From contig JAGBWO010000220.1 of NCBI GenBank assembly GCA_017629765.1, positions 1-34,229 on the forward strand: a stretch of DNA of 34,229 bases. The letters run 5' to 3'. Positions 1 through 34,229 of this stretch are shown piece after piece (position 1 is the stretch's first letter; each line of letters begins with the position of its first letter). The notes under the pieces are model-generated. The model did not search any database. It saw only the letters and a program-made list of their open reading frames with translations, and had not been told where the DNA came from. The stretch is from Opitutales bacterium (lineage in GTDB: Bacteria > Verrucomicrobiota > Verrucomicrobiia > Opitutales > Intestinicryptomonadaceae). The position numbers and the translations under genes are program-made.

Positions 1-775
1 ACGGATGCGGCTTCGGGGAAAGCTCGCCCAAAGTACCAGCCTCGCCCTTGCGAAGGGGAAAGCCCGCCGTTATTATTGCGTCGTAAAAATCTTTGGGATC
101 CCCCATTCCGAGAGACTGAAAGCCGTTTAAAATTTCCGGCCACGCCTTTTCGTAAAGCCCCGATGTCACCAAGCCGATTTTTATGTTCTTGGATTTCAGC
201 GCAAGCAGAAAGTCTTTTATCCCCTCTGTTGGAGTAAACGCCCCGGGGCGCCCCCTGCCCTGCATGATTTCATCCATTTCAAAATGCGTATGCTTAAAAT
301 AAAAGCCGCGAGCCTCTTCGAGGGTTTTATCGGGGCAATATTTGTTTATGCAGTGGCTCAAATGCTCTGAGACACTGTGCCCCGAAACGAACGGAAGGTC
401 GGCTTCTTCAAGCTGAAATTTATCGTCCCCCAAAAGGCTTGCCGTCGTTTTTTCGATAATCCAAATCCAGAAGCTCTCGCTTTTTATCGTCGTGCCGTCA
501 AGATCCATCAAAACAGCCTTCAAGGGCTTTTTGACGTCTACGCCGCTTACGGGATAATAGGCGGGATAGCCGAGCTCGCTTTTGACGTGCGCGAATGTTT
601 TGTCGTCAAAAGCCACGAACTCGACCTTTTTGTCGCCCGTTGCGCAAATTGCGTTTACGCCGTCTTTGCCTACGGAAAATCTGCCGTCTGAAGTTGCGTC
701 CATATCCCAAAACATGGAGTCTGCGCCGAAGGTTCCCAAATTCGGGAACGTGATTTCTCTTTCAAGTTTTTTCAT
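1..775 (-). CDS. HAD-superfamily hydrolase, 3' end cut by window edge
   Basis: Translating the minus strand from ATG at 775 gives an open frame that runs off the left edge after about 258 codons. The HAD nucleophile motif MDLDGTT lies at residues 90-96 (Asp91 and Asp93), and a motif II-like stretch GLVTSGLYEKAW follows about 110 residues later. The cap region between them is helical, as in the beta-phosphoglucomutase-like subfamily. The roughly 85 residues before motif I form an extra N-terminal segment of unknown role (begins MKKLEREITF, contains FWDMDATSDG). The substrate cannot be told from the sequence; sugar-phosphate phosphatase or phosphomutase is a family-level guess. An in-frame ATG at 784 is an equally possible start, since neither has a clear Shine-Dalgarno site. 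The C-terminus, with motifs III and IV, lies outside the window. Confidence 0.75.
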   Translation of the reverse strand, partial: MKKLEREITFPNLGTFGADSMFWDMDATSDGRFSVGKDGVNAICATGDKKVEFVAFDDKTFAHVKSELGYPAYYPVSGVDVKKPLKAVLMDLDGTTIKSESFWIWIIEKTTASLLGDDKFQLEEADLPFVSGHSVSEHLSHCINKYCPDKTLEEARGFYFKHTHFEMDEIMQGRGRPGAFTPTEGIKDFLLALKSKNIKIGLVTSGLYEKAWPEILNGFQSLGMGDPKDFYDAIITAGFPLRKGEAGTLGELSPKPHP

Positions 776-930
776 AAATCGCATCAAAAAATTATTTACG
801 GGATTTATCCCAAAGCCCGCCGCCGTTTTCAAGATTTTTTTTGACAGTCAAAAATGTTTTGATTTTCTTGAAAGGGCAAAAAAAAATGAAAAACCATGCG
901 GACAAAACTCCGATAAGCAATCCGACGAAT

Positions 931-962
931 AAAAAAGACGCCTTTTAGTGGCGTCTTTTTTT
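931..962 (-). terminator. Intrinsic terminator after the beta-helix protein gene
   Basis: GACGCC (937-942) pairs with GGCGTC (950-955) around a 7-base loop. Flanking A and T runs extend the stem and supply a T tract in both directions. It lies just past the stop of the minus-strand gene ending at 980, so it most likely ends that transcript and insulates the HAD gene further on. Confidence 0.8.
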
Positions 963-979
963 TGCGGAGTTTTGTTGCA

Positions 980-2527
980 TTAAAGAGTCTTCAACTTTTT
1001 CAAAGCGGTTTTATAAACGTCTTTCGCCTTCCAGCTGTCGGAAGTCCCGATGATTTCATCGAAGAGCTTAAACCACTTTTCAGTGCGGAATTTATGCAAG
1101 TCATTGCGGTTTACATTGCCATACTTTGCCTTAAATTCGTCGGTTGCCATAATCATCCAGCGCAATTCGTCGGCGGGAATGACATGCTCGTTGATGATTC
1201 TCGAATATTTTTTGACTTCGGCGGGAGTGGCTTCCCTTCCGAGCATTTCCAAGAATGCTGTTTTTACAACGCCCTGAGCTTCTTCAACCCCATAGGAGTA
1301 CGCGCGGTATTCCCTGAACGCCCCGCCCCTTTGAACAGGCCCGTGGTTGCAGCGCAAGAGGTGCTGCAATGAACGCTCCTGCTTTTTGAAGTCTTTCTGG
1401 AGCTTTGAAGAGCCGACATATTCGGGATTATACATGAATGCGGAAGGCTCGTCGCACAAAATGTCCCACCTGCCGTCGGCCAAACCCGAATGCTTGCCAA
1501 GAGATTTGTTGCCCTTGATTTCAAATTCGTCGACGCCGTCGGCAACAATTCCGTATGCGGACGCTTCGCCGTCCAAAACGTTGTTTATGATTTTGGCCCC
1601 GACAAAAGTCTTGTTGCGCTTGTCGCTCGGCACCCAGACCGTCGCGCCGCAGGGAACCGCTATGTGGATTCTTGCGCCGCGGCTGTCGATTAGGGTGTCC
1701 TTTACGAGAACTCCCGAATAGTCGTACTTGCGCATTGAAGTTTTATCGTCTTTCGGCAGCTTGCCGCCGTCGATTTCGTAAAAGCCCAAGCCGTCAACCA
1801 TATTTATGCCGCCCAAGCTTTCGCGCGAAATCGACGCGATTACATTGTCCTTGACCTGGCTCCCGGGAGCGCAGAACAAAACAATGCCGACGTCCGTAGG
1901 GTCTATTACGATGTTGTTTAAAACGGTGGAATTTCGCGCCGCGCAAGATATGCCGTCGCCCCACTTAAAAGGTTTTTCCTGCGGATTTCTGCCGTTGCCG
2001 CGCGCGTCCGCGCCGCAGCCGAACAAAATCGAATTTTCAATCGTGCAGCTGTCTCCGCCTTCATGAAGCTTGAAAGTGGACCATGTGCGCGAATTCATAA
2101 AAACGCAATTTTTTATGAGCTGGTTTTTTGCGCCGCCGCCCCCGAACCATGCGAGTTCCGGCCCGCCGCCGTTTGCGTATGGCGGCAGTTCGTAGCGGTT
2201 GCCGTCAAGAATGACTTTTTCCAAAACGATGTCGCTTTTGCCGTTGCCGCTTAAAATTTGCCCTCCTTCGGGCGAAGTTATTTTAAGGCGCGCGTACTCT
2301 CCAATTCTGGAAGCGTCTTTCGTGTAAATTTTCTGCCCGTTGTGCATAAAGCGTATGGTTTTGTTTACGGGAATCACCGCCCCCTTTTCCAAAACCACGC
2401 TGTCGCCTTTATCCAACGCGGACTGAATTTCCTCTGCGCTGCGAGCAACCACCTCGGCGGCAAAAGCCGAAGCCGAAGCGGCAAAAATGCAGAGCCCCCC
2501 CAATATTTTATGCATATGTTTTCTCAT
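980..2527 (-). CDS. Secreted right-handed parallel beta-helix protein
   Basis: The 515-residue product starts with a signal peptide (MRKHMHKILGGLCIFAASASAFA, cleavage likely after residue 23). Residues about 30-370 carry the rhythm of parallel beta-helix repeats (for example IENSILFGCG, VLNNIVIDPT, IINNVLDGEA), as in pectate-lyase-like and surface carbohydrate-active proteins. No clear pectate lyase catalytic set was recognised, so enzymatic activity is unproven. The last 100 or so residues are alpha-helical and contain FLEMLGREATPAEVKKY and TDEFKAKYG, which resemble the helical repeat seen in DUF4214-type domains; this is a weak match by eye. It stands alone, divergent from the gene at 2637, and has its own terminator. 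Probable location is periplasm or cell surface. Polysaccharide binding or cleavage is inference from the fold only. Confidence 0.75.
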   Translation of the reverse strand: MRKHMHKILGGLCIFAASASAFAAEVVARSAEEIQSALDKGDSVVLEKGAVIPVNKTIRFMHNGQKIYTKDASRIGEYARLKITSPEGGQILSGNGKSDIVLEKVILDGNRYELPPYANGGGPELAWFGGGGAKNQLIKNCVFMNSRTWSTFKLHEGGDSCTIENSILFGCGADARGNGRNPQEKPFKWGDGISCAARNSTVLNNIVIDPTDVGIVLFCAPGSQVKDNVIASISRESLGGINMVDGLGFYEIDGGKLPKDDKTSMRKYDYSGVLVKDTLIDSRGARIHIAVPCGATVWVPSDKRNKTFVGAKIINNVLDGEASAYGIVADGVDEFEIKGNKSLGKHSGLADGRWDILCDEPSAFMYNPEYVGSSKLQKDFKKQERSLQHLLRCNHGPVQRGGAFREYRAYSYGVEEAQGVVKTAFLEMLGREATPAEVKKYSRIINEHVIPADELRWMIMATDEFKAKYGNVNRNDLHKFRTEKWFKLFDEIIGTSDSWKAKDVYKTALKKLKTL

Positions 2528-2589
2528 AGATGCCGGAAATTTAAACTCTGCCCGAAAAATTAGTCAAATCTTTTTATTTTTTCAAAAAC

Positions 2590-2616
2590 TTGACGAAACA
2601 AGGCTGCGCATATAAA
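2590..2616 (+). promoter_or_regulatory. Possible promoter for the 2637 gene
   Basis: TTGACG at 2590-2595 and TATAAA at 2611-2616 are 15 bases apart, slightly short of the usual 16-18. They lie 21 bases upstream of the ATG at 2637, in the 109-base gap between two divergent genes. Confidence 0.4.
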
Positions 2617-2636
2617 AAGAGAGCGGATTTTTTATT

Positions 2637-3149
2637 ATGAAGAAGCTGTTTTCATTATTTCTTTTAATTCCCGCCATTCTCTTTTCGGCAGGGAATTTCT
2701 GCGAGGACGAGGCAAAGGCCTACGCCGAACAGACAAAAATCGCAAACGAGGCGGAGGAGCTTTTCGACAAGGCAAAATCGGACCAAAGCGACATTTTGGC
2801 AGACTATTTCGCCGCAATAGAAGTCTATTTAAACGGGCTTAAAGCCCTGCGGCGGCCCGACCGCGCAGCGCGAATTTTTGAGAGGTTTCAGGAAAGGGGG
2901 GATTCCTACGCATTTGCGACAAGAATTTGCCTTGAAGCGTCGCTTTCCGCAAACGGCGGCAAGCTTTCCGAAGAAAGAGAGGCGCAGCTCATATCTCTTA
3001 TAAAAGAAGCCAAGAAAAAATCGAAAGGCGGAGCAAAAGACTTTGAAGAATCGCTAAGCGAAGTGCTTAAAAAAGGAAATCCCCTTGTAAAGCCTTCCGA
3101 AAGACTATCCGAAACGGTAAAAGAATTGCGGGCAAAATCCGATAAATAG
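2637..3149 (+). CDS. Small secreted helical protein, function unknown
   Basis: The 170-residue product begins with a typical signal peptide (MKKLFSLFLLIPAILFSAG). The mature part is highly charged, rich in Lys, Glu and Ala, and looks fully alpha-helical. The stretch around residues 25-90 (AEELFDKAKS, YFAAIEVYLNGLKAL, AARIFERFQERGD) has a tetratricopeptide-like helical rhythm, but I cannot assign it to a family. No lipobox is seen. It is followed after 5 bases by the fumarylacetoacetase-family gene, so the two are probably co-transcribed, though no functional link is obvious. The start was chosen because the signal peptide follows directly and no upstream in-frame start is better. Confidence 0.65.
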   Translation: MKKLFSLFLLIPAILFSAGNFCEDEAKAYAEQTKIANEAEELFDKAKSDQSDILADYFAAIEVYLNGLKALRRPDRAARIFERFQERGDSYAFATRICLEASLSANGGKLSEEREAQLISLIKEAKKKSKGGAKDFEESLSEVLKKGNPLVKPSERLSETVKELRAKSDK

Positions 3150-3154
3150 AATTT

Positions 3155-4042
3155 ATGAAGCTTTTGACATTCAAACATAACGACAACGTTTATCTCGGAG
3201 CCGTCTGCGAGTGCGGAAAAACCGTCGTAAAACTCTCCGACGTCGGGCTTAATTTCAACTCGATGCAAACGCTAATCCAAAATATAATGGATTCGGAACT
3301 CGAGCTGATAAGAACCGCAACCAAAACCTGCGAAATTTTCAAGCGCATACCGATTTCCGAAATCGAGCTTTTGGCGCCGATTCGCTACCCCGCGCGGGAC
3401 ATCATTTGTCTCGGGCTGAACTATGCCGACCATATCGAAGAGGCCGCGCGCTTCAATTCCAAAAAATTCGGCATAAATATGCCCAAAGCGGTTTATTTTT
3501 CAAAGCGCGTGAACGAATCGGTCGCCCCATACGGAAAAATTCCGAGCCATCCCGAACTTTGCGACTCGCTCGACTACGAGGCGGAGCTTGCCCTTGTGAT
3601 TTCCAAAAACGCAAGAAACGTAGCGGCAAAAGACGCCTTGAAATATATCTTCGGCTACACCATAATAAACGACGTGTCGGCGCGCAATGTCCAGACCGAA
3701 CACAAGCAGTGGTACTTCGGCAAGAGCCTCGACGGCTTCTGCCCTATGGGGCCTTTTCTGATAACGGCCGACGAAATAGGCGTCTATCCCAAGCTGAAAA
3801 TCCAAAGCTATGTGAACGGGGAGCTGCGCCAAAATTCAAATACCGAAAATATGATTTACAAAATTCCGCAAATAATAGAAGAGCTTTCAAGCGGAATGAC
3901 TTTGCAGGCCGGCACAATCATAGCTCTGGGAACTCCGTCGGGAGTCGGCCTCGGCTTTAATCCGCCCAAATTTTTAAGGAGCGGCGACACCGTAACCTGC
4001 AAAATAGAAAATATCGGCGAAATTTCAAACACGGTCGAATGA
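3155..4042 (+). CDS. Fumarylacetoacetate hydrolase (FAH) family protein
   Basis: The 295-residue product has an N-terminal FAH-type lead domain and then the catalytic FAH fold from about residue 80 (RDIICLGLNYADHIEEA). Family metal-ligand acidic residues appear in LDYEAELALVI and NDVSARNVQ, and the conserved late motif LGTPSGVGLGF is present. Family members hydrolyse or decarboxylate beta-diketo acids (fumarylpyruvate, acylpyruvates, 2-hydroxyhepta-2,4-diene-1,7-dioate) or act as oxaloacetate decarboxylases. No aromatic degradation genes surround it, so an acylpyruvase or oxaloacetate decarboxylase housekeeping role is the more likely guess. It is predicted to be cytoplasmic. It starts 5 bases after the secreted-protein gene with no clear ribosome binding site, which suggests translational coupling. 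Confidence 0.85.
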   Translation: MKLLTFKHNDNVYLGAVCECGKTVVKLSDVGLNFNSMQTLIQNIMDSELELIRTATKTCEIFKRIPISEIELLAPIRYPARDIICLGLNYADHIEEAARFNSKKFGINMPKAVYFSKRVNESVAPYGKIPSHPELCDSLDYEAELALVISKNARNVAAKDALKYIFGYTIINDVSARNVQTEHKQWYFGKSLDGFCPMGPFLITADEIGVYPKLKIQSYVNGELRQNSNTENMIYKIPQIIEELSSGMTLQAGTIIALGTPSGVGLGFNPPKFLRSGDTVTCKIENIGEISNTVE

Positions 4043-4167
4043 CGCGGCGCTGTTTTGAAGTTTCCAAACCCTCAAAAAAAAGCTTTACAACCCCGCCCTT
4101 TTAATACAGCGTTTATTTCCATAAAAAATTTTTAACAAAATTTTAATCTGAAAACCAAGAAAACATT

Positions 4168-4422
4168 ATGGCAGATATCGAACAAAGAGTAAAAGAAATC
4201 ATCGTAAACCAGCTCAATGTAAAAGAGTCTGAAATCACCCCCGAGGCCAGCTTCATAGATGACCTCGGCGCTGATTCCCTCGACACAGTGCAGCTTATTA
4301 TGACGTTTGAAGAAGAATTCAAAGACGAAATCAACGGCGAAATCCCCGAATCCGAAGCGGAAAAGCTCACAACAGTGGGGAAAGTAATCGACTACATCAA
4401 GGAACGCTCGCAAAAAGCGTAA
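4168..4422 (+). CDS. acpP: Acyl carrier protein
   Basis: The 84-residue acidic protein has the usual length and four-helix pattern of ACP. Ser37 in the motif [12 protein letters not shown] is the site for 4'-phosphopantetheine attachment by holo-ACP synthase. It carries growing acyl chains for type II fatty-acid synthesis in the cytoplasm. The gene lies directly upstream of fabF with a 140-base gap, the common acpP-fabF order. A weak hairpin sits in the gap, so fabF may be expressed partly by read-through. The start is firm: [12 protein letters not shown] is the standard N-terminus. Confidence 0.97.
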
Positions 4423-4456
4423 CCGATTGGTGAGAATTTTTGAATTTTGAATTTAC

Positions 4457-4502
4457 CGGCCCATTTGCGGGAGCATATTGCACTCACAGTGGGTCGTTTT
4501 TT
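4457..4502 (+). terminator. Weak hairpin and T tract after acpP
   Basis: CGGCCCA (4457-4463) pairs with TGGGTCG (4490-4496), including one G-U, across a long 26-base loop, and a run of T follows. It could attenuate transcription between acpP and fabF, letting acpP transcript exceed fabF. The long loop makes it a weak call. Confidence 0.4.
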
Positions 4503-4562
4503 GTTTTTTAAAGGCAAATTATTGCATAGCGGCGAAATTCGCGCAAACAGAAAGATTTTTAT

Positions 4563-5810
4563 ATGTCAAGAGAACGAATCGTTATAACAGGCATTGGAAC
4601 CGTATCCTCTTTCGGAGACGGAGTGGACATTTTTTGGGACTCTTTGGTGGCGGGCAAAAGCGGCATATCAAACATAACCGGCTTTGACGTATCGGAGTTA
4701 AACTGCAAAGTGGCGGCGGAATGCAAAGACTTTGACGCCACAAAATACATGGACCCCAAACAGGCAAGGCGTTCGGACCGCTACACGCACTTTGCAATGG
4801 CGGCGGCAAAGCTCGCCATGGAAGACGCAAAGCTCGACCACTCGTCGGTTTCTCCCGAACGCTTGGGAGTGCTTATAGGCTCCGGCGTCGGCGGCATGGA
4901 CACAATCGAACAGCAGTCGAGGGCGTTCCACCAAAGCGGCGCGCGCAGGGTTTCGCCGTTTATGATTCCGAACTTGATTTCAAACATGGCAGGCGGCGTT
5001 GTCGCAATCGAGCTTGGCGCAAAGGGCGTCAATTTCGGCATTGTGAGCGCCTGCGCGACGGGCACCCACGCAATCGGCGAAGCGCTGCTGCACTTGCAGC
5101 TCGGCAGGGAAGACGTTATTTTGGCGGGAGGCAGCGAAGCCGCCGTTACGGGGCTTTCCTTTGCGGGATTCTGCGCAATGAAGGCGATGGCGACAAACTA
5201 TAACGACGACCCGACACATGCTTCGCGCCCCTTCGATTTGAACCGCTGCGGCTTTGTGATGGGCGAAGGAGCGGGAGTGGTCGTGCTTGAACGCCTCGAA
5301 CACGCCTTGGCGCGCGGAGCGAAAATTTATTGCGAAATTTCGGGCTACGGGGCGACTTGCGACGCATACCACATCACAAGCCCCGACATTGAAGGCAGAG
5401 GGCTTTCGCTCGCCCTTGAACGCGTGATGCAGGACGCGGGAGTAAAGCCCGAAGAAGTCGACTACATCAACGCGCACGGCACCTCCACGCAATACAACGA
5501 CAAATTCGAAACCCTCGCCATCAAAAAAGTTTTCGGCGAACACGCAAAGAAGCTAATGGTAAGCTCCACAAAGAGCATGACGGGGCATCTGCTCGGCGCG
5601 GCGGGCGCGATTGAGGCGGCGGTATGCGCAAAAACTCTCGAAACGGGAATTGTAGCCCCCACAATCAATTACGAAATTCCCGACCCCGAATGCGATTTGG
5701 ACTATGTCCCGAATGTGGCGAGAAAGGCGGACGTAAAAGTCGCAATCAGCACGAATTTGGGATTTGGCGGACACAACGGCGCATTGCTCTTCAAAAAATA
5801 CGAAGCGTAA
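4563..5810 (+). CDS. fabF: Beta-ketoacyl-ACP synthase II
   Basis: The 415-residue thiolase-fold enzyme condenses malonyl-ACP with acyl-ACP in fatty-acid elongation. The catalytic triad is complete: Cys164 in VSACATGTHA, His305 in NAHGTSTQYND and His342 in MTGHLLGAAGAIE. The length is that of FabF rather than FabH (about 320), and the Cys-His-His triad separates it from the Cys-His-Asn of FabH. It is cytoplasmic and uses the product of acpP just upstream. A strong terminator follows at 5825-5857. The start MSRERIVITGIG matches the family N-terminus. Confidence 0.96.
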   Translation: MSRERIVITGIGTVSSFGDGVDIFWDSLVAGKSGISNITGFDVSELNCKVAAECKDFDATKYMDPKQARRSDRYTHFAMAAAKLAMEDAKLDHSSVSPERLGVLIGSGVGGMDTIEQQSRAFHQSGARRVSPFMIPNLISNMAGGVVAIELGAKGVNFGIVSACATGTHAIGEALLHLQLGREDVILAGGSEAAVTGLSFAGFCAMKAMATNYNDDPTHASRPFDLNRCGFVMGEGAGVVVLERLEHALARGAKIYCEISGYGATCDAYHITSPDIEGRGLSLALERVMQDAGVKPEEVDYINAHGTSTQYNDKFETLAIKKVFGEHAKKLMVSSTKSMTGHLLGAAGAIEAAVCAKTLETGIVAPTINYEIPDPECDLDYVPNVARKADVKVAISTNLGFGGHNGALLFKKYEA

Positions 5811-5824
5811 TTTTCGCCGAACGC

Positions 5825-5857
5825 AAAAAAGACGCTCTTTGCGGGCGTCTTTTTTTT
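5825..5857 (+). terminator. Intrinsic terminator after fabF
   Basis: GACGC (5831-5835) pairs with GCGTC (5845-5849), extended by A and T runs on either side, with a T tract of about 8. It starts 15 bases after the fabF stop. Confidence 0.85.
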
Positions 5858-5905
5858 GCGCCTTGCATTGCGCGCGCCCATCTATAATATATATCCCTGC
5901 TTGAT

Positions 5906-6243
5906 ATGAAAACAATAATCTGCCTAAGCGCATTTCTCTTAGCTTCAATATACGCATCCGCGCAGGAAGAAAACCCGTCGCAATTTGTCGACTCTTGGAT
6001 TGGCCCGGCGGAAGCGGCAATACGGTGATAAAAGCCGAAAATCTTTCAAAGGAAAACATTTGCGTCACAGAAGCGTTTTTAAACGGGAAACCTCTGAAAC
6101 AAGCATGGTTAAGGCATTCTCAAATTATTGCCGGCGGAGAATTGACGCTTAAAATGTCCAAAAATCCCGACAATTCCTGGATTGAAACTCCGCCGCCCTC
6201 CCCTCTTTCATACTTAAAGAATCAAAAGCTTAAACAGCCTTGA
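5906..6243 (+). pseudogene. Decayed remnant of a secreted GH92-type alpha-mannosidase gene
   Basis: An ATG at 5906 opens a signal peptide (MKTIICLSAFLLASIYASA) followed by QFVDSWIGPAEAAIR and a stop. From about 6001 the next frame continues open to 6243 and encodes GNTVIKAENLSKENI, AFLNGKPLKQAWLRHSQI and GGELTLKMSKNPDNSW. These resemble the C-terminal beta-sandwich of glycoside hydrolase family 92 (the pattern LNGKPY, then H..I..GG.L.F.M...PN..W). A full GH92 protein has about 750 residues, so nearly the whole catalytic domain is missing and the ends are joined out of frame. The simplest reading is a large internal deletion plus a frameshift. A perfect TATAAT sits at 5883-5888, so the relic may still be transcribed. 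The alternative is a small unrelated exported protein with a sequencing frameshift. The GH92 match is by eye. Confidence 0.6.
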
Positions 6244-6310
6244 CTATCGAAGTCTTTTGCGCTTATTTTCTTTCAAATATTTTACAACAACACTAAAAAT
6301 CTCAAAAAAA

Positions 6311-7930
6311 ATGGCAGACGCAGAATTCAAATATCAGGAAATGTTCCCGCACGGCAAAGACGAGACCAAATACAGGCTCATTACAAAAGAAGGCGTATCA
6401 GTCTCGGAATTTGAGGGCAGAAAAATTTTAAAAGTCTCAAAAGAAGCCCTCACGACCTTGGCGCGCGTGGGCTTTCACGATGTGGCGTTTATGCTGCGCC
6501 CCGCCCATCTTAAAATGGTAGCCGACATATTGGAAGACGACAACGCGTCCGAAAACGATAAATCCGTCGCCCTTACAATGCTTCGCAATGCGGAAGTCGC
6601 GGCGGGCGGAGTTCTGCCTTTCTGCCAAGACACTGGGACTGCCACAATAGTCGCGCACAAGGGTCAAAGCGTCTGGACCGACTGCGACGACGCCGAAGCC
6701 CTTTCAAAAGGCGTCTTTGAATGCTACACGCAAAACAACCTGCGCTACTCGCAAAACGCCCCCTTGACTATGTGGGACGAAGTGAATACGGGCTGCAATC
6801 TCCCCGCGCAAATCGACATCTATGCGGACAATTCCGACAAATACGAATTTTTGTTCGTCGCAAAAGGCGGCGGCTCCGCAAACAAGACATACCTTTATCA
6901 GGAAACAAAAGCCCTGCTTACGCCAAAGCGCCTTGTAAGCTTTATGATTGAAAAGATGAAAACGCTCGGCACTGCGGCATGCCCCCCGTACCACTTGGCG
7001 TTTGTAATCGGCGGCACGAGCGCGGAAATGAATTTGAAGACCGTAAAGCTCGCTTCGACGAAATACCTCGACAACCTCCCTACTTCCGGCAACAAATACG
7101 GCCACGCTTTCCGCGATGTCGAGCTTGAAAAACTCGTATTGGAAGAAGCCCACAAGCTCGGTATCGGAGCGCAGTTCGGCGGCAAATACTTCGCTTTGGA
7201 CGTTCGCATCATAAGAATGCCACGCCACGGCGCGTCATGCCCGGTGGGTCTTGGCGTATCCTGCTCCGCCGACCGCAACGCAAAAGCCAAAATCGACGAA
7301 AACGGCGTATGGATTGAGGAGCTTGAAGCAAACCCGAGCCGCTTCATTCCCGAAAAATACCGCAATGTAAACACGGGGGACGGAGCGGTTAAAATCAACT
7401 TGAACCGCCCGATGAACGAAGTTTTGGCGGAGCTTTCAAAATATCCCGTAAAAACCCGTTTAAGCCTCGACGGAACAATTATCGTTGCCCGCGACATCGC
7501 CCATGCGAAACTTCTCGAACGCCTCGAAAGCGGAAAAGGGCTTCCCGAATACTTCAAAAACCACCCCGTTTACTATGCGGGTCCGGCAAAGACTCCCGAA
7601 GGGATGCCCTCAGGATCTTTCGGGCCGACAACTGCGGGAAGAATGGACTCTTACGTCGATATTTTCCAAGAAAACGGCGGCAGCATGGTTATGATTGCAA
7701 AGGGCAACCGCTCGCAGGCGGTAACCGACGCATGCAAAAAGCACGGAGGCTTCTATTTGGGTTCAATCGGCGGTCCCGCCGCGCTTCTTGCAAAATCCAA
7801 CATCAAGAAAGTCGAGCTTGTCGAATATCCGGAGCTTGGAATGGAGGCGATTTGGAAGATTGAAGTCGAAAACTTCCCCGCCTTCATCTTGGTTGACGAC
7901 AAAGGCAATGATTTCTTTAAGATGCTTTAA
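6311..7930 (+). CDS. fumA: Class I fumarate hydratase, Fe-S type
   Basis: This enzyme interconverts fumarate and malate using an oxygen-labile [4Fe-4S] cluster. The 539-residue product follows the E. coli FumA/FumB pattern almost without gaps. The cluster cysteines fall at 105 (CQDTGT), 224 (AACPPYH) and 318 (GVSCSADRN), the same numbers as in E. coli FumA. I set the start at 6311 ([13 protein letters not shown]) and not at the in-frame ATG at 6257, because the added 18 residues are not part of the family and 6311 lines up with FumA residue 1. The C-terminus stops shortly after DDKGNDFF, lacking the Cys-containing tail of the E. coli enzyme. It is monocistronic, with a terminator at 7958-7997. 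Confidence 0.96.
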
Positions 7931-7939
7931 AAAAACAAC

Positions 7940-7969
7940 TTGACATAATTAAATAGCGAGGTTTAAGAT
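7940..7969 (+). promoter_or_regulatory. Promoter for the PEP-CTERM gene at 8000
   Basis: A perfect TTGACA at 7940-7945 and TAAGAT at 7964-7969 are separated by 18 bases. Transcription would start near 7976, giving a leader of about 24 bases. The -10 overlaps the left arm of the fumarase terminator. Confidence 0.5.
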
Positions 7970-7997
7970 ATTTTTATATTTTAAACCTCTTTTTTTA
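7958..7997 (+). terminator. Intrinsic terminator after fumA
   Basis: A perfect 9-base stem, GAGGTTTAA (7958-7966) with TTAAACCTC (7981-7989), closes a 14-base loop and is followed by a run of T to 7997. The T tract ends 2 bases before the next gene's ATG at 8000. Confidence 0.8.
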
Positions 7998-7999
7998 TA

Positions 8000-9715
8000 A
8001 TGAACAAATACATACCTATATTAATGTTGGGGATTTTAGCCTCTCCGACATTTGCCGCAAACTACACGGCAACCGTTGACGGAAATTTCACGAACCCTGA
8101 AACTTGGGGCGAAACGGAATTAATTCCGACAGCCGAAGATTCTTTTACCATCGGAAGCGGCATAACTGTTGATATTACTTCCGCCGTAGTTGCGAATAAA
8201 ATCGAATACGCCCACAACTATCAAAATCCCGGCATTTTGAACATTACAGGCGAAGATGCCTCGCTTACGCTTTCAAGCTATTCGAGCCTGTTCTACCAGT
8301 ACATGATGGTTTTCAATGTTTCAGAAGGCGCGAATTTGGACGCAAAATTTAGCTGGGGAGGCGGCGGATACTACAAAATGAATATAGACGCCGCAACCGC
8401 GACTTTGGCGTTGGATCAATTTCAAGGCTCAAAATTCGATGGTGATGAAACTCTCGATTCCGGCATCTATCTCACAAACGGGGCTGTTGCAACTTCGGCA
8501 AGCAACTGGAATTTGAATCCATCGAGCGCGGACCACTCCGTAACGGTTTCGGTTGACAATTCAAAGCTCCAAATGTCCGCAAGCAACTGGCTTACAATAA
8601 ACACCTCGGGCAGCAATTCGCAAGCGAACATCTATGTAAAGAATAACGGCGTGGTAAACAATCTCGGTTCGTTTACTACATCGGGAGAAAATTCCGTTGC
8701 AAACATCGAAATCGAAAACAGTACGGCAACCCAAAGCGGTTCGACTTTTCAAGCGACAGGTCAAAATTCGACCCTAAACTTCACGGTTAAGGAAAGCTCA
8801 TACGCATTAAGCGGAGACTTTAAAATGCTTGCGGACGCAACCGACGCAACTTTAAACCTCTCTTTCATAGACAATGCTTCGCCGATTTCAATATCTTACA
8901 TGTATGTCGGTGCAAGAAACGGCGGCACAGTCAACTTCGCCATGAAAAATTCCGAAATAAACACTAACAATTTCTATATCGGACAGCATGAATATAATCT
9001 CAACTCAAACGTTTACAATAATGGGCTTACAAATATTTCCCTGTATAACTCAAAAATGACGTTCACGCAATTCAAGGTAAATTACTGGGATAATTCAACC
9101 ACGACCATCGCCCTCAGCGGCAATTCAAAAATGGTTCAATCGAGTGGCTCTACCATTAATTTTGGCACGAGAGACGGAGAGAAAAACGGCGGCGAAGTAA
9201 TCTTGCAGCTCGGCGACTATGTTGACGGCAATTTTGTCGCGGCGCAGGCGGGAGCATTTCAAGGCTCTTACGAATTTTTTGCAACGTCCACAAGCACGCT
9301 AAAATTTTTGCTCGGAGCCGAAAACTTCACAAAAACGGGCGAAGAAACACAGGGAGCATTAATCTCTGCAACATATTTTAAGCCCGTGCAAGGTGAAATC
9401 ATCCTCGATTTTTCTAATGTTATCGGCTTGGAAGAAGGCTATTACACGGTAGCCTTGATTGCATGCACTTCAAAACAGTCTATGGAAAGCTTGAACGGAT
9501 TGACCGCTTCCTACAACGACTTGTTTGAACAAAATGTAATTGAAACGGACATTGTAAAGCTTTTCTACGACGATAACGGCGATTGCTACACAATAAAAGA
9601 CGGCGTTCTCTATGCCAACATCGAAGTTCTGAACATCATACCGGAACCGGGCACATACGCCGCGATTTTCGGCGCGCTTGCCCTTGCATTTGCAGCATAC
9701 CGCAGAAGAAAGTAA
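8000..9715 (+). CDS. PEP-CTERM surface protein, beta-helix-like repeats
   Basis: The 571-residue product has a signal peptide (MNKYIPILMLGILASPTFA) and a long Asn/Ser/Thr-rich middle with short repeating strands, such as NSTATQSGSTF and NSKMVQSSGSTI. This resembles the passenger regions of autotransporter-like or beta-helix adhesins. The C-terminus is a PEP-CTERM sorting signal: PEPGT, a hydrophobic helix and the basic tail AAYRRRK. Proteins of this class are recognised by an exosortase, cut at PEP and released or attached to surface polysaccharide; no exosortase gene is in this window. The anchor is almost identical to that of the larger protein at 13139-15616. It is single-gene, with its own promoter and terminator. 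No enzyme signature was seen. Confidence 0.88.
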   Translation: MNKYIPILMLGILASPTFAANYTATVDGNFTNPETWGETELIPTAEDSFTIGSGITVDITSAVVANKIEYAHNYQNPGILNITGEDASLTLSSYSSLFYQYMMVFNVSEGANLDAKFSWGGGGYYKMNIDAATATLALDQFQGSKFDGDETLDSGIYLTNGAVATSASNWNLNPSSADHSVTVSVDNSKLQMSASNWLTINTSGSNSQANIYVKNNGVVNNLGSFTTSGENSVANIEIENSTATQSGSTFQATGQNSTLNFTVKESSYALSGDFKMLADATDATLNLSFIDNASPISISYMYVGARNGGTVNFAMKNSEINTNNFYIGQHEYNLNSNVYNNGLTNISLYNSKMTFTQFKVNYWDNSTTTIALSGNSKMVQSSGSTINFGTRDGEKNGGEVILQLGDYVDGNFVAAQAGAFQGSYEFFATSTSTLKFLLGAENFTKTGEETQGALISATYFKPVQGEIILDFSNVIGLEEGYYTVALIACTSKQSMESLNGLTASYNDLFEQNVIETDIVKLFYDDNGDCYTIKDGVLYANIEVLNIIPEPGTYAAIFGALALAFAAYRRRK

Positions 9716-9733
9716 TTATTCACCAAACATTTC

Positions 9734-9766
9734 AAAAGGCGCATTGACAAAATGCGCCTTTTTTTG
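9734..9766 (+). terminator. Intrinsic terminator after the first PEP-CTERM gene
   Basis: An 11-base stem, AAAAGGCGCAT (9734-9744) with ATGCGCCTTTT (9752-9762), has a 7-base loop and continues into a T run. It separates the PEP-CTERM gene from the membrane-protein pair. Confidence 0.85.
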
Positions 9767-9780
9767 TTATTTGTTTCAAT

Positions 9781-11286
9781 ATGAAATCGTTATTTAACCC
9801 TTTCGGGGTGGATGTGGAAACATCTCCCGCCAAAAGATTTTTGCCCGCATTTGCGCTAAGCCTGCTCTTCGGATATGGATTTTATGCAGGCGGCATTTTT
9901 ACAACAAACATATTTCTTGCCTTGATATTTTTATCGCTATTGCCTTTCGATAAAAATTTTTACGCGCCTTTCGGCTCCAAATTTTTAATTCTTGCAGGCA
10001 TTGCATTCTGGTGCGGAATATTTTTTGAAAACTCCCCGCTTGCCGCCGTTTGTTTTTTTGTTTCGCTTGCAATACTCCGCATAAGCCAAGAGTTTTTCGA
10101 AGAAAAAACAAAAACATATTCATGGATTTTGAGGGTTGCCGCGTTCTTTGCCGTGCAGGGAATTTTTGAGCCTTTCAGCTTTTTGAACAAATATTCCAAC
10201 CGTATTATTCCAAGCAGAATAAAATACAGAAAGCCGAACGCTTTAAAAAACATCGCCGCATTTTTAACCATATTCATAATCGCAGCGATATTTCTTGGGC
10301 TGTTTTGCGTGGCGTCTCCGCAGTTTGAATTCTTAATGGATTTTATTTCAGACTACGTCTTGATGTTGGCGTTCCCGAATCTTTCCTCGTTTTTTTCATG
10401 GATATTTTTATCATGGCTATGCTTCGGACTGTTCAGCATTACGGCATATTCAAGCGTCGTAAATACCTTCAAAGAAGCGGAAGATGAAATGCCGAAAACA
10501 GAAGTTTTCCCGCAAAAAAATTTTTCAATACGCTACGCAAAAACTTTTTCGACCGCGCTTGCAATTTTCAACGCGATATTTTTGCTCCAAAATATTTTCG
10601 ACTTAAAATATATTTTAAGCGGTTGCGTTCTCCCGCAAGGAACGACATACGCAAAATTTGCAATGGACGGAAGCTTTGCTCTCGCAATCGCGACACTTCT
10701 TGCCGCCGCGATAATAATTGTATGCTTTAAAGACTGCACTAACACCAAAGACTGGCGTTCTGCACGCATTCTTGCCTATATATGGATAGCGCAAAACATA
10801 ATGCTTGGCATATCCGCCTGCACAAGACTCGCCTCATACACAAGCGCCTACGGAATAACAACCACAAGAATTTATGGCTTCGCGTTTTTTGTAATAGTCT
10901 TTGCCGGTTTTGCGTTTACCGCCGTAAAAATCGTAAAAAACAAGCCTCTGAGATGGCTGATAGACGCAAACATCTATTCCGCCGTCGCCCTGCTTGCCGC
11001 AATGTCCGTTTGGGATGAGGAAAAATTTGCGGCAAACTACAATGTAAACCTGTTTTTAAGCGGGAACAAAAATCTCGACTTTGAATACCTTTCAAGCCTA
11101 AGCGCCGCATCCGCAATCCCCGCCATTGTCGACCTTGCCCAAGCAAAAGAAAACCAATATACGCTTGCGGCAAAAAATTATTTGGAAAACCAACGCAAAT
11201 TTTATATGTTCCAAGATTTTTCAGGCAAACGCTTTAACTATAAACCATACAAAACGCAAAAAATTCTCGAAAATTATTTCAAATGA
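9781..11286 (+). CDS. DUF4153/DUF4173-like polytopic membrane protein
   Basis: The 501-residue product is strongly hydrophobic, with roughly eleven to thirteen membrane segments. The C-terminal half shows the pattern I know from DUF4153/DUF4173 proteins: YAKFAMDGSFALAIATLLAA, AYIWIAQNIMLG, YTSAYGITTTRIYGFAFF and RWLIDANIYSAVALL, followed by a soluble end starting DFEYLSSLSAAS. The family function is unknown; members sit in the inner membrane and often neighbour regulatory genes. Its stop overlaps the start of the DUF2238-like gene by 4 bases (ATGA), so the two are translationally coupled. No catalytic motif is visible. Confidence 0.75.
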   Translation: MKSLFNPFGVDVETSPAKRFLPAFALSLLFGYGFYAGGIFTTNIFLALIFLSLLPFDKNFYAPFGSKFLILAGIAFWCGIFFENSPLAAVCFFVSLAILRISQEFFEEKTKTYSWILRVAAFFAVQGIFEPFSFLNKYSNRIIPSRIKYRKPNALKNIAAFLTIFIIAAIFLGLFCVASPQFEFLMDFISDYVLMLAFPNLSSFFSWIFLSWLCFGLFSITAYSSVVNTFKEAEDEMPKTEVFPQKNFSIRYAKTFSTALAIFNAIFLLQNIFDLKYILSGCVLPQGTTYAKFAMDGSFALAIATLLAAAIIIVCFKDCTNTKDWRSARILAYIWIAQNIMLGISACTRLASYTSAYGITTTRIYGFAFFVIVFAGFAFTAVKIVKNKPLRWLIDANIYSAVALLAAMSVWDEEKFAANYNVNLFLSGNKNLDFEYLSSLSAASAIPAIVDLAQAKENQYTLAAKNYLENQRKFYMFQDFSGKRFNYKPYKTQKILENYFK

Positions 11287-11882
11287 CAAAACAAAAAAAC
11301 ATTCCCTTAATTCTTTTGACAATCCTTGCCGCCCTCGGAGTTTGGTCGTACATCGACGCTTACGACCGCTCCGTATGGTATGTCGAAATGGCAAGCGTTT
11401 TGACAGTCGGCGGACTGCTTGTAATAACATATCCGTTTTTCAAGTTTTCAAATACCTCCTACATTATAGTGTCGCTTTGGCTTGCAATGCATACAATCGG
11501 GGCGCACTACACTTTTGAAAGAGTGCCTTTCGACTGGGTTAGCGAACTCATAGGCTCCTCGCGCAACCATTATGACAGAGTCGCGCACTTTGTGATTGGC
11601 TTAAACTCATTCTGCGTTGCGGAATGGTTTCAAAAAACAGGAAAGGCGAAGGGCTTGGGCGTTTGCGCGTTTATCGGGGTAATTTTCATTATGGCTATGG
11701 CAAATGCCTGGGAGCTGATTGAATGGGCTTACGCCGAAATAGACGGAGGTTCGACGGGCGCGGCGTTTCTGGGCTCGCAGGGAGACATTTGGGATGCCCA
11801 AAAAGATATGCTTGCCGACTCTCTCGGCGCCGTCTGCGCGGCGATATTTTTCGTTTGGAAAAACGGCGCAAGAAAATCTTGA
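11283..11882 (+). CDS. DUF2238 (YjdF-like) membrane protein
   Basis: The 199-residue integral membrane protein has about five to six hydrophobic segments. It carries the family signature: HTIGAHYTFERVPFDW, SRNHYDRVAHFVIG, NAWELIEW and FLGSQGDIWDAQKDML. The conserved His, Asp and Glu residues in or near the membrane face hint at metal or lipid chemistry, but no function is established for the family (E. coli YjdF is also uncharacterised). The ATG at 11283 overlaps the TGA of the upstream DUF4153/DUF4173-like gene, so expression is coupled. There is no clear terminator in the 103 bases before the aldolase gene. Confidence 0.82.
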   Translation: MTKQKNIPLILLTILAALGVWSYIDAYDRSVWYVEMASVLTVGGLLVITYPFFKFSNTSYIIVSLWLAMHTIGAHYTFERVPFDWVSELIGSSRNHYDRVAHFVIGLNSFCVAEWFQKTGKAKGLGVCAFIGVIFIMAMANAWELIEWAYAEIDGGSTGAAFLGSQGDIWDAQKDMLADSLGAVCAAIFFVWKNGARKS

Positions 11883-11985
11883 AGCATCCTTTGAACGCGC
11901 AAGTTTTGCTTTTGGCGATTTTTTATATTGCAAATGCAAAAACAATGGGCATCATTTTTTTACTTAAACCCAAAATATTGCAATT

Positions 11986-12978
11986 ATGGTATCATACAAA
12001 GAATTAGGTTTGGTCAACACGCGCGAGCTTTTCAAAAAAGCTTTCGCGGGCAAGTACGCAATTCCCGCGTTCAACTTCAACAATATGGAACAAATGCAGG
12101 CCATCATCCAGGCTTGCGTTGAAACAAAATCGCCTGTCATTTTGCAGGTTTCGAGCGGCGCGCGCAAATACGCAAACCAGACGCTCCTGCGCTACATGGC
12201 GCAAGGCGCTTGCGAATACGCAAAAGAACTCGGCTTCAACGTTCCCGTTGTATTGCACCTCGACCACGGCGATTCGTTTGAACTTTGCAAATCCTGCATT
12301 GAATACGGATTTTCTTCCGTCATGATTGACGGTTCCGCCCTGCCCTACGAGCAGAATGTGGAATTGGCGGCAAAAGTAGTCGACTACGCCCATAAATACG
12401 ACGTCACAGTCGAAGGCGAACTCGGCGTTTTGGCAGGCATTGAAGACGAAGTTTCGCACGAAACACATTCATACACCCGCCCCGAAGAAGTTGAAGACTT
12501 CGTAAAGAAGACAGGCGTTGACTCTTTGGCAATTTCAATCGGCACTTCTCACGGCGCATTCAAGTTCAAGCCCGAACAATGCACCCGCAACGCCGAAGGC
12601 AAGCTCGTTCCTCCTCCGCTTCGCTTCGACATTTTGAAGGAAATCGAAGAGCGCATTCCGGGCTTCCCGATTGTACTGCACGGTTCATCCTCCGTTCCGC
12701 AGGAATATGTCGACATCATCAACGCAAACGGCGGCAAGCTCGAAGCGGCAGTCGGCATCCCCGAAGAACAGTTGCGCCAAGCCGCAGAATCGGCTGTCTG
12801 CAAAATCAACATCGACTCCGACGGCCGTTTGGCAATGACAGCTGCAGTTCGCGAAGTTTTGACAAAGAAGCCTGCGGAATTCGACCCGCGCAAATACTTG
12901 GGTCCCGCGCGCGACGAATTGAAAAAGCTTTACATGCACAAAATCATCAACGTATTGGGTTCCGCAAACAAGGCGTAA
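11986..12978 (+). CDS. fba: Class II fructose-bisphosphate aldolase
   Basis: This zinc-dependent enzyme interconverts fructose 1,6-bisphosphate with dihydroxyacetone phosphate and glyceraldehyde 3-phosphate. The 330-residue product keeps the catalytic Asp93 and zinc ligand His94 (HLDHGDSFE), acidic residues Glu143/Glu145 (VEGELG), His189 (GTSHGAFKF) and His232 (LHGSSSVP). The NIDSDGR phosphate-binding loop is present at about 272-279. Length and insertions fit the class IIB-like forms of about 310-350 residues. It is a cytoplasmic glycolysis and gluconeogenesis enzyme. It is probably monocistronic, with a terminator just past the stop. Confidence 0.95.
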   Translation: MVSYKELGLVNTRELFKKAFAGKYAIPAFNFNNMEQMQAIIQACVETKSPVILQVSSGARKYANQTLLRYMAQGACEYAKELGFNVPVVLHLDHGDSFELCKSCIEYGFSSVMIDGSALPYEQNVELAAKVVDYAHKYDVTVEGELGVLAGIEDEVSHETHSYTRPEEVEDFVKKTGVDSLAISIGTSHGAFKFKPEQCTRNAEGKLVPPPLRFDILKEIEERIPGFPIVLHGSSSVPQEYVDIINANGGKLEAAVGIPEEQLRQAAESAVCKINIDSDGRLAMTAAVREVLTKKPAEFDPRKYLGPARDELKKLYMHKIINVLGSANKA

Positions 12979-12998
12979 TCGATTCAAATATTTACAAG

Positions 12999-13031
12999 AA
13001 AAGACGCTTCCATTTGAGGCGTCTTTTTTTT
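12999..13031 (+). terminator. Intrinsic terminator after fba
   Basis: GACGCTTC (13003-13010) pairs with GAGGCGTC (13016-13023) with one G-U and a 5-base loop, flanked by A and T runs and a T tract. Confidence 0.85.
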
Positions 13032-13063
13032 ATCCCTCCGGGAAACGGCAAACTAAAATCTAA

Positions 13064-13094
13064 GAGAAAAAAAGGGCTTCCCAAAGAAGCCCTT
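13064..13094 (-). terminator. Intrinsic terminator after the second PEP-CTERM gene
   Basis: A perfect 9-base stem, AAGGGCTTC (13072-13080) with GAAGCCCTT (13086-13094), has a 5-base loop. On the minus strand it is followed by a T run from the A tract at 13064-13071. It lies 45 bases past the stop at 13139. Confidence 0.85.
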
Positions 13095-13138
13095 AAAATT
13101 TTTATATAAACTGTTTTTACGCCGTTTTATTCCGCTTT

Positions 13139-15616
13139 TTACTTCCTTCTGCGGTATGCCGCGAATGCAAGTGCTATCGCGCCGAAGATTGCCGCGTATG
13201 TTGAAGGTTCGGGAACTACGATGTTGTTTGTGTAGTAAACAACCAACTGCATAAAGTTTATGTTGTTTCCTTCGGCATCTTGGAATTCTTCGCTTTCATT
13301 GTATTCCAAGGCGAAACGGTAACTATCTTCATCGCTTGCCAACAAAACCGAAACGAATTCTTCATACGCATATACGTCTTCCGGATTGGAAACATCAAAA
13401 AGCTCGCCGAACACTGTAGGATTAGGATCTGATGTTTGGAAGAGAACATATCTTGCTTCATCCTGTGGAGTTGTGATATTTGAAAGGTCAACAGTTATCA
13501 TACCATTGCTTGTGTTATTATTCCAAGTCAAGTTCGTGATGGGAGTAATACCTGTATCATCTACAACAAATTCAATCATACCACCACTATTAAGCTTGAA
13601 ACCGTTATGATTATCACCATCAGAGTTTTTGATTACAATAGAGCTTCCACCACCTACAATGCGGAATATACCTTTACCTGCAGATTCATCCCAATTATCA
13701 GTATCTTTACCAACTTCAAGACCAGATAGTAAGATTTCATTGCCAGAACCCATTACTTCAAAGGTTACATCAGAAGTATATTGCTTGCCACCCCATTCGT
13801 TAACCTTAAGCCATACACCTCTGCCATCGCCACGAGTTAATGTTGTATTGCCTTGGAATGAGTAAGAAATAGATGTTGTACTATCGAGAGCCTGAGAGCC
13901 TTGCAAAATCATTTCACCCGAACGAATAACAAGATGATTCTTATTATCTGCATTTGAACCTTTGAAAGATGCACTAATGAAACCTCCTAAAGATTCATCC
14001 TGTGTAGAATCATTACTTGTTTTAAAATTGTTTACACTAAGAGTATTTCCTTCGCCAGTCATTGTAAACCATACAGTATTGCCATCTACTAACGTTTTGT
14101 TTGTCAAATTGAAGTCGTTAGTAACATACATAGTATTGTTTTGACCTGAAATATTGATGTTGTGCGTTGCACCAACACCAACGAAAGATTCCCATTTATC
14201 CCTTATGTTAATAGTAGAATTGCTTGCATTTTCATCAATATTGAAATTAGCAACACCAGTTGATTTTTCAGTATTATTACCTGAATTAAAATATACACTA
14301 CTAATATCTACAGTATTGTTTTCTCCAGAAACAAAGAATGTAGCAGAACCCGAAGCAGCTTCGTTATTACCAATATTCAAATTAGAGTTTGAATAAAGCG
14401 AAGTATAACCTAACAAGTTTAATTCTGTATTGAATGAGCTTTGGTCAAAATATACAGTCCCCATTCTTAGATTTATATCACCAATGAAAACAGCTTCGGT
14501 ATAACCGTTTTCCATATCAGTACCCTGCTGATTCCAAATAATACTACCAACCGAGCTTTGACATGCACCGGCATTGGCAAATTCTAAAGACCAAGCTGAA
14601 AACTTAGAACCACCCTCCAAATTCAATACAAAGATATCATTTTCGGAAGAGAAAGTATTCCAGCCCAAATTAACATTACCACCACCTGCAATGTTTCCTC
14701 TTTCTTCTTCTTTTAAGTCCCAGAATCCAGTACCATCTGCAAGACCAACACCATTTACGATTGAACCATTTGTAAATGTAATAGAAGAATCAGTATTTTC
14801 GCCTAAACCTAAAAATAGAACATTGCCATTCCATTTTGCGCCAACATCGCTTGAAGTATCCCAACCACTATAATAAGCATTGATTACAGAATTATCAAAA
14901 ACAAACGAACCTTTATTACTCATACCAATCGATTCGTTATCTTTGCCGAAATTAAATGTTGAATTTGTAAATGTTACTGCAGAACCATTACGAGTTGTTA
15001 TCTTTCCATAGAAAGTTGAATCTTCTACATTTAATTCTTTTTCAGCATAAACCCAACCATTCATCTGGTAAAAAGTAGAACCATTTGCCAATGAAAGATT
15101 AGCACTTGAAGCACACTCTTGTCTTGAAATAAGAGTAGCATTATCAAGAGTCATATCAACATTATAAAGACCTGAAATAGAAACAGTAGCTCCATCTGAA
15201 ATATTTACATCGCTACCCCCATCTTGAGCAAAATTGCCTGTAATATAAAAATCATTCTTAACGTTGATTGTTGAATTCCACAAACCCGTAATAGTCATAT
15301 TTACAAGGCTGTCGGCAGAACCAATCGCAGCCGAAGTAGTCAGGGTGCTGTTATCCATCTTTACCCTAACCTGAGTGTCTGCCCAAGTATCCATTGTGGA
15401 CGGATACAGCCAAGGAACCACAGTTGAAGTAAAATCATTCCAACCGCCGCTATCATATTGAGTCCAAACATCGGCACTGTTAAAGTCTCCGTCGGAAACG
15501 TTGTTTGCCCTTATTCTGGCGTCAACGGGAATATCCGCTTCGGTCGTTTGGGAGTAAGCAACTCCCCCTGACAGCATAAGGGATGCAATAGATAGTTCTA
15601 ATAGTAATTTTTTCAT
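13139..15616 (-). CDS. Large PEP-CTERM surface protein
   Basis: The 825-residue product has a signal peptide (MKKLLLELSIASLMLSGGVAYS), an early segment typical of these proteins (NVSDGDFNSADVWTQYD), and a long Asn/Ser/Thr-rich array of short strands such as SSITFTNGSIVNG, NNTVDISSVYFNS and GENNTVDISS, consistent with a beta-helix adhesin. It ends in PEPST, a hydrophobic helix and AAYRRRK, the exosortase sorting signal, nearly identical to that of the protein at 8000-9715. The central coding part is clearly richer in A and T than either end. No catalytic motif was recognised. It is a single-gene unit with its own terminator. Attachment to exopolysaccharide or the outer surface is family-level knowledge, and the binding target is unknown. 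Confidence 0.88.
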   Translation of the reverse strand: MKKLLLELSIASLMLSGGVAYSQTTEADIPVDARIRANNVSDGDFNSADVWTQYDSGGWNDFTSTVVPWLYPSTMDTWADTQVRVKMDNSTLTTSAAIGSADSLVNMTITGLWNSTINVKNDFYITGNFAQDGGSDVNISDGATVSISGLYNVDMTLDNATLISRQECASSANLSLANGSTFYQMNGWVYAEKELNVEDSTFYGKITTRNGSAVTFTNSTFNFGKDNESIGMSNKGSFVFDNSVINAYYSGWDTSSDVGAKWNGNVLFLGLGENTDSSITFTNGSIVNGVGLADGTGFWDLKEEERGNIAGGGNVNLGWNTFSSENDIFVLNLEGGSKFSAWSLEFANAGACQSSVGSIIWNQQGTDMENGYTEAVFIGDINLRMGTVYFDQSSFNTELNLLGYTSLYSNSNLNIGNNEAASGSATFFVSGENNTVDISSVYFNSGNNTEKSTGVANFNIDENASNSTINIRDKWESFVGVGATHNINISGQNNTMYVTNDFNLTNKTLVDGNTVWFTMTGEGNTLSVNNFKTSNDSTQDESLGGFISASFKGSNADNKNHLVIRSGEMILQGSQALDSTTSISYSFQGNTTLTRGDGRGVWLKVNEWGGKQYTSDVTFEVMGSGNEILLSGLEVGKDTDNWDESAGKGIFRIVGGGSSIVIKNSDGDNHNGFKLNSGGMIEFVVDDTGITPITNLTWNNNTSNGMITVDLSNITTPQDEARYVLFQTSDPNPTVFGELFDVSNPEDVYAYEEFVSVLLASDEDSYRFALEYNESEEFQDAEGNNINFMQLVVYYTNNIVVPEPSTYAAIFGAIALAFAAYRRRK

Positions 15617-15770
15617 AGAGTATATAAGATTGAAATAAAAAGATTTGTTTTATAAATTAAATACTTTTTTAACGGCGCAACGAAATTTGTCAAATAAATT
15701 ATGTGCATCAACAACTTAGATTTCCCTAAAAACCATTAGATTCCTTTTCTCAAACCATTGAGATAAAAAC

Positions 15771-15801
15771 AAAAAAAATCCGTATTTTTTTACAATACGG
15801 A
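15771..15801 (-). terminator. Intrinsic terminator after the STAS gene
   Basis: TCCGTATT (15779-15786) pairs perfectly with AATACGGA (15794-15801) around a 7-base loop. On the minus strand an 8-base T run follows (A tract 15771-15778). Confidence 0.85.
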
Positions 15802-15831
15802 CAATAAAAAATTGAATTGAAGCAAAAAAAC

Positions 15832-16167
15832 TTATGCCAAAACGGCAAGCGCATCGTCTTTTGAAGAATAAATGTCAAAAAACGCGGAAAGCCCCGAAAT
15901 TTTGAAAACCTCCGCAACATTTGCATTTAAAGACGAAAGCGCAATTCTGCCGTCAACCGACTTTAATTTCTTGGCTGCCGACAAAAGAGAGCGCAAGCCC
16001 GCGCTGCTTATGTAGTCAAGCTCCCTTAAATCAAACAAAATCTTTTTCGCTCCCGAAGAAATCAATCCGTCAAGCGCGCCATCCAACTCCGCCGATGTAA
16101 TAACATCCAAACGCCCTTTTAGGGCGGCAACGCAAATATCGTTCACTTTTTCAATGTCTATCGTCAT
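15832..16167 (-). CDS. STAS-domain protein, anti-sigma factor antagonist type
   Basis: The 111-residue product is a single STAS domain, the size of SpoIIAA/RsbV. The phosphorylation loop reads LDYISSAGLRSLL, with Ser54/Ser55 at the place where a partner serine kinase (SpoIIAB/RsbW type) phosphorylates the antagonist. Such proteins relieve an anti-sigma factor by partner switching. No kinase or PP2C phosphatase gene is adjacent, so the partners must be elsewhere. The start was placed at 16167 because GAAAGG lies 6 bases upstream of that ATG; the longer in-frame extension to 16266 encodes a non-family segment. It has its own terminator and is divergent from the FadL-like gene. Confidence 0.88.
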   Translation of the reverse strand: MTIDIEKVNDICVAALKGRLDVITSAELDGALDGLISSGAKKILFDLRELDYISSAGLRSLLSAAKKLKSVDGRIALSSLNANVAEVFKISGLSAFFDIYSSKDDALAVLA

Positions 16168-16334
16168 AAAAAACCTTTCAAATTTAAGGCAATATTTTAG
16201 AAAAATAATTGAAAATGCAATCCAAATCATCCGCAAAAAATTTTCCGGAACTTTTATGGATTTCATCTGTCAAAAAAAAAACAGGTTAGTGTGTTAGATT
16301 TGGCAAAATTTGTTAAATCTGTTAATAGACGGCG

Positions 16335-16380
16335 CGCGGCAATTCCAATTTCTCATTAAAATGAAAACGGGATTGCCGCG
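16335..16380. repeat. Long inverted repeat upstream of the FadL-like gene
   Basis: CGCGGCAATTCC (16335-16346) pairs with GGGATTGCCGCG (16369-16380), 12 pairs with one G-T, closing a 22-base loop that itself contains TCAT/ATGA. The G+C-rich arms stand out in AT-rich DNA. No T tract follows on either strand, so this is more likely a leader RNA structure or binding site than a terminator. Confidence 0.55.
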
Positions 16381-16505
16381 TTTCCATTAAAAATGGATTT
16401 AAAAATCGGCTTTTTTTGCAAAATATCAAATTTTTTTAAACTTTTTGTTAGTTTTTTCTTTTCAAATTATTGTTTTTAAGCAATTTTTGTATCCTTTTAC
16501 AATTT

Positions 16506-16522
16506 TGCATTCAGTGAATGCA
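16506..16522. promoter_or_regulatory. Palindromic operator-like site before the FadL-like gene
   Basis: TGCATTC-AGT-GAATGCA is a perfect 7-base inverted repeat with a 3-base spacer, 31 bases upstream of the ATG at 16554. The position suits a repressor operator overlapping the promoter or leader. Confidence 0.4.
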
Positions 16523-16553
16523 TTTAAACACTAACTAATAAAAAGTTCATAAT

Positions 16554-17867
16554 ATGAAGAAAAAGAATACACTAATTGCGATGGCGATGTTTGTTTCGTG
16601 TGCAGAAGTTTGGGGTTCAGGCTTCCAAGTTTTAGAACAAGGCGCATCAAACCTCGGCACCGCATTGGCAGGAGCAGTAGTAAATACAAATAACGACGCC
16701 ACGGCGGCTTATTGGAATCCGTCTGCGGCGTTTTTTGTCGAAAGCGAAAACAAACTCGATGTGGCGATTTCGATAATTTATCCGAAAATGCAATCGCACG
16801 TCAGTGCAACCCATACAAGCCCCTATCAGCCTGGAACAAACATTCCGACACCAGGGGTCAACGATAATGCCGGCAAGCTGGCTGTCGTGCCGAACGCCTA
16901 CTATGTAAGAAAATTCGGTGAAAGATTTGCGGGAACGCTCTCCATAACCTCCCCGTTCGGGCTTGCGACGCAGTATGACGAAGAAGGCAACTTTATCGGC
17001 AGATACGACGGCGTAAACAGCGACATTCAAGGCATACAAATCAACCCCTCCCTCGCCTACAAGGTAAACGACTGGCTTTCTGTTTCAGTGGGAGCCTCGG
17101 CAGACTATATCCACGCAGAACTTACATCATACACATTCATCCCGCAAAACGGATTTCCGTACGGCGGAATAGATGCGAGAACGAGAATGGATGCTTCGGG
17201 ATGGAGCGGAAGCTTCAATGTAGGCGCAACCGCCAAATTTTTGGAAACGGGACGCTTCGGCATTTCATACCGCTACCAAATAAAACACGATGTCGACGGC
17301 TACGCCTCTACTTCAAACCCGATGTTTGGCATTGCAAGCCGCCAAGACATTTCCGCAAAAGTTACTCTTCCGTCAAATTTGAATATAGGCGCGTCATATA
17401 AATTCAGAGACGATTTCTGGAACCAGTTTACGGTCATGGCAGCATACACTTTCACATGGTGGAGCAGCTTCAAGAACCTTGACATCACAAATAGTTCTAC
17501 GGGTGCAATCATAAGCCATACAGCGGAAAACTGGCGCAACACCCACAGGGCAAGCGTAGGCATTGCATACGAACCCGACTGGAACAAAGACCTCACTTTG
17601 CGCGTAGGCGCGGCTTTCGACCAAAGCCCCGTAAGAAACGCGAAATTCAGAACCGTCCGCGTTCCCGACACAAACAGAGTCTGGGCGACCTGCGGCTTGG
17701 GGTACAAAATCGGCAACATGAATTTCGATATTGCCTACATGCATATCTTCTTTGACGACGCAAACATCAACAACACGCAAAACCACGCATATTCGTCTTC
17801 TACCATAAAAGGTTATTATACGGGTTGCGCGCACGTCGTTTCGATGCAATTCGGCGTAAAGTGGTAA
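16554..17867 (+). CDS. FadL/TodX-type outer-membrane transport protein
   Basis: The 437-residue product has a signal peptide ending near WGSG and then begins GFQVLEQGASNLGTALAGAV, matching the FadL family in which the mature N-terminus plugs the barrel. An NPS version of the conserved NPA motif follows (AAYWNPSAAFF). Alternating hydrophobic strands then form the barrel, with the ending VVSMQFGVKW (terminal aromatic residue) typical of outer-membrane proteins. The family takes up long-chain fatty acids or other hydrophobic compounds by diffusion. The substrate is not determined here, and no beta-oxidation genes are adjacent. A terminator follows at 17889-17917. Confidence 0.9.
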   Translation: MKKKNTLIAMAMFVSCAEVWGSGFQVLEQGASNLGTALAGAVVNTNNDATAAYWNPSAAFFVESENKLDVAISIIYPKMQSHVSATHTSPYQPGTNIPTPGVNDNAGKLAVVPNAYYVRKFGERFAGTLSITSPFGLATQYDEEGNFIGRYDGVNSDIQGIQINPSLAYKVNDWLSVSVGASADYIHAELTSYTFIPQNGFPYGGIDARTRMDASGWSGSFNVGATAKFLETGRFGISYRYQIKHDVDGYASTSNPMFGIASRQDISAKVTLPSNLNIGASYKFRDDFWNQFTVMAAYTFTWWSSFKNLDITNSSTGAIISHTAENWRNTHRASVGIAYEPDWNKDLTLRVGAAFDQSPVRNAKFRTVRVPDTNRVWATCGLGYKIGNMNFDIAYMHIFFDDANINNTQNHAYSSSTIKGYYTGCAHVVSMQFGVKW

Positions 17868-17888
17868 TGCGAACATAATTGAAAGCAG

Positions 17889-17917
17889 CGCGCTTGGAAT
17901 TGCGCCAAGCGCGTTTT
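17889..17917 (+). terminator. Intrinsic terminator after the FadL-like gene
   Basis: A perfect 9-base stem, CGCGCTTGG (17889-17897) with CCAAGCGCG (17905-17913), has a 7-base loop and is followed by TTTT. Confidence 0.75.
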
Positions 17918-17988
17918 GCAAAGCCCCCGCACAACTTTTTGCTTGACCAAAAATCGGGCATAACCAAAATTACACGCTGTTAAAAATT

Positions 17989-18273
17989 ATGAGCTCAACA
18001 GAACAAGCCACAAAAATATTGACCGTTGAAAACAAGATGGGCATACATGCTCGTCCTGCCTCAAAGATTGTGCGCGCCTCAAACAAATATTCCGGCGCAG
18101 AACTTGTCGTTGAAAAAGACGGGGAAAAAGTAAACGGCAAGAGCATTATGGGACTTATGATGCTCGCGGCAGGCAAGGGCTCCTCAATAAAATTTGTGGC
18201 ATGCGGAGAAGGGGCAATACCTATGCTTGACGAAATAGAAGATTTGTTTAAGCGCAAATTTGACGAAGAATAA
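17989..18273 (+). CDS. HPr-family phosphocarrier protein
   Basis: The 94-residue product is an HPr domain. His20 in the motif MGIHARPASKIV is the phosphoenolpyruvate-dependent phosphorylation site, and Ser52 in NGKSIMGLMML corresponds to the regulatory serine phosphorylated by HPr kinase (HprK). Both sites are intact, so it could serve sugar PTS transport, a regulatory PTS, or both. No enzyme I, HprK or EII gene is in the window. It is cytoplasmic and about the usual length (85-90) plus a short N-terminal extension MSSTEQATK. tRNA-Gly follows 51 bases downstream. Confidence 0.93.
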   Translation: MSSTEQATKILTVENKMGIHARPASKIVRASNKYSGAELVVEKDGEKVNGKSIMGLMMLAAGKGSSIKFVACGEGAIPMLDEIEDLFKRKFDEE

Positions 18274-18324
18274 TTTTGTTGGCATAATTTTTGAATTTAA
18301 TATTTTCTTAAAAAAATTTTTAAC

Positions 18325-18400
18325 GCGGGCGTAGCTCAATTGGCAGAGCGCGAGCTTCCCAAGCTTGAGGTTATGGGTTCGACCCCCACCGCCCGCTCCA
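18325..18400 (+). tRNA. tRNA-Gly (CCC anticodon)
   Basis: A 76-base cloverleaf with encoded CCA. The acceptor GCGGGCG pairs with CGCCCGC, the D arm has GCTC...GAGC, the anticodon loop is TTCCCAA (anticodon CCC) on a 5-base stem, and the T arm contains GGTTCGACC-type sequence. It reads the glycine codon GGG. Confidence 0.96.
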
Positions 18401-18403
18401 TTT

Positions 18404-18441
18404 AAAAAAACCTGCAAACAAGAGCGTTTGCAGGCTTTTTT
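18404..18441. terminator. Bidirectional terminator between tRNA-Gly and the zinc-ribbon gene
   Basis: A perfect 9-base stem, CCTGCAAAC (18411-18419) with GTTTGCAGG (18426-18434), has a T run after it (18436-18441) and an A run before it (18404-18410). It can therefore end the tRNA transcript on plus and the convergent zinc-ribbon gene on minus. Confidence 0.88.
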
Positions 18442-18525
18442 GTTGATAAACAAAGGGTTTGAGAGTAGCTGCAAAAAACAACAATCCGATATATCGATGC
18501 ACGATTTTAATAAATATTTTTTTTG

Positions 18526-19281
18526 TCAGCTATATTTTGAGAAGAAACAATTTATTGTATATAAAACAAGAAAAAATATAACAATCAAGCATAGCGAAAA
18601 CAAAACAACCCAAATTCCCGATATAACACTATCATGGTTATCACCCATAAATATCGGAAAAAGCAATAGCAAAATAAAAATTACTGAAAACAAACAGCAC
18701 CCGGTCTCTGCTTTTTCTACTTTATGTTTGTATTCTTCGATATATTCGCGAACAAAAACAGCAGGGGCGATTTTTTCGGCTTCTGTGCTGCTTGATTTAA
18801 AAACTGCGTCTTTGTAATAATTGACAAACGCTTTATGCGCTTCTTCGGCTTTAACATAAATACTTTTTCTATCGGCCGCTGAAAAACGCAAAATTGTGCG
18901 TTTTTTTGTTTTCCAATTCCAATATTCAAGCCTCAAAAAAGAAACGCTCCTTTGATGCTGAAGAAAATCGTCTTCGATATAGTTGTGATAATACACACTC
19001 AAATCTATAACGTGCGAAAAGGGTATTATCTGCAAGTCTTTTAACTCCAAGTCAGATATCGACAGCCCATGCGTATGACAAATTAAATTTACCTGCTTTT
19101 CTTCTCCTAAAACATCTACTACCAAATATGCGCCATCAACGACGCCCCCGATATTTAAATCAAGTTCAAGTTGCGGCATTGTGTTATAAAAATGCGCGGC
19201 AATATCATAGCCACAATGAGGGCAACAACTTGCCTTGTCGCTAACATCTTTTCCGCATTCAAAACACTTAATTATTGCCAT
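18526..19281 (-). CDS. Zinc-ribbon membrane protein, function unknown
   Basis: The 251-residue product starts with a double-CxxC zinc ribbon (IKCFECGKD at C6/C9 and CCPHCGYD at C20/C23). A mixed alpha/beta region of about 150 residues follows (residues 35-180, with FLRLEYWNWKTKKRTILRFSA, which looks like PH-like or beta-sandwich strands). At the end are two hydrophobic helices at about 193-212 and 222-245. This is the layout of small membrane-attached zinc-ribbon proteins with the soluble part facing the cytoplasm. I do not recognise a family beyond the ribbon. The gene is richer in A and T than its neighbours and lies next to tRNA-Gly, which may mean recent acquisition. A bidirectional terminator bounds its 3' end. 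Confidence 0.7.
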   Translation of the reverse strand: MAIIKCFECGKDVSDKASCCPHCGYDIAAHFYNTMPQLELDLNIGGVVDGAYLVVDVLGEEKQVNLICHTHGLSISDLELKDLQIIPFSHVIDLSVYYHNYIEDDFLQHQRSVSFLRLEYWNWKTKKRTILRFSAADRKSIYVKAEEAHKAFVNYYKDAVFKSSSTEAEKIAPAVFVREYIEEYKHKVEKAETGCCLFSVIFILLLLFPIFMGDNHDSVISGIWVVLFSLCLIVIFFLVLYTINCFFSKYS

Positions 19282-19422
19282 TATTTTTCTTTTTTACTTT
19301 TGCAATATAAATTAGCCGTTTCTATTCTTTTGCGAACCGCTTTAAGCCTATTTTAACTTTTATCGCGCTAATATAAACAACATACTGTATAATTTACAAA
19401 AAAATGCCATTTTTAAAGCAAA

Positions 19423-19450
19423 AAAAGCCTTTCAGAAATGAAAGGCTTTT
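19423..19450 (-). terminator. Intrinsic terminator after the rubrerythrin gene
   Basis: AAAAGCCTTTC (19423-19433) pairs with GAAAGGCTTTT (19440-19450), an 11-base stem with a 6-base loop. On the minus strand a short T run follows. Confidence 0.8.
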
Positions 19451-19489
19451 GTTTGATAAGCTAACATTGTTGCGCAGAACGCGCAGTTT

Positions 19490-20038
19490 TTATTTTGAAA
19501 AATAACGGTTCAAAAGACCTTGAAATGCGCAGCCGTGCCGGGCTTCGTCTTTGCACATTTCATGCACCGTGTCGTGAATCGCGTCGTAGCCGAGCTGCTT
19601 TGCGCGCTTTGCAATCATAAGCTTGCCTTCCGTCGCGCCGTGCTCAGCCGCAACTCTCGCTTCCAAATTCGCCTTAGTGCAAGGCTCTACCACTTCGCCC
19701 AAAAGCTCCGCAAATTTCGCCGCATGTTCCGCTTCTTCAAACGCGATGCGCTTGTAGGCTTCGGCGACTTCGGGGTACCCTTCCCTGTCCGCTTGGCGGC
19801 TCATTGCAAGGTACATTCCAACTTCCGTGCATTCGCCCATAAAGTTTGCCCTCAAGCCTTCAACGACTTCCTCGTCCAAGCCTTTTGCAACTCCGATGCG
19901 ATGTTCGTCAGCCCATGCCAAGCCGCCGTTTTCTTCTCTTTCAATGAATTTTGAACGAGGAGCCTTGCATTGCGGGCAAACGTCCGCAACTTCGCCTTCA
20001 AATACATATCCGCAGATTGAACATACTGTTTTTTTCAT
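19490..20038 (-). CDS. Rubrerythrin with N-terminal rubredoxin domain (reverse rubrerythrin type)
   Basis: The 182-residue product has a rubredoxin-like iron site at the N-terminus (C6-x2-C9 and C21-x2-C24 in VCSICGYVF and DVCPQCKAP). A ferritin-like diiron domain follows, with Glu/His ligands in [35 protein letters not shown] and [11 protein letters not shown]. Classical rubrerythrin has the rubredoxin part at the C-terminus; this order is that of reverse rubrerythrins, which reduce hydrogen peroxide with electrons from NAD(P)H via partner reductases. It points to an anaerobe coping with peroxide or oxygen. AAGGA lies just ahead of the ATG. An inverted repeat at 20081-20101 may control it. 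Confidence 0.9.
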
Positions 20039-20080
20039 TTTTTTCCTTGTTTGATTAGTGTTAGAAATGTATTTTTTTGC

Positions 20081-20101
20081 TTTAAGAGGATTTCTCTTAA
20101 A
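20081..20101. promoter_or_regulatory. Inverted repeat upstream of rubrerythrin
   Basis: TTTAAGAG-GATTT-CTCTTAAA, perfect 8-base arms with a 5-base spacer, lies 43 bases upstream of the rubrerythrin ATG. The position suits an operator for a redox or metal regulator, but the sequence is not a standard PerR or Fur box. Confidence 0.4.
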
Positions 20102-20167
20102 TTTAAAGAAAAGCTAAAATAAAATTTTTACAAAATCAATAATAATTTTCATTTTCATTTATATTTT

Positions 20168-20752
20168 TTAAAAATTATCCCAATAAAGCTTTTCTTCCGG
20201 ACGTTTGTAGGAGGATAATTTTTCGAGCAATCTTTGGGGATTTTCGTCTTTCAATGCCATGTCAAAATGGATTTCCGACAAAAAATTCTCCTTTTTGGCG
20301 TCTTTAAAAAATTCGAAAAGCTTGTCGTAAAAACCGTTCGTATTTAAAAATCCGCAAGGAGAATTCAAGGCGCCGAGCTGCAAAAGCACCATGGCCTCGC
20401 TTATTTCGTCGAGAGTTCCGAAGCCTCCGGCAAGAGCCACATTGGCGTCTGAAAGTTCAAGCATAATCTTTTTGCGCTCTCCCATTGAATTTGTATAAAT
20501 TACGCGCGTTAAATTTTGATGGACGACCTCCTTTGTGAATTGTCGGGGAACAACGCCTGTTACAGAACCTCCGTTTTCCAAAACGCTGTCGGCAAGCGCG
20601 CCCATAAGCCCGACGCTTCCCGCGCCGTACACCAGCTCAATCTTCTCCCGCGCCAAAATCCTGCCGAAATCCCGCGCCGCTTCCATAAACGCGCTGGAAC
20701 CGCTTGCCGCCCCGCAGTAAACGGCGATTTTTTTCAATTTTCCCCTTTGCAT
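20168..20752 (-). CDS. LOG-family (TIGR00730) Rossmann-fold protein
   Basis: The 194-residue product belongs to the LOG family, which includes cytokinin riboside 5'-monophosphate phosphoribohydrolases and bacterial nucleotide 5'-monophosphate nucleosidases. Visible motifs are IAVYCGAASGS (N-terminal strand-loop), YGAGSVGLMGALADSV, MGERKKIMLEL (Arg93/Lys94) and AGGFGTLDEI (Glu116). The usual signature is PGGxGTxxE; here the proline is replaced by alanine (Ala108), while Gly-Gly, Gly-Thr and Glu are kept. The gene starts 2 bases after the Xer recombinase stop and is the last of a three-gene run with prepilin peptidase and the recombinase. Confidence 0.9.
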   Translation of the reverse strand: MQRGKLKKIAVYCGAASGSSAFMEAARDFGRILAREKIELVYGAGSVGLMGALADSVLENGGSVTGVVPRQFTKEVVHQNLTRVIYTNSMGERKKIMLELSDANVALAGGFGTLDEISEAMVLLQLGALNSPCGFLNTNGFYDKLFEFFKDAKKENFLSEIHFDMALKDENPQRLLEKLSSYKRPEEKLYWDNF

Positions 20753-20754
20753 AA

Positions 20755-21654
20755 TCAGAACAGCTTTCCGTGTTCGCGCTTCAAATGCGCAGTGCTTAAA
20801 TGGGTGTAGATTTGCGTCGTAGAAAGGCTCGAATGGCCAAGCATTTCTTGGAGCGAACGCAAATCAACGCCCTCGTCAACCAAATGCGTTGCAAAAGAAT
20901 GCCGCAATTTATGGGGCGTTATATTCGCAGGCAAACCCGCTTCAACCAAATAATTTTTCAAATTGCGCTGGATTAAACGCGGATAGATTTGCTTTCCGCT
21001 TTCGCAAAACAAAATAAAATCGTTCCGGTTTCTGCTTAAACAATACTCATCGCTCCAAATTTTCAAAAGCTCCAATGCGCTTTTGCCGAAAGGGCAAAGC
21101 CGGACTTTTTGCCCCTTGCCCAAAACCCTCGCGGTAGCCCGATTGAAATCAATATCGGAAAACCTTAAAGAGCAAAGCTCGCTTATGCGAAGCCCCGCGC
21201 CGTACAGAAACTCCAAGCAAAGGGCGTCGCGCACGGCTTCAAAATGCTTTATTTTGCCTTCCTTAAAGTACTCCCACGGAGCCGACAAAAGTTTTGAAAC
21301 CTGCTGCGGATTTAAAAACACGGGCAAGTCTTTGCGCATTTTAGGAAGCGGAAGAGATGAAAACGGATTTTCTTTCGCGCCCTTTGCCTCGCGCAAAAAC
21401 CTGTGAAAGGTGCGAAGTGCCGAAATTTTGTTGTGCAAGGTCGTGCGCGACACTCTTTGAGAAAGATATGCGATGTAATTTTTCGCAAAAACTCTCGGAA
21501 CGGAAAAAATGTCCCCGCCAAACATTTCATTTGAATCAAGCCACTCGTACCAATCCAAAACAGACTTGGAGTAGTTGCGCAAAGTGTATTTTGAGTATCT
21601 GCGTTGCCTGCCTATCCGATTTAAAAAATCGTCAAACTCTGCTCCAGCCTTCAT
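20755..21654 (-). CDS. XerC/XerD-type tyrosine recombinase
   Basis: The 299-residue product has an N-terminal SAM-like DNA-binding domain (1-100) and a C-terminal catalytic domain. All six catalytic residues are present: Arg156 (GAGLRISEL), Lys180 (GKGQKVRL), His248 and Arg251 (TPHKLRHSFATHL), His274 (MLGHSSL) and Tyr283 (QIYTH). The size and HKLRHSFATHL motif fit chromosomal XerC/XerD, which resolve chromosome dimers at dif. Whether this is XerC or XerD cannot be settled by eye. It sits in a tight operon with housekeeping genes and no phage or integron features, so it is not an element integrase. The start is 3 bases after the prepilin peptidase stop. Confidence 0.9.
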   Translation of the reverse strand: MKAGAEFDDFLNRIGRQRRYSKYTLRNYSKSVLDWYEWLDSNEMFGGDIFSVPRVFAKNYIAYLSQRVSRTTLHNKISALRTFHRFLREAKGAKENPFSSLPLPKMRKDLPVFLNPQQVSKLLSAPWEYFKEGKIKHFEAVRDALCLEFLYGAGLRISELCSLRFSDIDFNRATARVLGKGQKVRLCPFGKSALELLKIWSDEYCLSRNRNDFILFCESGKQIYPRLIQRNLKNYLVEAGLPANITPHKLRHSFATHLVDEGVDLRSLQEMLGHSSLSTTQIYTHLSTAHLKREHGKLF

Positions 21655-21657
21655 AAA

Positions 21658-22530
21658 TCAAAAGAATACCGCCTTGACGCCTTCAAAATACAAATCGACA
21701 TATTTCCGGACGAACAAATAGACGACAGCCCCTATGGCAAGCCACGGACCGTATGGAATTGTTTCCATTATTTTTTTCTTGCGCACAAAAATCCTAACCC
21801 AAACAACCAACGGAATCAGAATCAAAGAACCTATTAAAGAACCGCCGAAAATAGCGAAAATCGCGCCCTGCCAACCGCAAAACGCGCCTATGCAGCCTAT
21901 CAGGACCACATCGCCCTCTCCCATCGCCTCTCTTTTAAAAACGTATTCCGCCAACAGCCTGAACCAATACAAAAAACCCGTTGAAACGGCAATTCCTATC
22001 ACGGAAATAAGCGCGCTTTTTATTGCGCAAAACAAAAACGGCGACTCGTCCACAGCGTCTTTCAAATGGATTTGCGGAACAAGAAAAGAAATTACAACTC
22101 CCGCAAGGCACCCTCCGACCGTAAGCATATCGGGAAGCTCCATGCAGTCTATGTCAATAAAGCTAACGACAACCATCAGCGCGAAAAAGAACATATACGC
22201 AAAAGCTTGCACCATAGGGAAGAAATTCCAAATGCAGGCAAACGCAACAGCGCACAAAATTTCCACAAAAGGATACCTGAAAGAAAACGGCTCATGGCAG
22301 CACCGCGCCCTGCCCTTTAAAATAAACCAGCTTAAAATCGGAATATTGTCGTACCACTTGATTTTTGCGCCGCATTTGCAATGGGACGGAGGTGAAATTA
22401 TAGATATTCCTTCGGGAATGCGATATATGCATACATTCAAAAAACTGCCGATGCACGCCCCGAAAACAAAAAAGAATGCCGAGAAAAGCCACGGCATATT
22501 GGAAGCGGCAAGTTCAATATTTTCCAACAT
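21658..22530 (-). CDS. Prepilin peptidase (type IV leader peptidase, A24 family)
   Basis: The 290-residue membrane aspartic protease cleaves and N-methylates type IV pilin-like leaders in the inner membrane. The N-terminal methylase-type domain shows GACIGSFLNVCIYRIP and then WYDNIPILSWF...RYPFVE. The two catalytic Asp motifs are FIDIDCMELPD (about 124-134) and GEGDVVLIG (204-212). About seven to eight hydrophobic segments are present. The zinc cysteines are displaced from the usual CxxC...CxxC to CxC (51, 53) and CC (77, 78). I chose ATG at 22530; an in-frame TTG at 22545 would add five residues. It heads the run with the Xer recombinase and LOG protein. No pilin genes are in the window. Confidence 0.9.
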   Translation of the reverse strand: MLENIELAASNMPWLFSAFFFVFGACIGSFLNVCIYRIPEGISIISPPSHCKCGAKIKWYDNIPILSWFILKGRARCCHEPFSFRYPFVEILCAVAFACIWNFFPMVQAFAYMFFFALMVVVSFIDIDCMELPDMLTVGGCLAGVVISFLVPQIHLKDAVDESPFLFCAIKSALISVIGIAVSTGFLYWFRLLAEYVFKREAMGEGDVVLIGCIGAFCGWQGAIFAIFGGSLIGSLILIPLVVWVRIFVRKKKIMETIPYGPWLAIGAVVYLFVRKYVDLYFEGVKAVFF

Positions 22531-22581
22531 AATTTCATATTGCAATTATTTTTTAATAATTGCAAGCATTTTTACGAATAC

Positions 22582-22622
22582 AAAAAAAGGCGCGCAAAAA
22601 TCTCTTAAAAATGCGCGCCTTT
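22582..22622 (-). terminator. Terminator of the yajC-secDF-icd unit
   Basis: A perfect 11-base stem, AAAGGCGCGCA (22586-22596) with TGCGCGCCTTT (22612-22622), is followed on the minus strand by a T run. It lies 20 bases beyond the icd stop. Confidence 0.85.
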
Positions 22623-22642
22623 AAATTAAAAAAGCAGCCAAA

Positions 22643-23857
22643 CTACATTTTCGCGATTACCGCATCGGCGAATTCCGAACATTTAAGCTCTTTTGAATTC
22701 GGGATGAGGCGCGCAAGGTCGTATGTAACAGTGCGCGCGCCAATCGCGCCTTCCAATCCCTTTACGAGCAGATCGGCGGCCTCGTTCCAGCCCAAATATC
22801 TGAACATCATTTCGCCAGAAAGAATGAGCGAACCGGGATTTACCTTGTCGAGATTTGCATATTTCGGGGCGGTGCCGTGCGTGGCTTCAAATATCGCATG
22901 CCCCGAAACATAGTTGATGTTGGCTCCCGGCGCAATGCCTATGCCGCCGACCTGCGCGGCGAGCGCATCGGAAATATAGTCGCCGTTCAAATTCAAAGTG
23001 GCAACGACATCGTACTCCGCAGGGCGCGTCAAAATCTGCTGCAAGAAAGCGTCGGCAATAACGTCTTTTACGACAATCCCGTTCGGAAGCTTGCACCACG
23101 GGCCTCCGTCGATTTTTTCCGCTCCGAATTCCTTCAAAGCGACTTCGTAGCCCCAATCGCGGAACGCGCCTTCGGTAAACTTCATAATGTTGCCCTTGTG
23201 GACGAGAGTCACGCTCTTTCTGCCCTGCGCCACCGCATATTCAATCGCGCTGCGAACCAAGCGCTGCGTGCCTTCTTTCGAGACAGGTTTAACCCCTATG
23301 CCGCAAGAGTCCGGAAAACGTATTTTTTTGAATTTTGCCGAAAATTCGCTCTTCAAAAAGTCCTTCAACTTTGCAACGTCTTCCGAACCGAATTCAAACT
23401 CGATTCCCGCATAAATATCTTCGGTGTTTTCGCGGAAAATCACCATATCGACCAAGTCGGGACGCTTTACGGGGCTTTCAATTCCGTTAAAATAGCGCAC
23501 CGGACGCTGGCAGACATAGAGGTCGAGCTCCTGGCGCAAGGCTACGTTCAAAGAGCGTATGCCTCCGCCAATCGGAGTCGTGAGAGGGCCTTTTATCCCT
23601 ACCAAATATTCCTTGAAAGCGTTCAGCGTTTCATCGGGCAGCCACGAGCCGACTTTGTTGAAAGCCTTTTCGCCAGCCAAAACTTCGAGCCACTCTATTT
23701 TCTTGGAGCCGCCGTAAGCCTTTTCGACAGCCGCGTCAAAAACCCTGACCGACGCACTCCAAATATCGGGCCCCGTGCCGTCGCCTTCAATAAAAGGCAA
23801 AACGGGGTTATTCGGAACAATTAATTTTCCGCCGCTAATTGCAATTTTTTCAGCCAT
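22643..23857 (-). CDS. icd: NADP-type isocitrate dehydrogenase
   Basis: This TCA-cycle enzyme oxidatively decarboxylates isocitrate to 2-oxoglutarate. The 404-residue product matches E. coli Icd closely: [20 protein letters not shown] with Ser102 at the site phosphorylated in E. coli (Ser113), [50 protein letters not shown] and the coenzyme loop [13 protein letters not shown] took ATG at 23857 ([10 protein letters not shown]) and not the in-frame start at 23953, because the longer form lies inside secDF and its extra 32 residues are not family sequence. It begins 1 base after the secDF stop, so it is the third gene of the yajC-secDF unit. No aceK gene is visible. Confidence 0.95.
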
Positions 23858-23858
23858 A

Positions 23859-26447
23859 TTATTCTTCCCATTCGTGCTTGATTTCCATATCCTGCGCGGC
23901 TTCGACATTCTTTCGCTTGCCCTTGTGCCATGCATAGAACACGGGGCTTGCAATGAATATAGAAGAGAAAGTGCCTGTTATGATGCCCAAGAGGAATATC
24001 AAAGAGAAGTCTTTGATGATGCCCGTGCCGAACAAAAACAAAGCGAGAGCCGCAAAGAATGTAGTAAGCGAAGTCAAAATCGTTCTTGCGAAAGTCTTGT
24101 TGATTGACTTTCGGATTACATCGTAAAGCGACATTGTCGGGTTGAGAGGCAGTTCTTCCCTGATTCTGTCAAACACGACGATTTTATCGTTTATCGAATA
24201 GCCCACAGTCATAAGAATTGCCGCAATCATAGGAGCTGAGAAAAGCCCCGAACCTATGCCTAACATTCCCAATATGACATACAAGCCGACTGCCATCAAA
24301 ATATCGTGTATAAGAGCCACAACCGCGCCAACGCCAAAGCCGATTTCAAATCTCAGCGCAACATAAAGCAGTATGCCGCCGAACGCCAAAAGAAGCGATA
24401 TTACGGCGTTTTTCGTGATGTCGGAACTTACCGACGCGCCGATGCTTTCCTTGCCGACAAGCCTCAAATCTGCCTGCGGATATTTTGCCTTCAAAGCTTC
24501 AAATACGGCTTCGCCCTTGCCCGTTTCGGTCTGGACAGTCAGGATTTCATCGCCGGTTGCCAAGTCTTTTTGGTAAGACGCCTGAACTTCGCCCAAAGAG
24601 TCGTTTGAAATTGAAGTTATGTCGCCCACGGAAAGCTTTTCGGCATAGCTCAAAGTCTGCATTTCGCCGCCAGTAAAGTCGATGCTTACGCATTTGTCGC
24701 CGCGGTATGCAACCGCCATAACGCCGCACAAAATCACAATCCATGAAGCTATGAACATTGATTTAAAGTGCTTCATGACATCGATGTTTGTTTCGCCGAC
24801 AAGCCTCCACTTGAAGGAATTTTTAAACCAGCCGAGCGAAACGACGATTTCGCATAGCGCCCTGCCGAAAATAAGCGCGCAGAACAAAGTCGCCAAAATG
24901 CCGACAGCCAATGTCACGCCGAATCCTTTAACGGGGCCAGTGCCAAGCTTCCACAAAATCACAGCAGTAAGAAGCGTTGTCAAGTTTGCGTCAACAATGG
25001 TTGAAAACGCCTTCTCGTAGCCCGCCTGCAAAGAGTTCCACATGCTTTTTCCCGCATTCAGCTCTTCGCGCATTCGCTCAAAAATGAGGATGTTTGCGTC
25101 AACAGCCATACCGATAGTCAAAACCAAAGCGGCAATACCGGGCAATGTCATAGTTGCCCCGAAGCTTGCCAAAGTACCCAAAATAAACATTATGTTCGCG
25201 ACAACGGTAACCATTGCCAACAAGCCCATTCCGCGATAGTAAAGCACCATGAAAAGGAACACTAAGCCCGCTCCGATTGCGCCCGCCATCAAAGACGAAT
25301 TGCGCGCGCCTTCCGCCATCGAGGGCCCGACTTCGTTCATCGAAGTGCGCGTAAGCCCGACTTTGAGGGGATTATTCAAGGCGTTTGCAAGCTCCAATGC
25401 TTCGCGCTGATTGAAATCCCCCGTGATGGAGCCTCTGTCGCTGATTACGGAAATGATGCGCGGCGCGCTCATGAGCTTGCCGTCCAAAACGATTGCCAAA
25501 AGCTGTTTTTGTTCGTATTCGCTTGACGAACCCGCATATTTTGCGTCTTCCGCCAAAATTTTCTTTGTGATTTCCTCGAATTTTTTGGAACCTTCGCTTG
25601 TAAAGTCCATTCCCACCGAAAATCTGCCCGCATCGTCCATCGAAACTCCGGAATGGTCGATAATGTCGCCCAAAGCTTCCGCGCGTTTTTTAATGTAGAG
25701 GGGTTTTTCGATTATCGAACCGTCTCTTGCCGCATTTTCCTCAACCAAAAGCTCGTAGCCAATCGGCCATTCGCGCTTGGGCGCATTTGCGCTGCTCGGA
25801 AGAATGCTGCGGTGCGCAAGCCTGAATTCAAGGCGAGCGGGGCGCGAAAGCTCTTCGACTGCTTCTGGATTGTCTTTAAGAGAAACGCCCGGCATCTGAA
25901 CTTCGATTGCGTTTGAGCCGATAACACGGATAGTTGGCTCGGTGACGCCCAAACCGTTTATGCGGCTGTCAAGCACGCGGACAACGTCTTCAAGCTGCCC
26001 CTTGCGCGAGAAAGCGTCGCCAAGCAGCTCGTCTTCATTGATTTCAAGAGTGAAAGAAACGCCGCCTGCCAAGTCCAAGCCTTTTTTCAAAGACGATTTG
26101 CTTTGGCGGTAAAGCTCCCTTATCAAGACGTCGTTGCGTTTTTTCAGAATTTTGATATCCGAAACATTTACGTCGAAATATTTTGAAAGGTCGATTTTAT
26201 TTTCGTTCGCGTATTCGGTGATTGCCGTGTAGAGAGTGGAAGACTTTTTGGGGTCTTTCTTGTAATTTACGGGATCAACGCGCTTTTCAGCCTCTTTCAA
26301 TATCCCCGCAAACTCTTCGGCGTTTTTGGTTGCGCGGTTTGCGATGTAAGTTTCAAACGGAGTGTCCTTAAACGGCACCATAGCCGAAACCGCCCAAGCC
26401 AAAACAAGGACGGTCAAGACAAGTTTCCAAGCGATTTTACCCTTCAT
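23859..26447 (-). CDS. secDF: SecDF fusion, Sec translocase accessory protein
   Basis: The 862-residue inner-membrane protein is SecD (about 1-556) fused to SecF (about 557-862). It is an RND-type pump that uses proton flow to pull exported proteins across the membrane. SecD hallmarks are [17 protein letters not shown], the periplasmic P1 region ([20 protein letters not shown]) and the TM4 region [20 protein letters not shown]. SecF hallmarks are [23 protein letters not shown] and [19 protein letters not shown], which carries the second conserved Asp-Arg set. About twelve membrane segments are expected. Fused SecDF is common in Bacillota, Bacteroidota and the PVC group. It follows yajC after 2 bases and precedes icd by 1. 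Confidence 0.97.
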
Positions 26448-26449
26448 GC

Positions 26450-26833
26450 TTATTTCTTGATTTCTTCGGTTTTGGAGGCTTCCGCGCCAGCCGGATTTTC
26501 AACTTTTGAAGACACGGCATTTTTCAAAATTTCGATTTTCGTTGAATCGGCAACCTTGATTGTGAAAGTTTTGTCGGTCTTGTTCGTGATTTTGCCGTAG
26601 ATGCCGCCGATAGTGATGATTTCATCGCCCGTCTGCAAATTGTTAAGCATCTGCTCATGCTGCTTTTGGCGTTTTCTTTGCGGCGCAATCATAAAGAAAT
26701 ACATGGCGCCCAAGAATAAAAGCATAATGACGATCGGGCTTTGAAGAAAGCTTCCGCCTTGTGCTGCTTGTTCCGTTGTCGCGCTTGAAGCGGCATCGCC
26801 TGCCTGCGCAAGAATTGTATATATCGTATTCAT
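26450..26833 (-). CDS. yajC: Preprotein translocase subunit YajC
   Basis: The 127-residue product has one membrane helix (SPIVIMLLFLGAMYFFMIAPQRKRQKQHEQML) with the family signature FFMIAPQRKRQK. A small cytoplasmic beta domain follows (LQTGDEIITIGGIYGKI). YajC binds SecDF and supports protein export. The start was set at 26833 (MNTIYTILAQAG), as the longer frame from 26911 adds a non-family stretch. The N-terminal Ala/Ser/Thr/Gln-rich linker is on the periplasmic side. It is first in the yajC-secDF-icd run. Confidence 0.95.
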   Translation of the reverse strand: MNTIYTILAQAGDAASSATTEQAAQGGSFLQSPIVIMLLFLGAMYFFMIAPQRKRQKQHEQMLNNLQTGDEIITIGGIYGKITNKTDKTFTIKVADSTKIEILKNAVSSKVENPAGAEASKTEEIKK

Positions 26834-26954
26834 AAAATTAAAAAATGCCTTCCGTAAAAAAACTAAAAAACAATTCCCATAATTTAATCTTAAAAAACGG
26901 GGTCTTTGCAAGCAAAAATCTCACAAAAAACAAAAGGTTTCGGGCAAAATCCGG

Positions 26955-28670
26955 CTACAAATTTTCGTCGGGAAGAAGCTTTATCTTGGCGTTAGCCAAT
27001 TCCCCGACTGCGAAGTCGAATTTCTTGTCGGAAAAAACAGTCTTTTGCAGAATGCCGTCTTGGTTTTTATGCTTAAAAGACAGAGTCATCGAAGCCTTTG
27101 TCGGAGAAAGCCTTTTATAGGACAAACTTGCCTTGGCGAATTCGGCATTTTCCGAATCAAACATCGTTCCAGAACTTGCAGATGACATTGCAAGCAAATA
27201 CTCAGCCCCGCCAAAGGCGACTTCAAGCTTCCTGCCCTTCAACGATTTTGGAGCAAGGCAAGGCGATATCTGCAAAGCCGCAGCATTTGAATAGTCCGAC
27301 GAGCCATCGTTGTAAACCCTGCACCTGTAAGTTTTGCCGCCATACTCGGCGACAGTAGGCTTGGAAAGCTTCAAAGTGCTTTTTGTCGCTTTTTTTACGT
27401 CGGTCCAAACATTGTTTTCGTCCAAAACCTGCCATTGGTATTTGATTTTATAGCCGGCAGCCTTTGCGGTTAAAGTTATGTCGTACTCCTCATACAAATT
27501 TCCGAAGTCCGCATTTTCCTTGTTTTGCGAAGCCGAAATCCCCTCTATCTTTGCAGCCTGCCTTACAGTAAAGGCCACCCCCGACGTGTAAAGAATTTTC
27601 CCGCCGTTATAAACCATGCAGCGGTATTTTTTTGAATCCGACAAATAGTCCGCATTGGGCGGGACAAATATCGGCGAAACCGCGCCTTCTATGTTTTGCC
27701 AAACCCATACAAGTTTGCCTTTTTCGTTTGGAGCTTTCACATACTCCTGCCACTGATACTTGACATCATAGCCGTCTGCGCCCACCGCAAAACCCGAATT
27801 TTCGCCGTTTTCAAACACCGTCAAAGATTTCGGTTTTTGCGTGATTTTCGGATTTTTGCGGACAGTCAGAACCGCTTCGTCGGTATAGACGGGATTGCCG
27901 TTCTTTTCGTTTTGAATTTTCAATCGGTATTTAAATCCGTCCGACTTCAAATTGGCAGAAACTTTCAAAACATTCTTTGAACTGCCCGCCTTGACCCAGC
28001 CCTTGCCGTTTAGCTTGTCGACTTCCCAAGCGTAAATAAGCTTTTTGCCGTTTTCATCGCGTGCGGCGGCGGAAAACTCTACTTTCTTCCCTTCGTAAGT
28101 TTCGACGGAACGCGGCTGGGCTTCAATTCTTATGCCGCTTAAATCCTCTTCGGAAGGCTCCGCGTCAATATTGGCCAAAAGTTTGGAATCTTCAATTTTT
28201 CCGCCTGCCGAAACCGAAACTGCGTCATAAAAGAAAACGCCGCGGTTTTCAGAGCTTAAAACCCATGAATCATTTCTGAATATCAAATACTTAGAGCCGC
28301 TTTTTACCTTGTTTTCCGAACCCGACGTACCGCCCGAAACCAAAAGGGCAAATGGATTTCCGCCCCTTAAAAACTCGCCTCCACCAAGCTCGATATCGGC
28401 GTTTAGAGCGCATTTGCCATCCGAAACTTTCGCAACCGCAAGAACCAAAAAGCCGCCGAAAATCTTTCCCTCGCGCAATTCCGTGCCTGAAATAAGACTG
28501 AAATTTTCAAACGCGCCTTCTTGAATTCCGACAAGCAGCGCAGCCGTCCCGCTTTCAAGCGGATTTTTCGAAGCGTCGCAAATTCCGCCCGCATCCACAA
28601 ACATTTTAAACTCCGCCCTGAGGCAAAAAGCCAAGAGAAATATCGAAATTGCGCAAAAAACCCTTTTCAT
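26955..28670 (-). CDS. Secreted Ig-like repeat protein, partner of the TIGR02597 protein
   Basis: The 571-residue product has a signal peptide (MKRVFCAISIFLLAFCLRA). A domain at 20-170 of unknown family (FVDAGGICDASKNPLESGTAAL, then FLRGGNPFALLVSGG) follows. Next come three Ig-like domains at about 182-270, 275-369 and 373-468; the second and third show the YQWQ strand C and the YRC strand F pattern (KYQWQEYV...KKYRCMVYN; KYQWQVLD...KTYRCRVYN). The last 100 residues form a beta-rich C-terminal domain (KSLKGRKLEVAFGGAEYL, SLSYKRLSPTKASMTLSFKH). It has no PEP-CTERM, lipobox or sortase signal. A strong ribosome site (AGGAAAGGAAGG) precedes it, and it starts 12 bases after the TIGR02597 gene, so the two are one unit. 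A surface binding role is inferred from Ig-like domains only. Confidence 0.78.
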   Translation of the reverse strand: MKRVFCAISIFLLAFCLRAEFKMFVDAGGICDASKNPLESGTAALLVGIQEGAFENFSLISGTELREGKIFGGFLVLAVAKVSDGKCALNADIELGGGEFLRGGNPFALLVSGGTSGSENKVKSGSKYLIFRNDSWVLSSENRGVFFYDAVSVSAGGKIEDSKLLANIDAEPSEEDLSGIRIEAQPRSVETYEGKKVEFSAAARDENGKKLIYAWEVDKLNGKGWVKAGSSKNVLKVSANLKSDGFKYRLKIQNEKNGNPVYTDEAVLTVRKNPKITQKPKSLTVFENGENSGFAVGADGYDVKYQWQEYVKAPNEKGKLVWVWQNIEGAVSPIFVPPNADYLSDSKKYRCMVYNGGKILYTSGVAFTVRQAAKIEGISASQNKENADFGNLYEEYDITLTAKAAGYKIKYQWQVLDENNVWTDVKKATKSTLKLSKPTVAEYGGKTYRCRVYNDGSSDYSNAAALQISPCLAPKSLKGRKLEVAFGGAEYLLAMSSASSGTMFDSENAEFAKASLSYKRLSPTKASMTLSFKHKNQDGILQKTVFSDKKFDFAVGELANAKIKLLPDENL

Positions 28671-28682
28671 AACCTTCCTTTC

Positions 28683-29762
28683 CTACTCGGCATAATCGGG
28701 CGTTATTTTCACGCGCTTTGCCGTCTGCGGCGCAAGGCGCGAAAATCTGAAAATAACGGCATCTTTGGAATCCAAAATATCGCCGCCCGCCGAAACGGGA
28801 TTTTTAAAATCGGAGTCGAGCCTGAACCAACCTCCGTCATAAACGTATATTTTCGACGGCTTTTTGTTGACGCCTGATTCTGAATTGTCGAAAACCGCAA
28901 TAAAATCAGAATTTTGCGGATTTTCCAAAGACCCCGCATTCATTATTCCGTTTTCAAGCAAAACCGCAAATGACGAAATTTTAACCGACGTCAGCGTCGG
29001 GCTTGCAAAAAAGTTCTCCTGCCAAATTTCGCCCGACGGATTTTTAAAATCCAAAACCGACGCGCTTTTGAAGACTTCCCCGCAAATGTTCAGCCTAACA
29101 TCCCGCGGATTTCTCAAAATCAAAAAAGAATCCGGTTCTATGATTTCCCCTCCCGCATCAAAATCGAAAGAGCCGTTTTTCATAACCCAGCGGCCTCCGC
29201 CCGAATTTTTCAAGTAATAAAACACGCCCGAAACCGCCCTGTTTACGCCCTCGGGAATTTGCATTTCGCCGTTTTTATCGAAGTATGAATATTTAAAAAC
29301 ATACGAGCATCCGACGCCCGCGACTTCGCCTTCCGACGCCATAAGCCCCCCTCCGCCGGGGAACAGGGAATTCAAAGTCCAATGCGCGATTATTCTAAAA
29401 GAGTCCGACTTGTTTATTTTTGCAATTTCGGAAGAGTCGATATTCAAAACGACGCTTGAAGAGTCGTTTGACAAAATATTAAACCAAGCTCCTTTAAGGC
29501 TTCCCGACGAAAAAAGAACATAGTGCGTCCCCGCAAAACAGTTCTCATTCCAAATTTTAGTTTTTTGGGATATTGAATTTGCGCCGACATCCGAAACTTC
29601 GCCATGAAAATCGCTCTGATTTTTCGGATGAACCGCAATAAACGAATCGCCCGCCTTGCATTCAAAGGAATAAGACGCCAAAACGGGAGTTTCGCCAGAC
29701 TGCGCAAACGCTCCGTTTGCTGCGGCAAATAAAAGCAAACATATTTTTTTTAGAAAACGCAT
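28683..29762 (-). CDS. TIGR02597-like secreted protein
   Basis: The 359-residue product has a signal peptide (MRFLKKICLLLFAAANGAFA). The body is beta-rich with the landmarks I know from TIGR02597, a family seen mostly in Verrucomicrobia and Lentisphaerae: HYVLFSSGSLKGAWFNILSND, DSFRIIAHWTLNSLFPG (residues 120-136) and the late RVSIRN-like segments FLILRNPRDVRLNICGEVF. Members are thought to be exported; their function is unknown. I chose ATG at 29762 because the signal peptide starts there; the longer in-frame form from 29810 adds an unusual 16 residues. It is the first gene of the pair with the Ig-repeat protein. The preceding gene's terminator at 29811-29836 isolates the pair. Confidence 0.78.
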   Translation of the reverse strand: MRFLKKICLLLFAAANGAFAQSGETPVLASYSFECKAGDSFIAVHPKNQSDFHGEVSDVGANSISQKTKIWNENCFAGTHYVLFSSGSLKGAWFNILSNDSSSVVLNIDSSEIAKINKSDSFRIIAHWTLNSLFPGGGGLMASEGEVAGVGCSYVFKYSYFDKNGEMQIPEGVNRAVSGVFYYLKNSGGGRWVMKNGSFDFDAGGEIIEPDSFLILRNPRDVRLNICGEVFKSASVLDFKNPSGEIWQENFFASPTLTSVKISSFAVLLENGIMNAGSLENPQNSDFIAVFDNSESGVNKKPSKIYVYDGGWFRLDSDFKNPVSAGGDILDSKDAVIFRFSRLAPQTAKRVKITPDYAE

Positions 29763-29810
29763 TTTAGTTTCGATTAAAAATAAAAAACGGCGCCAAGCAA
29801 ATAAAAACAT

Positions 29811-29836
29811 AAAAAAAACCGCACATTTCTGCGCGG
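29811..29836 (-). terminator. Intrinsic terminator after the pseudouridine synthase-like gene
   Basis: CCGCAC (29819-29824) pairs with GCGCGG (29831-29836) with one G-T and a 6-base loop. On the minus strand an 8-base T run follows. It separates this gene from the TIGR02597-Ig pair. Confidence 0.75.
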
Positions 29837-29844
29837 AGCGGATT

Positions 29845-30636
29845 TTACAAATATCTGCTTTTGATTTTCTTTAAAAGAACCGAAAAACCCTTGGGAAGAG
29901 GAGCGGAAACTTCCATCTTTTCGCCGCCGCACGGAAAGGAAAGCCTTGAAAGATGAAGGGCGAGATTGTCGTAAACAGGCGCAAGCTCTTCTCCTTTAAA
30001 CTGCCCGTGCTTTAAGCGCGACAAATATATTTTGCGCACCCTGACGTAAGTATCGTCGCCAACCATTCTAAGCCCCGCCTCTGCGGCGTGAATTCTTATT
30101 TGGTGCCAGCGCAGGAAATTCGTCTTTGCCGACCATAGCTGCCATTCGCCGAAATCCTCTTTTAACTCAAAGCGGGTTTGGCATTTCTTGCCGAATCGGT
30201 GCGAAACTATTGTGCGCGGCTTGCTTTCGTGGCGGATTAAAGGCAAGTCTACAATCTCTTCAACTTTGCCATAGGGCCTTTCGCTCAAAAAAACAAACTC
30301 GAACTCAAACAGCCCCGAACCGAAAGCATTGCGAAGCCCGTCGCTCGACTCCTTGTTGGACGCGATTAACGCAACGCCCGATATCTCGGGGTCGGTTGCG
30401 AAAACGGCGTAAGGGCTTTCTATTCCGAGCCTTTCAAATTCCTTCTTACCCGGCTGCGACTTTATGCCGGCAATTATTGTCCGCGGATTTTCGGCAATGC
30501 CGTCCGCCTCGAGATAAAAGTTTGCGGGCTTGTTTATAGCAACAAATTTCCCCGCCCTGAATTCAAGCACATCGAAACGCACGGGCTTTTCTTCCAAAAG
30601 ACCTTCGGGGAACCCAAGCTTTTCAAAAACGGCCAT
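29845..30636 (-). CDS. RluA-like RNA pseudouridine synthase with atypical catalytic motif
   Basis: The 263-residue product has the RluA fold: VAINKPANFYLEADG at residues 32-46 corresponds to the opening KPxG strand, and RWHQIRIHAAEAGLRMVGDDTY (177-197) corresponds to RTHQIRxHLaxxGxPIxGDxxY. The catalytic motif HRLDxxTSG reads FATDPEISG (79-87), so the essential Asp82 is kept but the His-Arg-Leu before it is changed. The usual N-terminal S4 domain is absent. The target RNA position is unknown. I set the start at ATG 30636, immediately past the rpsT terminator; an in-frame TTG at 30675 lies inside that hairpin. It may be a divergent paralog or a family member with altered specificity. Confidence 0.78.
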   Translation of the reverse strand: MAVFEKLGFPEGLLEEKPVRFDVLEFRAGKFVAINKPANFYLEADGIAENPRTIIAGIKSQPGKKEFERLGIESPYAVFATDPEISGVALIASNKESSDGLRNAFGSGLFEFEFVFLSERPYGKVEEIVDLPLIRHESKPRTIVSHRFGKKCQTRFELKEDFGEWQLWSAKTNFLRWHQIRIHAAEAGLRMVGDDTYVRVRKIYLSRLKHGQFKGEELAPVYDNLALHLSRLSFPCGGEKMEVSAPLPKGFSVLLKKIKSRYL

Positions 30637-30641
30637 TTTAT

Positions 30642-30672
30642 AAAAAAACGCCACAAGCTGCTGCGAGTGGCG
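30642..30672 (-). terminator. Intrinsic terminator after rpsT
   Basis: CGCCAC (30649-30654) pairs with GTGGCG (30667-30672) around a 12-base loop. On the minus strand a 7-base T run (30648-30642) follows and ends 5 bases before the next gene's ATG at 30636. Confidence 0.8.
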
Positions 30673-30695
30673 CAATTAAAAGCAGTTTTCAGCTA

Positions 30696-30950
30696 TTACT
30701 TTGCCGCGTTCAAAGCTTTTGCAACGCGGCTCTTGATGCGCGCCGCCTTGTTTGCGTGAACAACGCCCTTTTTAACAGCCTTGTCAACGGCAGACGCCAA
30801 AACCGCGCCGCTTGCCTTAATGGCTTCCGCGCCTTCCGCCTTTTCCGCAGCTTTAGATAAAGTCTTGATACGGCTGCGCACTGTGCGGTTGCGCAATGTG
30901 CGTGCCGCCGTTTTACGAATGTCTTTTTGTGATGATTTCTTGTTTGCCAT
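30696..30950 (-). CDS. rpsT: 30S ribosomal protein S20
   Basis: The 84-residue, highly basic, helical protein binds 16S rRNA in the 30S subunit. It shows the standard start MANKKSSQKDIRKTAAR, the central RSRIKTLSKAAEKA and the ending KGVVHANKAARIKSRVAKAL. The length is normal. The gene has its own promoter region, divergent from coaB, and a terminator directly after it, so it is a single-gene unit. Confidence 0.97.
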   Translation of the reverse strand: MANKKSSQKDIRKTAARTLRNRTVRSRIKTLSKAAEKAEGAEAIKASGAVLASAVDKAVKKGVVHANKAARIKSRVAKALNAAK

Positions 30951-31078
30951 CTTCTTTTATAAATCTTATTAAAGGGTGTATATATTTGCGCCAAAACAAA
31001 ACTTGTCAACGCAAATTTCATCATTTTTTCGACAAAAATTGCTTTACTTCAAATTATTTACGATATTTGCTCTTTTTC

Positions 31079-31723
31079 ATGAGGCAAATCAAGTGCTTAA
31101 TTACTGCGGGAGCAACGCGCGAATATTTCGATCCTGTCCGTTTTATCAGCAATCCCTCAACGGGAAAAATGGGAATTGCCATCGCAAAAGCCTGCAAGGA
31201 TTCGGGCTGGGAAACAACTCTTGTCATAGGCGCGGCCTCCGTCCCCACGCCTGACGGAATAGAGACAATTTCCGCAATTTCGGCTGAAGACATGCTGCGC
31301 GAAACGTCGGCCCGGTTTTCCGACTGCGATATCCTTATTATGACCGCCGCCGTTTCCGACATGCGCCCGAAAGTAAAATCGGCGCAAAAGGTCAAAAAGG
31401 AAAAGTTGAATATGCTCGTTGAATTCGAGCAGACCCCCGACATCTTAAAAACCCTTTCAAAATCGAAAAACCGCCAAATTCTAATAGGCTTTGCCGCCGA
31501 GACGAACGATGTCGAAACCTACGCAAAAAAGAAGCTGAAAGAAAAAAATCTGGACGCAATCGCGGCAAACAACGTTTCAAAAAAAGACGCGGGATTTGCC
31601 TCCGACTTCAACGAAATATCGCTCTTTTTCAAAGACGGAAAAACGGCAGAGCTGGGGCGCGGAACAAAGGACGAACTTGCGCAAAAGCTTGTTAAAATCC
31701 TAAGCGAAAAATTTTTCAGCTGA
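31079..31723 (+). CDS. coaB: Stand-alone CoaB domain (phosphopantothenate-cysteine ligase)
   Basis: The 214-residue product joins 4'-phosphopantothenate with cysteine using a nucleotide in coenzyme A synthesis. Visible CoaB motifs are ITAGATREYFDPVRFISNPSTGKMG, the nucleotide site MTAAVSDMRP, the substrate helix KVKKEKLNM (lysine motif), GFAAET and AANNVS. Most bacteria have a CoaC-CoaB fusion of about 400 residues; here only the CoaB half is present, and no CoaC domain (with its HxxA and PASANT motifs) is near. The long upstream extension of the frame was rejected, since family similarity starts at MRQIKCLITAG. The last 8 bases overlap the convergent hemC gene. Confidence 0.9.
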   Translation: MRQIKCLITAGATREYFDPVRFISNPSTGKMGIAIAKACKDSGWETTLVIGAASVPTPDGIETISAISAEDMLRETSARFSDCDILIMTAAVSDMRPKVKSAQKVKKEKLNMLVEFEQTPDILKTLSKSKNRQILIGFAAETNDVETYAKKKLKEKNLDAIAANNVSKKDAGFASDFNEISLFFKDGKTAELGRGTKDELAQKLVKILSEKFFS

Positions 31724-32576
31724 CTTGTTTTAAAATTCCAAAGGCAATTTCGCGGACTTTTTCAAGCATTTCGCCAAAAGAGGAAAGCTTGGTAAAATCA
31801 TATTCCATATAGGAAGTTTTCTCGTGGAAAATTCTGAAAATTCCGCCGTCGAAATTCGCGCCGAACGCGGCTTGGCAGCCTCCGCCGAGCGAGCTTAAAA
31901 ACTCCCTTTCAAGATTCACGGCAAGAGCGGTAGGCTGATGCGAAAACTTCCCGAAAAACGGAGCGTCGGAAACCCTGCATTCTATCGCGATTGCCCCCTG
32001 CCCGACCGCGGGAACGCACTTTGAAAAATCGAGCCTTTCAAACTTCAACCCATCAAAAGAGCTTATGCCGAGCCTGTCCAAGCCCGCGGAGGAAAGCATG
32101 GTGGCGTCGGCAAGCCCGTCGCGGATTTTCCCAAGCCTCGTGCCGACATTTCCCCGAATTTGCGTCCATTGGGCGTCGGGGAAAATCCGCTTCAACTGGG
32201 CCCTTCTGCGCGGGCTTGCGGTGGCGATTAAATTCGGGGCGGAAATTTTTGAGATAAAAACATCGCGGGCGTCGTCGCGCGGCAAAAAAGCGGCAACGGC
32301 AAGCCCCTCGGGGCAAACAACCGGCATATCCTTTGCGCTGTGAACCGCAAAATCGGCTTCCCCGCTTAAAAGCGCATCTTCAAGCTCCTTTGTAAAAAGC
32401 CCCTTGCCGCCCTCTTTTTCAAGAGACCATTCGAGCTTTTTATCGCCCAACGTCTTGAAAGGCAAAATTTCGTATTCCGAATTTTCAATCTTCCCGGAGA
32501 AATATTCGACCGCCATTTCCGCCTGCTTCATTGCAAGGGGGCTTGAACGCGTTGCGACTTTCAAGATTTTTTTCAT
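31716..32576 (-). CDS. hemC: Hydroxymethylbilane synthase (porphobilinogen deaminase)
   Basis: This enzyme polymerises four porphobilinogen units in the tetrapyrrole pathway. The 286-residue product has ATRSSPLAMKQAE at the N-terminus, EDALLSGEADFAVHSAKDMP, SPRRRAQLKRIFPDAQ with the basic substrate-binding arginines, RGNVGTRLGK, and Cys234 in GGGCQAAFGA for the dipyrromethane cofactor. It is slightly short of the usual 300-310. It is cytoplasmic. The neighbours are not heme genes: ilvC lies upstream, behind its own terminator, and coaB converges with an 8-base overlap. Confidence 0.95.
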   Translation of the reverse strand: MKKILKVATRSSPLAMKQAEMAVEYFSGKIENSEYEILPFKTLGDKKLEWSLEKEGGKGLFTKELEDALLSGEADFAVHSAKDMPVVCPEGLAVAAFLPRDDARDVFISKISAPNLIATASPRRRAQLKRIFPDAQWTQIRGNVGTRLGKIRDGLADATMLSSAGLDRLGISSFDGLKFERLDFSKCVPAVGQGAIAIECRVSDAPFFGKFSHQPTALAVNLEREFLSSLGGGCQAAFGANFDGGIFRIFHEKTSYMEYDFTKLSSFGEMLEKVREIAFGILKQVS

Positions 32577-32623
32577 CTTTTACAGACTACAATAATCGCG
32601 GCAAAATTTTCAAACCAATAAAA

Positions 32624-32656
32624 TAAAAAAATCCAAGCCTGTTTCGGGCTTGGATT
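32624..32656 (-). terminator. Intrinsic terminator after ilvC
   Basis: AATCCAAGCC (32630-32639) pairs perfectly with GGCTTGGATT (32647-32656) around a 7-base loop. On the minus strand a T run follows. It lies 22 bases past the ilvC stop. Confidence 0.85.
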
Positions 32657-32677
32657 TTCGTTAAACATTAAAAAGGC

Positions 32678-33775
32678 TTACTTGCTCTTTTTGCACGCGC
32701 ATTTCTTTGCGCAAGCTTTTTTCGCGGGAGCCTTCTTTGCGACAGCCGCCATTGCGTACGCCGCCTGAGCGCCCTTGATGTTGCGCTTCGGAACCCAAGG
32801 CATAAGGCTGCGCAAACGGTCGCCCGTTTTTTCAATCAGATGCTCTTCGCCTTCCTTCAAGAGCTTGTTGTAGTTTTTCAAGCCGCCCTTGTATTCCTTT
32901 ACCCATTCCTTTGTGAATTTGCCGGTCTGGATTTCCTTCAAGATTTGCTTCATGGCTTTCTTGGTATCCTTTGTCACTACGCGCGGACCGCGTGTGATGT
33001 CGCCGTACTTTGCGGTTTCGGAAATGGAGAAGCGCATGCCCGAAATGCCCTTTTCTACGATGAGGTCGCAAATGAGCTTCAATTCGTGGCAGCATTCAAA
33101 GTACGCCATTTCGGGTTTGTAGCCCGCTTCAACCAAAGTTTCAAAACCGGCCTTGATGAGCGCGCTTACGCCGCCGCAAAGAACAGCCTGTTCGCCGAAG
33201 AGGTCGGTTTCGGTTTCTTCCTTGAAAGTTGTTTCGATAACGCCCGCGCGCGCGCCGCCAATGCCCTTAGCCCAAGCCAAAGCGATTTTCTTTGCAGGCG
33301 TGCCGCCCTGATAAACGGCGATGAGAGCGGGAACGCCCTTGCCTTCAACAAACTGCGAGCGAACTTCGTGGCCGGGACCCTTCGGGGCAACCATGATTAC
33401 GTTTACGCCTGCGGGAACTTTTATCATGCCGGAATGGATTGCCAAGCCGTGCGTGAAAAGAAGAGTCTTGCCTTTTTTAAGATTCGGGGCGATGTCTTTT
33501 TCGTAAATGTCAGCCTGCTTCATGTCGGGAGCGGCTATCATAATAACGTCAGCCTTTTCGACAGCTTCAGCCGTCGGATAAACTTCAAAGCCCTGCGCCT
33601 TTGCGACTTCCACAGACTTGCTCTTCGGATAGAGGCCGATTATGACCTTGCAGCCGCTTTCCTTCAAGTTCAACGCATGAGCGTGGCCCTGAGAGCCGTA
33701 GCCGATAACGGCCAATGTTTTACCTTTTAAAACGCCCAAATCGGCGTCTTTTTCCGTATATACTTTTGCAGGCAT
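32678..33775 (-). CDS. ilvC: Class I ketol-acid reductoisomerase with Lys/Cys-rich tail
   Basis: This enzyme converts acetolactate or acetohydroxybutyrate to the dihydroxy acid in valine and isoleucine synthesis, using NAD(P)H and magnesium. The 365-residue product has the Rossmann motif [31 protein letters not shown], the metal ligand stretch [16 protein letters not shown] and [12 protein letters not shown]. The loop after beta-2, which sets NADH or NADPH choice, reads GLYPKSKS, with Tyr where many class I enzymes have Arg. After the normal end (RSLMPWVP...) there is a tail of about 30 residues of Ala, Lys and Cys (ending [14 protein letters not shown]), which ordinary KARI lacks. AAGGAT precedes the ATG. 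It lies 36 bases after ilvN, so they form an ilv operon. Confidence 0.95.
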
Positions 33776-33811
33776 ATTTTATATCCTTTTTATATTTAGA
33801 TTAGTTTAAAA

Positions 33812-34229
33812 TTAATCGTCTCCGCGCGCGAGTTTGCCGCGCTCCAAAGCGACATTTCCGGTTCTTGCCATCTCCAAGAGCCCGAAAGGTTCTATCATGT
33901 TCAAAAACGCCAGAATTTTATTCGGGTTGCCAGTGCATTCGATAATCAGGGAATCCGGCTCTACATCGATAACCTTGCCCCTGAACAAATCCGCGATTTC
34001 GACAATATTTGCGCGCGTCTGCGAATTTGCCTTGACCTTGACCATGACAAGCTCCCTTGCGACAAACGCAGAAGAGCTTGAAAAATCCTTAACCTCTATG
34101 ACGTTTACAAGCCTTGAAAGCTGTTTTACGCACTGGTCCACGCTATGGGTGCCGTCTCTCACCGTCACAGTGATGCGGGAAAACTTTCCGCCCTCCACGG
34201 GCCCGACATTCAAAGTTTCAATATTAAAA
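33812..34229 (-). CDS. ilvN: Acetolactate synthase small subunit, 5' end cut by window edge
   Basis: The frame stays open to the right edge, where it reads FNIETLNVGPVEGGKFSRIT, the end of the N-terminal ACT domain. The first 25-30 residues are outside the window, and the TTG at 34213 is an internal Leu codon. The visible 139 residues include the ACT part with TVTVRDGTHSVDQCVKQL and VNVIEVKDF, and the C-terminal domain VKANSQTRANIVEIADLFRGKVIDV and FLNMIEPFGLLEMARTGNVAL. This subunit binds valine and gives feedback control to the catalytic subunit. The large-subunit gene ilvB is expected just upstream, beyond the edge, and ilvC follows after 36 bases. Confidence 0.92.
   Translation of the reverse strand, partial: FNIETLNVGPVEGGKFSRITVTVRDGTHSVDQCVKQLSRLVNVIEVKDFSSSSAFVARELVMVKVKANSQTRANIVEIADLFRGKVIDVEPDSLIIECTGNPNKILAFLNMIEPFGLLEMARTGNVALERGKLARGDD

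Follow-up and report, generated by a model that had tools for sequence, protein, structure and literature searches.

A conserved two-gene secreted module of TIGR02597 and a shared partner domain, with a probable Ig-repeat variant in an Opitutales bacterium

Do two adjacent genes for secreted proteins in the genome of an Opitutales bacterium belong to one system, and if so, of what kind? The question is raised by the window analysed here, a stretch of 34,229 nucleotides (contig JAGBWO010000220.1), in which a first-pass annotation had singled out a gene of the TIGR02597 family, followed by a gene for a protein with immunoglobulin (Ig)-like repeats, as a candidate for an undescribed system. Here, we propose that this pair probably represents a derived form of a two-gene surface module that is found throughout the phylum and whose second gene has an exchangeable C-terminus. 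The module itself, a TIGR02597 gene (its product is called T below) and a gene whose product carries a common domain that we call P, is conserved as a pair of secreted proteins across the order and the phylum. Within the literature searched, the pair and its unnamed partner domain are undescribed, in agreement with the annotation: the texts available on PEP-CTERM proteins in Verrucomicrobia, in Opitutus-like bacteria and in flocs, on exosortase together with immunoglobulin domains, and on the protein families of Verrucomicrobium spinosum do not describe the pair.

Both genes were recovered as open reading frames on the reverse strand, 12 bases apart and each with the signal peptide that the annotation had assigned to it (Table 1), and they share one reading frame as well as one strand. 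The start of gene 1 is the ATG at 29762; the mechanical open reading frame extends to 29810. The N-termini of the two proteins are charged, hydrophobic and signal-peptide-like. At the other end, both lack a transmembrane segment and a PEP-CTERM tail, as judged from sequence and hydropathy, the C-termini (...ITPDYAE and ...LLPDENL) having no hydrophobic stretch; no lipobox was seen by eye in either protein, and neither matched the PEP-CTERM families TIGR02595 or PF07589. The annotation's statement that there is no known anchor thus applies to the window pair but not to the usual P partner, which has a PEP-CTERM tail. The annotation had also placed a terminator upstream of the pair. A stem-loop with a T8 tail does lie between gene 1 and a pseudouridine-synthase-like gene that ends at 29845, but a scan of the region for stem-loops with T tails found 7 sites against 6.6 in shuffled sequence, and its role as a terminator is plausible by position only. 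Downstream of the pair are the genes for YajC and SecDF. The genome comprises 1.69 Mb in 283 contigs.

Table 1. Positions of the two genes, their parts and the flanking stem-loop in the window.
Feature	Coordinates	Strand	Description	Basis
Gene 1 (T)	28683..29762	-	TIGR02597 family protein, 359 aa, secreted	ORF, profile score, AlphaFold2 model
Gene 1 signal peptide, ~20 residues	29703..29762	-	predicted end ...GAFA/QS, cleavage placed by eye	sequence and hydropathy
Gene 1 small beta-barrel, mature residues 28-107	29382..29621	-		AlphaFold2 model, structural comparison
Gene 1 internal repeat copy 1, mature residues 152-200	29103..29249	-		hhalign against copy 2
Gene 1 internal repeat copy 2, mature residues 277-322	28737..28874	-		hhalign
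Spacer between genes 1 and 2, 12 bp	28671..28682	-		ORF positions
Gene 2	26955..28670	-	P domain and Ig-like repeats, 571 aa, secreted, without PEP-CTERM tail	
Gene 2 signal peptide, ~19 residues	28614..28670	-	predicted end ...CLRA/EF, cleavage placed by eye	sequence and hydropathy
Gene 2 N-terminal P domain	28161..28601	-	common to PEP-CTERM partners of TIGR02597 elsewhere	profile, hhalign
Gene 2 Ig-like region, residues ~181-470	27261..28130	-	about three repeats, boundaries by eye	
Gene 2 C-terminal beta-rich region, residues 471-571	26958..27260	-	same end point in G002	
Stem-loop and T8 tail	29819..29836	-	terminator-like, between upstream pseudouridine-synthase-like gene and gene 1	

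By its curated score, gene 1 belongs to the NCBIfam family TIGR02597, as had been annotated (120 bits against a cut-off of 50, profile positions 10-311 of 363), and has no match in Pfam. The description of the TIGR02597 model names no function or partner, and a full-text literature search found no paper naming the family. TIGR02597 matches occur in 102 of the 273 genomes of the order, 53 of them above the cut-off, and in 54 of 387 genomes of the phylum (35 above the cut-off), against 0 of 14 controls; no relative was found in the viral contigs scanned. The mature protein was modelled by AlphaFold2 with a pLDDT of 82.4 and a pTM of 0.81 (18 sequences). It contains an internal repeat whose two copies align with an hhalign score of 66.8 (20 shuffles reached at most 14.1) and a small beta-barrel. 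In a structural comparison that dealt mainly with the first half of the model, this barrel is most like phage tail-hub barrels (6tba_7A, VIA Z 10.0, rmsd 2.2 A, 77 residues aligned) and has a VIA Z of 8.9 to 8vjh_D. Since the barrels of Uba1 and EF-Tu also resemble it (Z about 7-8), we draw no function from this likeness. When the TIGR02597 model was compared with PDB chains by Foldseek, no chain reached E 1e-3 (best E 1.7e-3), and the TIGR02597 profile had just two matches among PDB sequences, both at chance level. Two family members with broken or short frames (L128 and L129) were dropped from the structure alignments. The explanation that we favour takes T to be soluble and secreted, with a structure rich in beta strands.

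What accompanies T in other genomes? Of the 59 places in the order with a match above the cut-off, 58 were taken as loci; the one left out, G128:C47, exceeds the cut-off only with its neighbours in frame. At 54 of the 58 loci a gene on the same strand lies within 120 bp downstream, so that the lack of a conserved neighbourhood, which was one half of the outcome that the annotation had named as counting against it, did not occur. The other four consist of two contig ends and two fusions. By motif, 37 of the 54 partners are PEP-CTERM proteins, a class of about 200 aa that is sorted by exosortase; 12 are proteins of about 560 aa with fn3-like and repeat regions, some of them cut by contig ends; two, those of the window and of its congener G002, are of the Ig type; and three are other or unclear, including L085, which is cut just after VPEPST. 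When the other pairs of adjacent genes in these loci are examined, the second gene encodes a PEP-CTERM protein in only 4 of 194 (Fisher p 2e-26 against the TIGR02597 partners). The annotation had proposed to check whether TIGR02597 and Ig-repeat genes form a conserved neighbourhood. A two-gene module is indeed conserved throughout the order and the phylum, in places as a fusion, but the constant partner is P, and the Ig form is seen solely in the genus of the window, at 2 of the 58 loci.

We defined P as the region between the signal peptide and the C-terminal part in the downstream partners of TIGR02597. Neither Pfam nor NCBIfam has a model for it, the cores tested giving tail matches or chance-level ones only. 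In this sense the N-terminal domain of gene 2 was rightly annotated as unassigned, but it can now be matched to P. An hhalign comparison of the N-terminal domains of the window and G002 proteins with the cores of PEP-CTERM partners gave a score of 31.4 (E 6.6e-6, 151 columns), against at most 3.94 for 20 column shuffles and 3.7 for a reversed control, and the score rose to 39.6 against four partners from the same family. Compared directly with the fn3-type partners, the window domain scored only 5.8; the fn3-type partners themselves match the PEP-CTERM partners (hhalign E 4e-13). A partner-domain HMM built without the window and G002 proteins recovered both among 491 ORFs (E 3e-10 and 7e-12). 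For the genome-wide test a profile was made from 31 partner domains, again without the window and G002 (locus L031), and in the window genome it matches gene 2 and nothing else (E 7.1e-11, 42.5 bits, profile positions 14-172 of 177). These results bear on the option that gene 2 encodes an unrelated adhesin which came to follow TIGR02597 in one genus and resembles P through its beta-rich composition. The rarity of the Ig-type partner would fit this, as would the weak likeness of gene 2 to P proteins when single sequences are compared (best phmmer E 8e-6 in a set of 54 proteins). Composition, however, would not account for a sole genome match to a profile made without either Ig protein, nor for the gap between the observed score and its shuffled and reversed controls, and the position directly downstream of T is conserved; we regard an unrelated adhesin as highly improbable.

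How closely is P tied to T? In the order the P profile matches 51 places in 44 of the 273 genomes, and 46 of these places are either fused to TIGR02597 or follow it within 3 kb on its own strand, the profile, built from TIGR02597 neighbours, being biased toward such places, though matches elsewhere would have shown. The other five lie away from T, two of them near contig starts. Outside the order, 14 of 16 places are beside TIGR02597 and two are not, and in the phylum P was found in 26 of 387 genomes. Seen from the side of T, a P match lies within 3 kb at 43 of 60 places (the 58 above the cut-off and two weaker ones, G118:C93 and G020:C47). Of the 17 without, contig ends account for two, and at many the neighbour is a PEP-CTERM protein so diverged that the profile gives it no score. 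Forty frames with a TIGR02597 match fall in loci without a P match, many of these loci being short, duplicate places or below the cut-off.

The module also varies in its architecture. In three genomes, all of one family, T and then P are fused in a single frame (L043 in G041, L104 in G058 and L166 in G118), which may represent one event. Extra P genes with Gly-rich linkers and a different C-terminus are present at L071 and L074, and in G533 one TIGR02597 gene is followed by four tandem P genes with PEP-CTERM tails. In metagenome-assembled genomes recorded as Akkermansia muciniphila or Verrucomicrobiia (L112, L113 and L126), cadherin or HYDIN-type repeats come after P, the P assignment resting on an HMM match for L112 and L113 and on alignment for L126. 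The C-terminus of the P protein is thus exchangeable, with PEP-CTERM, fn3-type, cadherin/HYDIN-type and Ig-type forms.

Where might the Ig form of the window have come from? The Ig-like region of gene 2 matches a solved structure, 9ncf_S, described as an 'Immunoglobulin-like domain protein' (E 5e-9 by sequence search), which agrees with the Ig domains of the annotation, but the Pfam matches to Ig_3 (26.7 bits, cut-off 30) and Ig_2 (21.3 bits, cut-off 27) both fall below the gathering cut-off. The congener G002 has the same pair in the same gene order, with an Ig protein that is 58% identical, so the window pair is not a chance arrangement. yajC could be located in 16 relatives, and these two are the only ones where the Ig gene is its neighbour. 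A tree was built from 56 TIGR02597 proteins, without L094 and L110; in it the window and G002 proteins pair with support of 100/100 and are nested in a family clade of equal support (100/100), ten rows of the tree, both Ig-type rows included, being of unusual composition. The other members of the clade have PEP-CTERM partners (L030, L032, L033 and L034) or have lost the partner at a contig end (L029). The Ig form thus has its origin among PEP-CTERM relatives; most simply, it lost the tail and gained Ig repeats, and the Ig part may have taken the place of the anchor. The repeats could have been drawn from the lineage's own stock, because large proteins encoded by genomes of this family contain Ig repeats related to those of gene 2. 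The C-terminal ~100 residues of gene 2 match L031 of G002 at E 1e-20 and, weakly, further Ig proteins from this family. If gene 2 had decayed, its PEP-CTERM tail having been removed by a frameshift or truncation, one would expect tails in close relatives, and the four PEP-CTERM partners named above do all end in one; yet the G002 protein ends at the same point and retains a conserved C-terminal region at the identity given, and we give decay very little credence.

We also considered whether the tail was lost for want of an exosortase, and rejected this, as both the window genome and other genomes with long partners encode one. The exosortase of the window genome, on contig C282, scores 63.7 bits against TIGR04178 (cut-off 23) and 83.1 against TIGR02602, which is below the cut-off of 105.55. 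Together with an EpsI-like gene (31.7 bits, below its cut-off of 42.8) it lies directly upstream of a second TIGR02597 gene, which is cut by the end of the contig. Two genomes with long partners, G025 and G049, gave no exosortase match.

What, then, might the two proteins do together? We suggest that both are exported by Sec, that the P domain would capture T, and that the C-terminal module of the P protein would fix the complex at the cell surface, in the matrix or on a target. In most relatives the PEP-CTERM tail would be handed to exosortase and would bring the complex to the cell surface or into the exopolysaccharide matrix; elsewhere the C-terminus that sets the site would consist of fn3, cadherin or HYDIN-type repeats, and in the window of three Ig-like domains with the beta-rich end. 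It is most likely, on this account, that the TIGR02597 protein is held at the cell surface or in the matrix by the P protein, and a role in the matrix or in adhesion may be offered as a first guess. A more specific version would make the module a two-component surface receptor or adhesion system, in which T is a ligand-binding or structural subunit displayed by P, the C-terminal module is swapped by recombination and several partners are sometimes present. We consider this version possible rather than probable; if it were true, the same head could be placed in different surroundings.

A second option is that T and the P protein are co-expressed components of the matrix or surface which never touch, the operon joining independent secreted proteins that are needed together. 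The available texts of two studies tie PEP-CTERM proteins to exopolysaccharide and flocs (PMC1569441, PMC9850573), which would suit such components. Also in keeping with it, a co-fold of T fused to the P domain was of low confidence (pLDDT 54.8, pTM 0.33). A structure search with the resulting model matched mainly the TIGR02597 barrel, and we draw nothing from it on the fold of P. The natural T-P fusions, and the fact that P is hardly ever found apart from T, nevertheless exceed what co-expression would need, and we think it unlikely that the proteins do not meet. As a third option, T might act in the periplasm as an escort or chaperone: it would maintain the P protein in soluble form up to the processing or export of the C-terminus, and would have no place in the final surface structure. 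That a single T can serve several P genes, four in G533 and others at L071 and L074, is what an escort would predict. Against this, T is retained where the exosortase tail is gone, as in the window and at the fn3-type loci, it is fused to P in three genomes, and at L116 it sits at the end of a frame of 1639 aa, an arrangement ill-suited to an escort that is recycled; we judge this option quite improbable. Capture of T by P, as part of the surface module proposed above, remains our preferred reading. For TIGR02597 it means that the family gains an undescribed partner domain, a connection to exosortase-sorted proteins and natural fusions, which together turn it into a testable two-protein complex. 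The replacement of the tail by Ig repeats amounts to a natural experiment on whether the PEP-CTERM tail is only an anchor.

The module shares features with several known systems. As in PEP-CTERM/exosortase (EpsH) sorting, most P proteins have a signal peptide and a PEP-CTERM tail, and the window genome has an exosortase, but gene 2 of the window differs in having no tail. No dedicated TIGR02597 partner was seen in the available text of PMC1569441, and the term 'tigr02597' is absent from its main text. In Thermococcales, a large Ig-domain protein likewise belongs to a conserved module (PMC8416519), but that module is archaeal, its Ig gene lies upstream, and the text available mentions neither TIGR02597 nor P. 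PepA (NF033554) is, like most P proteins, a small secreted PEP-CTERM protein, and the partner at L111 reaches 40.4 bits against its model, below the cut-off of 80. Cores trimmed of their tails, in contrast, give no match (0 of 10, the window N-terminal domain included), and we rejected P as a PepA homologue because the match vanishes when the tail is removed and therefore reflects mostly tail similarity. The 'choice-of-anchor' concept of NCBI describes a conserved domain with interchangeable C-terminal anchors. P follows the same principle of one conserved domain with exchangeable C-terminal anchors, but none of the proteins tested gave a match between P and such a model, and P goes together with a second protein. 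We found no paper joining 'choice-of-anchor' with PEP-CTERM. One choice-of-anchor model, NF012200, matches the C-terminal part of L126.

The small beta-barrel of the window TIGR02597 protein, as modelled with AlphaFold2, is structurally nearest to the barrels that form part of the tail hub in phages Chi and JBD30 and in a gene transfer agent (Z 8.4-10.0), and on this modelled likeness the barrels possibly share a common ancestor. The barrel is seemingly also part of giant proteins, given that a partial TIGR02597 match (profile positions ~33-239) lies within frames of >4000 aa in genomes G083, G106, G116, G128, G139, and others. Partial matches were also observed in ~650-aa frames at three loci of genus g4 of the order (profile positions ~86-273 in L021 and L022, and 35-285 in L028), frames in which the P domain, the N-terminal domain of the proteins encoded just downstream of TIGR02597, was not found.

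At L161, a single TIGR02597 gene is followed by four P genes in tandem, each with a PEP-CTERM tail. At L036, L037, L076, and L162, the gene immediately upstream of the pair encodes a secreted-type protein of great length (949 to >2200 aa), and the two of these that were tested contain DNRLRE or tandem-95 repeats. With this gene the pair may form a three-gene module.

In the window genome, a second TIGR02597 gene, incomplete since contig C282 terminates within it, is the last in a consecutive run of genes. Before it come two that are esterase-like (matching models for pectin acetylesterase and acetylxylan esterase at scores below cut-off), an EpsI-like gene, and an exosortase gene. Within the window, an 825-aa protein carries a PEP-CTERM tail (TIGR02595, 20.3 bits; cut-off 16), and thus the window encodes an exosortase substrate away from the TIGR02597 pair.

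Coordinates of the features described
Feature	Sequence	Positions	Strand
TIGR02597 barrel	window	29382-29621	-
825-aa PEP-CTERM protein	window	13139-15616	-
Second TIGR02597 locus (L029)	C282, window genome	3574-8334	
Tandem P gene locus (L161)	genome G533	2462-6663
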